Shown here: positions 1-64,000 of the stretch, one piece after another | Layout of the letters: every line of letters starts with the position of its first letter | How positions within the stretch are numbered: position 1 is the first letter of the stretch | From: Phototrophicus methaneseepsis | Lineage (GTDB): Bacteria; Chloroflexota; Anaerolineae; Aggregatilineales; Phototrophicaceae | Assembly (NCBI RefSeq): GCF_015500095.1 | Contig: NZ_CP062983.1 | Span: 4,030,001 to 4,094,000, forward strand | Direction of reading: 5' to 3' | Length of the DNA stretch: 64,000 nt | The notes under the pieces: generated by a model | Database searches by the model: none | Told to the model about the DNA's origin: nothing | What the model saw: only the letters and a program-made list of their open reading frames with translations | Program-made: the position numbers and the translations under genes

Positions 1-463
1 TATCAACGTGCTCGTGCAAATCTGGGAAGATGTCCTGATGCATATCTTTAGAGATATTTTCATCAGCACGTTTCATCACAGCCAACCGGGCACGACGATA
101 CAAATCACGGGCGCGCTCCCAGGTGGGCAAGCTGCGCAGGTTATCACCACCCATCACAAAGTAGAGCTGTGCATCCGGGTACTGCTCCTGTATCACCGCA
201 ACCGTATCTGCTGAATAATGCGGCCCAGGGCGCTCCAGATCAACGTGGGAAATGCTAAAGTACGGGTTGCTCTCAATCGCCAGCTCTAGCATCTCCAGGC
301 GATGTTGGATTGGCTGCCGTGTATTATCTTTTTGTGGGTGGTCACCGACTGGCACAAATAAGACATGATCCAGCGCTAAAGCTTCGCGCGTATATTCAGC
401 CAGGATGAGGTGCCCAAACTGGGGCGGGTCAAACGTGCCGCCCAGAATACCGATTCTTTGCAA
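1..463 (-). CDS. nadD: Nicotinate-nucleotide adenylyltransferase NadD, C-terminus beyond window
   Basis: The enzyme transfers AMP from ATP to nicotinate mononucleotide, giving deamido-NAD, in cytoplasmic NAD biosynthesis. The 154 visible residues start with the nucleotidyltransferase motif GGTFDPPQFGHL (residues 8-19), followed by ERPGPHYSADT, GGDNLRSLPTWER and a later LAVMKR, all in the order usual for NadD. The C-terminal ISSTxIR-type motif lies outside the window. The start is a TTG one base after the obgE stop, because no ATG lies between the upstream gene and the first motif; translational coupling to obgE is likely. Odd: the first histidine of the usual HxGH motif is glutamine here (QFGH). 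obgE-nadD adjacency is common in bacteria. Confidence 0.88.
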   Translation of the reverse strand, partial: MQRIGILGGTFDPPQFGHLILAEYTREALALDHVLFVPVGDHPQKDNTRQPIQHRLEMLELAIESNPYFSISHVDLERPGPHYSADTVAVIQEQYPDAQLYFVMGGDNLRSLPTWERARDLYRRARLAVMKRADENISKDMHQDIFPDLHEHVD

Positions 464-464
464 A

Positions 465-1730
465 TCAGTCTGTCCATTCCAATTCGTAATCACCAATAAA
501 GACAGTATCACCTGTTTCTACACCCGCTTCTTTGAGTGCCTGGGTGACACCTAACACTTCCAGAATGCGCTGGAAGCGGTTGACAGCTTCTTCATAATCC
601 CAATAGGTCATGGCCGCCGCACGCTCGATACGCTCGCCTTTGACGATATATTCGCCCTCACCGCCTCGCACAATTTCAAAGACAGGGCCGTTGTCTTCCA
701 GTTCATAAAGCTCGGATTCGGCTTCTGTTTCCGGGTCACGCTCTGGTAATTGGGCCATTTCTTCAAAAGCGCGCTGCACAAGCTGCTTAACGTTCTGCTG
801 CGTCGCCGCAGAGATCGCTATCGGATCAGCGCCATTTTCCCGCAATGTTTTTTCAATTTCGGGCCAGCGCTCCTGTGCCATAGGCAGGTCCATCTTATTA
901 AAGACGACAATTTGCGGCTTTTCCCCCAGGTCTGCGTCATACAGGGCCAGTTCTGCATTGATCTGGTTGTAATCAGCGAGCGGATCCTCCCCGGCACCAT
1001 CGAGCAAATGCACAAGCAAGCGCGTCCGCTGGACGTGCCGTAAAAAGGCATGGCCCAGGCCAACGCCCATATGCGCACCTTCAATCAAGCCCGGAATATC
1101 CGCAAAGATGAGATCCGCATCGTCATAGGTGACGACACCCAAATTAGGCTGGATTGTCGTAAAAGGGTAATCCGCAATCTTAGGTTTTGCATTGCTCACC
1201 ACAGAAAGCAACGTCGACTTACCCGCATTGGGCACGCCTACGAGGCCAACATCTGCAATGAGTTTCAGTTCCAGTGTGATCCAGCGTTCCTCACCGGGAG
1301 CGCCTTTTTCTGCCACACGCGGGGCCTTATTAGATGACGATTTAAAATGTGTGTTGCCGTGACCGCCACGCCCGCCTTTTGCAACAACGACTTCCTGGCC
1401 GGGCTTGACCATATCAGCGATCAACATTCCTGTATCGGCATCACGAACGATCGTCCCCGCAGGCACATCAATGATGACGTCATCCGCATTAGCCCCCGTT
1501 TTATTCGAGGAGCCGCCGCGCTGACCATTTGCCGCTTTATAGTGAACCTTCTTCTTAAAGACCATCAGCGTGCCCATTTTAGGGTTCACGCGCAGGATAA
1601 TATCTCCCCCGCGCCCACCATCCCCACCAGCAGGGCCGCCCAGGGGAATATATTTCTCACGACGAAAAGCCACAAGGCCGTCACCGCCGTCGCCGCTACG
1701 GACGTTTATTTTTGCTTCATCTGCCAACAT
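465..1730 (-). CDS. obgE: Obg-family GTPase ObgE/CgtA
   Basis: Ribosome-associated GTPase acting in late 50S assembly and stress control. Residues 1-158 are the glycine-rich Obg fold (RSGDGGDG, GGPAGGDGGRGGD). The G domain carries G1 GVPNAGKS (165-172), G3 DIPG (211-214), G4 NKMD (278-281) and the G5 ISAA near 306. Residues about 345-421 are the C-terminal OCT domain found in a subset of Obg proteins. The open frame runs further upstream to 1838, but MLADEAKINVRSGDGG matches the family N-terminus, so the ATG at 1730 was chosen; a GGAG lies 13 bases upstream. nadD follows after one base. Confidence 0.95.
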   Translation of the reverse strand: MLADEAKINVRSGDGGDGLVAFRREKYIPLGGPAGGDGGRGGDIILRVNPKMGTLMVFKKKVHYKAANGQRGGSSNKTGANADDVIIDVPAGTIVRDADTGMLIADMVKPGQEVVVAKGGRGGHGNTHFKSSSNKAPRVAEKGAPGEERWITLELKLIADVGLVGVPNAGKSTLLSVVSNAKPKIADYPFTTIQPNLGVVTYDDADLIFADIPGLIEGAHMGVGLGHAFLRHVQRTRLLVHLLDGAGEDPLADYNQINAELALYDADLGEKPQIVVFNKMDLPMAQERWPEIEKTLRENGADPIAISAATQQNVKQLVQRAFEEMAQLPERDPETEAESELYELEDNGPVFEIVRGGEGEYIVKGERIERAAAMTYWDYEEAVNRFQRILEVLGVTQALKEAGVETGDTVFIGDYELEWTD

Positions 1731-1856
1731 GGGCTGACTATACTCCAAGCCAAAATCGCAATAAGCATACCCGACAACATTAGGATGGCATAGGGACAAG
1801 TCCGGCGAACGGCCTGCGGCCATTCCCGGCTCGATCACGCTGTATGCTCAGGACAG

Positions 1857-2219
1857 CTAGGCGCTGTTGCTAAATGCATTTGATAGCAGGCGGGTCAATT
1901 GGGGTTGAGCAATGGGGCGCACGATGAGATTGGCCCCAGGCAGTATGGAAACGAGATATTCATCGGAGAAGACGTAGACCTTCAGGCGATCCAGCAAGCC
2001 AATTTCTCGCACTTCACGGATCAACGTCCAGGCGTGCATATCAGGCAACTGCAAATCGGCAATCAGGCCAATACAATCATTGTCTTCTAACAAGATCACC
2101 GCCTCATGGCCTGTAGTGGCACATAAGACGGTGATACCCATCTGACTGAGAATGTCTTGTACGGCCTGCTCTTCTGAGCGCTGCGGCAAGGCCAATACAA
2201 TGAGCTTTGCTTGCATCAT
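1857..2219 (-). CDS. Degenerate single-domain response-regulator receiver protein
   Basis: A 120-residue protein with the alternating beta-alpha pattern of a CheY-like receiver and nothing after it. The segment LIADLQLPDMHAW places the phosphoacceptor aspartate at residue 55, and the beta4 serine is near 85 (VFSDEY). However, the acidic pair normally found at the end of beta1 is missing (LALPQRSEEQ) and the beta5 lysine of the KP motif is arginine (R101-P102). Phosphorylation would therefore be altered or absent; this is inferred from receiver-family rules. No histidine kinase is nearby. It precedes obgE on the same strand and follows the AAA+ ATPase gene after 61 bases, so it may share that transcript. 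The physiological partner is unknown. Confidence 0.7.
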   Translation of the reverse strand: MMQAKLIVLALPQRSEEQAVQDILSQMGITVLCATTGHEAVILLEDNDCIGLIADLQLPDMHAWTLIREVREIGLLDRLKVYVFSDEYLVSILPGANLIVRPIAQPQLTRLLSNAFSNSA

Positions 2220-2280
2220 CGATTATCGGTTAGTTCAACTCGTGTTCTGCCAATGATAATGTCATCAAGTGACGCGTTTA

Positions 2281-3654
2281 CTAAAGTTCAACGAAGTAAG
2301 ATTCAGCCGCGCGATCAATGAGATCTGTGTCAGCCATCGTGACAGGACGCCCCAGATAACTTGCGATATCGACCATCTGAGAGAGGATATCACGCGGATG
2401 GACAAAGCGCAGATCGCGGTTGAACTTGCGATACCATTCTTTGATGAGATAGATCATGCCGTCTTTATCAAACGGAATATTCTTGATGCGGCACATGAGT
2501 TCAAAGAGCTCACGATATTGATCAAGGGTCGGGTTACCGACTTCGATCTTATACTTAATACGCCGCAGGAATGCATCATCAACCAGATCTTTGGGGTCCA
2601 TATTGGTCGAGAAGATGATCAACACGTTGAACGGGATTTCGATCTTACGACCGTTGTTAAGCGTCAGGAAGTCGTATTTCTTTTCAAGCGGCACAATCCA
2701 GCGATTGAGAAGCTCCTGCGGACGAACCTGCTGGCGTCCAAAGTCATCGATCAGGAACAGACCGCCGTTTGCCTTAACCTGATAAGGGGCCTCATAGAAT
2801 TTGTTGATCGGATCGTAGATAAGATCGAGGCTTTCCATCGTCAACTCACCACCCACGACGATGACAGGCCGTTTGATGCGTACCCAACGTGGGTCCGCCA
2901 TACTACCTGTACCATACTTAAGGGGTGTCTGATTATCAGATAGCTCATGGTTGACCGAATCAAAGACCTGGATAATCTGCCCATCAACGTCGACTGCATA
3001 TGGAATCCACATGTCATCACCGAGGATAGCGCGGCCAATCGCCTCAGACATGGTGGTTTTACCATTGCCGGGAGGGCCGTACAGGAAGATCGACGTACCG
3101 GAGTTTGCCGCCGGGCCGATCTTGTCGAGCATGTCCTTGGAGACAATGAGATTTTCCATCACGGCCAGCATGTCTTGCTCTTTAACCAGCCGATCTTTAC
3201 GGTTTTGCGCTTTTAGGGACTCAATGTAGACGTTCAGTGGCACAGGAGCGGCCCCCGCGTACATGGTCCGCTGCAAGGCATCAATTGCACGCTCTATGCC
3301 TTTACTGGCGATAGCATAGCGATACGATGCTTCGCCGATACCACCGCTGCCTAATACTTCAATGAGTTTTTCGCGCTTGAGAAATTCCACGACTGAATCC
3401 AGAACACCATTGAACGGAAGCCGTAGAACTTCCGCAATCTGATGACCCACTAAGTCGCCACGGAAGTACAGGGCCTTCAGGATAAGGTCAGCAACAGCCA
3501 GCTTCGATAAACCGGTATCTTCTAGCTGCCGTAAGGATGGTGGCGCCCAGCCATCAAACTGTAGCTCCCCCGTCACCGCGCGTTCTGGCTGCGGCAACGG
3601 CCCCGTCCGGCGACGACGGTTAGGCTGGTCTCTCAATGACTTGATGTTTGACAT
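2281..3654 (-). CDS. AAA+ ATPase with N-terminal winged-helix-like region
   Basis: A 457-residue ATPase. Residues 1-30 are basic and proline-rich (RRRRTGPLPQPER); residues 40-125 look like a winged-helix region (KLAVADLILKALYF, EFLKREKLIEVL). The AAA+ core has Walker A YGPPGNGKT (192-200), Walker B LFLIDD (299-304), sensor-1 STN (349-351) and an arginine pair RR at 364-365. The exact family was not recognised; ATP-dependent remodelling of a protein or DNA partner is likely. The start is the ATG at 3654, with GGGA about nine bases upstream, rather than the longer frame to 3678. It lies head-to-head with the MBL-fold gene and upstream of the degenerate receiver gene. Confidence 0.75.
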   Translation of the reverse strand: MSNIKSLRDQPNRRRRTGPLPQPERAVTGELQFDGWAPPSLRQLEDTGLSKLAVADLILKALYFRGDLVGHQIAEVLRLPFNGVLDSVVEFLKREKLIEVLGSGGIGEASYRYAIASKGIERAIDALQRTMYAGAAPVPLNVYIESLKAQNRKDRLVKEQDMLAVMENLIVSKDMLDKIGPAANSGTSIFLYGPPGNGKTTMSEAIGRAILGDDMWIPYAVDVDGQIIQVFDSVNHELSDNQTPLKYGTGSMADPRWVRIKRPVIVVGGELTMESLDLIYDPINKFYEAPYQVKANGGLFLIDDFGRQQVRPQELLNRWIVPLEKKYDFLTLNNGRKIEIPFNVLIIFSTNMDPKDLVDDAFLRRIKYKIEVGNPTLDQYRELFELMCRIKNIPFDKDGMIYLIKEWYRKFNRDLRFVHPRDILSQMVDIASYLGRPVTMADTDLIDRAAESYFVEL

Positions 3655-3764
3655 ATGGCTATCCCGACCATTAAACAAAATATAAACTGTGTACGTTACG
3701 CATTACGATCATAACATGAAAAAATGCCATTAAAGGTATAAAGAGTGCTTCGACCAATTATTCA

Positions 3765-3793
3765 TTACGACTTTGCCCAATCCCTGGTATGAT
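3765..3793 (+). promoter_or_regulatory. Putative sigma-70-type promoter for the MBL-fold hydrolase
   Basis: TTACGA (3765-3770) and TATGAT (3788-3793) are separated by 17 bases and sit 33 bases before the ATG at 3826. The -10 box matches 5 of 6 consensus bases and the -35 box 4 of 6. Assignment is by motif reading only. Confidence 0.4.
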
Positions 3794-3825
3794 AACCTCG
3801 AATATCATCATTGACCTGGAAACGT

Positions 3826-4440
3826 ATGATTGACCAAATCCGTTGGTTGGGGCACGGCACCTTTTTAGTACAAGCGGACCCCATCATTTACATTAACCCC
3901 TGGCGTGTCATCCGCACGCCCTTCCTTGCAGATGCTATTCTGGTTAGCCATGATCACTACGACCACTGTTCTATCGCAGACATCCGCAAGTTACGTGGCG
4001 ATCACACGCTCATCATCGGCAATGATCGTGTTGCCCAGCAGATCCCGAACACCACAATTTTGCGGCCCTGGCAGAGCATGAACATTGGCCGGGCAAGCAT
4101 TAAAGCTATACCCGCTTATTCCCCGAATGATCCCCGGCATCCGAAAGAACACGGCGGCCTTGGGTTTGTTATCTCATTAAACTACTTTGATATCTATTAT
4201 GCGGGCGATACCTGCATCACGCCAGAAATGGACATGATCCATCCAGACATCGCCATTTTACCAATTGATGGCGACGGCACCCTGACCCCGGAAGATGCAG
4301 CCCAGGTCGTCCAAAAGTTAAGGCCGCGCTGGGTTATCCCGAGCAATTGGGGCGCTACGGGAGAAGGTGCGACCCGCCTAGATGCACAGCGATTCCAGAA
4401 GCTAGTTGGCGGTCGTGCGCAGGTGATCATGCCAGAATAA
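3826..4440 (+). CDS. MBL-fold metal-dependent hydrolase, UlaG/UPF0173-like
   Basis: A 204-residue metallo-beta-lactamase-fold protein. The metal-binding HxHxDH motif is present as SHDHYDHCS (about residues 42-50). Further family elements are WLGHGTF near the N-terminus, YAGDT (about 125-129) and a C-terminal region with VIPSNWG, where the last histidine of related families is not obvious. Such proteins are usually phosphodiesterases or lactonases, but the substrate cannot be read from sequence. The ATG at 3826 was chosen over the in-frame TTG at 3811 because GGA lies just upstream and the protein then begins MIDQIRWLGHGTF. It is a single gene converging on clpX, separated by a strong bidirectional terminator. 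Confidence 0.8.
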   Translation: MIDQIRWLGHGTFLVQADPIIYINPWRVIRTPFLADAILVSHDHYDHCSIADIRKLRGDHTLIIGNDRVAQQIPNTTILRPWQSMNIGRASIKAIPAYSPNDPRHPKEHGGLGFVISLNYFDIYYAGDTCITPEMDMIHPDIAILPIDGDGTLTPEDAAQVVQKLRPRWVIPSNWGATGEGATRLDAQRFQKLVGGRAQVIMPE

Positions 4441-4460
4441 CAACAACTGTCTAGAAACGC

Positions 4461-4489
4461 AAAAAGCGCCTGAAGTCAGGCGCTTTTTT
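4461..4489. terminator. Bidirectional intrinsic terminator between the MBL-fold gene and clpX
   Basis: A perfect hairpin AAAAAGCGCCTGA / TCAGGCGCTTTTT with a two-base centre. It is flanked by A and T runs, so it can terminate both convergent transcripts. Confidence 0.85.
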
Positions 4490-4515
4490 GTACTAAGCGT
4501 TTTGCGTAGGGGCAC

Positions 4516-5811
4516 TTAAGCAGCAGGCTTCTCGGGCGGCTTCAAAGAGCCACCATCTGTCCACTCATACTGCATGCCATCTACGCTGTAGATGTCGGGG
4601 CGCTTATCGCCTTTGATCACATTATCGTCGACAACCACGCGACTGACATCATCCTTGCCAGGCACTTCGAACATGACGTCTAGCAAGCTTTTCTCGATGA
4701 TTGAGCGCAGGCCACGAGCACCTGTACCCCGCTTCATCGCCAGATCTGCGGCTGCACCCAGGGCCGATTCTGCAAATTCCAGATCGACACTATCGAGCGA
4801 CAACAGATATTGATACTGACGTGTCAGCGAGTTCTTAGGCTCAATCAAGATGCGTACGAGCGCGTCACGGTCAAGCGGATCAACGCCCACAATGACCGGC
4901 AGACGCCCGACAAGCTCTGGAATGAGGCCATGAGAAATCAAGTCTTCAGGGCTTACACGGCGCAGCAGTTCACCAATATCTCGTGCACTGCGCGATTCCG
5001 TCTTAAAGCCGAGTGAACCTTTGACCCCAACACGCTTTGCAATCACATTCTGGATGCCTTCAAAGGTACCGCCACAGATAAAGAGAATGCGGCTGGTATC
5101 AATCTGAAGGAACTCCTGATGCGGGTGCTTACGCCCACCTTGTGGTGGGACATTTGCAGTCGTGCCTTCGATAATCTTAAGCAGGGCCTGCTGTACACCT
5201 TCACCGGAAACATCCCGTGTGATCGATGGATTATCGTTCGATTTACGAGCAATCTTGTCAATCTCATCAATATAGATAATGCCGCGCTCAGCACGAGCAA
5301 TATCACCATCTGCCGCCTGGATCAGGCGCAGCAAGATATTCTCCACATCTTCACCGACATAACCGGCCTCTGTCAGCGCAGTTGCATCTGCGATACAGAA
5401 TGGCACATCGAGGATGCGCGCCAGGTTTTGCGCCAGGAATGTCTTACCGCTACCCGTAGGGCCAATCATCAAGATATTGCTCTTACCGAGTTCAACATCC
5501 TTTTCAGCACCATCCGCCTGGATGCGCTTGTAATGATTGTACACGGCCACGCTTAAGACGCGCTTCGCATATTCCTGTCCGACGACATACTCGTCAAGAT
5601 GCGCCATGATTTCACGCGGAGCCAGCAGGCGATCCAGTTGGAAATCAGGCGCGCCCGTATCAGTATAGTCTTCATCTGCAAGCAAATTGTGGCAAAGCTC
5701 GACACAATAGTTGCAGATAAACACATTATCGGGACCAGCGATGAGTCTTTCTACTTCGTCGTGGCTTTTACCACAGAACGAGCACTTATGCCCTCCGGGT
5801 GGGTAATTCAC
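4516..5811 (-). CDS. clpX: ATP-dependent Clp protease ATP-binding subunit ClpX
   Basis: The AAA+ unfoldase that recognises substrates and feeds them into ClpP. The N-terminal zinc-binding domain has cysteines C10, C13, C33 and C36. The ATPase core shows Walker A GPTGSGKT (117-124), Walker [11 protein letters not shown] (178-187) and the pore-region segment following [13 protein letters not shown]. The 431-residue length is normal for ClpX. The start is a GTG inside the GTGA overlap with the clpP stop, so the two are translationally coupled. The order tig-clpP-clpX is the classical bacterial arrangement. The terminator at 4461-4489 closes the operon. Confidence 0.97.
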
Positions 5812-6449
5812 GATGTTACAACCTCTTCTTCAGGATTCAGGACAGCGTCAATTAAGCCATACTCTTTGGCTTCAACAGCGCTTCTATAGCTATCACGGTC
5901 CAGATCACGCTCGATGACGTCAAGCGGCTGGCCCGTATGATGGACGAAAATGTCGTTCAGGCGCTTCTTCAAACGCGCGAACTCCTTGATCTGGATTTCC
6001 ATGTCAGTAACCTGACCCTGGCTGCCGCCCAAAGGCTGGTGCATATGGATCGTGGCATTCGGCAGCGCATAACGCATACCGGCTGCACCACCAACCAATA
6101 AGACAGTGCCGAAGCTGGCCGCGAGGCCAACAGCGGTCGTACTAACAGGAGCCTGAGTCAACTGCATGGCATCATACATCGCCATACCCGCGTAGACCTG
6201 CCCGCCTGGGGAGTTAATATACATCTGGATGCGGCGATCAGGATCTTCACGATCCAGGAACAGCATCTGAGCAACCACGAGATTAGCGACCTGATCGTTA
6301 ATGCCCGTGCCCACAAACACGATACGTTCCTTCAGCAGCAGGGAATAGATGTCGTAGGCGCGTTCGCCCCGGCTGCCCTGCTCGATAACCATAGGAATGA
6401 CATTCATCGGATTCATCATCGTAGGTGATGTGCTGTTTTCCACAGACAC
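5808..6449 (-). CDS. clpP: ATP-dependent Clp protease proteolytic subunit ClpP
   Basis: The self-compartmentalised serine peptidase of the Clp system, assembling as a tetradecamer. The catalytic triad is visible as S112 (GLAASFG), H137 (IHMHQPLGG) and D186 ([10 protein letters not shown]). The oxyanion-strand motif INSPGG is at 79-83 and the length of 213 residues is typical. The N-terminus carries an extended leader with several methionines ([10 protein letters not shown]), so the true start could be M11, M12 or M15; a short propeptide is normal in ClpP. A GGAG-type site (AAAGGAG) lies upstream of the ATG at 6449. It overlaps clpX by four bases and follows tig. Confidence 0.97.
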
Positions 6450-6541
6450 ATCATACTCCTTTCTTGCAATTTTTGCAGTTTACGATGCCGTTTTACGATG
6501 CTATGTACAAAAATTTGTACCTTGTAATCGAATGAATAGAT

Positions 6542-8206
6542 TTATTCATCCTCAGTATCGTCGGCGTCTTCCGCTGATTCTTCAGTTTCTTCAACTTCTT
6601 CAGCGTCTTCCGCCTCAGCTTCGGCAGAGTCTTCTGCTTCGCTTGTTGCTTCATCTTCAGCAGCTTCAACGCTTGCTTCAACAACAGCAGGCTCTGATTC
6701 TGTTGATTCTGATTCGACCGATTCTTCGCTGGCTTCTTCATCCAGAGCATCCAGATCAGGGGCCAAACCCTGGCCGATCTGAGCGAGGCGCTTCATTGCT
6801 TTTTCGTACAGCAAGTTGCTCGCAATGGCGGAGCGCTGCTGAGGTGTATCCAGATACTGGCGCAGTGCATCAGCTTGTTCACCAAATTGTGAAAGCATCT
6901 CGTTAATCTGCTTTTCGACGTCTGCATCTGTCACGCGGACTTTCTCAGCCGTCAGCACTTCACTGAGGACGATGGAACGTTCAACGGATTTTTCTGCCTG
7001 TTCGTGGTAGCGACCAGCCAGATCATCACGCGTCATGCCCATAATTTGCAGGTAATTATCCAGTTGAATACCCTGCTGAGCGACGTTGCGACCAAAGTCT
7101 TCAACCATCTCGTCGATGCGTTCATGAACCATCATATGAGGATACGATAGTTCAGCCTGCTCAACAATTTCGTCGAGGATTTTGTTGGCATAATCACTTT
7201 CTGCACGTTGTGTCGCATCTTCTTCAAGGCTTTCGCGGGCACGAGCGCGCAGCTGTAACAGCGTGAGGGGTTCGTCTTCGTCTTCTGTGGCCGCTGCAGC
7301 GAAGTCATCATTAAGCTCCGGCAGGGTCACAACTTCGATCTTTTCAACACCGACGCTGAAGTGAACGTGACGACCAACGACGCCCTCATAGCTCTCTTCA
7401 TCAGGGATTTCCAGCTCAAATTCAACCGTATCACCCACGTTAGCGCCGACGATCTGTGCAGAGAAGCCCTGTAGGACAGGTTCATTCTCGCCTTCGCGCA
7501 ATTCAATCGTCAGGCCATGGCGATGTATGAATTGATCGCCCTTCTTGGGGATATTCTGTGAAGATTCTTCCTCAGCTTCTTCTGCTTCGGCTTCTTCTAC
7601 TGAATCTTCTGCCTCATCGGCTTCTTCCGTCGCGTCTTCAGCATCCTCAGCTTCTGTTTCATCTTCATCTTCATCTTCTGGCTCTTCGCCATCAATGAAT
7701 TCGCTGTGAATGTCGAGTGTCACACGATTGCCAAGGGCAGCAGGTGCTTGGGATTCTTCCACGAGCGCGCGCTGTTGACGCAAATTCTCGATGGCTTCAT
7801 CCACATCCGCATCGGTAATTTCCGGCGCTTCGTAATCCATACGAATGCTGCGGTAATCACCGAGGGTGGCCTCTGGTTGCAGCGGCACTGTGAAGATATA
7901 GGTTGGTGGCTCCAGCTTGAAGTCTTCCAATGAACCCACAGCATAAGGGTTCACGTCGGAGGCATCAAGCGCATCACGGTAAATTTCATTACCGAGCTGC
8001 TCCATAGCATCTTCAACAATGGCAGGCTCGCCCACATAACGTGCGATGATGTTATAGGGGGCTTTACCTTTACGGAAACCAGGGATTCTATAACGTTTTG
8101 CGAGTTGGCGCGCCGCGGTCTTCTTTGCGGCTTCCCATTTGGGAGCATCGACTTCTACTGTCAAGCGCGCAGTATGGTTTTCGAGTCGTTCAGTCTGGAC
8201 GTTCAA
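6542..8206 (-). CDS. tig: Trigger factor with two long acidic insertions
   Basis: The ribosome-bound chaperone and peptidyl-prolyl isomerase that meets nascent chains at the exit tunnel. Residues 1-118 form the ribosome-binding domain with the signature GFRKGKAP (43-50). The PPIase domain is split by a run of Glu/Asp/Ala at about 172-216, and the C-terminal chaperone domain (about 300-485) is followed by a second acidic tail (487-554). At 554 residues it is longer than the usual 430-450. The start is a TTG with AAGGA eight bases upstream; no suitable ATG exists. It lies directly upstream of clpP-clpX, as in many bacteria. Confidence 0.93.
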   Translation of the reverse strand: MNVQTERLENHTARLTVEVDAPKWEAAKKTAARQLAKRYRIPGFRKGKAPYNIIARYVGEPAIVEDAMEQLGNEIYRDALDASDVNPYAVGSLEDFKLEPPTYIFTVPLQPEATLGDYRSIRMDYEAPEITDADVDEAIENLRQQRALVEESQAPAALGNRVTLDIHSEFIDGEEPEDEDEDETEAEDAEDATEEADEAEDSVEEAEAEEAEEESSQNIPKKGDQFIHRHGLTIELREGENEPVLQGFSAQIVGANVGDTVEFELEIPDEESYEGVVGRHVHFSVGVEKIEVVTLPELNDDFAAAATEDEDEPLTLLQLRARARESLEEDATQRAESDYANKILDEIVEQAELSYPHMMVHERIDEMVEDFGRNVAQQGIQLDNYLQIMGMTRDDLAGRYHEQAEKSVERSIVLSEVLTAEKVRVTDADVEKQINEMLSQFGEQADALRQYLDTPQQRSAIASNLLYEKAMKRLAQIGQGLAPDLDALDEEASEESVESESTESEPAVVEASVEAAEDEATSEAEDSAEAEAEDAEEVEETEESAEDADDTEDE

Positions 8207-8330
8207 CGGACTTTCCTTGCGTAGAATCTATGTGTAATTATAACCAATATGCGTGGTTTCTATCCATAAAATGTTCATCAGAATATGAACCACGTAATGT
8301 CATGGTATGAGTGGCTTGGATTGAAAAGAA

Positions 8331-8350
8331 AAGACGCTTTAAGGCGCCTT
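8331..8350. terminator. Possible intrinsic terminator hairpin in the tig-tRNA gap
   Basis: AAGACGC (8331-8337) pairs with GCGCCTT (8344-8350), with one G-U pair in the minus-strand RNA. A T-rich tail follows on the minus side, and a T run also follows on the plus side. It lies about 250 bases beyond the tRNA terminator. Which transcript it ends is unclear. Confidence 0.5.
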
Positions 8351-8379
8351 TTTGTCAGATAGCAAGAGAGGAAAACAAC

Positions 8380-8514
8380 ATGCAATCAATAGACACGCTG
8401 CTTGTTGCCCCTATCATACTAGCCAACAATGAAATGCAAGTGTCGTTCAATACACCGCATAACCCCGCATTTTACGAGAAAGCAACAGCTAGATCAATGC
8501 TTGAACCATTTTAG
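8380..8514 (+). CDS. Possible small protein, 44 residues
   Basis: An ATG preceded by a good Shine-Dalgarno stretch (AGAGAGG with eight bases spacing) opens a 44-residue frame beginning MQSIDTLLVAPIILANNEM. It sits in the 434-base interval between tig and tRNA-Leu, just downstream of a hairpin. No domain, signal peptide or clear membrane segment is visible and no homologue was recognised. The ribosome site is the only positive evidence, so this may be a chance frame. The rest of the interval (8207-8640) shows no other gene. Confidence 0.22.
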   Translation: MQSIDTLLVAPIILANNEMQVSFNTPHNPAFYEKATARSMLEPF

Positions 8515-8602
8515 CTATGTTCAACACATCTAACCAACGCAAAATCCACACCTGACTGTATGATACGGCGGCATACAGACTATCAAAAAGTATAGCTAAA
8601 GC

Positions 8603-8632
8603 AAAAGTGCCCTGCTTATGAGCAAGGCACTT
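8603..8632 (-). terminator. Intrinsic terminator of tRNA-Leu
   Basis: AAGTGCC / GGCACTT forms a 7-bp stem with an inner TGC/GCA helix. On the minus strand it is followed by TTTTGC. It begins nine bases after the tRNA 3' end. Confidence 0.75.
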
Positions 8633-8640
8633 GCATCTTG

Positions 8641-8722
8641 TGGGGAAGGAGGGACTCGAACCCTCACCTCCGAGAAGACATGATCCTAAGTCATGCGCGT
8701 CTGCCAATTCCGCCACTCCCCC
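8641..8722 (-). tRNA. tRNA-Leu, anticodon UAG
   Basis: An 82-base cloverleaf read on the minus strand. The acceptor stem is GGGGGAG with CTTCCCC and discriminator A. The anticodon arm is CATGA-CTTAGGA-TCATG with anticodon TAG. A long class II variable arm (TCTTCTCGGAGG region) and the T arm GGTTCGAGTCC are present. CCA is not encoded. The anticodon and the variable arm identify leucine. A terminator follows immediately, so this is probably a single-gene transcript. Confidence 0.95.
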
Positions 8723-8802
8723 AAAATCTCGACACATTATAGGCGATGCCTAACTCGCACTCAAGGGCAAGCTAGCCAGCTTCTATAAGTCACGGAACTA
8801 TT

Positions 8803-9375
8803 TCAGGTTGGCAGGTCCGCATCATCATCCAGGTCAATCGCTTCAACCTGTTCCAGAATCGTACTAATCATCAATTGAGCAAATTGGAAGAGCGTCTGCA
8901 ATTGCGCAATCCGATGCACATAGACCTTGGCGACATCTTGCTCGCTGCCGCTCATATCCGGCATCGCAGCAATCAGCTTATCGCTGTTTTCTCGCATCAC
9001 CTGGATGGCCCGCTGAACATCGCGCATTTCGCGGCCATTGAGCAAATCGCTAATAATCTGCCAGTAATCCGTCACGGCCTCATAATATTTACGGCGATCC
9101 CCTTTGCCGCGCACCCATGCTTGCCGCACCATGCCGAGATGTTCCAGCGTGCGAATGTTCATGCTCACGCTCGCTTTAGAAATATCCAGGCGTTCCGTCA
9201 TATCATCCAGGGAGAGCGGCTCATGGCTCAGCATCAGGGTGCCATAAAGCTGGCCCATGACCTTGCTAAAACCAAAGTAACTGGCTAGCTGCCCCAGGCC
9301 ATCGAGCATGCTGTCATGTACAGCCCGAATATCGGGATTGACGATTGTGTGCCCATGCCCATTTTCATTGACCAT
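8803..9375 (-). CDS. GbsR/MarR-family winged-helix regulator
   Basis: A 190-residue DNA-binding protein. The winged-helix core lies at about residues 40-110 (LSLDDMTERLDISKASVSMNIRTL as recognition region, then GMVRQAWVRGKGDRRKYY as the wing). The C-terminal half is helical and likely a dimerisation region. The layout matches GbsR-type MarR relatives, which often respond to osmolytes or drugs. It is the last gene of the block that begins with the membrane fusion proteins at 16.5 kb, separated from the preceding gene by 80 bases, so it may regulate that export operon; this is inference from position. ATG start at 9375. Confidence 0.8.
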   Translation of the reverse strand: MVNENGHGHTIVNPDIRAVHDSMLDGLGQLASYFGFSKVMGQLYGTLMLSHEPLSLDDMTERLDISKASVSMNIRTLEHLGMVRQAWVRGKGDRRKYYEAVTDYWQIISDLLNGREMRDVQRAIQVMRENSDKLIAAMPDMSGSEQDVAKVYVHRIAQLQTLFQFAQLMISTILEQVEAIDLDDDADLPT

Positions 9376-9455
9376 CCAACTGCGCCTTTAAACCGTTCTA
9401 TTTAACAGGCTCACATTGCAACAAAATACGATGAGATACGCCTGCAGCCAGCATA

Positions 9456-9974
9456 TCATGCAAAAACATCGACAAAAGCGATCACTGTTTGTGAAAGCTG
9501 CGGGACTGCCGATAAGACAAGCTGACGAGCCGCTTCAACGTCTTCTAGTGAACGGAAGCCTAAGCCATTCTTACCACGAATGATAACAAAGTTTTCCAGC
9601 GTCCGCACAGCATAGCTTTCATATAAATTTGCTGCACGCAGCCATTCGATGATCTCATCCAGATGTGGTTTGGTATACCGTGTGTGTAGATAATACTGTC
9701 GCTGCTGCTCTATCGCGTTCGCCGTGCGGTTGACATCCAGATAAACATAATCATCATCATACCGCAGGACATACCCCCCGTTTACGAGTTGATCCAACTC
9801 ATACAGGGTGATTTTATGACGCGACTTGATCGCATCCACAGGATAGTAACGGCTGCTGATGAGGGATTCCACACGATCTTCCCCCCAATCCACTACGAAA
9901 TCCTGCCCATTTAACACAAAAATCCGATCCCGCGGAACCTGAATATCTGAGAATTGTGGATTGCTTAACATCAT
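9456..9974 (-). CDS. Hypothetical protein in export-operon neighbourhood
   Basis: A 172-residue soluble protein of unknown function. No signal peptide or membrane segment is visible. It is rich in aspartate and tyrosine (VLRYDDDYVYLDVNRT around 70-85). The C-terminal part reads FVIIRGKNGLGFRSLEDVEAARQLV, which looks like a small alpha/beta fold. Two consecutive ATGs at 9974 and 9971 are possible starts, with AGGT upstream. It lies 34 bases downstream of the second permease gene and before the GbsR-type regulator, suggesting co-transcription. No family was recognised. Confidence 0.65.
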   Translation of the reverse strand: MMLSNPQFSDIQVPRDRIFVLNGQDFVVDWGEDRVESLISSRYYPVDAIKSRHKITLYELDQLVNGGYVLRYDDDYVYLDVNRTANAIEQQRQYYLHTRYTKPHLDEIIEWLRAANLYESYAVRTLENFVIIRGKNGLGFRSLEDVEAARQLVLSAVPQLSQTVIAFVDVFA

Positions 9975-10008
9975 CGTTGTTGACCTGCTGCGATTCGATC
10001 CTCAGATT

Positions 10009-11220
10009 TCATTCATACCTTAACGCATCAATAGGATTTAAATTGGCTGCACGCTGCGCCGGATAGCTCCCAGATAGCACCCCTACAATAACAGAGATTG
10101 CAGTTGCCAGGGCAACACTGCTCAGTTGGACCTGAACTTGCAAATCAGAAACCAGGGATGTCACCAGGGCACTGACAGCCATCGCGATTGCAACGCCGAT
10201 AGCGCCGCCGATGAGTGATAAGACAACGGCTTCCACCAAGAATTGTAACAGAATCGCTGATTTTTGTGCGCCAACAGCCTTACGTAATCCGATTTCTCGC
10301 GTTCGTTCGGTTACGGTTACGAGCATAATATTGGTAATGCCGATGCCACCAACCAGCAAAGAAATCCCCGCCAGGATCGCCAAGAAGACGGTAATCAAGC
10401 TTGTGATGCTCCCAAGCGTATCGATAATTTCCGACTGTGTGAATACGACAAAATCATCTTCACTACGGAAGCTGATATCATGTTCGATACGCAGCGTCTC
10501 TGTAATCTGTTCAACTGCCGCGTCAACCACGCTGCTATCCCGTGCCTGGGCCGTAATAAAGGTAATAGGGCGATCCCCGCTCAGGACACGTTCGCCGCTA
10601 AGGCGCGTTTGCACCGTTGTGATCGGCACAAAGATACCGCCTCCACCGCCAAAGACGCTCTCGCCCTGCTCGCCCAAAACGCCAATCACCGTAAACCGCA
10701 CGTCCCCCACGCGCAGGCTCTGCCCCACCGGGTACACATCCGGCATGAGGACGTCCACAAGGCCCTGTTCGACGACAGCAACGCGCGCACTTGTATCCAG
10801 GTCCCGCGCATCAATAAAACGGCCTGCAACCAGCTCCCGGCTGAATAACTCCAGATAGTCTGCATTGACGCCCTGAACCTGCCGCTCGACTTCACGATTA
10901 CCGGCCTTCAGCGTCAGACGTACATTGCGATACGGCATGACGATACTGGCATCTGGTACATTAAACACATTCGACAAGGCATCTGCATCACTAAACGTCA
11001 ATTGCGTCACCTGCCCGCGGTCGTCTGTCGCCGGGACGATAAAAATCAGATTGACGCCAACACTCTGGAACTGCTCATTCACGTATGTTTCGAAGGCTTG
11101 CCCTACAGATACCAGGATAATCACGGCGGCTACACCAATCGTGACACCCAACATCGTCAGGCCAGTGCGCAGCCGATTGCTCCCCAGGTTATCCAGCGCA
11201 ATGCGGATTGTTTCGATCAT
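10009..11220 (-). CDS. ABC transporter permease, MacB/FtsX type (second copy)
   Basis: A 403-residue permease with the MacB topology: one N-terminal membrane helix (about 17-40, LTMLGVTIGVAAVIILVSVG), a large periplasmic MacB_PCD domain (about 40-260) and three C-terminal helices of the FtsX core (about 275-395). The conserved cytoplasmic loop TERTREIGLRKAVGA is present before the last two helices. It follows the related permease gene after eight bases, and both sit downstream of an ATPase and two membrane fusion proteins. It likely forms a heterodimer with the neighbouring permease to drive efflux or release of a lipophilic or peptide substrate. ATG start with AGGGGA upstream. Confidence 0.88.
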   Translation of the reverse strand: MIETIRIALDNLGSNRLRTGLTMLGVTIGVAAVIILVSVGQAFETYVNEQFQSVGVNLIFIVPATDDRGQVTQLTFSDADALSNVFNVPDASIVMPYRNVRLTLKAGNREVERQVQGVNADYLELFSRELVAGRFIDARDLDTSARVAVVEQGLVDVLMPDVYPVGQSLRVGDVRFTVIGVLGEQGESVFGGGGGIFVPITTVQTRLSGERVLSGDRPITFITAQARDSSVVDAAVEQITETLRIEHDISFRSEDDFVVFTQSEIIDTLGSITSLITVFLAILAGISLLVGGIGITNIMLVTVTERTREIGLRKAVGAQKSAILLQFLVEAVVLSLIGGAIGVAIAMAVSALVTSLVSDLQVQVQLSSVALATAISVIVGVLSGSYPAQRAANLNPIDALRYE

Positions 11221-11228
11221 CGCGTCCC

Positions 11229-12464
11229 CTACTCAAACCGCAGTGCGTCAATGGGCTTCATATTGGCCGCACGCCGCGCCGGATAGTAGCCAAAAAAGAC
11301 GCCGACCAGCGTACTGATCCCCGTCGCCAGAACCACAGCATCCAGCGAAACCGTCACGGTTAATTCTGCAACGAGTTGCGTCACCAGGAGAGAAACAATC
11401 CAACCCAGGATGATGCCGAGCAAGCCACCAATGACGGAAAGAATGATACTCTCAATCAGGAACTGCGTGAGAATATCGGCAGCACGCGCCCCCACAGCTT
11501 TACGCAAGCCAATCTCGCGGGTGCGCTCCGTGACAGAGACAAGCATGATGTTCATAACGCCAATCCCGCCGACAAGCAAAGAGATGCTGGCAATCATGAC
11601 GAGGAAAATCGTCAAAAGGCTGCTGATCTGGCCGACGATACTGAGAATATCGGACGCCGCAGAAATCGTATAATCCTGTTCATCATCGAAAATAATGCCA
11701 TGGGCCTCATTGAGATAGCGCTGAATATCCAGCCGCGCCGTTTCAACGCTGTCTTCATCCCTGACCATGATATACATGCGAGAGAGAATATAGCCGCCAT
11801 CACGGGCACGAGCGTTATCAAGGCGCGTCTGGGCAGTGGTAATAGGCACCAGCACAACCTGATCTTCGCTAACGCCAAAACTGCCGCCGCGCTCGCTCAT
11901 CACGCCAATAATGGTAAAACTGCGGCTATTGAGCTGGATCGTCTGACCAATGGGGTTAGCATCGCGCGCACCAAACAACTCTTCAACGATATCCAGGCCA
12001 ATCACCGCAACACGCTGTGTATCCTCAACATCATCCCTAGAAATGAACGCTCCCAGGGCAACAGGCCAACTGCGCACAAGATCGTAATTGGCCGTCACGC
12101 CTGTGATAGAAGCCTGAGTACGCTCTGAGCCAGCGGTGATAATACCCGCAGATTCATAAGTCGCTGCAATTTGCACCACATCCGGCACTGTGAAGGGATT
12201 CGATAGATCATTGGCTTCCGTCGTCGTCAACGGGTCAATGCGCGAACGCGTGGGGCTATCCGGCTGGGAAGATGAAACTTCCAGGATATTTGAGCCAAGT
12301 GTCTCGAATTCAGAGGCGATAAATGCTTCTACACCACGCCCCAGGCTGACCAGACCAATAACAGCCCCTACCCCGATAATAATACCCAGCGTCGTTAACG
12401 CGGAGCGCATCCGGTTGATGAGCAAGCTATCAATCGCAATACGGAAGATTTCACCCAGGTTCAC
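11229..12464 (-). CDS. ABC transporter permease, MacB/FtsX type (first copy)
   Basis: A 411-residue permease with the same layout as its downstream neighbour: N-terminal helix (LTTLGIIIGVGAVIGLVSLG), MacB_PCD extracytoplasmic domain and a C-terminal three-helix FtsX core containing TERTREIGLRKAVGA. The pair is clearly paralogous. Start is a GTG at 12464 in the MNLGEIFRIA frame, 25 bases after the ATPase gene. Two different permeases encoded side by side suggest a heteromeric transporter rather than the homodimer of classical MacB. The substrate cannot be read from the sequence. Confidence 0.88.
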   Translation of the reverse strand: MNLGEIFRIAIDSLLINRMRSALTTLGIIIGVGAVIGLVSLGRGVEAFIASEFETLGSNILEVSSSQPDSPTRSRIDPLTTTEANDLSNPFTVPDVVQIAATYESAGIITAGSERTQASITGVTANYDLVRSWPVALGAFISRDDVEDTQRVAVIGLDIVEELFGARDANPIGQTIQLNSRSFTIIGVMSERGGSFGVSEDQVVLVPITTAQTRLDNARARDGGYILSRMYIMVRDEDSVETARLDIQRYLNEAHGIIFDDEQDYTISAASDILSIVGQISSLLTIFLVMIASISLLVGGIGVMNIMLVSVTERTREIGLRKAVGARAADILTQFLIESIILSVIGGLLGIILGWIVSLLVTQLVAELTVTVSLDAVVLATGISTLVGVFFGYYPARRAANMKPIDALRFE

Positions 12465-12489
12465 GGCAGTCGCTCGTCAGATGTATTCA

Positions 12490-13347
12490 CTAGGTGTATT
12501 CATTTTCATCGCCACCATAGTAAGTCTCATCGAAGATACCTTGCAATTCTTCGGCTTCTGATGGACGTTCGGCTTCGCCAGCGACTAAGGGTTCTTTCAC
12601 CCGTTGATCCGCGACGATTTTGCCATCGCGCAACATGATGACGCGTTTTGTATGGCGTGCAATCCAGGGATCATGCGTGACGAATACTGTTGTAATACCA
12701 TCTTCACGGTTTAATCGCTGGAAAATCTGCATCACTTCCGTACCACTGCGGCTGTCCAGGTTGCCCGTCGGCTCATCCGCCAGGATGACGGAAGGACTGT
12801 TCACCAGTGCACGAGCGATTGCAACACGCTGCTGCTGACCACCCGATAGTTCGCTGGGTAAGTGGTCAAGTCGCTGCCCCAACCCAACAGATTCAAGAGC
12901 GGCCTTCGCCAGGCGAGAACGATTGCGTATACCGGAATAAACCAGCGGCAGTTCTACCTGTCGCAGTGCTTCAGTCCGCTTGAGCAGATTGAAATTTTGG
13001 AAGACAAAGCCAATTTTCTTGTTACGGATACTAGCCAACTCATTTTCGGAAAGTTTGCTCACATCAACGCCATCCAGCAAAAACTTGCCGGAAGACGGCG
13101 TATCCAGGGCGCCAAGGATGTTCATCAGGGTGCTTTTCCCGCTGCCAGAGGGCCCCATGATAGAGACGAATTCACCCTCAAATATCTTGACAGAAACACC
13201 CTTCAGCACGCGTAATTCAAGCTGCCCCATCTGATACGTCTTGGTGATATTGCGAATATCAATAACCGCCGTCTTGCTCACATCGGTACGCGGCCCACGA
13301 TTTGTACGGCGACTCCCTCTAGCGTTGTTTTGTCGTTGGGCGCTCAT
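12490..13347 (-). CDS. ABC transporter ATP-binding protein, MacB/LolD type
   Basis: A 285-residue ATPase that powers the two neighbouring permeases. Walker A GPSGSGKS is at 65-72, the signature LSGGQQQR in the middle, Walker B VILADEP after it and the switch histidine in VFVTHDPW. The first 25 residues are basic and glycine/arginine-rich, and the last 35 form an acidic tail absent from LolD-type proteins. The ATG at 13347 has GGGGAGGTG just upstream, so it was chosen over the longer frame to 13362. It lies between the membrane fusion proteins and the permeases in one operon. Confidence 0.93.
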   Translation of the reverse strand: MSAQRQNNARGSRRTNRGPRTDVSKTAVIDIRNITKTYQMGQLELRVLKGVSVKIFEGEFVSIMGPSGSGKSTLMNILGALDTPSSGKFLLDGVDVSKLSENELASIRNKKIGFVFQNFNLLKRTEALRQVELPLVYSGIRNRSRLAKAALESVGLGQRLDHLPSELSGGQQQRVAIARALVNSPSVILADEPTGNLDSRSGTEVMQIFQRLNREDGITTVFVTHDPWIARHTKRVIMLRDGKIVADQRVKEPLVAGEAERPSEAEELQGIFDETYYGGDENEYT

Positions 13348-13383
13348 TGAACACCTCCCCAACGGCTTCTACGCACCATCTGG

Positions 13384-14973
13384 TTAATCATTTGCCTGCC
13401 CCCCGATTAAGCCCAGGCCGCCATCGCCTGTCTGCGGCAGCAACACGACAGTCTCGCCAGCTTCTAACCCTGCCAGGATTTCACTTTCGATGTCGTTGCG
13501 TTCGCCAAGCAACACCAGGCGCTCTTCATAGGTATTGTCGTCCGTGCGGACCGTGACAAAGGCATCTCGCGCCAGGCGATCAATACGGACGAATCGGTTC
13601 GGCACAATAATGACATCCGGCTTATCCTGTACGATCAGGTCGCCTGTCACGCTCATTCCAACGCGGATTGGCTCCGCTGTATCATTGAGGCGCACACGCA
13701 CGTTATAGACGACCAACTGCCCTATCTGCGTGGGCGTATAAGCAACTCGTACCACTTCCGCAGATAGTTCTGTATCCGGCAAGGCATCCACGCGCAGAAT
13801 GACCTCCTGGCCGACTTTGACGCGCACAATATCTACTTCATCTATCGGCAGGTCCACATAATAGGCGCTGTCATCAATGAGCAGAGCGCCAACCCCTTGC
13901 GGTGGTTCCTGCCCGATGACGTAATTATTCTGCACGATGATGCCCGCGAATGGGGCGTACAGTTCTGATTGCGATAGATTATATTCCGCCAATTGCAGTG
14001 AATAATTGCTCTGTTGCAAATCAATATCGCTGAGTTGAAGCTGTAAGGGGTCCGGGCCATTAATCAGGTTATCCAGAGCAATTTCTGCCTGGACTATAGC
14101 CGCGTTAGCTGCCGTGACGGAGCTATAATCCGCACCCTGACTTAAAACGGATTCATAATTCGCATCCGCTATAGCAACGCCATAATCAACCTGATTAATA
14201 TTCGCTTCTGCCTGTCGCCGCTGTGCATCAATTGCGGCAACCTGGGCCGCATTCTGAGCATTGATGGCATCATTAATATCACCAATTGCATCATCGACAT
14301 CTTCATTGCCCGTATTGGCATCCAGGTTTGGCGTCAGGCTAGGGTCCGATATCGAATCTCTGGAAAGCTGCACCTGCCACAGTCGATTACGGGCAATCTC
14401 CGTCTGCAAGCGAGCAATTTCTTCTTGAAAGCTACTTGGGGCAGTCGATGCAGCCGCATAATACTGCGCCTGAGCTGCATCTAACGCGGCCTGAGCAACC
14501 GCGATATCGGCCTCACGCGGGGGGCTGGTCATGGCATCATAGGCCGCCTGCTGCAAATCAACCGCAATCGTCCCCTGATCAACCAGACGAGCTAAATCTG
14601 CCGCATCTAACCGGGCAATCGTCTGCCCTGCCTCGACACGCTCCCCTTCTTCAACCAACACATCCGTCACAAGGCCCGTAACAGCGAAGGCCAGTGCCAC
14701 CTGCCGATTCGGCAAGATTTGCCCCGTCGAGGTGATCGTTACGCGCAATTCCCCGACGTCTACAACCGCTTCGTCCAACACTTCCAGCGCCTGATTTGCG
14801 CGTTCTGTACGGGCTGTTGTGGCCGTTAAGCCCCAAATGACGGAAACGCCCAGTACGACCAGCGTCAACACAGGCACACCGACGAGGAAACGCAAAGGCC
14901 GCCATCGCAGCCGACGTATCACCAGCCTGTAGACGAGATATGTGATGACCAGGATAATCAGAAAGTAAAGCAT
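13384..14973 (-). CDS. HlyD/MacA-type membrane fusion protein, long form
   Basis: A 529-residue periplasmic-adaptor-like protein. The N-terminus has two hydrophobic stretches (about 2-18 and 29-50), then a biotinyl-lipoyl-like half (GEVVDVG, EEGERVEAGQTIARLD near 110-125), a long helical hairpin region rich in Ala, Asn and Gln (about 140-310), the returning lipoyl half (LYAPFAGIIVQNNY) and beta-barrel domains. It is encoded 36 bases upstream of the ATPase gene. In an organism that may lack an outer membrane, such adaptors probably serve substrate handover in a MacAB-like or DevBCA-like exporter. The double N-terminal membrane segment is unusual. Confidence 0.85.
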   Translation of the reverse strand: MLYFLIILVITYLVYRLVIRRLRWRPLRFLVGVPVLTLVVLGVSVIWGLTATTARTERANQALEVLDEAVVDVGELRVTITSTGQILPNRQVALAFAVTGLVTDVLVEEGERVEAGQTIARLDAADLARLVDQGTIAVDLQQAAYDAMTSPPREADIAVAQAALDAAQAQYYAAASTAPSSFQEEIARLQTEIARNRLWQVQLSRDSISDPSLTPNLDANTGNEDVDDAIGDINDAINAQNAAQVAAIDAQRRQAEANINQVDYGVAIADANYESVLSQGADYSSVTAANAAIVQAEIALDNLINGPDPLQLQLSDIDLQQSNYSLQLAEYNLSQSELYAPFAGIIVQNNYVIGQEPPQGVGALLIDDSAYYVDLPIDEVDIVRVKVGQEVILRVDALPDTELSAEVVRVAYTPTQIGQLVVYNVRVRLNDTAEPIRVGMSVTGDLIVQDKPDVIIVPNRFVRIDRLARDAFVTVRTDDNTYEERLVLLGERNDIESEILAGLEAGETVVLLPQTGDGGLGLIGGQAND

Positions 14974-15065
14974 GCTAATCTTGTTCCGCTATCTACGGCA
15001 TTCATCGTATGCGGCACCCTTTATACGCAACACGGTCTGCGCCCTTCCGCCCGGCCCGCTGAGTG

Positions 15066-16457
15066 CTAATCTTCTAAGAAGGTGGAAAGGCCAGAACCCC
15101 GGACCTCAATTGCGATCAAGTCGCCTTCTACAAGCCCATCCGTGATTTCACTGTATTCCTGCCCTTGCAGCCCCAAACTCACCATGACTTCTTGCAACGT
15201 GTTATCCTCTTGCAAGACCTCGACATAAGCAATGCCTTCCTGGTCGCGGTCGATCCGCAAAAATTGATTGGGCACAAGGAGGACATCCGCCTGTGCATCC
15301 GCAATGATCGTTGCTTCAGCCGTCATCCCCACGCGCACACGCGGGTCTGTGACGTCAAGAGAAATATCAACCGGGTAATTGACGATACCGGCTGTGTCCA
15401 CGCCGAAATCGCCAATCTGTATGACCGTCGCCGGGAAAGTGACATCGGGCAAAGCATCTAAAACGACCTGAGCCATCCCCCCCTCCGCGACCAGCCCCAC
15501 ATCAATTTCATCAACTAGGACCGTGAGGCTGAGCGGGTCCACATCCGTAAGCGTCATGACTGTGACACCAGGTGCTACCAGGGACCCTATTTCCGGCATG
15601 ATCGCGGCGACAATGCCATCGAAAGGGGCCTGCAAAATCGTGCGATCATAAGCTGTTTCAGCGTCTTCTAGCTGGCTTTGCGCGCGTTGAATGCTGGCTG
15701 TCGCGCTATCTAACTCAATCTGTGTGGGGCCCGCCTGGATGCGCTCTAGCTCACGCTGCGCTTGCAAATAACGTTGATACGCAGCCCCCGCCTGAGGCGC
15801 TGTCTGTGTACGCAGCGACTCAAGCTGTAAACGGGCAACTTCCGTGTTGAATGTCGCTTCACCGTATCGGGCATCTGCGCTGGTATATTCAATGCTATCG
15901 CCGCCAAACTGCCCGCCGATGCGGTCGCGCTCAATGCGCAGTTCTTCCGCCGCGGACTGGGCCTGCTCATAAGAAAGCTGAGCCGCGCGGAGGTCATCTT
16001 CGCTCACAGCATTGGCGATGCTGATATAAGCACCATAAGCACTGTCAACAGACGCCTGAGCCATGCGGATCTGGCTTTCGTCCGGCTCCATTAAATCCTG
16101 CATTTCCAGTTCCGCACGCTGTACAGCCAGGAGGGCCTGCTCATAATTGAGGCGCTGCGGCGTATTGTCCAGCGCCAGGAGCGTATCCCCTGCCAGGACA
16201 TAATCGCCATTCTGGACGTAAACTTCCGCCACACGCCCCGCCGTCTGAACGCTGAGGTTTGCAACAGCATCTGCCTCAATGCTGCCCAGGGCGCTAACAG
16301 AAAGCTCTACCGTGCCTCGCTCAACGCGATAAAGTTGTAAGTCATCCAGTGAAACAGCAGAGGCTTCAGTCCCAGGCGCTTGCTGAGAACCAAAGACAAT
16401 AATTGGCAGGAGAATCGTCAGAACCGTGAGAAGGATGAGTGCGCGACGTATCGACAT
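15066..16457 (-). CDS. HlyD/MacA-type membrane fusion protein, short form
   Basis: A 463-residue adaptor and the first gene of the export operon. Residues 5-25 form a single membrane anchor or signal (ALILLTVLTILLPIIVF). Then come the first lipoyl half (VYVQNGDYVLAGDTLLALD), a coiled-coil hairpin (about 115-270), the second lipoyl half (LQAPFDGIVAAIMPEIG) and beta-barrel domains. It resembles the downstream adaptor in layout but not closely in sequence. Having two distinct adaptors with two distinct permeases suggests a heteromeric complex. ATG start; no strong Shine-Dalgarno was seen. It is transcribed away from rex across a 274-base interval. Confidence 0.85.
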   Translation of the reverse strand: MSIRRALILLTVLTILLPIIVFGSQQAPGTEASAVSLDDLQLYRVERGTVELSVSALGSIEADAVANLSVQTAGRVAEVYVQNGDYVLAGDTLLALDNTPQRLNYEQALLAVQRAELEMQDLMEPDESQIRMAQASVDSAYGAYISIANAVSEDDLRAAQLSYEQAQSAAEELRIERDRIGGQFGGDSIEYTSADARYGEATFNTEVARLQLESLRTQTAPQAGAAYQRYLQAQRELERIQAGPTQIELDSATASIQRAQSQLEDAETAYDRTILQAPFDGIVAAIMPEIGSLVAPGVTVMTLTDVDPLSLTVLVDEIDVGLVAEGGMAQVVLDALPDVTFPATVIQIGDFGVDTAGIVNYPVDISLDVTDPRVRVGMTAEATIIADAQADVLLVPNQFLRIDRDQEGIAYVEVLQEDNTLQEVMVSLGLQGQEYSEITDGLVEGDLIAIEVRGSGLSTFLED

Positions 16458-16579
16458 TGTGTCTATCTTCGATCAGTGCATATCGGCATGATCTTACCAT
16501 AGGGCATGCTTCTGAGAATATAGAGAATGGCATCGCATCATGACTGCATGGAACGAACCAACTTCAATCAACTTATAAA

Positions 16580-16608
16580 TTGAACAAATGTCAAATAAAA
16601 TCTATACT
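16580..16608 (+). promoter_or_regulatory. Putative rex promoter P1
   Basis: TTGAAC (16580-16585) and TATACT (16603-16608) are spaced by exactly 17 bases, giving a leader of about 115 bases. A second -10-like TATAAC at 16670-16675 would place a start site next to the palindrome at 16684-16699. The rest of the 16458-16731 interval shows no gene. Confidence 0.45.
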
Positions 16609-16683
16609 ACGTTATAGTAAAAAACTTGTTATCCATCCTGAAATGGATTTTGCACTTTTTAGATGATAGTATAACATTAAGTA

Positions 16684-16699
16684 TGTGATGCTTATCACG
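16684..16699. promoter_or_regulatory. Candidate Rex operator (autoregulatory)
   Basis: TGTGATGCTTATCACG is an imperfect palindrome (TGTGA-N6-TCAC plus G) 33 bases upstream of the rex ATG. It resembles the Rex consensus TTGTGA-N6-TCACAA. It equally fits a CRP/FNR-type TGTGA-N6-TCACA site; position before rex favours autoregulation. Confidence 0.5.
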
Positions 16700-16731
16700 A
16701 TTGAGCCCGTATTGCCTTAGAAGAGTATATC

Positions 16732-17370
16732 ATGCCACTAAAGCTGGAGAACCGTATCCCGGATATTGTCATTGGTCGCTTACCCCTCTATCTGCGTGCG
16801 CTGAATCGACTTAAGCAAGAAGGTATCGAAGTCACGTCATCGCATGAATTGGGCCAGCGCCTTGGCATTAGTTCTGCCCAAATTCGCAAAGATCTGTCTC
16901 ACTTTGGTGGATTCGGCAAACAGGGTACCGGATACCAGATCAATTTCCTCATCACCAAATTGCAATCCGTCCTGAAGATTAACCAGCGCTGGCAAGTCGC
17001 TGTGGTCGGTGCGGGTAATCTCGGTAGTGCGATCTCTCACTATCGTGGCTTTCAGGATCGCGGCTTCGAAATTGCATGGCTCTTCGACGCTGATGAAAGC
17101 AAAATAGGGCAGCAAGTTGGACGTTTTACAGTTCAGGCCATTTCTGAACTTAAAAAGGTCATCTCTGAAAATAAGATCCAAATTGCTATGGTCGCTGTAC
17201 CCGCAGAGCAAGCCCAGGAAGTTGCTGATATTCTGGTCGATGCAGGGATTCGGGCTATCCTGAATTATGCACCTATCAATCTGACCGTGCCTGATCATGT
17301 GATGGTGCAGTATATTGACCCGGTGGTCCATATGCAGCACATGACTTACTACCTCGACGAAAACGCTTGA
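16732..17370 (+). CDS. rex: Redox-sensing transcriptional repressor Rex
   Basis: A 212-residue repressor that senses the NADH/NAD ratio and controls fermentative and respiratory genes. The N-terminal winged helix (about 15-80) includes the Rex-typical LGISSAQIRKDLSHFGGFGKQGTGY region. The Rossmann domain starts at the GAGNLG motif (about 92-97) and the C-terminal domain-swap helix ends with HMQHMTYYL. Length is normal. ATG start at 16732, preceded by AGAAGAG. Single gene with its own promoter, converging on mreB; the strong terminator at 17392-17422 separates them. A candidate self-binding operator lies in its leader. Confidence 0.95.
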   Translation: MPLKLENRIPDIVIGRLPLYLRALNRLKQEGIEVTSSHELGQRLGISSAQIRKDLSHFGGFGKQGTGYQINFLITKLQSVLKINQRWQVAVVGAGNLGSAISHYRGFQDRGFEIAWLFDADESKIGQQVGRFTVQAISELKKVISENKIQIAMVAVPAEQAQEVADILVDAGIRAILNYAPINLTVPDHVMVQYIDPVVHMQHMTYYLDENA

Positions 17371-17391
17371 TTACAGCGCGCAGTTCACAAC

Positions 17392-17422
17392 AAAAAACGA
17401 CACCTTAAAGGTGTCGTTTTTT
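17392..17422. terminator. Bidirectional intrinsic terminator between rex and mreB
   Basis: A hairpin with AAAAAACGACACC / GGTGTCGTTTTTT arms and a TTAAA loop, symmetrical for both converging genes. Confidence 0.88.
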
Positions 17423-17448
17423 GTTTCCTAATAGATGCTTTAGCAGGG

Positions 17449-18459
17449 TTATTGACCCTGTGTAATCCGGCGTAGAATAGCTTGATCTTCCAGCGCACGC
17501 CCTGCCCCAGCAGCCACACAAATCATGGGATCATCCGCCCGATAGACGGGCACACCCGTCTGGCGGGTGAGATATTCATCAATACCACGCAGCAGCGCAC
17601 CACCACCGGTAAGCATAATGCCACGGTCGATAATATCGGACGCGAGTTCCGGCGGCGTGTTGCCAAGCACATTTTTCACCACGGTGGCAATCTGACCAAG
17701 CGGCTCTTGCAAAGCCTCGACAACTTCGCCCGTCGTCATCAGGACCGTACGCGGTAAGCCGCTGACGTTATCACGACCCTGAAGTTCCATCGTCAACTCA
17801 GTCGGCTGATCAATCGCCGCGCCAACCTGAATCTTGACGGATTCCGCCGTCGGTTGCCCGATAGAGAGGTTATACTTACGGCGCACATAGCTGATGATGG
17901 CATCATCCAGGCGCAGGCCACCAATACGGCCACTCTCTGCGCGGATGATATTGTTCATCGTTAGCACAGCCGCTTCCGTAATGCCGCCACCAATATTGAC
18001 GACCATATCCCCTGCTGGGGTCCCAACAGGCAAGCCAGCGCCAATCGCCGCCGCCAATGGCTCCCAGATCAGGTAAACATCCCGCGCACCCGCAGCGAGG
18101 GCCGCTTCGTGGACAGCCCGCTTTTCTACGCTCGTCACGCCCCATGGAACGGAAATCATCACCGTTGGACGGAAGAAACGTACGCGCCCTGCAATCTTGC
18201 TGAAGAAATAACTCAGCATCGCTTCTGTGATTTCGTAGTCCGCGATCACACCATTTTGCAACGGGCGGACAATTTGAATGTCCTCTTCATCAACACGGCC
18301 CATCATCTCTCGCGCAGGCTGGCCAAAATCGACGATGCGATCATCTTCGACAATCAATGCCACCAGCGAGGGTTCTTGTAAGACGATCTGGCCGCCTTCG
18401 TATATGAGCACATTCACGGTGCCGAGATCGACGCCTAAGCGCTTAGAAAATATCGCCAT
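17449..18459 (-). CDS. mreB: Rod shape-determining protein MreB-like
   Basis: An actin-fold cytoskeletal ATPase of 336 residues that positions cell-wall synthesis. The first phosphate-binding motif GVDLGTVNVLIY, the EPSLVAL segment, the second phosphate loop VVNIGGGITEAAVL and the adenosine motif LTGGGALLRGID are all present. The ATG at 18459 has AAGGA eight bases upstream and gives MAIFSKRLGVDLGT, so it was preferred to the frame extending to 18483. No mreC or mreD is adjacent; it is a lone gene here, which is common for additional MreB or Mbl copies. The function as a true MreB is therefore likely but not proven. Confidence 0.88.
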   Translation of the reverse strand: MAIFSKRLGVDLGTVNVLIYEGGQIVLQEPSLVALIVEDDRIVDFGQPAREMMGRVDEEDIQIVRPLQNGVIADYEITEAMLSYFFSKIAGRVRFFRPTVMISVPWGVTSVEKRAVHEAALAAGARDVYLIWEPLAAAIGAGLPVGTPAGDMVVNIGGGITEAAVLTMNNIIRAESGRIGGLRLDDAIISYVRRKYNLSIGQPTAESVKIQVGAAIDQPTELTMELQGRDNVSGLPRTVLMTTGEVVEALQEPLGQIATVVKNVLGNTPPELASDIIDRGIMLTGGGALLRGIDEYLTRQTGVPVYRADDPMICVAAGAGRALEDQAILRRITQGQ

Positions 18460-18636
18460 AGCTGCATCCTTATGCAGTATCATTACTCACTGGCCAGTTA
18501 TTAGCCAGTTTCCCTCATTACCCTATAGCAGGTGCCTATGTGGGGTAGCGCCATTGTACACGATGCTGCCATCACTGCACATTATTAAACACCCAAGCAT
18601 CCCCGCACAGCCACCTATGAAACCAAAACGATGAAT

Positions 18637-18666
18637 CAAAAACGCCCGGCAAGATACCAGGCGTTC
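18637..18666 (-). terminator. Intrinsic terminator of the atpAGDC operon
   Basis: On the minus strand AACGCCTGG pairs with CCGGGCGTT (one G-U), followed by TTTTTGATT. It lies about 30 bases after the atpC stop. Confidence 0.85.
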
Positions 18667-18696
18667 TTTTGAAGTACATCAATGCAGCTTGGCAAA

Positions 18697-19155
18697 TTAA
18701 CTGCCGTTACCATTTTCATCCATGATGATGCGTAAACGGCTGCCACCACGTGACTGCATGTTACGAGATACCTTCAGCGCGAACTCTGCACGACGCAGTG
18801 CCAGCACGGCATCACGGTTTTGTTCTGGCGGCAGGCCTTCGTCCAGCAAGCTCTGGGCACGGCGACGGGCTTCTTCTGCCTTTTCGGCATCAATCGAATA
18901 AGACGATTCGGCTGTATCCGCCAGCACAACCACCTTATCCGGGCGCACATCTACCACGCCACCATAAATAGCAAAACGCTCTTCTGCATTCCCCTTGCGG
19001 ACGACCATTTCGCCAAAGGTCAACGGCGTGAGGATCGGCGCATGGTTGGGCAGGACGCCCATTTCGCCTTCCATAGCCGGCAGCACGACAATATCGGCTT
19101 CCGGCTCTTCGAAGACTTTACGTTCTCTAGAAACAAGTTCTACATGAATCGGCAT
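18697..19155 (-). CDS. atpC: F1 ATP synthase epsilon subunit AtpC
   Basis: The regulatory subunit of the central stalk. The N-terminal beta-sandwich (1-85) has the family segments IVVLPAMEGEMGVLPNHAPILTPL and FAIYGGVVDV; the C-terminal helical hairpin (about 90-140) is rich in Ala, Glu and Arg. At 152 residues it is slightly longer than usual, with a glycine-ending tail. AAAGGAG precedes the ATG. It is the last gene of atpAGDC, 35 bases after atpD, and is followed by a strong terminator. Confidence 0.95.
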   Translation of the reverse strand: MPIHVELVSRERKVFEEPEADIVVLPAMEGEMGVLPNHAPILTPLTFGEMVVRKGNAEERFAIYGGVVDVRPDKVVVLADTAESSYSIDAEKAEEARRRAQSLLDEGLPPEQNRDAVLALRRAEFALKVSRNMQSRGGSRLRIIMDENGNGS

Positions 19156-19190
19156 ATCAGAAAGCTCCTTTCGCGCCGTTCAAGCCAGCG

Positions 19191-21942
<2,752 letters not shown>

Positions 21943-21976
21943 CTAGCGTCTCCTTTCTATATGCGAGTGGCAAACG

Positions 21977-23479
21977 CTAGCTCCACGTTTCCAGGAATGC
22001 CTTGACTGTCTCACCAATACGGGAGCTCAGTTCATCAGAAAGCCGCTTGTCTGTGTTATCAGCCACTGTTTGGGCCACATCACTGTACTGGCCACGCAGC
22101 GCACGCAAGAAGTCAGCTTTGAAGGCACTCATACGATCCACAGGAACTTCGTCCAACAAGCCGCTGGTACCCGCATAAATGAGAATAATCTGTTCTTCTA
22201 CGGAAAGTGTCTGGTATTGAGCCTGTTTGAACAGCTCGTTTAAGCGCAGACCACGATCCAACTGGCGCTGTGTGTCACGGTCCAAGTTGGAGCCGAACTG
22301 AGCGAAGGCAGCCAATGAACGGAACTGGGCCATCTGCAAACGCAGACCACCAGCGGTCTTATTCATAGCGGTCGTCTGTGCACTACCACCCACGCGGCTC
22401 ACGCTGATACCCGTGTTCAGGGCTGGGCGCTGGCCGGAGTAGAACAGTTCACTTTCCAGGTAAATCTGGCCGTCTGTGATGGAAATCACGTTGGTCGGCA
22501 CAAAGGCGGACACATCGCCGAGCAATGTTTCAATAATGGGGAGTGCCGTCAGGCTGCCACCACCACGGGCGTCACTGAGCTGAGCAGCGCGCTCCAACAG
22601 GCGGCTATGCAGGTAGAAGACATCACCCGGATAAGCTTCACGACCCGGAGGACGGCGCAGCAGCAGGGAAACCTGGCGATAAGCAGACGCATGCTTCGAA
22701 AGGTCATCGTAGATAACCAGCGCGTCCTTACCGTTCTCCATAAACCATTCGCCAATCGCGCAGCCGCTGTACGGGGCGATATATTGCAGCGCAGCTGCAT
22801 CAGAAGCAGACGCCATAACGATGGTGGTGTATTCCATCGCACCTTCTTCTTCCAGCGTCGCCACGATACGCGCCACTTCACCCCGTCGCTTACCCACAGC
22901 GACGTAGATGCAGTACATATCCTGGCCCTTCTGGTTGACGATGGTATCAAGCGCAACTGCGGTCTTACCCGTCTGGCGGTCGCCAATGATCAACTCACGC
23001 TGACCACGACCGATCGGAATCATCGCATCAATCGCCAGGATGCCTGTCTGTACCGGGCGATCAACACCCTTACGTTCCATGACGCCTGGGGCGATGCGTT
23101 CAATATTGTAAAATTCTTCTGCAGCGATGGGCCCTTTACCGTCAATCGGGTTACCGAGCGCATCAACCACACGGCCAACCAGCCCTTCACCCACCGGGAC
23201 GGAAGCGATACGGCCTACCGGGCTGACCGTGTCACCTTCCTGGATCGCGCCATAGTCACCCATGATGATGACACCGACGTTATCACTTTCCAGGTTGAAG
23301 GCGGTACCAATTGTGCCATTTTCGAAGCGCACCAGTTCGTTATAGCGCACATTCTTCAAACCACTGACACGTGCAATACCATCACCAACTTCTTCGACAT
23401 AACCCACTTCGACCGCATCTACGGACGGGGTAAAGCCCTCTATTTGTTTAAGTATCGAATCGTAGATATTTTCCGCCAT
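21977..23479 (-). CDS. atpA: F1 ATP synthase alpha subunit AtpA
   Basis: The nucleotide-binding, mostly non-catalytic F1 subunit, 500 residues. The P-loop GDRQTGKTA, the segment [12 protein letters not shown] with Walker B character, and the signature [14 protein letters not shown] are visible, as is the N-terminal [11 protein letters not shown] region. AAGGAG lies upstream of the ATG. It is the first gene of atpAGDC; no atpH, atpF, atpE or atpB precedes it, so the Fo and delta subunits must be encoded elsewhere. Confidence 0.97.
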
Positions 23480-23617
23480 TCCCGGCTCCTTATATGATGG
23501 ACTAACGTAAAGCTCAAACGTGTGATCCGTTATTTAATCCAGATGCCACCAATAGGCCACATCCGTTTCCGGTCAGATGATATGCAGTCAGTGCGTCACG
23601 ACGCTGTGTTGGATGCT

Positions 23618-23623
23618 ATTATA
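23618..23623 (-). promoter_or_regulatory. Putative -10 box of the atpAGDC promoter
   Basis: The minus strand reads TATAAT, a perfect -10, 139 bases before atpA. The -35 region (around 23641-23649) is only weakly conserved. The rest of 23480-23830 shows no gene. Confidence 0.4.
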
Positions 23624-23830
23624 CTGTGGACGCCAACGATTTTTCATAATTGCGCGATTGCGCGGGCAAGTCTACCCATTGTACATGAGTAACCGGGCAT
23701 TTGTCCACATTTTCACAAACGCAAGTAAAGAACACACCAGGCTAAAGATTAACCGCAGCGAAGCAGTTTATCAACCCACAATGGATGCATCCGCCAATGC
23801 GCCTGCTAGCCATAACGCACTTTACACCAA

Positions 23831-24649
23831 CTAGCCCTCTCCTAACTCCTGAGAGCGTTTATAAGCAGCCCAAACTGCATCCGCAACCGCTGTGCGCAGG
23901 CCGCCCCGTTCCAATTCGTACAAGCCTGCTGCGGTCGTCCCGCCGGGGCTCGTCACCTGGTTGCGTAGCACCGTCGGATGCGCGCCCGTATGATTTAGAT
24001 AAGCCGTGCTGCCGCTGACAGTCTGCTTGACGAGTGCTTCCGCAATCGCGCGCGAAAAGCCCATTTTCACACCCGCGTCGATCCATGCCTCTATAAATAG
24101 GAACAGATACGCCGGGCCGGAGCCACTCAGGGCTGTTGCCATGTCCAGGTATTTTTCATCATCGACATAAATAGCCTGCCCCATTGCTTCTAGGATTTGC
24201 TGCGCCTGAGCACGCTGATCTTCGCCAACTTCCGGCGCGCAAGTCCATACGGAAATGCCTTCCCCAATCTGGGCAGGGGTATTGGGCATTGCACGGACGA
24301 CGTTCATATTGGCGAGGCCCTCTTCAATGGTCTTCAGCGTAACGCCAGCGGCAATACTAACGACCATTTCAAGATGGGCGACTTCGCCGTAGAACGGCGG
24401 CAGCACCTTGCCCATGAATTGCGGCTTCACACACAGCACCATAATCTGGGCTTGCTTGGCTGCCTCCATATTATCATCCGTTACCTGGATGCCATACTGT
24501 GATGCGATTGCCTGCCGCGCCTGTTCATTGGGGTCTGATGCGATGATTTGCTCTGGTACGACAAGTTTTTTCTTGAGCAATCCGCCTATAATGGCGCTGC
24601 CCATAACCCCAGCACCAATGAACGCAATCGTCTTCCCTTCAAATGACAT
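23831..24649 (-). CDS. proC: Pyrroline-5-carboxylate reductase ProC
   Basis: Catalyses the last step of proline synthesis, reducing pyrroline-5-carboxylate with NAD(P)H. The Rossmann motif FIGAGVMGSAIIGGL opens the protein. The family segments RAMPNTPAQIGEG (about 120-132), SGSGPAYLFLFIEA (about 173-186) and VTSPGGTTAAGL (near 235-246) are all present; length is 272 residues. The ATG at 24649 was chosen because GGGGAAG lies five bases upstream and the Rossmann motif follows; the open frame continues to 24709. It lies downstream of the enolase-superfamily gene by 26 bases. Confidence 0.95.
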   Translation of the reverse strand: MSFEGKTIAFIGAGVMGSAIIGGLLKKKLVVPEQIIASDPNEQARQAIASQYGIQVTDDNMEAAKQAQIMVLCVKPQFMGKVLPPFYGEVAHLEMVVSIAAGVTLKTIEEGLANMNVVRAMPNTPAQIGEGISVWTCAPEVGEDQRAQAQQILEAMGQAIYVDDEKYLDMATALSGSGPAYLFLFIEAWIDAGVKMGFSRAIAEALVKQTVSGSTAYLNHTGAHPTVLRNQVTSPGGTTAAGLYELERGGLRTAVADAVWAAYKRSQELGEG

Positions 24650-24675
24650 GGCACTTCCCCCACTCAACTCATTCA

Positions 24676-25824
24676 TTAGCCGATTGGATAGAGATGATGT
24701 TCTTCCCAACGAGCGGCAGCTTCTTCGATGCGCTCGCGGACGACTTCAACACCAATACCAGGACCATCTGGCACAGTTAGCGTACTACCTTCCGCCAGCA
24801 CGAAAGCCGGCTCGGCAATATCCGTCGCAAAATAGCGATCCGTCGCAGAAATATCACTTGGCAGCGTCACACCTGGCAGAGCAGCAAAAGCGATATTGGC
24901 CGCACGCCCGATCCCGGTCTCTAACATCCCCCCTATCCACAGCGGCAACTCGTGCTCGACGCAGATAGCGTACATATCGAGGCTTTCGGCATAGCCGCCA
25001 ACGCGGGCCGGCTTCAGGTTTAAGATGTCAATTGCATTAACTTGCAGCGCAATACGCAGATCATTAGAAGTGCGGACGCTCTCATCCAGGCAAATAGGCG
25101 TTTCCAGATGATGGTTCAGCAGGCCATGCTCATAAATATCAAATGGCTGTAAAGGCTGCTCAATCATCAGCAGGTTAAGCTCATCCAGCTGGGCCAGATG
25201 ATCTGCATCAGCCAATGTGTAAGCGCTATTGGCATCCAGCATAATGGTGGTATCTGGTAGCGCCTGGCGGATCTCACGGGCGAAATCCACATCCCAACCA
25301 CGCTTAATCTTAAGCTTGATGCGCTGATACCCCTGCCCCAACCGTTTGCGGATAATTTTGAGCGTATCCTCCACAGAAGGTTGAATCCCGATGCTGACGC
25401 CCACAACGACGCGATTGGTACTGCTATCGTTGGTATAAGACGCGAATAAATCCGTCAAGCGCATATCATTGGCCTTGGCGAATGCATCCCAGACAGCACC
25501 TTCAATCCCTGCACGGGCGTGATGATGATCACGCACAACCTTGAGGATCGAACGAGCCTGATAAGGATCGGAGATGGTTTTCCCCGTTAAGAGCGGGGCC
25601 ATGAAATGCCGGATAATGTGATAGGCAGTCGCCACCGTCTCGCCACTATAACCAGGTTGCGGCGCAACGGCGGATTCTCCCCAGCCGCTCACACCATCTT
25701 CAGTGATGACTTCTACCAGGACAGCACCTTTAAATGGCTCCATACCGAAGCTAGTCTTCAACGGCTCCACAAAGGGCATCGAAATCGGATATAAATTAAT
25801 GGATTTGATCGTAATGGGGCGCAC
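24676..25824 (-). CDS. Enolase-superfamily enzyme, probable N-succinylamino acid racemase / OSBS
   Basis: A 382-residue barrel enzyme of the MenC2/NSAR subgroup. The KxK pair is K170 and K172 in RIKLKIKRGWD; the metal ligands are D197, E222 and D247; the opposite lysine is K271 in NLKPARVGG. These residues fit both o-succinylbenzoate synthase and N-succinylamino acid racemase. The upstream neighbour encodes a COG3375-like GNAT acyltransferase, the partner described for the NSAR route that converts D- to L-amino acids (Geobacillus), and no menaquinone gene is near. NSAR is therefore favoured by context. Start is a GTG at 25824 with AAGGAG nine bases upstream. Confidence 0.8.
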   Translation of the reverse strand: MRPITIKSINLYPISMPFVEPLKTSFGMEPFKGAVLVEVITEDGVSGWGESAVAPQPGYSGETVATAYHIIRHFMAPLLTGKTISDPYQARSILKVVRDHHHARAGIEGAVWDAFAKANDMRLTDLFASYTNDSSTNRVVVGVSIGIQPSVEDTLKIIRKRLGQGYQRIKLKIKRGWDVDFAREIRQALPDTTIMLDANSAYTLADADHLAQLDELNLLMIEQPLQPFDIYEHGLLNHHLETPICLDESVRTSNDLRIALQVNAIDILNLKPARVGGYAESLDMYAICVEHELPLWIGGMLETGIGRAANIAFAALPGVTLPSDISATDRYFATDIAEPAFVLAEGSTLTVPDGPGIGVEVVRERIEEAAARWEEHHLYPIG

Positions 25825-25878
25825 AGCGCCTAGCTCCTTATAACCACGAATAAATGACTTGAGTGATACGTCGCAAAT

Positions 25879-26733
25879 CTAACTGGCAAAACCCGGCGGA
25901 TTCTCCAGCTTCGCTAACACATAAAACGTCCGATCATTGCGCCGCAGGAAATCAACAGCCTGATAGCCTGCCTTCAACGTTTCCAGGAAGTAATGGCGGC
26001 CATGATCGCGCCATGCACGCCCCAATCCCGCATCAACATTGTTCAGCGCCACGAACTGCGACGGAATTTCTAACAACAGCAGATTCTCCTCCGGCAATGC
26101 TGCTGGTTCGGATGGAACTGGCAGCCCATCGCGGAAGGTGACCGGATTCAAAATCGGTGCATCTGCGCTCTGCCAGAGCGTTTCGCCATTCAAGCGTTGA
26201 TGCGTGAGGCTGTCATCAACCCACCAGTTCACCACAAGGCGATCCTCGCTCAGCGTGGGATGTGCGGCAGCCTCGCCAAAATAATTGACAGCATAATCCT
26301 GCCCCAGAGCAGCCAGCTTATGAATATTCAGATACGCATTGCGCGACAACATGGGGTCAAACGTCCATGTCACCAACGGGATACGGTGCTGTAAAGCATA
26401 ATCGCGCTGCGCCAGCTTGAGGCGCTCGCCAATCTTGTGGCCTCGATACTCTGGCAAGACCACCATACGCTTGGACATAATCAGCAGGCGGTCAGGCGCG
26501 GCGTCCTGGCTCTCTGGCTGGATCGACGCCCCCAGAAACCCCATCAACACCCCTACCATTGTATCGCCATCATAAGCCGCATGAACATGACCGCCATAAT
26601 TCGCGATACTGGCAAGCATATGAGATGGCACCAGGGCCGCATCGTCATCGCCCCAGTAGATTTTTTGTAAGTTGACGGCGTCTTCAAATTGAGCGTGATC
26701 GTGAACGAGTTGAATTGTGATGGATGACTGCAT
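25879..26733 (-). CDS. GNAT-superfamily acyltransferase, probable amino-acid N-succinyltransferase
   Basis: A 284-residue protein of the predicted GNAT group often called COG3375. The acyl-CoA-binding region appears as MVVLPEYRGHKIGERLKLAQ (about 90-110), close to the RGxG/A loop of GNAT proteins, followed by VTWTFDPMLSRNAYLNIHKL. The C-terminal third is specific to this group. It lies 54 bases upstream of the racemase-like gene on the same strand. In Geobacillus a protein of this type succinylates D-amino acids before NSAR acts; assigning that role here is inference. AAAGGT precedes the ATG. Confidence 0.75.
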   Translation of the reverse strand: MQSSITIQLVHDHAQFEDAVNLQKIYWGDDDAALVPSHMLASIANYGGHVHAAYDGDTMVGVLMGFLGASIQPESQDAAPDRLLIMSKRMVVLPEYRGHKIGERLKLAQRDYALQHRIPLVTWTFDPMLSRNAYLNIHKLAALGQDYAVNYFGEAAAHPTLSEDRLVVNWWVDDSLTHQRLNGETLWQSADAPILNPVTFRDGLPVPSEPAALPEENLLLLEIPSQFVALNNVDAGLGRAWRDHGRHYFLETLKAGYQAVDFLRRNDRTFYVLAKLENPPGFAS

Positions 26734-26744
26734 AGCTCGGACCT

Positions 26745-27704
26745 TTATAGGCGGCGTGGACGCCGCCGGAATGCAAAACGAATCGTCTTTAAGTAGTAAC
26801 GCTGCTGAGGCATATACGTCACTAAGGTGTCTTCAAAACGGCGCGGCTGGAACCCAAAATAATCGTAGGTATTGCCAAGCTGTGTTGTTCTGTTGGTAGC
26901 GAGTATATCCAGCCAATGCGGAGTAACAAAGGACCGCGGAAAAATGCGGCTATATAACCGAGCTAAGCCGCGCATCACATAAGGGGGCATAGAGATAATC
27001 AAGCGGTGCATCCGCGTGACGCGCATCACAGTGCGCAGCAAATCTTCAATCGTGGTATATTCCGGCCCGCCAATCTCCAGCACACGATCCACAGTATTGA
27101 TCTGCTCCAGGCTGCTAACAACAGCGCGCACAAGATCATCAATGTAAATGGGATGCAGAGAAACTTCTCCCATACCGGGCATGAGGTAGAAAAAGGGGTT
27201 TGTACTCAACATCATGGCGATATTATTGATGAAAGCATCATCTTCCCCAAAGACGATGCCGGAGCGGATGATCGTATAAGCGAGGCCGCTGGCACGTATC
27301 ATCTCCTCCACCTGCCCTTTAATACGATGCAGCATATAGGCAGAAGACGAAGCCGCTCCCAGGTGACTCACCGTGATCAGACGCCCCACACGGGCCGCCC
27401 GTGCCTGGGTAATGAGGTTGCGCGTCCCGGCCACTTCAATACGTTCCAGGTCACGCTCACGGCCCCACCACATCGCATTTTCGAGATGAATGATGGTATG
27501 CGCACCTGTCACCGCACGGAAGACAGCTTCCTGGTCCAAGATGGTGCCAACGATAATCTCAGGCGAATTAGGCGCATTCGCATCCCAGGGGACGCGGCCA
27601 GCGCGGTGCTCGGGTAGCAGGCAGCGTAACGGCAGTCCACGTTCCATTAACGCCCGGACAACGTGCCGCCCTATAAAGCCTGTGCCTCCGGTAATCAATA
27701 TCAT
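26745..27704 (-). CDS. NAD(P)-dependent sugar-epimerase-like protein, NDUFA9/atypical SDR type
   Basis: A 319-residue Rossmann-fold protein. The dinucleotide motif ITGGTGFIGRHVV is at residues 3-15. The YxxxK pair appears as YMLHRIK (about 122-128), and HPIYIDDLVRAVV near 185-197 is the usual epimerase segment. The features place it with atypical SDRs of the NAD(P)-binding NmrA-like/NDUFA9 group; a substrate cannot be named. It ends 11 bases before the GNAT gene and may lead the operon epimerase-GNAT-racemase-proC. The interval to fabF on its other side is divergent. Confidence 0.75.
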   Translation of the reverse strand: MILITGGTGFIGRHVVRALMERGLPLRCLLPEHRAGRVPWDANAPNSPEIIVGTILDQEAVFRAVTGAHTIIHLENAMWWGRERDLERIEVAGTRNLITQARAARVGRLITVSHLGAASSSAYMLHRIKGQVEEMIRASGLAYTIIRSGIVFGEDDAFINNIAMMLSTNPFFYLMPGMGEVSLHPIYIDDLVRAVVSSLEQINTVDRVLEIGGPEYTTIEDLLRTVMRVTRMHRLIISMPPYVMRGLARLYSRIFPRSFVTPHWLDILATNRTTQLGNTYDYFGFQPRRFEDTLVTYMPQQRYYLKTIRFAFRRRPRRL

Positions 27705-28003
27705 AAGGTGTGTTTTGAGAAGTCATCCTGGCAACTTACAGCGTAATTGAGGATTATATAATAGACAAACCACGCAGGACATGGTTGTGTTGTTGGCAAA
27801 ATTGCTCGCTATATTGCGCAAAAAGCACCAACGCGGGCCGTTTTTTAAGAGCATCCAAAATGAGGATGCATAAGTAAGAACATAACGTCAATGCGCATCG
27901 TGTGTTATGTGAGTTGAGATATTAAGTATTTCAGTTTGATTTGATGCAGCAGCACATAAGGTACTGTTGCATAACGTCAGTCACCCGAATCGAGGAGGGC
28001 GCT
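27705..28003. other. Divergent intergenic region upstream of fabF
   Basis: About 300 bases without a gene, containing a GCATCC/GGATGC hairpin at 27851-27869 and several AT-rich stretches. TTGAGA near 27916 is a possible -35, but no convincing -10 is seen at the right distance. No operator was recognised. Confidence 0.5.
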
Positions 28004-29263
28004 GTGGGAGATCGTCGTGTGGTTATAACCGGGATAGGGGCCTTCGTCCCAACCGGCAATACACCAGAAGAAGCCTGGCAAAATATCGCCGCTGGTAAAA
28101 GTGGCATCGGGCTCATCACCCAGTTTGATCGTTCTATTGTTGAAAATCAAATCGCGGGCGAAGTGAAGAACTTTGATCCCGATGAAATTCTTGGTCGTAA
28201 AGAATCCCGCCGTACAGATCGCAGTGCCCAACTGGCTGTCGCGGCATCGCGCCAGGCCTTTGCAGACAGCGGCCTGGAAATTACCGCCGATAATTCCTAT
28301 GACATCGGTTGTATTATCGGTAGCGGCGTTGGTGGCATTGGGTCGCTGATCGAATCCGTGCAAGCATTCCTGGAGCGCGGCCATCGGGCCATCAGCCCCC
28401 TGGCGATCCCGCGCATCCTGATCGACAGCAGTTCTGGCAAAGTGTCGATGGACCTGGGCTTGCGTGGGCCAAACTTCAACATCACGACAGCCTGCGCCAC
28501 AGGCAATAACTGCATTGGCGAAGCCGCCGAAATCATCAAGCGCCGTCAGGCTGATGTGATGCTGGCCGGGGCAACAGAAGCAGCCATCGTGCCCATTACG
28601 ATTGCAGGCTTCAACAATATGAAGGCCCTTTCGCATCGCAATGACGACCCCGAAGGCGCATCTCGTCCATTTGATGCAGACCGCGACGGCTTCGTCCCGG
28701 CAGAAGGTGCTGCGACCCTCGTCCTGGAAGATCTCGAACATGCCCTAGCACGTGGTGCCAAAATCTATGGTGAAGTCCTCGGCTATGGGCACACATCCGA
28801 CGCTTACCACCCCACCGCGCCAATGGAAACAGGCGAAGGGGCAGCCAAAGCTATGGTTAGAGCGCTGGAAGACGCTGGCCTGACCGCCAAAGACATTGAC
28901 TACATCAATGCACATGGCACAGGGACCCAGCTCAACGATATGGCAGAGACAAAAGCACTCAAAGTCGCGCTGGGCGAAGAAGCTTATAACATTCCGATTA
29001 GCTCAACAAAATCTATGACCGGACACTTACTCGGCGCTGCGGGCACAATCGAGGCCATTATCGGCCTGATGGCAATCCGCGACAACTTCATACCGCCAAC
29101 CATCAACCTGGAAACACCAGACCCTGAATGTGACCTCAACTACACGCCTAACGTCGGGGTCAAGGCCGACGTGGATGTCGTGATGAGCAATGGGTTCGGC
29201 TTCGGCGGGCATAATGCAACAATAATCCTGGGTAGATATACAGCCAATGGCACAAGCAACTAA
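28004..29263 (+). CDS. fabF: 3-oxoacyl-ACP synthase II FabF
   Basis: The condensing enzyme that elongates acyl-ACP with malonyl-ACP. The Cys-His-His triad is C164 (TTACATG), H304 (NAHGTGT) and H341 (SMTGHLLG), with the conserved lysine K336 in STKSMTG. The GTG at 28004 follows AGGAGG by five bases and opens GDRRVVITGIG, so it was chosen over the frame that begins at 27941. Length is then 419 residues, as usual. fabH starts 17 bases before the fabF stop, so they are likely co-translated. No acpP or fabD lies alongside. Confidence 0.95.
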   Translation: MGDRRVVITGIGAFVPTGNTPEEAWQNIAAGKSGIGLITQFDRSIVENQIAGEVKNFDPDEILGRKESRRTDRSAQLAVAASRQAFADSGLEITADNSYDIGCIIGSGVGGIGSLIESVQAFLERGHRAISPLAIPRILIDSSSGKVSMDLGLRGPNFNITTACATGNNCIGEAAEIIKRRQADVMLAGATEAAIVPITIAGFNNMKALSHRNDDPEGASRPFDADRDGFVPAEGAATLVLEDLEHALARGAKIYGEVLGYGHTSDAYHPTAPMETGEGAAKAMVRALEDAGLTAKDIDYINAHGTGTQLNDMAETKALKVALGEEAYNIPISSTKSMTGHLLGAAGTIEAIIGLMAIRDNFIPPTINLETPDPECDLNYTPNVGVKADVDVVMSNGFGFGGHNATIILGRYTANGTSN

Positions 29264-30443
29264 CGGCAGCAAACGGGCCCCAGTCCAATATGCACATATC
29301 ACAGGCTGGGGCATGGCTGTGCCAGATAACATCATGACAAATGATGATCTGGCAGCCATCGTCGAAACAAATGATGAATGGATCCGGACGCGTACGGGGA
29401 TTCGTGAACGCCGCATTGCCGGGGACCGCGATTCTTCTGCGACGCTGGGTTATCGCGCCGCGCAGGCCGCCCTTGAAGTCGCCGATGTGCTGCCGATGGA
29501 TATCGACCTGATCATTGTAGCGACATCTACATCGGAGCACATCTTCCCCAGTACTGCCAGCCTCATCCAGGATTGGCTTGGGGCCAGCAATGCTGGTGCC
29601 TTCGACTTGAGCGCGGCTTGTTCCGGCTTCGTCTATGCGCTTAACATGGCTGCCCAGGCAATGAAATCCGGCAGCATTGATACAGCCGTCGTCATCGGTG
29701 CTGAAACGATGAGCCGTGTCATGGATTGGCAGGACCGGAGCACGTGTATCCTCTTTGGCGATGGGGCCGGGGCTGTGGTCTTACAGAGCAGCGACCAGGA
29801 AGGCGGCGTCCTGAGCAGCGTCCTGCGATCTGATGGCGCCGGACATGATTTACTGGCGATCCCGACACCCAACGCTCGCACGCTGGACGGGCACAAGCTC
29901 AATAAGATGTATATGGCAGGTGGTGAGGTCTTTAAGTTCGCGACGCGTGTTGTGGATGAAAGCGTCCGTCAGACGACGGAATTAGCCGGTATCACCATTA
30001 ACGATGTCGACCTCATCATTCCACATCAGGCCAATTACCGCATCTTGCAAAGCGCCGCCCGCAAGCTCAACCTCGACATGGACAAGTTCGTCAGCAACCT
30101 CGACCGCTATGGCAATACATCAGCGGCATCAATCCCCATTGCGTTGTGCGAGGCTATCGAACAGGGCCGCATTCGCAAAGATGATCATCTCGTGCTGGTT
30201 GGCTTTGGGGGTGGGCTGGCATGGGCCTCAATGTGCATCAAGTGGGGCGTGCCGGAGCCAAGTGCCCAACATGGGACGCGCATCAACCGCCAACGGCGTC
30301 GTGCAGCCTATATTCTGGCTCGCGTGCGTGCTCGGTTAGAACGCCTGCGTCGCAGTTGGAGCAGCTTCTTGCGCTGGACGAACCCGCGTAATGCACGCCT
30401 GATGCGTTTACAGCGTAAAGCAAACCGCGAAGACCTATCCTGA
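29247..30443 (+). CDS. fabH: 3-oxoacyl-ACP synthase III FabH with basic C-terminal tail
   Basis: Starts fatty-acid synthesis by joining acyl-CoA and malonyl-ACP. The triad is C125 (SAACSG), H260 (PHQAN) and N290 (YGNTS), and the last family element GFGGGLAWAS ends near 328. A further 62 residues follow (about 337-398) with roughly 17 arginines and one lysine, likely a cationic amphipathic helix; typical FabH proteins of about 320-330 residues lack this. The frame is intact, and the stop codon lies inside the terminator hairpin. ATG at 29247 overlaps fabF. Confidence 0.93.
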   Translation: MAQATNGSKRAPVQYAHITGWGMAVPDNIMTNDDLAAIVETNDEWIRTRTGIRERRIAGDRDSSATLGYRAAQAALEVADVLPMDIDLIIVATSTSEHIFPSTASLIQDWLGASNAGAFDLSAACSGFVYALNMAAQAMKSGSIDTAVVIGAETMSRVMDWQDRSTCILFGDGAGAVVLQSSDQEGGVLSSVLRSDGAGHDLLAIPTPNARTLDGHKLNKMYMAGGEVFKFATRVVDESVRQTTELAGITINDVDLIIPHQANYRILQSAARKLNLDMDKFVSNLDRYGNTSAASIPIALCEAIEQGRIRKDDHLVLVGFGGGLAWASMCIKWGVPEPSAQHGTRINRQRRRAAYILARVRARLERLRRSWSSFLRWTNPRNARLMRLQRKANREDLS

Positions 30444-30468
30444 CACACTAAGGCGACCTTCGCGGTTT
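30422..30468. terminator. Terminator overlapping the fabH stop
   Basis: AAACCGCGAAG (30422-30432) and CTTCGCGGTTT (30458-30468) form an 11-bp perfect stem with a 25-base loop. The left arm is inside the fabH coding end. The convergent gene ends at 30474. Confidence 0.55.
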
Positions 30469-30473
30469 GTTAT

Positions 30474-31322
30474 CTAGGGTTGTGGGGTTGCTGTTGGCAC
30501 GACTGGCCCACCAGCCCCACCCTCTGGCAATGGCGTTGGCGTTGGAGATTCTGGCAGGGGCGAAATATAGATCGTCACCATACAAGCAGCCACAATCGTG
30601 TCCGTCACATCAAAGACCACCAGACGGAATTGATACTCGCCCTGAGAATAAGTCGCCGGGTTAAACTGATAGAGGCTCTGCATCTCACGAGCAGGCACGC
30701 CGACTTCATTCGGTGCCACCCAATTGTCGTTTGTCGATGGTCCCTTGATCTCGATCTTATATTTAGAAAAATCGTCCGTATAAGCCTGCCCAATCACAAC
30801 GATGGGCTGGAAGACGCGCATACCATTCGCAGGCACCTGTAACTGGGCACGCTCATCCGTACATCCCTCGACAGCTGGTGCATTGGGGATAATCGTCCCA
30901 ACGGGCGTTGGCGTCAGGGTTGGTGTGAGCAAGAGGACAGTATCATCGCTATCATCAAAAGGCGCGACAGGCTCAATATCGAATGCATCGCCCACTGGTG
31001 CAGGCGTCGCCGTATTGAATTCCGCATCCTGTACCTGAACTTGAGCCGCTAACTGACCAGACAAGCTCTCCTCTGTGCGGAAAAATGGCACAATCACCTG
31101 CTGTACGCCCAGTATCACAAGCGCGAATTGGAGCGCAAGGACAATCCGCGTCAGCGAAGCGCCCTGTTTTTCTCGCCAGATGTTGCGTTCTAATTCAAAG
31201 TAAGTCGCACGATATTCTGTCTGTGCGACCAGCAAGCGGCGGAGATTCCATACCACCACTGCACCAATCAGAATATAGATGCCGATCGCAATTTGATCAA
31301 TTAAAGCAAATAATCCGGACAT
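30474..31322 (-). CDS. Membrane-anchored hypothetical protein with low-complexity Thr/Pro segments
   Basis: A 282-residue protein of unknown function. Two N-terminal membrane segments are visible: about 5-27 (IDQIAIGIYILIGAVVVWNL) and about 58-80 (LTRIVLALQFALVILGVQQVIV), with the cytoplasmic loop between. The remainder is probably extracytoplasmic. It contains TLTPTPVG and a proline/threonine-rich C-terminus (SPTPTPLPEGG). A middle region (about 150-255) reads like a small beta-sandwich. It is 27 bases downstream of punA on the same strand. Confidence 0.7.
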   Translation of the reverse strand: MSGLFALIDQIAIGIYILIGAVVVWNLRRLLVAQTEYRATYFELERNIWREKQGASLTRIVLALQFALVILGVQQVIVPFFRTEESLSGQLAAQVQVQDAEFNTATPAPVGDAFDIEPVAPFDDSDDTVLLLTPTLTPTPVGTIIPNAPAVEGCTDERAQLQVPANGMRVFQPIVVIGQAYTDDFSKYKIEIKGPSTNDNWVAPNEVGVPAREMQSLYQFNPATYSQGEYQFRLVVFDVTDTIVAACMVTIYISPLPESPTPTPLPEGGAGGPVVPTATPQP

Positions 31323-31349
31323 AGAAGCCTCATCAGCACAGCAGCAGGG

Positions 31350-32189
31350 TTAAGCCAGTGCGCTCAGTACACCGGTGACGATCGTTTTCAAACGCGGCAC
31401 AATCACTTTACCCGCTTCCAATACCTCTTCGTGATTGGTTTCCAATTCACTATCTACATGATCAATCGCCACATTTGTAATGCCAGAGCACGCCATCACA
31501 CGCATACCCGCATGGCGCGCCACAAGCACTTCGTGCACAGTCGACATGCCAACAGCATTTGCGCCAATCGTCCGCAGCATACGGATTTCAGCCGGCGTCT
31601 CAAAGCTAGGGCCAGAAACCGCCGCATACACGCCTTCGTGCAGGGGGATATTGGCTTCTCTGGCAACGTCACGTGCGATGCCCCGCATCTCTCGATCATA
31701 AGCCTGTGCCAGCCCCACAAAGCGTGGCCCGATAGCATCATCATTTGGCCCCATCAAGGGGTTGCTGCCCGTCATACCTGGGAAATTGATATGGTCATTG
31801 ATGAGCATCACATCGCCAACGGAAAAACTGGGGTCTACCCCGCCTGCGGCGTTCGTCAGGATAAGCGTCTGTACGCCTAAAAAGTGCATCACACGGATCG
31901 GAAACGTGATTTGCTGCATGGTGTACCCTTCGTAAAAATGGGCACGTCCCTGCTGAGCGACAACCTGCTGCCCACTCAGCTCACCAATCACAAGGCGACC
32001 AGCATGTCCATGAACTGTCGAAGCAGGCCAACCTGGAATCTCCGCATAGGGGATCGCCACCGCATTTTCCAGGGTATCTGCCAAAGTACCCAACCCAGAA
32101 CCGAGTACCAGCCCGATCCGGGGCTGTATGGTCGTATGTTGGCGGATCGCTGCGACCGCCTGTTCATAGTCCGCTGTCGTATAGGTCAT
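31350..32189 (-). CDS. punA: Purine nucleoside phosphorylase, trimeric type
   Basis: Cleaves (deoxy)guanosine and inosine with phosphate, releasing the free base. Family elements are GLVLGSGLG (26-34), the phosphate-site stretch VHGHAGRLV, the AAGGVDP motif (about 115), the NDHIN segment, the base-site segment SGPSFETPAEIRML and GMSTVHEVLVARH. The length of 279 residues fits. ATG with GGGAG upstream. In this window its product (hypoxanthine or guanine) would feed the SsnA- and xanthine-dehydrogenase-type enzymes encoded further right; that link is inferred. Confidence 0.93.
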   Translation of the reverse strand: MTYTTADYEQAVAAIRQHTTIQPRIGLVLGSGLGTLADTLENAVAIPYAEIPGWPASTVHGHAGRLVIGELSGQQVVAQQGRAHFYEGYTMQQITFPIRVMHFLGVQTLILTNAAGGVDPSFSVGDVMLINDHINFPGMTGSNPLMGPNDDAIGPRFVGLAQAYDREMRGIARDVAREANIPLHEGVYAAVSGPSFETPAEIRMLRTIGANAVGMSTVHEVLVARHAGMRVMACSGITNVAIDHVDSELETNHEEVLEAGKVIVPRLKTIVTGVLSALA

Positions 32190-32257
32190 CGACCCTACTC
32201 CCTTTTCCTTATCGTTGTCTTGCCATTAATGACGATCAGCTTACAACAAATACAGAT

Positions 32258-32506
32258 ATGACTCTACGGCGATTTACCAATCTGGGGCGAATATTACCAC
32301 AGGAAGCAGAAAGAAAACGCAATACAAGAGTGGGCGGAAGCTTAAGTTTTATTACAATTGATTCAATTGCGCGTTATTACGCCAATCGCCATGCACATTG
32401 GATCGGCAATTTGCTATTAAATGCTTCTGGACGTGACAACATACTGTGGTTTGATAGCGAGGAAGAAGTCTTTACCTACCTTGAAACGCACTCTCTAGAT
32501 GCGTAA
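32258..32506 (+). CDS. Hypothetical small protein, 82 residues
   Basis: A short plus-strand frame with N-terminus MTLRRFTNLGRILPQEA and C-terminal DSEEEVFTYLETHSLDA. No membrane segment, signal or domain is visible. A basic first third is followed by an acidic end. No clear Shine-Dalgarno precedes the ATG, which weakens the call. It sits divergently from punA and 138 bases before another small plus-strand gene; base composition is slightly AT-richer than around it. Function unknown. Confidence 0.42.
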   Translation: MTLRRFTNLGRILPQEAERKRNTRVGGSLSFITIDSIARYYANRHAHWIGNLLLNASGRDNILWFDSEEEVFTYLETHSLDA

Positions 32507-32644
32507 TACCCAGGACAATAACCTTATCTGAAGGAAAAGCCCTTCTGAGTATCATTTTATATATAAAACCTCAACCCAACCCAGTAGTATTTCGGAAAAT
32601 TTCACGGTAAACTAAGCTTAGTGAAATACAGTGAGGATTGTGAT

Positions 32645-32881
32645 ATGGTATCACATGATACAAATACGGTAATGGTCAGCTACGTTGATGCATACGAAAA
32701 GCTGTATAAGCGTTCGCCCTCCGGGCTGCGGGCACTCGATGAAAATTGGGTCATCGTTAATGGCGCACGGATGCAAATTAATGAGTTAGAAAATCTCACT
32801 CAACAATTATTGCTGGAATACCGTCAGCTACAAAAGAAGAAGAATATGATCAATCGGTTGATTACGTGGTTCAGAGGCTAA
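32645..32881 (+). CDS. Hypothetical small protein, 78 residues, coiled-coil C-terminus
   Basis: Begins at the ATG at 32645, which has GTGAGGA about nine bases upstream; an in-frame GTG at 32621 is less well supported. Residues 45-72 (INELENLTQQLLLEYRQLQKKKN) form a likely coiled coil, ending with a basic/hydrophobic LITWFRG. No known family. The upstream AT-rich gap from 32507 to 32644 is probably its promoter region. The gene converges on the yqeC-mocA gene, separated by an imperfect hairpin. Confidence 0.5.
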   Translation: MVSHDTNTVMVSYVDAYEKLYKRSPSGLRALDENWVIVNGARMQINELENLTQQLLLEYRQLQKKKNMINRLITWFRG

Positions 32882-32904
32882 AAGCCACAAGACTTTTTAG
32901 CCTC
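32874..32904. terminator. Hairpin between the 78-residue gene and the yqeC-mocA fusion
   Basis: GAGGCTAAAA (32874-32883) pairs with TTTTAGCCTC (32895-32904). The T run is inside the stem, so function as a terminator is uncertain, though it lies exactly between converging genes. Confidence 0.4.
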
Positions 32905-32918
32905 ACGCTCGTCTGAGC

Positions 32919-34283
32919 TTAGTCAAGTCGGTTCTGGCGCAACCCGGCGCGCAATCGCTCCTCGTAATAATCCGACGGCGTATCCACATCGCGAATCACA
33001 CTATCCGTATAGACCTTCACATAGGTGATGCGGTCTTCGTGCGCGTTAATCACGTCACGAGGTGTGGCATTATTCCGCAAAGCAAGGAACTCAGACCAGT
33101 AACGACGCCCCACCAGGATAGGATGCCCACGCCGCATCTGATAACTGGGGATCACGATATCGCCCACACCTTCCGCATAGGCTTTTAACACATCATAGAT
33201 GACGCGTGGCTGAATCCTGGGTTGGTCGCCCAGGACGAACATAGCCGCAGCGATGTGATCCGGCAGCGAACGCAACCCAGCCTTGAGCGAAGAGACCATC
33301 TCCCCGGTCCGGTAAGCACGGTTATGAACGACGCGCACGTCCATTGGTTTGACGATGCGCTTCACTTCTTCGGCATAATGCCCGGTGACGACAACGATAT
33401 GCTCCACGCGGGAACGAATAAGCTGCGTGATGATGTGCTCAATGATCGTCTGGCCGCTATCCCACGGCAGCAGCACCTTGGGCTGCCCCATCCGGCTGGA
33501 TTGCCCGCCCGCCAGGATAATCGCTGCAACTGGCCGCTGCACCTCGACCACGGGATCAGCGGAACGTGCCGAACCAATGGCAACACCATAAAGTTTGGGC
33601 GACTTCAGCGCGAGTTTGGCAATCAAGCGTGCCCGCGTGCGGAGATACCCTTCCTGCGGTGCCTGGTTCAAAAATGCGATGGCCCGCGCACGGTCCGGCA
33701 CATCTTTTAAGCCAAGCGTCTCATCACGCAGGACTTGCGCAATCCACGGAGAACGGACTTTACCGCCTTTGTAGAACCCAAAGCGATCAATCATCGCCTG
33801 TGGGTTCCCGACATGATCCTCATCAAGCGGTTTATCCAGCGCAGAAAGGCCGACCAGCGGCACCACAAGCGAAGTTTCTGGCGGAATAACAGGTTCATTG
33901 GCAGCAGGGGCCTTAAACGGTAACCCATGGGCGTTATCCGCCTCGACCAGCAGCACATCACTATCGACCGTATCCAGCAGTAACTGCATACGATCCATAG
34001 CAGGGCCATAGGCAGCCCCTTTTTCGATGTGGTCGTATAGGAACACAAACCGATGGTCCGTCAGTGCGTCGGAAATCGCCCGCGAACCAGCCGCCAACCG
34101 CATCCCATGCGGGAAAGAAGCCAATTGTTCTTCAGAAAGTTGTGTGGTTGTGGTAGCAAGCACACGCCAGCCAGATTCAGCCAGTTCATGACCGAGGGCC
34201 AGCATCGTCGATGTTTTACCACCTGCGCCCACAAAAGCGACCACATCGCCACGCACAACGTCAAATGCTTGGTGTAGTTTCAT
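32919..34283 (-). CDS. Fusion of YqeC-like accessory ATPase and MocA-type nucleotidyltransferase
   Basis: A 454-residue two-domain protein. Residues 1-245 match YqeC, an accessory protein of selenium-dependent molybdenum hydroxylases, with P-loop VGAGGKTS (18-25). Residues 250-454 match MocA/MobA-like cytidylyl- or guanylyltransferases: AAIILAGGQSSRMGQPK (253-269) and LGDQPR in the middle. MocA adds CMP to molybdopterin. In E. coli yqeC and mocA are separate neighbouring genes. The ATG at 34283 gives the usual YqeC N-terminus; an upstream TTG at 34352 would start inside a hairpin and was rejected. It is the last gene of the molybdenum hydroxylase block. Confidence 0.85.
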   Translation of the reverse strand: MKLHQAFDVVRGDVVAFVGAGGKTSTMLALGHELAESGWRVLATTTTQLSEEQLASFPHGMRLAAGSRAISDALTDHRFVFLYDHIEKGAAYGPAMDRMQLLLDTVDSDVLLVEADNAHGLPFKAPAANEPVIPPETSLVVPLVGLSALDKPLDEDHVGNPQAMIDRFGFYKGGKVRSPWIAQVLRDETLGLKDVPDRARAIAFLNQAPQEGYLRTRARLIAKLALKSPKLYGVAIGSARSADPVVEVQRPVAAIILAGGQSSRMGQPKVLLPWDSGQTIIEHIITQLIRSRVEHIVVVTGHYAEEVKRIVKPMDVRVVHNRAYRTGEMVSSLKAGLRSLPDHIAAAMFVLGDQPRIQPRVIYDVLKAYAEGVGDIVIPSYQMRRGHPILVGRRYWSEFLALRNNATPRDVINAHEDRITYVKVYTDSVIRDVDTPSDYYEERLRAGLRQNRLD

Positions 34284-34344
34284 CCATCGCTCGCACAATA
34301 CTTTGCGGATCTGCGATAAGGGAACAATCTGTTCAACGACAAAC

Positions 34345-34374
34345 ACTGGCAAGCAGGTCTTCCCGCTTGCCAGT
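34345..34374. repeat. Inverted repeat between xdhA-like gene and yqeC-mocA
   Basis: ACTGGCAAGC and GCTTGCCAGT form a perfect 10-bp stem around a 10-base loop. On the minus strand the following bases (GTGTTTGTCG) give only a poor U tract, so attenuation or mRNA protection is as likely as termination. Confidence 0.5.
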
Positions 34375-34433
34375 TGTTCCTACAGTATACCTTACTCTAA
34401 AAATGCTGACTAAATCTAGCTCAATGCCACAGG

Positions 34434-36665
34434 CTAGATAACCCCAATGCCATGCTCGCGCAATTTAGCCACGACTTTATCCGGCGTAAAGGGCTGCGAA
34501 TTCATCCAGACGCCTGTCGCATCGTAAATCGCCGCAGCAATCGCTGGCGTTAACGGTAACAGCGGCATCTCCCCCATCCCACGCGCACCCCAGGGACCAA
34601 TAGGATCAGCATATTCCAGAATGACAGATTTGACTTGCGGCGGCATATCTTGTGCTGTCGGGATCAGGTATGTCGACAGATATGGATTACGGATGACGCC
34701 CTCTTCGCTCACGAGATATTCCATCAGCGCGTAACCTGCTGCCTGTGCAACAGCCCCTTCGATCTGTCCCTGCACGAGCTGAGGGTTAATCGCACGGCCC
34801 ACATCATTTGCAGAAACGACGTTTAACAAGCGAACAATGCCCGTCTCAATGTCGACTTCGACCTCCACAGCCTGCGCTGTATAGCCATAGGCGAAGTTCG
34901 GTTCGCTGCGCCCTGTCATAGGATCATAGGGCGTCGTCTTAGGTGGGCGATACGTATAATCGCCAATAGCTGGGCGTTCTTCAGCTTTCCACCGTTCCAG
35001 CGCCAGTTCAGCAGCCCCGCGGATCGCATTCCCGGACATAAACGTCAGGCGCGAAGCAGAAGCACTACCGGAGCTGCCTGTATAGGCCGTATCACTGGCG
35101 ATAATACGGACTTTTTCAAACGGGACGCCAACAGCATCCGCAGCCATCTGCATCATGACCGTATGCGCCCCCTGGCCGACATCAGCCCCGGCAGCGTGCA
35201 AGACAACTTCTTCGATCTTCGCTTTACCATACAGTTCAATCAATGCGTGAGAATGCTCCGGGAAGCCGAAGCTGTAGCCCACATTCTTATAACCCGCGGC
35301 GAAGCCAATCCCGCGGCGCTTGGCCGGATTAGCAGGCTGCTCCAAGGCATCGCGCCGCCATTGCCCATTCTGCTGCTGCCAATAAGATTCACGAGCACAT
35401 GCTTCGATCACTTCCGGCATGGAAACGCCCTTTGGCAAAGGCGTGCCCACAGACGTGATACTGCCTTCACGGAAAGCATTCTTCTGACGTAGTTCAACGG
35501 GGTCCATATCCAGCGCAAGGGCTAGCTTGTTCATCTGGCCTTCTGCCGCCAGCAAAGCTTGTGGCGCGCCAAACCCTCGAAACGCCCCACAGGGAATGTT
35601 ATTGGTATAGACGCCGTAAGTATCAATATGGATATTTTCGACGATATAGGGGCCGCTCGCCATCATATTGGCATTGCCCATGACCTTGGTCGTCGTGTAA
35701 TTATAAGCGCCGGCATCCCCAATCACGCGGGATTCAACCGCGACAACGGTACCCTCTTTCGTCGCACCCCATTTAGCATACACTTTGATGGGATGGCGTT
35801 TATGATGATGCAGGATCGACTCTGAACGGCTCCACTGCACTTTGACAGGCCGCTTGAACGTATGGGCAGCCAATGCAAGGACGACCTGTACAGACATATC
35901 CTCGCGCCCGCCGAATGCGCCACCAATAGCCGGATAGATGACACGTACCTGCTCCTGCGGCAAATTCAGGGCGTGATAGATTTGCTCCTGATCTTCGTGG
36001 GTCCATTGACCAGCGACGACGACCGTGACCCGGCCTTCATCATCAATATACGAGAGGCCCGCTTCTGGCTGGAGGAAAGCATGTTCCTGCCATGTCGTCT
36101 CATAGACATCTTCTACAACGACATCCGCCTTCGCCCAGGCCACATCCATATCGCCTTTACGGATGCGATAATGGCACAGGATATTATTGGGCGTATCTGG
36201 ATGAAGCTGTGGCGCACCATCAGCCATAGCCGCTTCCATATCGAACACACCCGGCAAATCTTCATAGATCACATCAATGAGGCCAACTGCTTTTTCAGCA
36301 ATAGCTTCTGTCTCCGCAACGACGATGGCGATCATATCCATGTAGCAGCGCACCACATCTGTACCGCGCTTATCGCCACCAGGGCCGCACAAAACAGGCT
36401 GATCTTTCATGACGAGGCCGTACTCATTCACAGGCACATCGCGTGATGTCAGCACGCCGATCACACCCGGCAAGGCTTCGGCCTGGCTGGTATCTACATC
36501 TAACACGCGCGCATGGGCACGGTCGCTAAAGCGTACTTTCATCCAGGATTGACCCGGCATACTGAAGTCGCCAGGGTAAGGCGTTTCTCCGGTGACTTTA
36601 CCGCGTGCGTCAATGCGCTTTACCGATTGCCCGACGACGATCGTTTTGTCCTTCGGCACAATCAC
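34434..36665 (-). CDS. Xanthine dehydrogenase-type molybdopterin-binding large subunit
   Basis: The catalytic subunit of a molybdenum hydroxylase, 743 residues. Residues 15-120 are the first aldehyde oxidase/xanthine dehydrogenase domain; the Moco-binding domain holds the FGGREDM region near 238, CGAFRGFGAPQ near 358 and the terminal GARGMGEMPLLP around 700, whose glutamate is the expected catalytic base. FRGFGAPQ favours a purine or N-heterocycle hydroxylase over CO dehydrogenase, which has AYRCSFR. The start may be GTG at 36665 or GTG at 36659 just after GGGGGT. FAD and iron-sulfur subunits are encoded as one fused gene three genes upstream. Confidence 0.9.
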   Translation of the reverse strand: MIVPKDKTIVVGQSVKRIDARGKVTGETPYPGDFSMPGQSWMKVRFSDRAHARVLDVDTSQAEALPGVIGVLTSRDVPVNEYGLVMKDQPVLCGPGGDKRGTDVVRCYMDMIAIVVAETEAIAEKAVGLIDVIYEDLPGVFDMEAAMADGAPQLHPDTPNNILCHYRIRKGDMDVAWAKADVVVEDVYETTWQEHAFLQPEAGLSYIDDEGRVTVVVAGQWTHEDQEQIYHALNLPQEQVRVIYPAIGGAFGGREDMSVQVVLALAAHTFKRPVKVQWSRSESILHHHKRHPIKVYAKWGATKEGTVVAVESRVIGDAGAYNYTTTKVMGNANMMASGPYIVENIHIDTYGVYTNNIPCGAFRGFGAPQALLAAEGQMNKLALALDMDPVELRQKNAFREGSITSVGTPLPKGVSMPEVIEACARESYWQQQNGQWRRDALEQPANPAKRRGIGFAAGYKNVGYSFGFPEHSHALIELYGKAKIEEVVLHAAGADVGQGAHTVMMQMAADAVGVPFEKVRIIASDTAYTGSSGSASASRLTFMSGNAIRGAAELALERWKAEERPAIGDYTYRPPKTTPYDPMTGRSEPNFAYGYTAQAVEVEVDIETGIVRLLNVVSANDVGRAINPQLVQGQIEGAVAQAAGYALMEYLVSEEGVIRNPYLSTYLIPTAQDMPPQVKSVILEYADPIGPWGARGMGEMPLLPLTPAIAAAIYDATGVWMNSQPFTPDKVVAKLREHGIGVI

Positions 36666-36710
36666 ACCCCCAATGCATTAAAAACTGTTATTCATGAACT
36701 GCTTCAATGT

Positions 36711-36734
36711 GCCGCAATTATACAAATTTGCGGC
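36711..36734. repeat. Inverted repeat upstream of the molybdopterin subunit gene
   Basis: GCCGCAA (36711-36717) and TTGCGGC (36728-36734) enclose an AT-only core. It lies in the 109-base gap between the unknown gene and the large-subunit gene and could be an operator or an mRNA stem. Confidence 0.4.
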
Positions 36735-36774
36735 CTGCATGCGATGAAATCGCAAGCTACTTTCTCACATCAAG

Positions 36775-38541
36775 CTAGACGGCCATAGTGGGCATATTTT
36801 GGGATAGGCGCGCAATCTCTTTACTGAAGATGCGCCGCAATATGGCGATGGCTGTCGCATACGTCGGTTCAACCCCCATATAGGCCAAGTTGATCGCGCC
36901 CAGGTTTTGGCCGTGCTTCATGGGCGTATCCGATGCGTAATGCAAAAAGCCAATATCAAATGGCACCTGATACATGTTGACGATTTCGTCATTCGGGTGG
37001 CGCTTAGGCCGGAACGCTTCGTAAATCGCGGAAAGGTAGGGGCCGGATTCCATCTCAATATCCGTATAGCCCTCCCGATAGAAGACGCTCATATAGGTCT
37101 GGTTTTGCAAAAAGGTCCCTAACGCGGTGACGGCTTTCTGGTTATCAAGCGTATTGCCATAGGTCATATAGCGCTTAACGTCATCTGCAGAGAAGCAGTT
37201 ATCGAACAGGTAGGTATTCTGTGAATGCTCGTCATGCACCACATTCGGGATCATCACATCCCCTACCCGGCCATTGAGCGTGGCGGCCTTCCCCATAACA
37301 TAGACGCCGAGCAACTGAGCGACACGCTCGGAGATACGACTGAGAATTTCAAAGCCAGCCATGCCCAGCGGATAGTCAATATTGATGATCAGGGCATCGC
37401 TGGCCCCTAATCCGCTGATACCCAGGCCGCTCGCATCCTCAGCAGGCCGCAACCGTGGGTCCAGCCAGACAGGGTTCAGCTTACCCATATCGATAATCTG
37501 CGCTTCGATCTGGAAGCCATGTTTATTAGGAACCCGATAAATCCCAACGCTGTGCTCCGCCTCTCGGACACGCTCCAACGCATTGGCCGCGTCATCCTGT
37601 AGGTACTTGCCAAGCACGTAATACAGGAAGTTCTCCAGGCTTTTATGACCATAACGCTGAATATCCTGATATTCTGCCAGCAGGGATTCGTAGTTATAGT
37701 TTTCAATATATTCGACAAGGCCTGTTTCGTGCCGACGCGCATATCCGGTAATCAGGTTGACAATCGAATGCGTGTTACTGGAGACAAAATAGACCGGGCG
37801 ATCTTCCGGGTCGATGCCATCCTCAGCAACGACTTTGCACAACTCTGACCACCAAGACGCCGTCGCACGGCGGTAATCTGAGAGAGACCCAGAAATCAGG
37901 CCAACGGACATGTCCTTACGGTACTGCGACACTTTTAAGAGCGTATCAATCAGGTGACCCTGCCAGACAATCTCAAGGCGGCGCAGATCCGGCACGCTGA
38001 CGTGCAGGGCTGTCGCCAGATAAGTGCTCTCCTGCTCAGAAAGCTGATCCTGCTGGCCCGCGCGCTCCAACAGCCAATCCTGAGCGACACTATCTTGCAG
38101 CAGCATATGCAGCTTATTCCACTCCATCTGGAAAGCCACCAGAATAGGGACAAGATCATCAATATCGGAGCGGCTGGCAATAAAGGCTACCAGCGTGCTC
38201 TTACCGTCGAATTGCATCCGGCGACGACGACCCGGCGCATAAACGCGCTCCCATTCCGCAATATCTTCATACCCCGCCTGGACAAAAGAACGCTCCGTCT
38301 GGCCGATCCAGACGCGCTTAACATCCAGAATGCAGTATGGCAAACGCAACGCAGCATACAAAAACGCCGACATATCTGGGTCTAACTCCCCTGCATTGAC
38401 ATGCAGCGAAGAGTTCATTGCCATATGGCTTTCTTCAAGTGTTTCAATGTCGAAGGGGTGGCTGGAGCGCAGCAAAGAATAATACGTGCGCATATATAGT
38501 TGGATTTCATCGCCAATGCGGCGGGGTACAGTTCTTTCCAT
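36775..38541 (-). CDS. Uncharacterised protein with nucleoside-phosphorylase-like C-terminal region
   Basis: A 588-residue protein that I do not recognise as a named family with known activity. The first 330 residues are helical, without signal or membrane segment. The last 200 contain three elements that resemble the PNP/UDP phosphorylase and AMP nucleosidase superfamily: ALIINIDYPLGMAGFEIL (383-400), LNGRVGDVMIPNVVHDEH (422-439) and DIEMESGPYLSAIYEAF (494-510), where EMES recalls the ribose-binding glutamate motif. It sits inside the molybdenum hydroxylase block, between the large subunit and the fused FAD/2Fe-2S subunit, which fits purine nucleotide metabolism. Start ATG 38541; no strong Shine-Dalgarno. 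Confidence 0.7.
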   Translation of the reverse strand: MERTVPRRIGDEIQLYMRTYYSLLRSSHPFDIETLEESHMAMNSSLHVNAGELDPDMSAFLYAALRLPYCILDVKRVWIGQTERSFVQAGYEDIAEWERVYAPGRRRRMQFDGKSTLVAFIASRSDIDDLVPILVAFQMEWNKLHMLLQDSVAQDWLLERAGQQDQLSEQESTYLATALHVSVPDLRRLEIVWQGHLIDTLLKVSQYRKDMSVGLISGSLSDYRRATASWWSELCKVVAEDGIDPEDRPVYFVSSNTHSIVNLITGYARRHETGLVEYIENYNYESLLAEYQDIQRYGHKSLENFLYYVLGKYLQDDAANALERVREAEHSVGIYRVPNKHGFQIEAQIIDMGKLNPVWLDPRLRPAEDASGLGISGLGASDALIINIDYPLGMAGFEILSRISERVAQLLGVYVMGKAATLNGRVGDVMIPNVVHDEHSQNTYLFDNCFSADDVKRYMTYGNTLDNQKAVTALGTFLQNQTYMSVFYREGYTDIEMESGPYLSAIYEAFRPKRHPNDEIVNMYQVPFDIGFLHYASDTPMKHGQNLGAINLAYMGVEPTYATAIAILRRIFSKEIARLSQNMPTMAV

Positions 38542-38721
38542 CAGATTCAACAACGGCTACACATCGTCCAAACATGCGCAGCCGCTTGTCTCCTTTCTGC
38601 AAATTATTAAATTTCTCTTGAGCGGCCTCGTCTCCCTTGAGGTAAAGGGACAAGCCCACCTGGGCAGGCCTGGCCCTTTCTGATTTATCAGCCGGAGTGC
38701 CACGACACAATCGTCACAGCG

Positions 38722-39120
38722 TTATAAGTCATTCCGGTTGCGTTCACGCATTCGACGGCGCATTTCTTTCCGGCGACGATCTTTGGCCCTTTCCTCAGCA
38801 GCTCTTTCTTGCTTCAGCCGATCAAGTTCACGTTCAGTGACATATGTCGCTTTGGCTGGCTTTGGCGCAACGACCGCGTAAAGTGCCGCAGTGATCCCCA
38901 GGCATAGGAGGAATATCACGATGCCCACGACAAGCTGTACTTCTGGGGCGGCAGGTACCTGTGGGAAGGTACGCAGAACAAACGTGTAGAGCGGTTCAGA
39001 TAAGATATAAGCAATTGCAGCAGAAGCAAACGCCAGCAGAAGCCCAAACAGGGGGGCTAGTGCCCGGTTCCAGTTGCGGCGTCTGGATTGCTTCAGGCCA
39101 CCATCATCATTAAAACCCAT
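38722..39120 (-). CDS. Small two-helix membrane protein with basic C-terminus
   Basis: A 132-residue protein. Two membrane helices are visible at about 20-40 (LAPLFGLLLAFASAAIAYIL) and about 58-80 (VQLVVGIVIFLLCLGITAAL). The cytoplasmic C-terminus (about 95-132) is an Arg/Lys/Glu-rich helix (RKEMRRRMRERNRNDL). The ATG at 39120 has GAGGAG eight bases upstream; that site overlaps the stop of the fused FAD/2Fe-2S gene, so the genes are coupled. Function unknown; membrane tethering is one possibility. Confidence 0.75.
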   Translation of the reverse strand: MGFNDDGGLKQSRRRNWNRALAPLFGLLLAFASAAIAYILSEPLYTFVLRTFPQVPAAPEVQLVVGIVIFLLCLGITAALYAVVAPKPAKATYVTERELDRLKQERAAEERAKDRRRKEMRRRMRERNRNDL

Positions 39121-39124
39121 TATG

Positions 39125-40597
39125 TTACTCCTCGTCAGTGGTTCCCCTCGGTTGATCAATAACGGGCTGACTCGCTTGTTTTGCCAATGTCGCTGCTTCC
39201 TTTACGGCATTGATAATGGCGTAGTAGCCCGTACAGCGGCATAAGTTGCCACTGATGCTATGATGAATTTGCTCATTGGTTGGGTCAGGATGTTCTTCAA
39301 TGAGCTTGGCGCCCGCCATAACAAAACCTGGCGTGCAATAGCCACATTGTACAGCAGCTTGGTTCACAAATGCCTGTTGGATTGGGTGCAGTTCATCATT
39401 TGGGCACAGTCCCTCAATGGTGACGATAGACGCCCCATGGGCACGTGGTGCCGGGACCATGCAAGCCATCACCGCCGCGCCATCCAGGTAGACTGTGCAA
39501 GCGCCACATTCCCCCTCGGCGCACCCTTCTTTGGAGCCTGTCAGGCCAACATCTTCTCGCAACCAATCCAACAGGGTTTTATCCTGCCCTGTCGCTACGG
39601 AATACGATTTGCCGTTGATGGTGGCTACAATGGATGAATCAGCCTGATGTTCAACAGGTGATGCTAGCCCATTGCCATTGACGCGCGCTTGATGCGCACC
39701 CCACAGCATAGCCGGGTCCTGGGGGAAGCTGCTCGCTTCTTCACCCGCGGCCAGAATACGCAATGCCCGCGCCACCAATACCTTCACCATCTCGCTGCGG
39801 TATTCAGCCGTACTACGGACGTCCTTAATCGGCTGCGGCACACTCGCTGCCACACGGGCGACTTCACGGATTGTTTCTTCATTGAGTGTGCGCCCAACCA
39901 AAGCTTCTTCAGCCGCTCCGACACGAATCACCGTTGGCGCAACACTACCCAGGCTGATACGTGCGGCTTCAACCACCTCGCCAGAGAATCGCAGCACGAC
40001 CGCCGCATTCACGACTGAGATCGCTTGCGTCCGGCGCAGGCCAAGCTTAAGAAAGACGCCGCGCTCATTCGGCTTCAGAGCCGGGAAGGTAATCTCCGTA
40101 AGCATCTCGTTCGGCGCCATGACAGAGCGACGCAAGCCCGTGTAGAAATCTGCAAGGGGCACCACACGCTCACCCTCAACAGATGTCAACGTCACAGCAG
40201 CGTTCATGGCCAGCAGGGGCGCAATCGTATCATTGGCAGGGCTGCCCGTTATGAGGTTGCCAGCCACCGTCGCGCGATTGCGGATCTGTGGTGCGCCAAC
40301 TTCCCAGCAAGCCAGCGCCAGGGGTAAGCCCCGCTCCACCACCAGCTCACTCCCTACAATGTGATTATGCGTTACCAGCGGCCCCAGATGAATGATGCCA
40401 TCCTCGTCAAGCGTAATCACATCTAGCCCAGGCACGCGCGTAATATCAATTAAGCAGGAAACACCAGAGCGTTTACCTTGCTCCATTTCAATAATGATAT
40501 CCGTGCCACCTGCGATAACGCGTGCTGTCTCGCCATATTCATTGAGTAGTGAAAGTGCTTCTGCCAGCGTCGTGACGCTTTCGTAACGATCCCACAT
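39125..40597 (-). CDS. Fused FAD-binding and 2Fe-2S subunit of a molybdenum hydroxylase
   Basis: A 490-residue fusion that passes electrons from the molybdenum centre. Residues 1-285 are a CoxM/XdhB-like FAD domain (AGGTD at 29-33, TVAGNLITGSPANDT at 110-124). Residues 325-490 are a CoxS-like iron-sulfur domain with C359, C364, C367 and C379 for the plant-type cluster and C418, C421, C453 and C455 for the second cluster (QCGYCTPG, CRCTGY). The FAD domain is N-terminal, the reverse of eukaryotic xanthine dehydrogenase where the iron-sulfur domain comes first. ATG at 40597 with AAGGTAG upstream. Confidence 0.92.
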   Translation of the reverse strand: MWDRYESVTTLAEALSLLNEYGETARVIAGGTDIIIEMEQGKRSGVSCLIDITRVPGLDVITLDEDGIIHLGPLVTHNHIVGSELVVERGLPLALACWEVGAPQIRNRATVAGNLITGSPANDTIAPLLAMNAAVTLTSVEGERVVPLADFYTGLRRSVMAPNEMLTEITFPALKPNERGVFLKLGLRRTQAISVVNAAVVLRFSGEVVEAARISLGSVAPTVIRVGAAEEALVGRTLNEETIREVARVAASVPQPIKDVRSTAEYRSEMVKVLVARALRILAAGEEASSFPQDPAMLWGAHQARVNGNGLASPVEHQADSSIVATINGKSYSVATGQDKTLLDWLREDVGLTGSKEGCAEGECGACTVYLDGAAVMACMVPAPRAHGASIVTIEGLCPNDELHPIQQAFVNQAAVQCGYCTPGFVMAGAKLIEEHPDPTNEQIHHSISGNLCRCTGYYAIINAVKEAATLAKQASQPVIDQPRGTTDEE

Positions 40598-40671
40598 TGT
40601 TGTTCTACCTTGAGTGACTAGCAAATGAGAGCATATTTTTCGTTTTATAGCGATCTTGTTGAAGCTTCTCG

Positions 40672-40728
40672 TTTTAAAGCTTTATACGCCGTTTAAAGCT
40701 TTATACGCCGTTTAAAGCTTTATACGCC
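40672..40728. repeat. Three tandem copies of a 19-bp repeat
   Basis: The unit GTTTAAAGCTTTATACGCC is repeated three times without spacer (the first copy has one extra T). Each unit contains the palindrome TAAAGCTTTA. The array fills the gap between the metallophosphoesterase gene and the fused FAD/2Fe-2S gene, about 75 bases before the latter's start. Confidence 0.9.
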
Positions 40729-40732
40729 GTCT

Positions 40733-41353
40733 TTACTGTTTTTTACGTGGTTCAATTTCTATAATAGTATACGGATTGATATTCATGATCGTTGTCTCTT
40801 CATAGTCTGTGACCACCGTCTTACGACGATCCCAGGTATGAACATGCCCATGGAACATATAACGTGGCTTATAGCGCTGCATAAAGGTCAGCAGGCCCTT
40901 AAAACCACGATGGGGAACGTCATCAGCATCGTGAATCCCCCATGGGGGTGAGTGCGTCACCAGAATATCTGGGTAAAAACCCGTCTGAAATTTATGAAGT
41001 CTCATCTTAAGGCACATCCCACGCACCATACCGTTCATCTGGCGCTGGGTATATTGTATTTTACCGCGATTGTATTTAATGGAGCCTTCTAGCCCAACAA
41101 ATGAAATACCCTCATAAGTAAATATCTTTTGATGTAAGTTGATGCCACCAGGTGGTGATTCTTCATACGATTCATCATGATTGCCACGAACATAGACCAT
41201 CGGGACGTTCAATATCGTTGTAATGTACTCCAGATAAGCAACAGGGAGGTCACCACAACTGACGACCAGATCAACATCACTATAACGCCTTCGTAGATTA
41301 GCAGCGTTTTCTAACGTTGGCATAACCGTATCGCTAACTGTCAGGAGCTTCAA
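40733..41353 (-). CDS. Metallophosphoesterase family protein, first motif altered
   Basis: A 206-residue calcineurin-like phosphoesterase. Motifs: GDL (D35), GNHD (57-60), THSPP near 133-137 and GHVH near 168-171. The usual first motif DxH reads D8-T-V, so one metal-binding histidine is missing; a group of related proteins shares such a change, so activity is not excluded. Substrate unknown. It sits between xdhC and the fused FAD/2Fe-2S gene and its stop abuts the 19-bp repeat array. Confidence 0.8.
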   Translation of the reverse strand: MKLLTVSDTVMPTLENAANLRRRYSDVDLVVSCGDLPVAYLEYITTILNVPMVYVRGNHDESYEESPPGGINLHQKIFTYEGISFVGLEGSIKYNRGKIQYTQRQMNGMVRGMCLKMRLHKFQTGFYPDILVTHSPPWGIHDADDVPHRGFKGLLTFMQRYKPRYMFHGHVHTWDRRKTVVTDYEETTIMNINPYTIIEIEPRKKQ

Positions 41354-41362
41354 ACGTAAGCC

Positions 41363-42223
41363 TCACTTAGCCTCATCACCGACATATTCCACAGGGGCAT
41401 TTGCATCCGCTGATCCCATCCAATGCATCGGGGTCCCTGTTCCCCCTCGGCGTACCATTGTGATTTCCGCCAGGATGCTGAGGGCGATCTCTTTTGGCGT
41501 TTCCGCCTCCAATTCCAGGCCAATGGGAGACCGAACCCGGGATAGCTGGTCATGTGTTAAACCGTATTTTTCTTTGAGCGCTGCAACCGTCAGCGCCCAG
41601 CGGCGGCGGCTGCCAATCAGGCCAATATAGGGCGATGGTGTCGCCAGGAGGGCCGGGATTAAGTTCACATCAATGGGCAGACCGCGCGTTACAGCCGCCA
41701 CATAGGTGCGCGCTGTAATCGGCACCTGCTCCACGACCGCTTCCACAGCACATTCAACATAGACATCCATCCCAGAGACATTCGCTTCGCTGGCAAAGCC
41801 GGGGCGATCATCCGTCACAACAACACGGTATCCCATCCATTTACCCAACTCCGCAACGGCCTTACCAACATGCCCTGCTCCGATCACAAGCAGCGTCGGC
41901 GCAGTATTAAGCGGCTCGATGTAAATACGCGCTGTACCGCCGCAGATACCGGGATCACCATCCGCAGGGTTGTTCAGGTTGTAGGTCTTGATGCGCGCCT
42001 CACCATCAGCAATGGCGGCAATGGCTTCTTCAATGACTCTGGATTCCATCGAGCCACCCCCAATCGTGCCGACGATATGCCCATCTTGATAGACGAGCAT
42101 CTTGCTCCCACTATGGCGCGGGATGGATCCCTGCGTCTGTATGATGGTGGCAAGGGCCACGCTGGCCCCCGCATCATGGGCAGCTAAAAGCGCTTCGTAG
42201 ACATCTCGATTGTCATCAGCCAT
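41363..42223 (-). CDS. xdhC: XdhC/CoxI-family molybdenum hydroxylase maturation protein
   Basis: Binds molybdenum cofactor and delivers the sulfurated form to xanthine dehydrogenase; it also protects the cofactor. The N-terminal XdhC/CoxI domain has the segment VALATIIQTQGSIPRHSGSK and GTIGGGSMESRV; the C-terminal Rossmann domain starts with LLVIGAGHVGKAVAELG. Length is 286 residues. The ATG at 42223 with TTGGAG seven bases upstream was chosen over the frame to 42247. It is upstream of the hydroxylase subunit genes, as expected for its role. Confidence 0.93.
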   Translation of the reverse strand: MADDNRDVYEALLAAHDAGASVALATIIQTQGSIPRHSGSKMLVYQDGHIVGTIGGGSMESRVIEEAIAAIADGEARIKTYNLNNPADGDPGICGGTARIYIEPLNTAPTLLVIGAGHVGKAVAELGKWMGYRVVVTDDRPGFASEANVSGMDVYVECAVEAVVEQVPITARTYVAAVTRGLPIDVNLIPALLATPSPYIGLIGSRRRWALTVAALKEKYGLTHDQLSRVRSPIGLELEAETPKEIALSILAEITMVRRGGTGTPMHWMGSADANAPVEYVGDEAK

Positions 42224-42265
42224 GCTTAACTCCAACCTCATCGGCACTGTTAGCCAACGATGTCC

Positions 42266-44773
42266 TTATTCAACGGTCACGTCCCCCAGGATCAAACGCC
42301 CATCTGGCAATACATCGTGACGCGCACTGACAGGTATGAGACGTTCAAGAGGGTCTTGCGGATTGTAAAAACCAACCGCCAGTGTATAGGTCCCTGACGG
42401 AATTTCGTGTAAGTTTACCATAACTGTATCCTGCCGCATCCCTGGGAGCCAATTCCCGACTGCACCACCTGACAAATAGCCATCCCATTGGGTAACAGGT
42501 GGCGTTTCTATGTCCTTATACAAGTGAACAAAATAACGGTAGTCGCCTGCCGCTGTGCCAGCGTTATACCAGCTAAATTCAACGCCGAGCTGGTCATCTT
42601 CCTGGGAAGAATCCACATCCGTCAGTGTAAAGGCGCCATCCTGGTAACTCGCAATGCGATTTTCAGGCGCTTCTATAGCGACTTCATGGCCAATGAAGGC
42701 CCAATGCGCATAAGATTCATAGCCCGTCTCTGAAATAAGCTCTATATCCAGCCAATCCTCGTCCGAATCATCGGCTGACACAAAATCGCCCGGTATCAGG
42801 ATAGGAATGTCTTGCCATTCGCCAGGGATCGCTGCAACCACTTTGGTCGTCAGATACTGCCGTTCCAGGGTGGGGGTATCTACATAGACATCAAACGAAG
42901 ACGCACCCAGCGAATGCACGCGCAACACGAAGATCATAGCCTGATCAGTAGCTGGCCTGGGTTGTATGCGAATACGCTCCCAATTAACCGCACGGCCACC
43001 ATGTAAGCTGCTACAGGGCGCTTGTGTGCAATGAGTCCTGTCAAATTCATAGACGACACTGGGAAAGCCCGTTATATTCGCATCGCGCCGCCAAGCATAA
43101 GCTGGAGAAAGCATAGCGCTGCTTTCTGGCATTAGAGCATACTGCATATCTTCACCTAAGCGTTGTTCCGCTTCCGCAATGAGGGATTCCGGTACCTGGC
43201 GCCCTGCTTCAATGAACTGCCAATCCGGCTTGTAGATAGCCTGATAATCCGCTGCCAGGGCAACATTGAGTGAGCGATCCAATGTTACAGGGAACTCCGC
43301 CAGGACATTTTCATAGAGGCTGGTTTCTGCCAGGAGGCGCAGCCCATAGCCATGCCCCACACCATAGCTCGCAATGTAATCAGGCTGCTGCTGAATAAGA
43401 TATTCTGCAACGCTGCCAGGGCCATTACGCCAATAAGCGGCGGCTCCTGGCGTCGTCAGCCCAACAATATCCAGCGTGGTGCGGTTCCCCATATATCGCA
43501 TCATACCCACATCATGCACCGCGACGACTGCATCTTCCGGGGTGTTTTCAGCCAGCCAGCGAGCCATACTGAGCGGTTGCGCATATACATACGTGATGTT
43601 CTGAAAATGATTGTTGAGAAACTGACCCGTTAGGGCGAAGCCAAACAAGAGTAACATCCCTGCATAGGCCCATGATAAAAAGCGCACAGAGACCAGCATG
43701 ATGTTCAGCCGATGGAGCGCATAAACAGCTAGCGGCACAAACAAGACCATTAAAGGCATCTGATAACGCTTAAAATGCCAGAAAGCAGTATCAAGCGTCG
43801 CAATAGCTGCGGAAACAACAATCAACCACAGCGCGATGATGATCGCGGTACGGCGCAGGCTGCGCTGACGGCTGAATGCCATCAACAGCAAACCAACCAT
43901 ACCCAGGGGACCTAATCCGATAGGCAGATACCAGCCCTGTTCACCATAGCCCGTCATGAATTCCAGCCACATACGGGCGAAATTCTCCAGAATACGGCTT
44001 ATGATCGTATGCCAGTTATGCGGCACTAATCCCAATAGCGACTTGGCCTGACTGCCGGAGGCTAGGGCCGTGCCCGTAATCAGCCAATTCGCAAAGGGCT
44101 GCACCAGGAGCGCCAACAGAGGGAGCAGGTACCATAATAAGCGCCGCTTCGGTGTCGTATACCGCCACAGAAAGCCTATGGAGATGATGCTCGCAATCAC
44201 GGCCATCATGCTGCCTTCTGGCCGGACCAGGGCCAGTAAGCTCGCCACCAGTGCGAAAGCGCGTGGGCGCTCTGCCAAGATGACAAAGAGGGTCCATAGC
44301 GAGAAGGCAACCATGAGCCCGGTTTCCATCCCGCTCATGAAATGCCAGCTAAAAGAGCCTGTCAGCGCGAACAGCGCAGTAGCAAATGCAGCGAGTTGCC
44401 AGGATGCACCCAAGGCGCGGCAAATGCGATACACAGCAGCTATAGAGGCCAGCAGTGCCAATGCCCCCACAATCATCGCCCACAAGCCCAGGTTTAAATC
44501 GTGGAAGCCGAGAAGATACCCCGCCGCGAGGATGTATGGATAGAGGAAGCTGGTCGCGCCAGATGTTGGTGGCTGTCCGGGGTTATAGACATAAGGCTGA
44601 CCAAGCGCGAGTTGGCGCGCATACTGAAAGTGAATATACACATCATCCAGCGGCAGCAAGACATCCCCGCGCCCACCTGCCAAACTAGCGGCCAGAAACA
44701 CGATGAAAATAGCAGCCACCCCAATACAGGCGGCTGCCCACAACCACAAATTGCGTTGTTTAGACGGGTTCAT
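42266..44773 (-). CDS. Large polytopic membrane protein, GT-C glycosyltransferase-like
   Basis: An 835-residue protein. The first 410 residues hold about ten membrane helices (for example 10-32, 78-105, 115-140, 230-250). The segment PLDDVYIHFQYARQLA (39-54) places an acidic pair in the first extracytoplasmic loop, as in GT-C transferases that use lipid-linked sugars (PMT/GT39 relatives). The C-terminal half is soluble and probably outside the membrane, with beta-rich parts (about 580-835). The substrate is unknown. It lies upstream of xdhC and after the luciferase-like gene by four bases. Confidence 0.75.
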   Translation of the reverse strand: MNPSKQRNLWLWAAACIGVAAIFIVFLAASLAGGRGDVLLPLDDVYIHFQYARQLALGQPYVYNPGQPPTSGATSFLYPYILAAGYLLGFHDLNLGLWAMIVGALALLASIAAVYRICRALGASWQLAAFATALFALTGSFSWHFMSGMETGLMVAFSLWTLFVILAERPRAFALVASLLALVRPEGSMMAVIASIISIGFLWRYTTPKRRLLWYLLPLLALLVQPFANWLITGTALASGSQAKSLLGLVPHNWHTIISRILENFARMWLEFMTGYGEQGWYLPIGLGPLGMVGLLLMAFSRQRSLRRTAIIIALWLIVVSAAIATLDTAFWHFKRYQMPLMVLFVPLAVYALHRLNIMLVSVRFLSWAYAGMLLLFGFALTGQFLNNHFQNITYVYAQPLSMARWLAENTPEDAVVAVHDVGMMRYMGNRTTLDIVGLTTPGAAAYWRNGPGSVAEYLIQQQPDYIASYGVGHGYGLRLLAETSLYENVLAEFPVTLDRSLNVALAADYQAIYKPDWQFIEAGRQVPESLIAEAEQRLGEDMQYALMPESSAMLSPAYAWRRDANITGFPSVVYEFDRTHCTQAPCSSLHGGRAVNWERIRIQPRPATDQAMIFVLRVHSLGASSFDVYVDTPTLERQYLTTKVVAAIPGEWQDIPILIPGDFVSADDSDEDWLDIELISETGYESYAHWAFIGHEVAIEAPENRIASYQDGAFTLTDVDSSQEDDQLGVEFSWYNAGTAAGDYRYFVHLYKDIETPPVTQWDGYLSGGAVGNWLPGMRQDTVMVNLHEIPSGTYTLAVGFYNPQDPLERLIPVSARHDVLPDGRLILGDVTVE

Positions 44774-44776
44774 TAA

Positions 44777-45784
44777 TTACACAGAATAGCCATTGGCAAA
44801 GGTATCAATCATCAGGCGGACATCCGAGCCAAGCGGGTACAGAATCGGGCAGGTCGCCCCATTGGAGACATATTCACGCACTTTGGCTTTGACTTCTTCC
44901 GGCGTACCCGATGCAGTAATCATCTGTACCACATCATCCGGGACCAGTTTCATCGCCTGCTCGATCTGTTCTTCTGTGGCAGGCCATGTCAGCACCTGAC
45001 CAATTTCATCGAGCAAATCCTGGCTGACGCCGCTGGCCTTCATGATATGAGGCTGCTGGCCGAGATATTGCGTCACCAATTTACGAGCACCGTCCAACGC
45101 CTTACTGCGATCTTTATCCACAGAGCAAACGACCAACTGTGGGCGGTCAATGTCGTATACGCTCTTGCCAGCACGCTTGGCACCCTGTTCAAGCTGCTCC
45201 ATCGCCATGGTGTTATACGCTGGCGATACCAGATAATTTAACACCACACCATCGCCAATTTCACCCGTAAGGGCCATCATCTTAGGACCAGTCGCACCGA
45301 TGTAAATCGGTACATTGCGCGGCTCTTTGCGCCCATGGACGACATCCAGTTCAATGTCATCAAGCTGGACGAATTCGCCCTGATACGACACACGCTTACG
45401 CGCCAGCAGGTCCCGCACAACAGTAACGACTTCGCGCATAGCCAGCAGGTTTTTATGGCGATGAATGCCGACTTTAGAAGCTAACGGGTCCCACCATGCA
45501 CCGATACCACAAATAATGCGGTCAGGCGCCAAGTCATCCAGGGTTAAAAAAGTTGATGCGATGACAGCGGCGTTACGCGTCCAGTTATTGATCACACCAG
45601 AAGCGATCTTAATGCGGCTGGTCGTGGCAGCGAAGGCAGCCATGGGCACAATCGCGTCACGCACAAGGCGGCTTTCCGCCTGCCAAACAGCTTCAAAACC
45701 ACGCGCTTCGGCGTACTTCACATAATCAATGGCATCCTGTAAGGGGTGAGCATCCTGCAAATAAAGAGCGACGCGATCAGCCAT
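44777..45784 (-). CDS. LLM-class F420-dependent oxidoreductase
   Basis: A 335-residue TIM-barrel enzyme of the luciferase-like monooxygenase family. Features are [19 protein letters not shown] (about 28-46), the non-prolyl-cis-like strand region [14 protein letters not shown] (60-73) and [23 protein letters not shown] (about 162-185), similar to methylene-tetrahydromethanopterin reductase and F420-dependent glucose-6-phosphate dehydrogenase relatives. The ATG at 45784 has AGGAGGT upstream and overlaps the cofC end by eight bases, so it is coupled to F420 biosynthesis. Use of F420 rather than FMN is inferred from that context and family membership. Confidence 0.88.
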
Positions 45785-46463
45785 TGTTACCTCCTGTTGT
45801 AGGCATGTCACTTGGGGAAATGGAAATATCCGGCAACATGCGAGTCAATAATGTAAATTCTCCGTTTCCAACGAGCTGATTGTAGCGCACCAGGTCCTCC
45901 GGTACATCAATATCGAGCATTAAACTATCGGAATCATAAGTATAAACAGCGGCCCCTGCCCTTTGGGCGGCCTCTGTGTGGAGCGTATAGCTATCTTCGC
46001 CATAAGCATAAGTAATTAAACCGGGCGGCCGCACCAGAAGCGCGTTCGTCCCTAAACCTGCTAAATCTTTTGAAATCACAACGCACGGCCCATTACGGCC
46101 CTGATGCGCAATAGCGGCAATATCCGCCACATTGACAAAAGGTAAATCCGCCGGAATGATCAACGTCGCGCCGGCACCCCAGACGCGGATAATCTCAGTT
46201 GCACGCGTCAGAGCCGGGTTCAAATCGGATGCGCTGCTCTCTTGAATCGTGCGCGCGCCCATATCGCGGGCGATGGAAAGCGCTTCAGGGTCGCGGCTGA
46301 TGACGAGTGTCCCCGTAATTTGAGGCGCACTATCCAGTACGGCAAGCACCTGCCGCAGCATCATCTCTGCCAATTGGTAGCGCTGATCAGACGTCAGCAC
46401 ATCCGCAAGTCGTGTTTTCGCCCGCCGAAGCGGTTTAACAGGCACAATGGCCCAGATAGTCAT
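45777..46463 (-). CDS. cofC: 2-phospholactate/phosphoenolpyruvate guanylyltransferase CofC (FbiD)
   Basis: Makes the GDP-activated three-carbon unit for F420 side-chain attachment. The 228-residue protein has the nucleotidyltransferase start [18 protein letters not shown] (3-20), IPADLPFV as metal-binding region (about 105-112) and a closing [11 protein letters not shown]. Its start overlaps the cofD stop in ATGA. Because a stand-alone FbiB-type reductase is encoded next door, the substrate is probably phosphoenolpyruvate, as in actinobacteria and Thermomicrobia; this is inference from the neighbourhood. Confidence 0.9.
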
Positions 46464-47425
46464 TCATTGTATCCTTCTACCCAATGGACAATTTCCCGCG
46501 CCAGGCGCTCTTTGTCGGCATCAACGCGCATGATCGTATCGAACGCAATCGTGCTTAAGCCAGGTAAGGATATGTGCGGGTCACTTTTATCATACACAAA
46601 ACCCGTAATAAGCGGACCATAATATTCTGCGACGTGTGCCGCGCTGACATCATAACCCAGTTCAGCCATGAGCTTAGCTGCCGGGCCTTTTAGCGCCTGA
46701 CCTCCCACAATTGGCGTCACAGCCACACGTGGCACATCACGCGCTAAAAGCGCATCTCGCATCCCAGGAACGGCCATGATCGGCGCAATGGACATCCAGG
46801 GGTTCGAAGGGCCGAATAAGATCATATCCGCTTGCTCAATGGCCTGGCTGACTTCAGGCGAGAGAGTCGCTTGTTCAGCACCCTCATAGCGCAGCCCGCG
46901 CACAGTAGGCTGCCAGCGATAACGTACAAAATACGTCTGGAAGCCCAATTCGCCATATTCTTCTGTATCAACAATGGTTGCCACAGGGTCATTCGTCATC
47001 GGCAGAACGGTTGGGCGCACACCCTGCTGCTTGGCAAGATACGCAATGACTTGGGTCAGTGTGTGCCCCTCTCGTAGGAGGTGCGTTCGCAACATATGTG
47101 TTGCGATGTCTTTATCGCCCAGGCCGAACCAGCCCTCTTCGCCATACTCACGCAAAGCACCCAGGACTATATGTGTATCATCTGTTAGGCCCCAACCATT
47201 GACAGGGTCGACACGGCCACCCAGAGTATAGAGGACTGTATCAATATCCGGGCAAACGCGCAGGCCATAATGCCAGAAGTCATCCCCTGTGTTGACGATG
47301 ACCGTAAGCTGCTCCGGCGGCAAGATCATCTGGAGGCCCAGGGCCAGCTTAACGCCACCCACCCCGCCAACAATCACGACAACGCGTTTATTTTGTACCT
47401 GGTTTTCTACCTGGTTTAACGCCAC
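46460..47425 (-). CDS. cofD: 2-phospho-L-lactate/PEP transferase CofD (FbiA)
   Basis: Joins the activated three-carbon unit to the Fo chromophore, giving (dehydro-)F420-0. The 321-residue protein shows VGGVGGVKLALGLQ (19-32), VNTGDDFWHYGLRVCPDIDT (44-63), and FGPSNPWMSIAPIM (about 205-218), all characteristic of CofD. The start is a GTG at 47425 preceded by GAGGGTG; it overlaps the end of the nitroreductase gene by ten bases. Genes for Fo synthesis (cofG/cofH or fbiC) are not in this window. Confidence 0.95.
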   Translation of the reverse strand: MALNQVENQVQNKRVVVIVGGVGGVKLALGLQMILPPEQLTVIVNTGDDFWHYGLRVCPDIDTVLYTLGGRVDPVNGWGLTDDTHIVLGALREYGEEGWFGLGDKDIATHMLRTHLLREGHTLTQVIAYLAKQQGVRPTVLPMTNDPVATIVDTEEYGELGFQTYFVRYRWQPTVRGLRYEGAEQATLSPEVSQAIEQADMILFGPSNPWMSIAPIMAVPGMRDALLARDVPRVAVTPIVGGQALKGPAAKLMAELGYDVSAAHVAEYYGPLITGFVYDKSDPHISLPGLSTIAFDTIMRVDADKERLAREIVHWVEGYNE

Positions 47426-48045
47426 AACACCCTCGTTTCCAATGGTTCACGCGTGCGCTCTCGTTCCTGCGCGGGGTAGCCCATTGTGATGATGCCCTGG
47501 GGCTGCCAATCATCAGGCAGCACCAAGGCATCACGGACAACATCCGGGCAAAAGAGCGGCGCGCACATCCAGCAAGCGCCAAGTCCAAGCGCGTGCGCGG
47601 CCAAGAGCATATTCTGGCCGCACATAGCCGTACTCTGTACCGCCATAATGAACTCTCTTTCATTACGGCGTTCATCCGTATAGGTATCCATATCCGCCAT
47701 GGAGAGGCACAACACAATCAAAACAGGCGCACTCGTCAGGCGGTCATAAGAGCGTTCTGCATCCGCGTCGATGATGGCTTGGGGGACATGGTCGGCCTGC
47801 AAATCGTGCCGGAGGCGCTCCCCCATCGCTTGAGCCAGGGCCCGTTTCTGTTCCTCCAGGGTGATGACGGCAAACCGCCAGGGCTGTCGATTATGCGCAG
47901 AAGGTGCCCATATCCCCGCTGTCAGGACCTGCTCGATATGTTCCCGGGGCACAGGCACAGGTTGGTAGCGCCTTAGAGAACGCCTTGTGAAGATCGCATC
48001 AAAAATACCCGTATTGCTTATCACAGAATCAGCCACTAGAGGCAC
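47416..48045 (-). CDS. Nitroreductase-family protein, probable dehydro-F420-0 reductase (FbiB C-domain type)
   Basis: A 209-residue FMN-binding nitroreductase-fold protein: RRSLRRYQPVPVPREHIEQVL (21-41), GIWAPSAHNRQPWRF (about 44-58), and MAVQSTAMCGQNMLLAAHALGLGACW (about 133-158). In mycobacteria the equivalent domain is fused to CofE in FbiB and reduces dehydro-F420-0. Here it is a separate gene between cofE and cofD. A GTG start at 48045 or 48036 is possible; the former is used. The position in the operon supports the F420 role, but other nitroreductase substrates cannot be excluded. Confidence 0.82.
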   Translation of the reverse strand: MPLVADSVISNTGIFDAIFTRRSLRRYQPVPVPREHIEQVLTAGIWAPSAHNRQPWRFAVITLEEQKRALAQAMGERLRHDLQADHVPQAIIDADAERSYDRLTSAPVLIVLCLSMADMDTYTDERRNEREFIMAVQSTAMCGQNMLLAAHALGLGACWMCAPLFCPDVVRDALVLPDDWQPQGIITMGYPAQERERTREPLETRVLWR

Positions 48046-48069
48046 TCACTCACATACTAACGGTAAAGC

Positions 48070-48834
48070 CTAACGGTATAAGTCGCTGGCTGGATCACGG
48101 TTCATATCTGCGCCAAGGCCCTCACCAGATGGAACGTCCAACCCACGAATGACGACCAGGGGGCGGCCTTCATTGGCTTCGCCACAGAGCAGATGCGCCG
48201 TTGATGCAATCAGATCCGCGTATCCTTGTATAGAAGCCACCAGAACACGCCCGAACAAATCGACCCCGCCGCGCAGGTCAACAATCGCGGGCAACCCGGC
48301 AATGCCGATAGCAACACCGACGTTCCCCCGCCGGAATGGTCGCCCGTGCGTATCGCTCACGATGATACCCACCGTAACGCCGAGTTCATCCATGATGCGC
48401 TGACGCAGTTTAGCAGCAGATGCGTCTGGGTCCAGCGGCAGGAGCAAAACACGATGATCTGAATCTTCAATGTTGGAGTGGTCAATCCCCGCATTGGCCG
48501 AGACAAACCCCAACCGATGCTCAACGACCAGCACACCCGGCGCTGCCCGCGAAACAGACTTGCTCTCTTGCAAGATGACTTCGACAAGTTCCGGTTCTTT
48601 GTTCGTCTTTTGTGCCAGCTCAATCGCGGCTGGCGAGGGTTCTACAGTACGCAGGTCAACAAAGCGATTCTCCGACTTGCTGATAATCTTGGAAGAAACC
48701 ACCAGGATGTCGCCATCTGCAAGCTGTTCTTGGCTTTGTTCCAGCGCACTTTTTAAGATGGTGATGAGGTCATCACCTGGCTGCACCAGCGGAACACCGC
48801 TGAGTGCAAAAGCTGTCATACTCGGCATGGTCAT
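48070..48834 (-). CDS. cofE: Coenzyme F420:L-glutamate ligase CofE
   Basis: Adds gamma-linked glutamates to F420-0 using GTP. The 254-residue protein shows LADGDILVVSSKIISKSENR (38-57), the metal/GTP segment VIVSDTHGRPFRRG near 155-168 with NVGVAIG, and LRGGVDLFGR. It contains only the ligase; the reductase part of actinobacterial FbiB is the separate downstream gene. ATGs at 48834 and 48828 are both possible starts. It is six bases downstream of npdG. Confidence 0.95.
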   Translation of the reverse strand: MTMPSMTAFALSGVPLVQPGDDLITILKSALEQSQEQLADGDILVVSSKIISKSENRFVDLRTVEPSPAAIELAQKTNKEPELVEVILQESKSVSRAAPGVLVVEHRLGFVSANAGIDHSNIEDSDHRVLLLPLDPDASAAKLRQRIMDELGVTVGIIVSDTHGRPFRRGNVGVAIGIAGLPAIVDLRGGVDLFGRVLVASIQGYADLIASTAHLLCGEANEGRPLVVIRGLDVPSGEGLGADMNRDPASDLYR

Positions 48835-48840
48835 CGTCTA

Positions 48841-49521
48841 TCAATCATCCAGGCCCGTAATCCGAATGCCAGCAGATTTAATCTTATGTTGTTTGTTGAT
48901 GTACAGAATCACCGGGGTAAGCGCTTCAACAGCGACTGCATTCGCCAATGGGCCTGCATCAATGCCGCGCATACCCGCAGCCTCAACCAACGTCATGACT
49001 TCCTGCTTCACGCCCAGGTCATCGCCACAGATGAGGACATCGCAGTTGACATCACCCTGCGGGTCCGACAATTTGACGAAGCTCACATTTTGGAAAGCCG
49101 CGGCAACTTTGACATCTTCCCCCAGGAACGCCTGGGATTCCAGGCTGGCGGCTTTGCCTTCTGGCACATGGACGGTGGTAAAGTTCGGCGGTTGGATGGG
49201 CACCGTGACATCGACGAGGATTTTGCCCGTAATATACGGCTTGATCGTCTCCAAGGTAGATTTATGGGCGCTGTAAGGCACGCTCAGGACGATGATCTCT
49301 GCATTCTGGACAGCATCTTCATTTGCCATGCCTGTCAGATATTCACCATTGAGTTCTTCGTTGGTTTCGGCGGCGCTTTTTTCTGCTTTATCCGCACTAC
49401 GGGAACCAATAATGACCCGGTAGCCATTCAGCGCCCAACGTTTAGCTAATGCAGAGCCTTCTTTACCTGTTCCACCAACGACAGCAATTGATTTAATAAG
49501 CGGGGAATCATTCTCGGACAC
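48841..49521 (-). CDS. npdG: NADPH-dependent F420 reductase NpdG
   Basis: Transfers hydride between NADPH and F420, linking the F420 pool to NADP. The Rossmann opening is IAVVGGTGKEGSALAKRWALNGYRVIIGSR, and NAEIIVLSVPY plus DVTVP follow; the C-terminal part with GPLANAVAVEALTPVILYIN is family-typical. The GTG at 49521 has GAGAGGAG seven bases upstream; an upstream ATG at 49542 places the ribosome site inside the gene and was not used. It leads the F420 operon npdG-cofE-reductase-cofD-cofC-LLM. Confidence 0.93.
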   Translation of the reverse strand: MSENDSPLIKSIAVVGGTGKEGSALAKRWALNGYRVIIGSRSADKAEKSAAETNEELNGEYLTGMANEDAVQNAEIIVLSVPYSAHKSTLETIKPYITGKILVDVTVPIQPPNFTTVHVPEGKAASLESQAFLGEDVKVAAAFQNVSFVKLSDPQGDVNCDVLICGDDLGVKQEVMTLVEAAGMRGIDAGPLANAVAVEALTPVILYINKQHKIKSAGIRITGLDD

Positions 49522-49596
49522 AAGTACTCCTCTCCGATACATGGAACATCTAACGTTAAATTGTGATCAACCAGAATAGATCAATACGTGGACGAA

Positions 49597-50958
49597 CTAT
49601 CCCGATTGTAAAGCATTTCGGGCATTGCGCGTATACTGCTCCCAGACCATTGGCGCGAGTTCAAAAGCCTGAGCCATGATCTCAGCTTCATCCAGCGTGA
49701 GCAATTGGCGATCCTGCATGAGGACGCGCCCCTGCACAATCGTGCTCGTCACCATGGAAGATTCAAAGCCGAAAATCATGTGCCAGGGAAGATTACCAGC
49801 GGTGAGCGGCGTAAAGGGCTTGTAGTCCACGAAGATGATATCCGCTTCCGCACCCACGCTCAATTCACCGATTCGCTGTTCTGGGAAGAACTGCTCTACC
49901 AAGCGCGCATTATTGATCGTTGCCATCGTGGCGATGTCAGCCCCATTTGCGCGGCGCGGATCGCGGTTCACGACTTTATGCATCAGATACGCGGCTTTCC
50001 AATCTGCCCACATATTGTTACTAAAGCCATCATTGCCCAAACACAGCTTCATACCTTCTGCCATGAAATGATCAATATTGGCTGCACCCACCCCATTGTT
50101 CATATTAGAACGCGGTTGATGTGTTACCCAGACGCCGCGTTGCTGCAAAATCTGACGTTCAGTTTCGTCAATATGCACGCAATGTGCAGCGATTGTGTTT
50201 TCTCGCCAGATGCCATAATCATCCAGGCGCTGTACAACGCGCTTACCACTGCGCGCCAAGCTGTCTTCTTCATCTGCTTCGTGCTCAGCTACGTGAATAT
50301 GAAAACCGCCCCCATCCGGGATAGCATCAACACAAGCTCGCAACGTGTCATCATCGAGCGTTAGGCTGGCATGCAGGCCAAATGTACCTCGTATAAGTGG
50401 ATCCGATGCTGCAGTCATGAAGCGCACATTTTCAGCAATGCCTGCGTGCATCTTCTCTTTGCCATCCCGGTCTGTGACTTCATAGCAGAGTACGGCTCGT
50501 AAGCCTGCATCACGGACAGCATCCGCAATAATATCGAGGCTGCCTTCAATTGCGTTGGGGCTGGCATGATGATCAACTAAGGTGGTAGTTCCGTGCTTGA
50601 TGGCATCGACAAGGCAAACGAGCGCACTCGCCTTGACGGAATCTGCATCGAGTGCTTTATCCAGCGGCCACCATAATTGATTTAAGACGGCGGGGAAATC
50701 CGGTGGTGGGTCGCCGGGGATAGCCATACCGCGTGAATAAGCCCCATAGAAATGTGTATGTGCGCAAATGCTACCGGGCATGACCAACTGCCCTTTTGCA
50801 TCCAACACGATTGCATCGGGATATTGTTTGATGAGTATGGGAGAGGGACCAATCGCTTGAATGATGCCATCTTCAATGTAAATGGCATGATCGCTCAGGA
50901 TTTGATTTTCTGTTCCCCATGTTACAAGCGTGCCATGCGTAATCAATAAAGCGGACAT
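49597..50958 (-). CDS. ssnA: Putative aminohydrolase SsnA
   Basis: A 453-residue amidohydrolase-superfamily protein close to SsnA and related to guanine, cytosine and other deaminases. Metal ligands appear in CAHTHFYG (65-72), HIHVAEHEADEED (about 227), AAHCVH (about 259-264) and LGNDGFSNN (about 310). The stretch TTTLVDHHASPNAIEGSLD is almost diagnostic of SsnA. In E. coli ssnA belongs to the xdhD-ygf region and is needed for anaerobic uric-acid utilisation in some gut bacteria. The exact substrate is unresolved. ATG at 50958 with TAGGA upstream. Confidence 0.88.
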   Translation of the reverse strand: MSALLITHGTLVTWGTENQILSDHAIYIEDGIIQAIGPSPILIKQYPDAIVLDAKGQLVMPGSICAHTHFYGAYSRGMAIPGDPPPDFPAVLNQLWWPLDKALDADSVKASALVCLVDAIKHGTTTLVDHHASPNAIEGSLDIIADAVRDAGLRAVLCYEVTDRDGKEKMHAGIAENVRFMTAASDPLIRGTFGLHASLTLDDDTLRACVDAIPDGGGFHIHVAEHEADEEDSLARSGKRVVQRLDDYGIWRENTIAAHCVHIDETERQILQQRGVWVTHQPRSNMNNGVGAANIDHFMAEGMKLCLGNDGFSNNMWADWKAAYLMHKVVNRDPRRANGADIATMATINNARLVEQFFPEQRIGELSVGAEADIIFVDYKPFTPLTAGNLPWHMIFGFESSMVTSTIVQGRVLMQDRQLLTLDEAEIMAQAFELAPMVWEQYTRNARNALQSG

Positions 50959-51017
50959 ATCCTATTACCTGTAAATGACTATGCGAAGTACATAAACCTT
51001 AAAATTGACGCTGCAAG

Positions 51018-51698
51018 TTAATCGTACAGCATCGGCGTGATGACAGGCCCGCCCTTAGCCTTCATGGCAGCCAGAATCCTTGCGAGGATTTCATCTTCGG
51101 CAGCCGCTTTTTCAATGAAGACGTCCACATCTTCGCCGGGTTCCATCGCAGCATACACCGGGCCTTGCTCACATAAGATGCGGACGTGTGCCGGCTTACC
51201 CGTTGCGCGGCGCTCAGCATCCCAAAACCGCTGTGTCCGCACACGCTTATCGCGCAAGGCATGATAGATGCGATCTACAAAGTAATCATCGTGACTGTAT
51301 AGATCTGCCACAATCTGTGCCTTAACAAAGCGGTCCCAGGTCGTGTAGATGAAGCTGATAACGCGGTTATCCGTATTGAGCAGCGGCGGCGTCTTCTCCT
51401 GCACGCTGTGGAGCTGCACTTTATAGTAACGATGGTTGGCGTGCTTGTGATTTGGCTCATCTGGCAGGAGTTGATGCCGCAGTTGCAACTCAACCCCGCT
51501 GCGCTTGCCATAATAATAAATACCACTCGCCCCAAAGCGCCGCGCCGCACTCCCACTCAGGAAGAAGGCCACATACTCGGTATAGACGCCCTGTGGCATC
51601 TGCGACTCTGGTATACGATACCAGTGTTCACGCAGGAGCATATCCAGGTCGCGTTTGCGATTAATCACGCCAACCAGTACCCGGTCATCCGGGAACAT
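51018..51698 (-). CDS. Hypothetical protein, 226 residues
   Basis: A soluble protein with N-terminus MFPDDRVLVGVINRKRDLDML and a middle part with many aromatic and basic residues (RRFGASGIYYYGKRSGVELQL; TTWDRFVKAQIVADLYS). The C-terminus is acidic. No recognised domain, membrane segment or signal is present. AAGGG precedes the ATG. It starts nine bases after the PLP-enzyme gene and probably shares its transcript. A nuclease- or nucleic-acid-binding role could be imagined from the basic aromatic core, but nothing proves it. Confidence 0.65.
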   Translation of the reverse strand: MFPDDRVLVGVINRKRDLDMLLREHWYRIPESQMPQGVYTEYVAFFLSGSAARRFGASGIYYYGKRSGVELQLRHQLLPDEPNHKHANHRYYKVQLHSVQEKTPPLLNTDNRVISFIYTTWDRFVKAQIVADLYSHDDYFVDRIYHALRDKRVRTQRFWDAERRATGKPAHVRILCEQGPVYAAMEPGEDVDVFIEKAAAEDEILARILAAMKAKGGPVITPMLYD

Positions 51699-51707
51699 AA
51701 GCGACCC

Positions 51708-53102
51708 TTATGCCAACTCTGACGGAGCGGTTTGGCGCTGTGCGAGCAACTTTTCGTCAATGGTCTGGACCATCTGTTGATGGGATTCCCACCAGGCGGG
51801 GTCACGCTGGGCATCCAATTCTTGCACCGTTTTACCCTGCTGTTCGACCCAGGTATAGTATTTGAGGTTGTGCCAGCGCTCACGAGCATCCGGCGTCCCA
51901 CGCATAATCCAATCTGTACCAGCACCCATAAAAATACGCTCGATGTTGGCGTAAGCCTGCATTTGCGTCAGGTCCCCATACTCAGCACGCATATTATCCA
52001 TTGAGGAGTGATAGCGCTCTAAGGAATCCGTCGCCACAGTGACGATAGTATCCTCTTCGCCCATATCATAGTATTTGGCTGTTTTGATGGCACCGATGAT
52101 GTTACACATGCCACTGATGCCGAATAGATCGCCATATTCCGCCACCAATTCATCACTCAGGCCATATTGCTCTTTCAGGACAGCACGCCCTTCTGGCTCT
52201 GCGAAGACGCGCAATGCATGCATGCAATCCATGTCATCAATGCACATTAAGGCATCCATATTCAACACATTATGAATCCAGGTCACGTGTTTATCGCCAA
52301 TACCCTGGATTTCGTGCGCGCCATACCCATTGTTATACAATGTGGGGCACTGGATCGGCTCCAGACCCACGATTTTGTGATCGGGCCAGATCTGCTTAAG
52401 GCGATCTCCGGCAGCAATCGTCCCGGCACTACCCATCGCGCTGACGAAAGCAGCAATCTTGCCATTGCCGATGCCCTCGCTCGCCAATTCCGCCGCCAAT
52501 TCCGCGACGGTATTCCCGGTCACATGATAATGAAAGCGATAGTTACCCATCACTTCAAACTGGTTCAGCACGCGGATGTTGTCATCTTCGCTCAGGCGGT
52601 TGACTTCATCGTAAATCTCTTTAACGTTGCTCTCGCTGCCATAGGTGCGGATGATGCGTGCGCCATAACTTTCGATGCGATCATACCGCTCTTGGCTCAT
52701 GGCCTCCGGCAAGACGACAATCGCGTCGTAGCCCATACGGCAGCCAATGAAGGCGCCGCCAATGCCATAGTTCCCCGTCGAGGGCCACACCAGGGTATGC
52801 ACATCCGGGTCGACTTCGCCCAGGAGTTGCTTTTCAATCAGCACAGAATAAGCTGCACCGACTTTATGGCTGCCCGACGGAAAATTCTTACCATAGATCA
52901 CGGCGATATTGGCATCTACGCCCGTGAGCGACTTAGGCAACACCACATACGACACGTTGTTATCCGCATTGCGCCAGGTGACGTTATAGAGATTAATAGG
53001 ATCCAGTGGGCTTTCTTTCAGCGCTTGCAAAGCCTTCGACCGGATTTCAGGGTCGATCTTTTCAGGATGCAGCATTTCTTCAAACGTTGGGCCGGCTATC
53101 AT
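51708..53102 (-). CDS. Fold-type-II PLP-dependent enzyme, function unassigned
   Basis: A 464-residue enzyme of the tryptophan-synthase-beta/threonine-synthase fold. The Schiff-base lysine is K80 in FPSGSHKVGAAY; the phosphate/carboxylate segment PSTGNYGIGGAFIG follows (about 104-117), and a glycine-rich VSAMGSAGTIAAG is near 225-237. It does not look like E. coli YgeX (diaminopropionate ammonia-lyase), though it belongs to the same fold and lies in the same type of neighbourhood. Elimination of ammonia or a thiol from an amino acid is plausible. ATG at 53102, overlapping the upstream small gene by 23 bases. Confidence 0.8.
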   Translation of the reverse strand: MIAGPTFEEMLHPEKIDPEIRSKALQALKESPLDPINLYNVTWRNADNNVSYVVLPKSLTGVDANIAVIYGKNFPSGSHKVGAAYSVLIEKQLLGEVDPDVHTLVWPSTGNYGIGGAFIGCRMGYDAIVVLPEAMSQERYDRIESYGARIIRTYGSESNVKEIYDEVNRLSEDDNIRVLNQFEVMGNYRFHYHVTGNTVAELAAELASEGIGNGKIAAFVSAMGSAGTIAAGDRLKQIWPDHKIVGLEPIQCPTLYNNGYGAHEIQGIGDKHVTWIHNVLNMDALMCIDDMDCMHALRVFAEPEGRAVLKEQYGLSDELVAEYGDLFGISGMCNIIGAIKTAKYYDMGEEDTIVTVATDSLERYHSSMDNMRAEYGDLTQMQAYANIERIFMGAGTDWIMRGTPDARERWHNLKYYTWVEQQGKTVQELDAQRDPAWWESHQQMVQTIDEKLLAQRQTAPSELA

Positions 53103-53349
53103 TCGGTTGTTCTCCCGTGTCGGTATCGTCTTCTTCGAAGAGTGTATATTCTAGTAAGCGTATTTCATCAGCAATATCATCGCGCTTGCGGGCCAAGCCA
53201 CGATATTTTGCATAGTCTTCCTCAGACATATCCTTGGTGCCACCATTATTGGCATGGAGTAAGGTAGCAATCTCATCAGCGAGGCCGCTGTAGACAATAT
53301 GCAAAGCCCTCAGCCGCAAGACTTGTTCGCGAGAATTATCCTCACCCAT
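53080..53349 (-). CDS. Small helical hypothetical protein, 89 residues
   Basis: A short protein with a predicted long helical hairpin (REQVLRLRALHIVYSGLADEI and YAKYRGLARKRDDIADEIRLLEYTLF) and an acidic Asp/Glu-rich C-terminus. No known domain. It overlaps the PLP-enzyme gene by 23 bases and follows the glycosyltransferase gene after three bases, so it is in the operon. ATG start, weak Shine-Dalgarno. Possibly a small structural or regulatory partner of one of its neighbours. Confidence 0.6.
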   Translation of the reverse strand: MGEDNSREQVLRLRALHIVYSGLADEIATLLHANNGGTKDMSEEDYAKYRGLARKRDDIADEIRLLEYTLFEEDDTDTGEQPNDSRPNV

Positions 53350-53352
53350 GAC

Positions 53353-54399
53353 TTAATCCGCAACTTGTTGAGTATCCGGTTCTGGCTGTGACATCTGTTC
53401 TTTTATCCCTATAGCACGGCCTGTCCCCAGGCGCGCAGACGTATCAGCGGCTGGGACTTCCTCATCAAAGCCGCTGCGACGCGCCACCACATAAAGGGGC
53501 CGGTTGCGCGTTTCGTCGTAGATGCGGGCCACATATTGCCCGATGATGAACAGAAAAAACAACTGGAACGAACTCAACAGCATGAGCAGCACAATTGTCG
53601 TAGCCTGCCCACCGAAGAATTCTTCGCCAAGGGTCAGGCGCAGTGTCGCAATCACAATGGCGACCACAATCGCCATCACCCCCAGGAAACCCGCCAGATA
53701 GACCATGATCTGCAGCGGGAAATAAGAAAAGCTCGTCACGGCATCCAGGGCGAAGTTTACCATCTTGCGGAACGGGTATTTGGTCACGCCAGCTTCGCGC
53801 GCATGGCGCACATAATCGACGCCCGTCTGCTTAAAGCCAACCCAACTCGTCATACCCCGGATAAAGCGATTATGCTCGCGCATATCCCGCAATACCTGGG
53901 CGACCTTCTCATCCATAAGGCGGAAATCACCCGTATCCAGCGGAATAGCCACATCAGTGATGCGGTACAGCGTGCGATAGAACAGCTTCGCCGTCGTCAG
54001 CTTAAACCAGCTTTCGCCCTCGCGCTGTTTACGCACAGCATAGACCACGTCATAGCCCTCTCGCCATTTAGCAATCAACTCCGGAATGACTTCTGGCGGG
54101 TCTTGCAAATCCGCATCAATTAAGACGACAGCCTGCCCCTGAGCATGATCAATCCCGGCGGTGACAGCCACCTGATGACCAAAATTACGCGCAAAGCTCA
54201 CGACTTTGACGTGCGGGTCACCTTCCGCAATCGTCATCATAATTTCCGGCGAGCGATCACGACTGCCATCATTCACCAGGATGAGTTCCCAATCGCTGCC
54301 TTCCGCATTCATCACAGATTGAACACGCTCATAGAATTTAGGTAGGATTTCTTCCTCATTATAAACTGGGGCGACAATCGAAATAGTCGGTCTGGTCAT
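53353..54399 (-). CDS. Family 2 glycosyltransferase, DPM/GtrB-like with C-terminal membrane helices
   Basis: A 348-residue enzyme that probably moves a sugar to a polyprenyl-phosphate carrier. The GT-A domain starts with SIVAPVYNEEEILPKFYERV (7-26), with DADLQDPPEVIPEL (about 94-107) giving the DxD-like metal site and DTGDFRLMD (about 154). Two membrane helices lie at about 230-255 and 268-290. The start overlaps the thrC stop in ATGA. Its substrate is unknown; the product could feed GT-C enzymes such as the large membrane protein at 42-45 kb (inference). Confidence 0.88.
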   Translation of the reverse strand: MTRPTISIVAPVYNEEEILPKFYERVQSVMNAEGSDWELILVNDGSRDRSPEIMMTIAEGDPHVKVVSFARNFGHQVAVTAGIDHAQGQAVVLIDADLQDPPEVIPELIAKWREGYDVVYAVRKQREGESWFKLTTAKLFYRTLYRITDVAIPLDTGDFRLMDEKVAQVLRDMREHNRFIRGMTSWVGFKQTGVDYVRHAREAGVTKYPFRKMVNFALDAVTSFSYFPLQIMVYLAGFLGVMAIVVAIVIATLRLTLGEEFFGGQATTIVLLMLLSSFQLFFLFIIGQYVARIYDETRNRPLYVVARRSGFDEEVPAADTSARLGTGRAIGIKEQMSQPEPDTQQVAD

Positions 54400-55658
54400 A
54401 ACAGTGATTGCTTCCGTAGATATGCGCGCACATCGTCAACCGTTGGCGGCACACTGGTAACAGGCTGCACTGATTGCTGTGCTCTGCGAACGTCCTTCAA
54501 GCCCGTTCCCGTCAACAAAAGTGCAATGTGTTCGTGTGGATGGATTATTTGAGATTGTACAGCAATTCGCGCCCCGGCAAAAGCGGCAGCCGCCGCTGGC
54601 TCCACGAAGACACCAGAGAGCTGGGCGAGCTCTGGGATAGCGGCAATGATAGCCTCATCCGTCACAGCAACATATGCACCATCCGTCTCCCGGACGGCTC
54701 TCAGCGCCTTAACACGGTCCCTTGGCAACCCAGCAGAAATACTATCGGCAACGGTATGTGCCTCAACAGGCTGCATATCTTCTCCAGCAGTTCCCGCCTG
54801 CCATGCTTTGACGAGGGGTGAACTTCCTTCTGCTTGTACACCGATAATACGCGGCATCCTCTCGATCCAGCCTAATTGCAGCAAATCCCAGAAGCCTTTA
54901 TAAATGCCGCTGATGATGCTGCCATCCCCCACACTAACGACCACGGCATCTGGAACCACCCAGTTAAGCTGCTCGGAAATCTCCAGCGCAACCGTTTTCT
55001 TCCCCTCAGTCGTATAGGGATTAACGCCTGTGTTGCGGCTGTACCATCCGTTTTCCCGGCTAATCTGCATGCACAGATCAAAGGCGACATCATAGCTACC
55101 TTCAACCAGTACCACATCAGCACCATAAACCAGCAATTGGGCGATCTTCGCCTCTGGCGCACTGGCTGGCACGAAGATCACAGCGCGCATATTCGGCACA
55201 GAAGCCACAATCCCGGCGAGGGCCGCCGCCGCATTCCCGGTGCTGGCCGTCGCGACAATGGGCACATTCGCAGACATAGCCAAGGTCGTCACAAGGGCAC
55301 TGGCACGGTCCTTGAGAGAGCCAGTCGGGTTGCGACCATCGTCTTTGAGCGAAACACGTGCCACGCCCAACGCGTCCGCAACGCGAGCCGCTTCGTACAT
55401 GGGCGTACAGCCAACGCTGTTACTCAACAGGGGCACATCTTCAGAAGGGTCCACCGGCAGCAGGGGCCGGTATCGCCAGATATTGCGCTCCGGCGTGAAG
55501 GCGATATCCATCGGCGTGACGGACTGCCGGATTACCTCGTAATCATAGAGCACATCAAGCGTGCCAGCTTCGCCACAATCTGGGCAGGTATAGTGAACAG
55601 TGTTGATATCATCGAATTCACGCCCACAGAGGACGCACTTTAGAATATAATCGGTCAT
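54396..55658 (-). CDS. thrC: Threonine synthase ThrC
   Basis: Converts O-phosphohomoserine to threonine using PLP. The 420-residue protein has an N-terminal zinc-ribbon-like segment (C8, C11, C25, C28), the Schiff-base lysine K116 in NPTGSLKDRAS, the phosphate-binding ATASTGNAAAALAG stretch (about 136-149) and a late glycine-rich LLLTGTGLKD. This layout is typical of many bacterial and archaeal ThrC proteins. The start ATGA overlaps the HIT-gene stop. A related role on another phospho- or acetylated substrate cannot be excluded. Confidence 0.88.
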   Translation of the reverse strand: MTDYILKCVLCGREFDDINTVHYTCPDCGEAGTLDVLYDYEVIRQSVTPMDIAFTPERNIWRYRPLLPVDPSEDVPLLSNSVGCTPMYEAARVADALGVARVSLKDDGRNPTGSLKDRASALVTTLAMSANVPIVATASTGNAAAALAGIVASVPNMRAVIFVPASAPEAKIAQLLVYGADVVLVEGSYDVAFDLCMQISRENGWYSRNTGVNPYTTEGKKTVALEISEQLNWVVPDAVVVSVGDGSIISGIYKGFWDLLQLGWIERMPRIIGVQAEGSSPLVKAWQAGTAGEDMQPVEAHTVADSISAGLPRDRVKALRAVRETDGAYVAVTDEAIIAAIPELAQLSGVFVEPAAAAAFAGARIAVQSQIIHPHEHIALLLTGTGLKDVRRAQQSVQPVTSVPPTVDDVRAYLRKQSLL

Positions 55659-56143
55659 TCAGATTCTTCTTCCTGAGTGAGATAACGACGCAGTTTTTCC
55701 GCATAGGGCAAGCGCTCCTGGGGCGTTGTGCGATGCCGAAAAGGCGACAACATATAGAGCAAATCATGCTTATAGCGCGGGAAAACATGCAAATGATAAT
55801 GAAAGACTTCCTGGTTGCCTGCTGGCTCATTATGCTGCCGCGTGGAGATGCCATCACAGTGATAAACGGCCTTGAATGCCAGGGCAATCCGCCGAGCTGT
55901 GGCCAGGATATGCGCGCCAGTCTCAAACGGCATGGCGTACAGATTTTCAATATGTTCATTGGGTATGATGAGCACATGCCCTCTATTGCGCGGCCACCAG
56001 TGCGAGGCAATAAAAGCGGTCACAGTCTCCGTTTGCAGGATGATATCTTCCGGCTGGGTGAGCATGTCTCTATCGCCAGCGACGATCCTGCAAAAAGGGC
56101 AATCATAACCAGCGGGGGCATGGCTGTAGATCATAGGAGCCAT
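55655..56143 (-). CDS. HIT-family nucleotide hydrolase/transferase
   Basis: A 162-residue histidine-triad protein. The triad reads YHLHVFPR with the preceding H (HYHLHV, about 115-121). CPFCRIVAGD near 15-24 is the other typical feature. Such proteins act on nucleoside phosphoramidates or dinucleoside polyphosphates. The start is coupled to arcC by a one-base TAATG overlap, and the end overlaps thrC by four bases, so it is in a compact operon. An N-terminal MAPMIYSHAPAGYD extension precedes the HIT core. Confidence 0.9.
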   Translation of the reverse strand: MAPMIYSHAPAGYDCPFCRIVAGDRDMLTQPEDIILQTETVTAFIASHWWPRNRGHVLIIPNEHIENLYAMPFETGAHILATARRIALAFKAVYHCDGISTRQHNEPAGNQEVFHYHLHVFPRYKHDLLYMLSPFRHRTTPQERLPYAEKLRRYLTQEEESE

Positions 56144-57108
56144 TAGTCTGCCCCACCCCCAAAACCGGGGACGATATGCGTGCCCGTCTCGCCGTGCAGT
56201 GCTCGCCTCAAATTAGCAGGATTGGTGATGATTGCGCGCGGCCCACCTGTCTGTACGAAATCTACAGCAGCTTCAATCTTGGGCAGCATACTGCCTTTGG
56301 CAAAGTGCCCTTCCTGCATATATTGCACTGCTTCCTGCATGGTGATTGTATCCAGGTCGCGCTGATGGGGCGTGTTGTAATCCAGGCAGACTTTTTCAAC
56401 GCCCGTGGAGATTATGAGCAAATCGGCGCGCAGCGTCTGTGCCAGTAAGGCGCTGGAACGGTCTTTATCAATGACCGCATAGACCCCGCGCAAGCTACCA
56501 TATTCATTACGGACGACAGGCACTCCACCGCCACCACAGGCCACAACCACATAACCGCTCAGCATGAGTGCCTGAATCGCGTTAATCTCCTGGATTGCCA
56601 GCGGCTTCGGCGAGGCAACGACACGACGCCAACCCCGGCCTGCGTCTTCCATGACGTCCCAGCCCTGGTCGGCATATTTACGAGCTTCTTCCTCAGTCAT
56701 AAAAGCGCCAATGGGTTTGGTCGGGTTCTGGAATGCGGGGTCATCCGGGTCCACACGCACCTGTGTGACCACGCTGGCGACCGTGCGGTTCATTCCCAGG
56801 CGGCGCAGGGAGTTATCCAGCGCCTGCGAGAGCATATAGCCGATGCTGCCCTGCGTATCTGCAACGACCAGATCAAGCGGCACATCATGAATCCCCTCAC
56901 GCGCGGCAATCTCCCCCCGGCGCACGATGTAACCCACCTGCGGCCCATTGCCATGCGTCACAATCACATGCCAACCATCTGCAATCATCTCCGCAATATT
57001 ACGGCAGGTCCGGCGGGCAGCATCCCATTGGCGTGCAATGCCAGGGTCAGCAGGGTCCTCAATCAGTGAATTGCCACCAATTGCGACAATTGCCAATTTT
57101 TCAATCAT
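56143..57108 (-). CDS. arcC: Carbamate kinase
   Basis: Makes ATP and carbamate from carbamoyl phosphate and ADP. Family elements: AIGGNSLIEDP (9-19), VTHGNGPQVG (about 49-58), VACGGGGVPVV near 192-202, the lysine stretch IDKDRSSALLA (about 212-222) and GSMLPKIEAAV. Length is 321 residues. It would receive carbamoyl phosphate from the YgeW-type transcarbamylase encoded 1.8 kb upstream, as in the E. coli yge/yqe region; this is inferred from context. The ATG at 57108 is used. Confidence 0.95.
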   Translation of the reverse strand: MIEKLAIVAIGGNSLIEDPADPGIARQWDAARRTCRNIAEMIADGWHVIVTHGNGPQVGYIVRRGEIAAREGIHDVPLDLVVADTQGSIGYMLSQALDNSLRRLGMNRTVASVVTQVRVDPDDPAFQNPTKPIGAFMTEEEARKYADQGWDVMEDAGRGWRRVVASPKPLAIQEINAIQALMLSGYVVVACGGGGVPVVRNEYGSLRGVYAVIDKDRSSALLAQTLRADLLIISTGVEKVCLDYNTPHQRDLDTITMQEAVQYMQEGHFAKGSMLPKIEAAVDFVQTGGPRAIITNPANLRRALHGETGTHIVPGFGGGAD

Positions 57109-57138
57109 GATCGTCCCCTAGCGTATGGTGAATATCAC

Positions 57139-57642
57139 TCAGGCGTGTTCTTTTACCCAGGCAGATAAGGCGTGCCATTGCTGAATATCCCAATAGCGCA
57201 CTGCCGCACCACTCGGTGATGGCAGCACCCAAAAGCGGGTTTCGCCGAGTATCTCTGGCTGTATCCCGTATTGTAGGCCTCCTGTCGCCTTTGCGAAATA
57301 GACGGAGGCGGCTTTTTTGCTGGTGAAAGCGACCATAGCGGGTTGATACAACAGCAACTTTTCGTGCAGGGCGATGGCATCAAAATCAGATGGGGTGAGC
57401 ATGGCATCTACCCCCTGAGCATGCTTAGCGACATCGGTCAGGCCAATTCGATAGGTCAACAATTGCGGGAACTGCTTGGGCTGGAGCGGCTCTGGAATGA
57501 GGCCAATATCATATAGCGTCCGCCAGAATTTATTGGCCGGATTGGCGTAATAGGCCCCCTCACGGGCAGAAATATCGCTGGCAGCCGTACCACAGAAAAC
57601 AAGCCGTAAGCCAGTTTCAAGCAAGTCTGGCAAGATGCTCAT
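57139..57642 (-). CDS. mug: G/U mismatch-specific DNA glycosylase Mug
   Basis: Removes uracil or modified bases from mispairs in double-stranded DNA. The catalytic region is CGTAASDISAREGAYYANPA (17-36), followed by NKFWRTL; the intercalating loop appears as LPSPSGAAVRYW near 143-154. The residue replacing the catalytic asparagine is serine/aspartate-like (AASDIS), as in TDG/MUG variants. Length is 167 residues. Starts within the ATGA overlap with the DUF1003 gene. It does not fit the metabolic theme and is probably a passenger. Confidence 0.88.
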   Translation of the reverse strand: MSILPDLLETGLRLVFCGTAASDISAREGAYYANPANKFWRTLYDIGLIPEPLQPKQFPQLLTYRIGLTDVAKHAQGVDAMLTPSDFDAIALHEKLLLYQPAMVAFTSKKAASVYFAKATGGLQYGIQPEILGETRFWVLPSPSGAAVRYWDIQQWHALSAWVKEHA

Positions 57643-58097
57643 ACGGTCGGGCTATCGGGTGCGTCCAGGGTCAGGCGGTCGATGATCTGCTGCAACTTCT
57701 GGTTTTGTTCCTGCAATTGCGCGATGACATCATGTATTTCTTGCTCGGACTTAACGTTAATGAGGTAGTCATTGTGGGCTTCGACGCGATCTCGAATCGC
57801 CTGCCGGTTCTGGCTCATCATAATGATGGGCGCCGTAAAAGCAGCCTGTGTCGAAAGAACCAAGTTCATCAGAATGAAGGGATAAGGGTCCCAGGCTTGT
57901 ATCCAGGCGACGGTGTTCAAAACCACCCAGATAGCGAGCATTATCGACTGGATAATGATAAATGCCCAGGAGCCGACCACGCCCGCGACCTTATCAGCAG
58001 CACGTTCACCCACCGTCATCTGTTCATGGAACAGCTTATTGGCGTTGCGAATATCAGAAGACGGGTCTTCCTGTGTGTGCTTACGATCAAAATGCAT
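57639..58097 (-). CDS. DUF1003 membrane protein
   Basis: A 152-residue protein with two membrane helices (about 47-67, AFIIIQSIMLAIWVVLNTVA, and 74-94, PFILMNLVLSTQAAFTAPII). The segment ADKVAGVVGSWAFIIIQS followed by NLVLSTQAAFTAPIIMMSQNR is characteristic of DUF1003. The C-terminus is a coiled coil (EQEIHDVIAQLQEQNQKLQQII). Function unknown in the family. AAGGAT precedes the ATG and the end overlaps mug by four bases. Confidence 0.9.
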   Translation of the reverse strand: MHFDRKHTQEDPSSDIRNANKLFHEQMTVGERAADKVAGVVGSWAFIIIQSIMLAIWVVLNTVAWIQAWDPYPFILMNLVLSTQAAFTAPIIMMSQNRQAIRDRVEAHNDYLINVKSEQEIHDVIAQLQEQNQKLQQIIDRLTLDAPDSPTV

Positions 58098-58124
58098 GGT
58101 CGGTATCCTTAATTTCCCTTTTCA

Positions 58125-58826
58125 TCAAAGGTAATCAGCAAGAAAGTTCTGCACACCTTGCAACATCAATTCAACCTCATTTCGACCAAATTCATCAAAC
58201 TGACCATGCGCCGCTTTGTTACGAATATCAGCCCATGCACGAAGATGCTTTGCTGTAAGCTCGTTGTATAATCCCGCGTTCTTTAAATCGTCAATGTAAG
58301 TACCAAGCGTTTTATAACCTTTGCCATTTGATTTCATAATTTCAATAGGTGGATCTTGACGCTGACATAAACGACGCAAACTATCTTCAAGAATCGCTCC
58401 GGTTAAAACTGCGGCAGGAATATGATCAAAATTGCCATTATCACCTTCTGAAAGAAGGCTTGTAGCTTGTGTCAAATAATCTCCCGCAATCTCAGCCTCA
58501 ATTCGTTCAGCAATATCATCGAGGATTCCATCTTCATAATCGCTTTTGATTGCACTAATAATTCCCAATAGTTTGTATACTGCGCTTTCAGGAATATTGC
58601 CTTCATCAGCAAGATGCCGCAAATCATCTACTAGCCTATTGGTTCGAGGTAATTTCATAAGCATCAACAAGGAAATCACATTAGCTTTCACTTGATGAAA
58701 TCGAATTGCATAATGTTTTGCCAAGGCCCAACCACTGTCGTTAACTTCTTCCAACAACTTAGCATTTTCTTCAATATTCGCAAATCGATTTCGTATAAGC
58801 GCATCTAGCGATTCAGGTAGCGGCAT
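58125..58826 (-). CDS. HEPN-like (DUF4145-like) protein, AT-rich
   Basis: A 233-residue all-helical protein. The C-terminal third carries ADIRNKAAHGQFDEF (200-213) with R202 and H207 in the R-x4-H arrangement of HEPN domains, where these residues form an RNase or nucleotide-binding site. The N-terminal part is an unassigned helical bundle. Its DNA is visibly AT-richer than the neighbours, suggesting recent arrival. HEPN proteins are frequent in toxin-antitoxin and anti-phage systems; no nucleotidyltransferase partner is next to it, so function is open. AAGGG precedes the ATG. Confidence 0.72.
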   Translation of the reverse strand: MPLPESLDALIRNRFANIEENAKLLEEVNDSGWALAKHYAIRFHQVKANVISLLMLMKLPRTNRLVDDLRHLADEGNIPESAVYKLLGIISAIKSDYEDGILDDIAERIEAEIAGDYLTQATSLLSEGDNGNFDHIPAAVLTGAILEDSLRRLCQRQDPPIEIMKSNGKGYKTLGTYIDDLKNAGLYNELTAKHLRAWADIRNKAAHGQFDEFGRNEVELMLQGVQNFLADYL

Positions 58827-58899
58827 AAAGCGTTCCCTTCAACTAAACCTAAGGTCGCCAATCTAAGAATTGACGACCTTTTCGAGACCCAAAATTAAT

Positions 58900-59880
58900 C
58901 TAACGCATGGTCAGGGCCATAGCTGCCTTCTGAACGTGCAGGCGGTTTTCAGCCTCATCGTAGACAATGCTCTGTGGGCCATCCAGGACGCTGTCAGTCA
59001 CTTCGATATTACGATCAGCAGGCAAACAGTGCATATAGACGGCATCATCCTTCGCCAATGCCATACGGCGATCATCGGTGATCCAATCCGTATATTTCTT
59101 GCCGATTTCAGCGGATTCGTTGTTGTCTTCTGTCGTCAGCCAGCTCCCCCAGCTCTTGGGGTAGACGATATCAGCGCCTTTAAAGCCTTCGTCAAAGTCT
59201 TCGATAATATCCAGTGCACCACCCGATTTACGGGCATTGTCCTGCGCCTGTTGGACGATTTCCGGCATAAGTTTGTATTCCGGGGGGCGAGTCAGCTTAA
59301 CATTCATGCCAAAGCGCGTCATCAGCAAAATGAGGCTCTGCGGCACGCTGATCGGCTTCTGGTAGCTGCTGGCATAAGCCCAGGAAACGTTAATCGTCTT
59401 ACCACGCACATCACGCCCAAACTTCTCCATGATCGTCATCATATCGGCCAGGATTTGGAATGGGTGGTAGACATCGCACTGCATGTTCAAGACGGGTACA
59501 CGGCTGGCTTCAGCCACTTCGTTGATATATTTATTACCAACGCCCCAGTCACACTGGCGAATGGCAATACCATCCGTATAGCGTCCGACGATATTGCCGA
59601 TTTCCTTGCCGGTGTCGCCGTGGCTGATCTGCGTCGTGGTGCTGTCAATAAATTGAGCGTGCCCACCAAGCTGAGCCATCCCGGCTTCAAAGCTGATGCG
59701 AGTGCGCGTACTGGTGAAGAAAAAGAGCATCGCAAGGACTTTATCGCGCAGCAACGGATGCGCCTCGCCAAGCGCGCGTTTGCGCTTCAGGTCCCAGGCC
59801 ACATCCAATAATGTTTCAATTTCTTCTTTGGACCAATCTTGTGTGGAAATGAGGTCACGACCTCTCAGGTCGGTTTGCAT
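58900..59880 (-). CDS. ygeW: Knotted carbamoyltransferase, YgeW type
   Basis: A 326-residue transcarbamylase. The carbamoyl-phosphate loop is STRTR (57-61), HPFQ sits near 142 and HCLPA near 287. WAYASSYQKPISVPQSLILL followed by MTRFGM, and GADIVYPKSW near 240, match E. coli YgeW and N-acetylornithine carbamoyltransferase-like knotted proteins far better than ordinary OTCase, which has an SMG loop. In the yge cluster YgeW works with carbamate kinase and YgeY in purine-derived nitrogen breakdown; its precise substrate is not fixed. It is shorter than E. coli YgeW (396). AGGGAG precedes the ATG. Confidence 0.85.
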   Translation of the reverse strand: MQTDLRGRDLISTQDWSKEEIETLLDVAWDLKRKRALGEAHPLLRDKVLAMLFFFTSTRTRISFEAGMAQLGGHAQFIDSTTTQISHGDTGKEIGNIVGRYTDGIAIRQCDWGVGNKYINEVAEASRVPVLNMQCDVYHPFQILADMMTIMEKFGRDVRGKTINVSWAYASSYQKPISVPQSLILLMTRFGMNVKLTRPPEYKLMPEIVQQAQDNARKSGGALDIIEDFDEGFKGADIVYPKSWGSWLTTEDNNESAEIGKKYTDWITDDRRMALAKDDAVYMHCLPADRNIEVTDSVLDGPQSIVYDEAENRLHVQKAAMALTMR

Positions 59881-59894
59881 AGCGAGAACTCCCT

Positions 59895-59920
59895 ATAAAG
59901 TGGGTTATCTGTAAAGTGGG
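59895..59920. repeat. Direct repeat in the ygeW upstream region
   Basis: TAAAGTGGG occurs at 59896-59904 and again at 59912-59920, a 16-base period, immediately before the ygeW start. It could bind a regulator. A perfect TTGACA at 59998-59993 on the minus strand is a possible -35, but its -10 (TTGTAT) is poor. Confidence 0.4.
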
Positions 59921-60014
59921 ATGCATGTTACCATCACAGGGAACTAATGTTACTGTTCTTTGACCCAGCATACAACGAATTCATGACGGACATGTCAAAC
60001 ATTGAGGAGTAAGC

Positions 60015-60353
60015 ATGAGTAAACTCACCCTGGATGAGTATCAGGTGCGCGCCCGGACAACTTATTCACGAGAAGAACGTGGAACAACGGAAGGTATTGC
60101 CTATACGACGATGGGCCTGGTCGGAGAAGCCGGGGAGATCGCGAATAAGAACAAAAAAATCCTGCGCGGAGATTATCAGGCTGAAGACATCCGAGAAGAT
60201 ATCGCGGCAGAGCTCGGTGATGTTTTATGGTATATCTCGATGGTTGCCTATGAATTTGGTCTCTCGCTGGAAGAGATCGGGCAGGCCAATTTAGAAAAGC
60301 TCGCCTCCCGCAAGGAGCGCGGCGTCATCAAGGGCAGCGGCGACTATCGCTAA
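60015..60353 (+). CDS. MazG-like nucleotide pyrophosphohydrolase
   Basis: A 112-residue all-alpha NTP pyrophosphohydrolase-like protein. The metal-binding helices show LVGEAGEIANKNKK (35-48) and ELGDVLWYISM (65-75), the usual EExxE...ExxD arrangement. Such proteins hydrolyse (d)NTPs or modified nucleotides. It is the only plus-strand gene between 32.9 and 64 kb and has GAGGAGT before the ATG. The terminator at 60384-60409 follows. It interrupts the minus-strand block between ygeW and the MhqD-like gene. Confidence 0.88.
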   Translation: MSKLTLDEYQVRARTTYSREERGTTEGIAYTTMGLVGEAGEIANKNKKILRGDYQAEDIREDIAAELGDVLWYISMVAYEFGLSLEEIGQANLEKLASRKERGVIKGSGDYR

Positions 60354-60383
60354 TCGCTCGTAATGACGATAGCCATTAAATTC

Positions 60384-60409
60384 AAAAGGCGGCCTGTAAG
60401 CCGCCTTTT
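60384..60409. terminator. Bidirectional terminator after the MazG-like and MhqD-like genes
   Basis: AAAAGGCGGC / GCCGCCTTTT form a perfect 10-bp stem with a six-base loop between converging genes. Confidence 0.88.
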
Positions 60410-60412
60410 GGT

Positions 60413-61063
60413 TTATTCAGCAGTGAGGTTTTGCATCATCTGCCGCACAACTGCCAATTCCACGTTGTTGATGGTGTGCCCCAGACCATGGAAAAGCTGC
60501 TTCGTCACATCAGCGCCCATATCACTGAGGATTGCAGCACTATCGTGGACACGCTGCTGCGGAATATGGAAATCCGCATCGTCGCAACCCAGATAAATGG
60601 GCGTGCCCGCTAGCTGACCGTCATAATCATCCAGTTCATCATCTGCGCCAATCAGGCCACCGCTGAGGGCCACCACCCCACCATAACGATGGGGATGCCG
60701 TGCGGCATATTCGACAGCAAGGCAAGCCCCCTGCGAAAAGCCCAACAGCATGATCTTCTCTGTGGGTATGCCCTGCTCAACAAGTTCAGCAACCACATCA
60801 TCGACTTTCTGCAAGGCTGAACTCAGATAAGGCTCGTTCTGCTGGCGCGGCACGATGAAGCGATTCGGATACCAGGTGCTGTTGGCAGCACCCGGCACCT
60901 TATAGGCATAGCCCGGCCCATTGATATGGCCCAATAACGAGATCATATCGTGAGGCCCAGCACCCCGCCCATGAATCAGAACCATAGCCGCCTTCGCCTC
61001 ATCAATGGGAACGCCGGTTTCCAGAATCGGCGCGTTCTCATGTGGATGTATCGGCGCACTCAT
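60413..61063 (-). CDS. Alpha/beta hydrolase, phospholipase/carboxylesterase (MhqD-like)
   Basis: A 216-residue serine hydrolase. The nucleophile is in LGFSQGACLA (about 110-119, GxSxG), the oxyanion region is LIHGRGAGPHDM (about 30-41) and the histidine is in GLGHTINNVEL near the end. Start is the ATG at 61063 forming an ATGA overlap with the dioxygenase stop; GGAG lies 11 bases upstream. Pairing with a glyoxalase-fold dioxygenase copies the Bacillus mhqED arrangement for quinone and hydroquinone stress, so that role is favoured. A general carboxylesterase is also possible. Confidence 0.85.
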   Translation of the reverse strand: MSAPIHPHENAPILETGVPIDEAKAAMVLIHGRGAGPHDMISLLGHINGPGYAYKVPGAANSTWYPNRFIVPRQQNEPYLSSALQKVDDVVAELVEQGIPTEKIMLLGFSQGACLAVEYAARHPHRYGGVVALSGGLIGADDELDDYDGQLAGTPIYLGCDDADFHIPQQRVHDSAAILSDMGADVTKQLFHGLGHTINNVELAVVRQMMQNLTAE

Positions 61064-62142
61064 CGGGCAATGCTCCATTCCGGCACCTGCAACGGCGTCA
61101 GACCCCGTTCAATCTGCTCACGATGCGGCTCCAACCAATCCGGCAACTGCAAACTCGTCCCCAATTCCGCTAGAGGCTCATCGACATCAAAGCCTGGGCC
61201 GACAGTCGCTAATTCGACAATATGCCCATCTGGATCATTGGTGTAGATGCTGCGGAAGTAATCACGATTCATGATTGGCGAGACGCGATACCCGGCCTGC
61301 ATCAGGACTTCGCGCCACTGTTCCTGCTCGTCTTCGTCCTGCACCGCTAGGGCAAAGTGGTGCGTCTGACCCGCACCCATCTGTACGTAGCGGCCCGGCC
61401 CCGGCTTATGGCCGAAGTAGGTAATCAGCGTCCCGGGCTGTCCGTCATCGACACCCCAATACCAATGCGGCATCCCTTCGTAGTCGTAATTATCCGTCTT
61501 CTTGACCAAGCGCATCCCTAATAGGCCGTGGAAGAAGTCGTGTGTGCGCTCAATATCGCTGCTGAAAGCAGAAATATGATGCATACCGAACTTCAGGGCC
61601 ATGTCATCCGTGATAACGGGCACAGGCTCCGGCCATGTTACTGTCGCGATGGTCTCCTCATCACGATTGGCGCGCTGCAAATCCTCCGGCACAGTCTGAT
61701 GCGTTGTACCCAGGGCAACTGCGGCTTCATCAACCGTCATACCCGGCCCCTTCGTCGCAATTTCGACGATGGTACCATCAGGATCGCTGAAGTAGATGCT
61801 CTTAAAGTACTTACGGTCATAGGGCCCCAGAACGTTGATGTCCAGGTCCGTCAGGCGGCGTTTCCACTTTAACAGGCCATCTTCATCAGCGACAGTGAGC
61901 GCGAAGTGATGTGTCCCACCGATACCAGGTCGCCCCTTCTGGGCATTCGGCCATTCAAAGAAGGTCACGGCTGAACCCGGCGTGCCTTTGGCGTCGCCGT
62001 AATACAGGTGATAAGCGGTCGGATCGTCAAAGTTGACGGTCTTCTTAATGAAGCGAAGCCCCAGAACCTTGACATAGAAATCAACGTTCTTCTGGGCGTC
62101 GGCTGTAACCAAGGTAATGTGATGTAATCCCTGAATTTTCAC
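61060..62142 (-). CDS. Glyoxalase/VOC-fold ring-cleaving dioxygenase (MhqE/MhqO-like)
   Basis: A 360-residue protein with two tandem VOC modules: GLHHITLVTADAQKNVDFY in the first (5-23) and MHHISAFSSDIERTHDFF in the second (about 187-204). Glutamate ligands appear in DPDGTIVEIAT and DPDGHIVELAT. Such proteins cleave hydroquinones or lipid-derived diols with Fe(II). Start GTG at 62142 with AGGAG upstream. A 22-bp palindrome lies about 70 bases before it, so a repressor probably controls this gene and the hydrolase. Confidence 0.88.
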   Translation of the reverse strand: MKIQGLHHITLVTADAQKNVDFYVKVLGLRFIKKTVNFDDPTAYHLYYGDAKGTPGSAVTFFEWPNAQKGRPGIGGTHHFALTVADEDGLLKWKRRLTDLDINVLGPYDRKYFKSIYFSDPDGTIVEIATKGPGMTVDEAAVALGTTHQTVPEDLQRANRDEETIATVTWPEPVPVITDDMALKFGMHHISAFSSDIERTHDFFHGLLGMRLVKKTDNYDYEGMPHWYWGVDDGQPGTLITYFGHKPGPGRYVQMGAGQTHHFALAVQDEDEQEQWREVLMQAGYRVSPIMNRDYFRSIYTNDPDGHIVELATVGPGFDVDEPLAELGTSLQLPDWLEPHREQIERGLTPLQVPEWSIAR

Positions 62143-62209
62143 GTCTGGCTCCTAACCTCTGATGTCACTCATAGTAATGGACGGATATGAGACAAAGGTT
62201 ATTACCTTA

Positions 62210-62231
62210 AAAACGGACTGCAGTCCGTTTT
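62210..62231. promoter_or_regulatory. 22-bp palindromic operator candidate, TetR-type
   Basis: A perfect palindrome of AAAACGGACTG and its inverted repeat. The half-site ACGGACT is typical of many TetR-family operators. A TATAAA on the minus strand (62233-62228) overlaps its edge. It lies 68 bases upstream of the dioxygenase start. No TetR-type gene is in the window. Confidence 0.65.
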
Positions 62232-62246
62232 ATACACAGTTCATAT

Positions 62247-62273
62247 AAAAAATGCCCTGCGAGAGGGCATTTT
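62247..62273 (-). terminator. Intrinsic terminator of ygeY
   Basis: AAAATGCCCT / AGGGCATTTT form a 10-bp stem with a GCGAG loop; on the minus strand a T run (TTTTTTAT) follows. It is 26 bases after the ygeY stop. Confidence 0.85.
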
Positions 62274-62298
62274 AACGAATCACATGGCAGTTGACACC

Positions 62299-63492
62299 TT
62301 ATGGCAGCATCGCGGGCAGCAGTGCGTACCATTCTGTTGCGCTAACGACATCATCCAGCTTGACCTGATCCAATACCGTGTGCGCGTGAATTTCATCGCC
62401 AGGGCCAAAACCAATGCTTGGAATACCGGCTTTGCCTGCCCAATAGATACCATTAGTAGAGAAATCCCACTTGCCAGTACCCATCGCCCCATAAGCAGCT
62501 TTGCCTGCCGCCACACCAGCCTGCACCAATGGATGCTCTTCTTCTAACAGCCAGGCCGGGTAAATCTTCTCCAATGGGAATACAAAGCCCGTATAGCTCG
62601 GCACTTCGTACATAAGGATTTCTACCGTGATATCACTACGGTCACCAACGATCTCCTGCAAGCGAGCCAACTCACCTTCCGGCGTTTCGCCAAGCGTCAC
62701 GCGGCGGTCGACATAGATCGTCGCTTCATCAGGTACTGCATTGATGCTGGGCGTCTTGACGTGCATATCTGTAACGGTAATACGACCATGGCCGAGATAA
62801 TCATGATCGCCTAATTCCGGCTCCAGATCTTTGATACGCTCAATGATAGGCAGCAGTTTATAGATGGCATTATCGCCAAGATAGTTACTCGCAGCGTGAG
62901 CACTCTTACCTTTGGCCGTAATGCCGAACTCCACGCGGCCCTTTTGCCCACGATACACCTGCATCTTGGTCGGCTCGCCAATGACGACAAAATCCGGCTT
63001 AATGCCTTCTGTCTGGACGAAAGCATGTGGCGCGGAGCCATCATTCCATTCTTCCATATTGCCAAAGTAATACGCGGTGATGCCTTCAAGGAGGCCCAGT
63101 TCCTTAGCCAGCGCAAGGCCATAAATCATGCCAGGTGTGCTGTTCTTCTCATCACAGGCACCCCGTGCAAAGAAAACGCCATCTTCAACCTTGCCCTGGA
63201 ACGGGTCCCATTCCCATTCATCAGGGTCGCCAATGCCGACGGTATCAATGTGGCTGTCATAGAGCAGGATTTTATCGCCATCACCGATGCGCCCAACAAC
63301 GTTGCCCATCTTATCCCAGAAAACCTCGTCAAAGCCGAGCTTCTTCATTTCTGCTTCGACGCGCTCCCCCACTTCATGAATCTGGCTTTCCATGCTAGGA
63401 ATCGCCACAATCTCACGGAAGAAGGTGAGAATATCATCGCGCTGTTCTTGCACGCGGACTTTGATCTTATCAATTGTTGCTTGCTCAACCAT
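62299..63492 (-). CDS. ygeY: M20 metallopeptidase-family hydrolase YgeY
   Basis: A 397-residue zinc hydrolase of the M20 family. The first metal site is DSHIDTVGIG (about 80-89), the catalytic glutamate is in the EEW region near 148, and the second site sits in VVIGEPTKMQVYRGQKGRVE (about 174). The end reads FGPGDEIHAHTVLD with the last metal histidine. RGQKGRVE and WDFSTNGIYWAG are close to E. coli YgeY. In gut bacteria YgeY is part of the purine/uric-acid degradation set; it may cleave a carbamoylated or amide intermediate. AAGGGAAC precedes the ATG. Confidence 0.9.
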   Translation of the reverse strand: MVEQATIDKIKVRVQEQRDDILTFFREIVAIPSMESQIHEVGERVEAEMKKLGFDEVFWDKMGNVVGRIGDGDKILLYDSHIDTVGIGDPDEWEWDPFQGKVEDGVFFARGACDEKNSTPGMIYGLALAKELGLLEGITAYYFGNMEEWNDGSAPHAFVQTEGIKPDFVVIGEPTKMQVYRGQKGRVEFGITAKGKSAHAASNYLGDNAIYKLLPIIERIKDLEPELGDHDYLGHGRITVTDMHVKTPSINAVPDEATIYVDRRVTLGETPEGELARLQEIVGDRSDITVEILMYEVPSYTGFVFPLEKIYPAWLLEEEHPLVQAGVAAGKAAYGAMGTGKWDFSTNGIYWAGKAGIPSIGFGPGDEIHAHTVLDQVKLDDVVSATEWYALLPAMLP

Positions 63493-63617
63493 ATGGGGTT
63501 GTTCCCTTTCAGAAAATGAGGCCGCAGCCTCCCGTCAAACCGAGCACAGAGTATACCCACCCGTCCTCAGACATGAAACCCAATCTAGGCACGGTATGAC
63601 ATTCGGCAACCGACAGG

Positions 63618-64000
63618 CTAGCGTTCATGGACAGTTGTCCAGACGCCACCCGGATTTTGCCGGGTTTGGGTCACATAAGCACGATCCAGCGCCAGCAGTT
63701 CACCACTGCCCAGGTAGGTCCAGCGCAATTGTGAACAATAGGCGGAATCCGGCACTGTCGTCTTAAAGACGAACAAAATGCGCTCCAACTCAAGATTTTG
63801 CACCAGCCCCACCCACTGAATATCGAGATCGGGCCAGTTACATTGTTCAGCCAGTAGATTACTCAGCGCATCCCAGGGGGCAACCTTGCCATCGAGCGAA
63901 GTCCGCAAAATCCACTGTTCAGCGCCAATGGGCACGCTCATTACACGCTGGTCGCTTGTATCCTGGATAATCAAGCCTGCATTGACATCGTACTTATGCC
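63618..64000 (-). CDS. Partial hypothetical protein, 5' end beyond window
   Basis: The frame is open to the right edge, so the gene starts outside the window. The visible 127 C-terminal residues begin with HKYDVNAGLIIQDTSDQRVM and run into a region with a WEXL-like DGKVAPWDALSNLLAEQC, then VGLVQNLELERILFVFKTT. The pattern recalls a Nudix-fold protein, but the canonical Nudix box (GX5EX7REUXEEXGU) is not seen. A degenerate Nudix relative is one idea; it is not proved. The 63493-63617 gap to ygeY shows no other gene. Confidence 0.5.
   Translation of the reverse strand, partial: HKYDVNAGLIIQDTSDQRVMSVPIGAEQWILRTSLDGKVAPWDALSNLLAEQCNWPDLDIQWVGLVQNLELERILFVFKTTVPDSAYCSQLRWTYLGSGELLALDRAYVTQTRQNPGGVWTTVHER

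Follow-up and report, generated by a model that had tools for sequence, protein, structure and literature searches.

What does the protein encoded between the subunit genes of a molybdenum hydroxylase in Phototrophicus methaneseepsis do? We analyzed a 64,000-nucleotide stretch of this genome (NZ_CP062983.1, positions 4,030,001 to 4,094,000; here called the window), in which an open frame of 588 codons runs from 36775 to 38541 on the minus strand. The initial annotation, made from the letters of this stretch, drew attention to nucleoside-phosphorylase-like motifs in the C-terminal region, preceded by a long helical region "of no known family," and left the strand unstated. The gene and the two domains of its product are as follows.

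36775..38541, minus strand: DUF6909 gene (588 aa) for a proposed AMP-nucleosidase-like purine N-glycosidase of NP-I fold (PF21850, E 2.5e-226)
36778..37935, minus strand: C-terminal NP-I-like catalytic domain, residues 203-588 (AF2 pTM 0.77, Foldseek, VIA)
37936..38541, minus strand: N-terminal domain of alpha/beta type (residues 1-202), with no sequence resemblance to that of AMP nucleosidase

The protein does belong to a named family. Residues 32-573 match Pfam PF21850 (DUF6909) over model positions 1-535 of 535, with 752.6 bits against a gathering score of 27, and the protein is a full-length member that does not differ from the family. Its start, Met-Glu-Arg-Thr, is identical in a related contig from a metagenome-assembled genome (MAG; L002), and in the host genome (a single contig of 5.63 Mb) it matches only itself. 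NCBIfam profiles gave nothing on the protein. Literature searches on DUF6909 and PF21850, and on NP-I superfamily terms, found no paper; a search combining AMP nucleosidase with Chloroflexi returned only one match, which going by its listing concerns Chlamydiales. For the family alignment, 62 of 75 ORFs were used, after removal of 12 duplicates and one truncated copy; two relatives from Bacteroidota, roughly 25% identical, were compared separately. The motifs seen initially are in place (i.e., GRVGDVMIP at residues 424-432 and EMES at residues 496-499), and they do follow a long N-terminal part; this part, however, is not only helical but is predicted to be alpha/beta, with strands at residues 76-80, 98-100, 109-111, and 116-120. 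Since G427-D428 and E496-M497-E498 are invariant in all 62 homologs and in the two Bacteroidota relatives, the motifs are not due to chance.

The fold was examined with AlphaFold (AF2) models, which were searched with Foldseek and VIA-align 2. The full-length model has a mean pLDDT of 64.8, with much of residues 418-443, 459-524, and 534-559 under 50. Its best 50 Foldseek matches are all NP-I enzymes, none of them below E 0.05, and its best 50 VIA-align matches (residues 218-580, Z approximately 9 to 10) are likewise all NP-I. The template-free model of residues 203-588 has a mean pLDDT of 67.0 and a pTM of 0.77, with pLDDT <50 at domain positions 276-294, 296-299, and 337-355 (i.e., around the Met-Glu pair and just past the Asp discussed below). 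For this model, the first-ranked Foldseek match is the Salmonella AMP nucleosidase 2guw_B (E 6.9e-5, probability 1.00), 59 matches reach E 0.001, and the best 50 are again all NP-I enzymes; the TM-scores among these 50 are low (query, 0.20-0.38; target, up to 0.52; rmsd, 7-14), those of the first-ranked match being 0.34 and 0.32. The best 50 VIA matches are also all NP-I enzymes, including a uridine phosphorylase (Z 12.7, rmsd 3.9, 220 aligned) and the Escherichia coli AMP nucleosidase (AMN) 1t8r (Z 12.6, rmsd 5.7, 238 aligned). The phosphorylase fold, which the initial annotation had expected structure prediction to reveal, is thus present in both the full-length and the 203-588 models by Foldseek and VIA. 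According to these models, the C-terminal domain of DUF6909 very probably has the nucleoside phosphorylase-I (NP-I) fold.

Sequence methods alone do not establish this homology. The HMM comparison with the PNP superfamily that had been suggested as a check came out negative, none of the 62 members matching PF01048 (hmmscan, E up to 10), and searches of the PDB with phmmer and with the DUF6909 family profile retrieved no NP-I chain. PADLOC and PHROGs profiles returned nothing useful on DUF6909. An NP-I profile reported 60 of the 62 DUF6909 proteins (best score, 11.0 bits; 28 above 0) and 288 of 543 background ORFs (best score, 7.7; 26 above 0; true PNP genes among the top rows), so that DUF6909 scores only slightly over background; with an AMN-only profile, it does no better than background (best score, 2.5 versus 6.1). 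Initial hhalign runs did not reach significance; against AMNs alone, before the Bacteroidota sequences were included, the real score (17.7) was lower than that of the reversed control (18.8). Once the two Bacteroidota members had been added and the family realigned, the score against AMNs alone was 21.3, versus 19.2 for the reversed control. Alignment of DUF6909 with ten NP-I sequences scored 27.3 over 142 columns (reversed control, 15.4), and that of 64 DUF6909 catalytic domains with 50 NP-I sequences scored 24.0 over 151 columns (highest of 40 column-shuffled controls, 18.3; reversed control, 15.0). The HHsuite probability of these DUF6909/NP-I alignments is 2-4%, and we regard the profile-profile comparison as weak backing for an NP-I relation, although its register, the same as in the structural comparison, is informative. 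The aligned pairs (DUF6909/NP-I) are NIDYPLG/NIGVGPS, GKAATLN/GHCGGL, GDVMI/GDYVL, DEHS/DDHV, IEMES/IDMES, and ASDTP/VSDKP. The conserved blocks occur in the same order as in the AMP nucleosidase Amn. Their spacings (computed from hand-entered block positions) deviate by 1 to 9 residues, apart from two places where DUF6909 has about 60 extra residues between the first and second Asn and 17 extra residues before the Asp.

Among known systems, Amn (EC 3.2.2.4; 1t8r, 2guw, 7uwq) thus resembles DUF6909 in predicted fold (DUF6909 residues 218-580 versus Amn residues 176-469), in block order, in the Met-Glu pair and the Asp, and in the Asn and Lys positions typical of Amn. It differs in that DUF6909 has no sequence homology to it by Pfam or phmmer, has an N-terminal domain unrelated by sequence, and does not conserve the equivalents of Arg381 and Lys436. 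The short Bacteroidota AMNs also lack PF10423, judging by their length. The PF01048 family (PNP_UDP_1; PNP, UP, MTAN, and futalosine hydrolase) shares with DUF6909 the NP-I fold of the predicted model and the GD and EME motifs, but the UP and MTAN relatives compared mostly have Gly/Ala and Ser/Thr where DUF6909 has Asn and Lys.

NP-I enzymes contact the ribose through Glu and Met, protonate N7 of the purine through Asp, and let water or phosphate attack C1'. The candidate active-site residues of the window protein are listed below.

37048..37053, minus strand: Met497-Glu498, opposite the NP-I Met-Glu pair, invariant; corresponding to M404/E405 in Klebsiella Amn (PMC9584410)
36928..36930, minus strand: Asp538, opposite AMP nucleosidase Asp428, invariant and hhalign-aligned
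37288..37290, minus strand: Lys418 in GKAATLN, opposite GHCGGL/GKCGGL of AMP nucleosidases, invariant and hhalign-aligned
37774..37776, minus strand: Asn256, following the first strand predicted in the NP-I domain, putatively opposite AMP nucleosidase Asn205 (by position), invariant

In Klebsiella Amn, N205, W383, M404, E405, and D428 surround the base and sugar, and R381 and K436, together with H188-Y189 from the facing chain, make up the phosphate surroundings (PMC9584410). Among the structural homologs of Amn, active-site conservation is reported to be limited to M404, E405, and D428 (PMC9584410). The counterparts of these last three residues in DUF6909, as placed by motif register, are M497, E498, and D538, which are kept in all 62 Chloroflexota members and in both Bacteroidota relatives; retention of the aligned Glu across homologs, one of two residue tests set by the initial annotation, was thereby borne out. 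The other concerned the phosphate residues, and here the outcome was the opposite, R381 and K436 having no conserved counterpart. Position 481, opposite R381, is Arg in 45 of the 62 members and Gln in the window protein, and no invariant Lys lies past the catalytic Asp where K436 would be expected (position 546 is Asn/Thr, and position 545 is Lys in 31/62). The counterpart of W383 is at best Tyr483 (50/62), and that of His188-Tyr189 may be Tyr223 (46/62), an uncertain equivalence.

The remaining positions were compared with a signature (Asn205 plus His/Lys305) that we defined here from seven AMNs rather than taking it from the literature. All seven AMNs have Asn at position 205 and His/Lys at position 305, and the 43 other NP-I proteins compared have neither (some of them are gapped at position 205). 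Asn at position 277 is present in 7/7 AMNs and 1/43 others. In DUF6909, N256 and K418 are kept throughout the Chloroflexota members and the Bacteroidota relatives, and N387 is kept in 62/62 members and lost in the relatives from Persicobacter (Bacteroidota). By sequence comparison, Asn256 and Lys418 appear to follow the AMP-nucleosidase pattern, Asn256 by position only, as its placing opposite N205 relies on its location past the first strand and not on residue-level alignment.

The phosphate site leads to the N-terminal domain, for which one further feature is needed.

38221..38229, minus strand: Arg105-Arg106-Arg107, candidate phosphate-binding triplet (role inferred), in 62/62 members and both Bacteroidota relatives

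Residues 1-202 match no other convincing Pfam family, and PF10423 (AMNp_N) is absent from the Pfam matches of DUF6909 members. Homology to the AMN N-terminal domain found no support, the hhalign score (11.2) lying within the range of the controls (shuffles up to 17.8; reversed, 11.8). The N-terminal positions invariant in 62/62 members include R105-R106-R107, S123, S125, D126, D129, P132, Q138, E140, and K143, of which the Bacteroidota relatives also keep the Arg triplet, S125, D129, E140, and K143. The Arg triplet and Lys143 may bind an anionic group, either the phosphate of a substrate or a regulator. Because the Arg and Lys phosphate residues of AMNs are missing, we argue that the phosphate site has been rebuilt.

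Building on the computed fold, residue conservation, and neighborhood, we infer a possible scheme for the chemistry, the substrate, the route, and the role of the N-terminal domain. In it, the ribose would be bound by Met497-Glu498 and N7 of the purine protonated by Asp538, with Asn256, Asn387, and Lys418 in the positions typical of AMP nucleosidases. Water (or phosphate) would attack C1', most likely hydrolyzing the N-glycosidic bond in a purine nucleoside or nucleotide to give the free base; part of the binding of a 5'-phosphate would come from the Arg-rich N-terminal domain. In Anaerolineae such as this one, the freed base may feed the neighboring xanthine dehydrogenase; adenine would be converted to hypoxanthine by adenine deaminase, encoded elsewhere in the genome, before reaching that dehydrogenase. 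Given the modeled fold and the conserved residues, DUF6909 is likely to be an active purine N-glycosidase or phosphorylase. On balance, it would be a divergent AMP-nucleosidase-like purine N-glycosidase, i.e., an NP-I member overlooked by sequence searches. That its substrate is AMP or a different purine nucleotide is possible, if slightly doubtful, and the AMN-type Asn and Lys positions favor a nucleotide hydrolase.

An enzyme acting on an unphosphorylated or modified nucleoside such as 5'-deoxyadenosine or methylthioadenosine, whether a PNP or a nucleosidase, would fit several of the same observations: NP-I includes phosphorylases as well as hydrolases, VIA ties uridine phosphorylase with AMN, the AMN phosphate residues are missing, and an E. 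coli MTAN query found no match at E 0.001 in the host genome. We consider this reading unlikely. The pattern of Asn256 and Lys418 appears to be that of AMNs and unlike that of UP, DeoD, and MTAN relatives, the invariant Arg triplet points to an anionic group, and the genome already has three PF01048 proteins, which we interpret as a PNP, an MTA phosphorylase, and a uridine-phosphorylase-like protein. The last of these (C1:1428612-1429187 of the host genome, G000; L098) is diverged. A non-catalytic purine sensor or regulator, in which the NP-I fold binds a base or nucleotide, is improbable: the extra 200-residue N-terminal domain and the varied neighbors of DUF6909 genes, some of them regulators or ion transporters, would suit such a role, but the ribose- and purine-contact residues are invariant (62/62 and 2/2) beyond the needs of binding alone, and Pfam finds no DNA-binding or signaling domain in the protein.

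The favored purine N-glycosidase must also be set against its genomic surroundings, which in the window comprise the following genes.

31350..32189, minus strand: purine nucleoside phosphorylase (PF01048, E 2.6e-56), 4.6 kb from DUF6909
32919..34352, minus strand: fused YqeC/MocA-like protein, 477 aa
34434..36665, minus strand: xanthine-dehydrogenase-like Mo subunit, below the NCBIfam equivalog cut-offs
38722..39159, minus strand: predicted membrane protein, 145 aa, also beside DUF6909 in L002 and L036
39125..40624, minus strand: fused FAD/2Fe-2S subunit of the same hydroxylase (Pfam, NCBIfam)
41363..42247, minus strand: XdhC-type maturation factor

The initial annotation was right to place the gene between the hydroxylase subunits, between which the gene for the small membrane protein also lies; the gaps beside DUF6909 are 180 and 109 bp, and maturation genes flank the block of hydroxylase and DUF6909 genes on both sides. 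We compared 44 stretches (the window; MAG contigs L002, L004, and L005; and 40 others), 7 of which are under 15 kb owing to contig ends. By clustering and phmmer, the FAD/2Fe-2S subunit was found in 5 of the 44 (the window, L002, L004, L005, and L041), the Mo subunit in 3 (the window, L002, and L004), and the PNP in 3 (the window, L002, and L036). DUF6909 lies between the FAD and Mo genes with one other gene also between them in the window and L002, and with two in L004. The Mo subunit gene of L004 starts 14 bp past DUF6909, the neighbor 3 bp upstream being a sulfotransferase gene, and in L005, which stops just past DUF6909, only 11 bp separate the end of the FAD subunit gene from DUF6909. As the L004 and L005 proteins are only 49-50% identical to the window protein yet have the same neighbors, the genes have long been together in this class. 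The Mo subunit keeps the Glu of GGAFGGRE and the Arg of AFRGFG in the three copies checked, residues that align with E802 and R880 of bovine XDH, the marks of xanthine dehydrogenase. As judged from its sequence, the subunit would fit a purine substrate on the strength of this Glu and Arg, despite scores below the cut-offs for named XDHs in NCBIfam. The host genome encodes an adenine deaminase (478.9 bits; curated cut-off, 472.5), and its APRT matches are below the cut-off.

Several further features of these neighborhoods were noted. The protein directly upstream of DUF6909 in the window (38722-39159, minus strand), L002 (9337-9855), and L036 (11019-11429) has 136-172 aa, two hydrophobic stretches from which its membrane nature is read, and no convincing family. 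The YqeC and MocA-like fusion (32919-34352) is named by NCBIfam as a YqeC selenium cofactor biosynthesis protein, and from this name the neighboring hydroxylase might carry an unusual cofactor. The order of FAD and then 2Fe-2S in 39125-40624 (minus strand) and in L041 (5001-6500) is the reverse of that in the XDH small subunit profile TIGR02963. In one lineage, a carbohydrate phosphorylase gene lies shortly before DUF6909 or overlaps it (L066, 10432-13113, and L067, 2540-4849, both Pfam-checked; L075, 9189-12203, by clustering).

At other loci, the neighbors are unrelated (carbonic anhydrase, DNA methylase, glucan phosphorylase, aminotransferase, amino-acid permease, Nramp, and others), and among the 131 of 155 neighbors within two genes that were tallied (24 were left out), no family occurs more than 5 times. 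The FAD subunit family is absent from 39 of the 44 stretches, the 7 shortened by contig ends included in the count. MoCoBD_1 matches occur in 92 of 100 DUF6909-positive genomes and in 159 of 201 others (counted by hand, kinship uncontrolled); this domain is too common in the phylum for co-occurrence to serve as evidence, and we gave it no weight. Of the 8 positive genomes without a MoCoBD_1 match, four are <90% complete and four are at least 91% complete. With the FAD subunit missing from 39/44 stretches and the Mo-hydroxylase from 8/100 genomes, context cannot define the function of the family. An assembly or maturation factor for the molybdenum hydroxylase (e.g., one handling a nucleotide-bearing cofactor), which the position between the FAD and Mo subunit genes in the window, L002, and L004 and the 14-bp and 11-bp gaps in L004 and L005 might suggest, is very unlikely in view of those 39 stretches and of the 8 genomes (four at least 91% complete) lacking MoCoBD_1. 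A connection with purine breakdown is plausible in this lineage, where the Mo-subunit Glu and Arg, the PNP 4.6 kb away, and the recurrence of the neighborhood in L004 and L005 speak for it, but it does not extend to the family as a whole.

To describe the distribution of DUF6909, we drew 301 Chloroflexota genomes evenly across the phylum (179 genera) together with 14 control genomes. PF21850 was found in 100 of the 301 genomes and 65 of the 179 genera, and in none of the controls. The gene is usually single-copy, two matches occurring in only 5 of the 100 positive genomes; in G097, G244, and G272 they look like pieces of one gene, broken up or truncated by the end of a contig; in G025 they are partial and overlap each other; and in G233 they represent two almost complete copies. 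A contig scan reaching close relatives only found four DUF6909 loci, all in contigs titled as Chloroflexota MAGs. A plasmid search found relatives on two plasmids of Persicobacter (24% identity over 89% of the query), and a Persicobacter relative scanned with Pfam is DUF6909 (E 1.5e-64). On plasmid pPP3 of Persicobacter psychrovividus (L099, 4910-7524), the distant DUF6909 gene is annotated as hypothetical and lies 20 bp after a class I SAM methyltransferase gene (PF10672). A methyltransferase partner was considered, as a methylase-like gene precedes DUF6909 in five loci and another does so in Persicobacter; no relationship could be detected between these two kinds of gene, and the idea was dropped. 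Phage records searched with DUF6909 gave no match, and no relative was confirmed on viral contigs; a defense or phage origin was set aside, with no PADLOC match either and nothing below E 0.2 in the viral structure library. PF10423, the AMP nucleosidase N-terminal domain, occurs in none of the 301 Chloroflexota genomes, a search to which short AMNs without PF10423 are invisible.

DUF6909 very probably adds a new and strongly diverged branch to a known superfamily and is not a new kind of system. A more specific reading, which we hold to be rather doubtful, is that Chloroflexota have in it their missing AMP nucleosidase, which would make a third nucleotide N-glycosidase lineage beside the long proteobacterial and the short Bacteroidota AMNs, and that its new N-terminal domain with the invariant Arg-Arg-Arg would supply a phosphate pocket or an allosteric site (for ATP, phosphate, or alarmone). 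One-third of the sampled Chloroflexota genomes (100/301) carry this highly conserved gene, and its placement in NP-I offers a concrete, cheap assay as well as residues to mutate. If DUF6909 cuts nucleotides, it would fill the step from AMP to adenine in a phylum in which PF10423 was found in 0/301 genomes.
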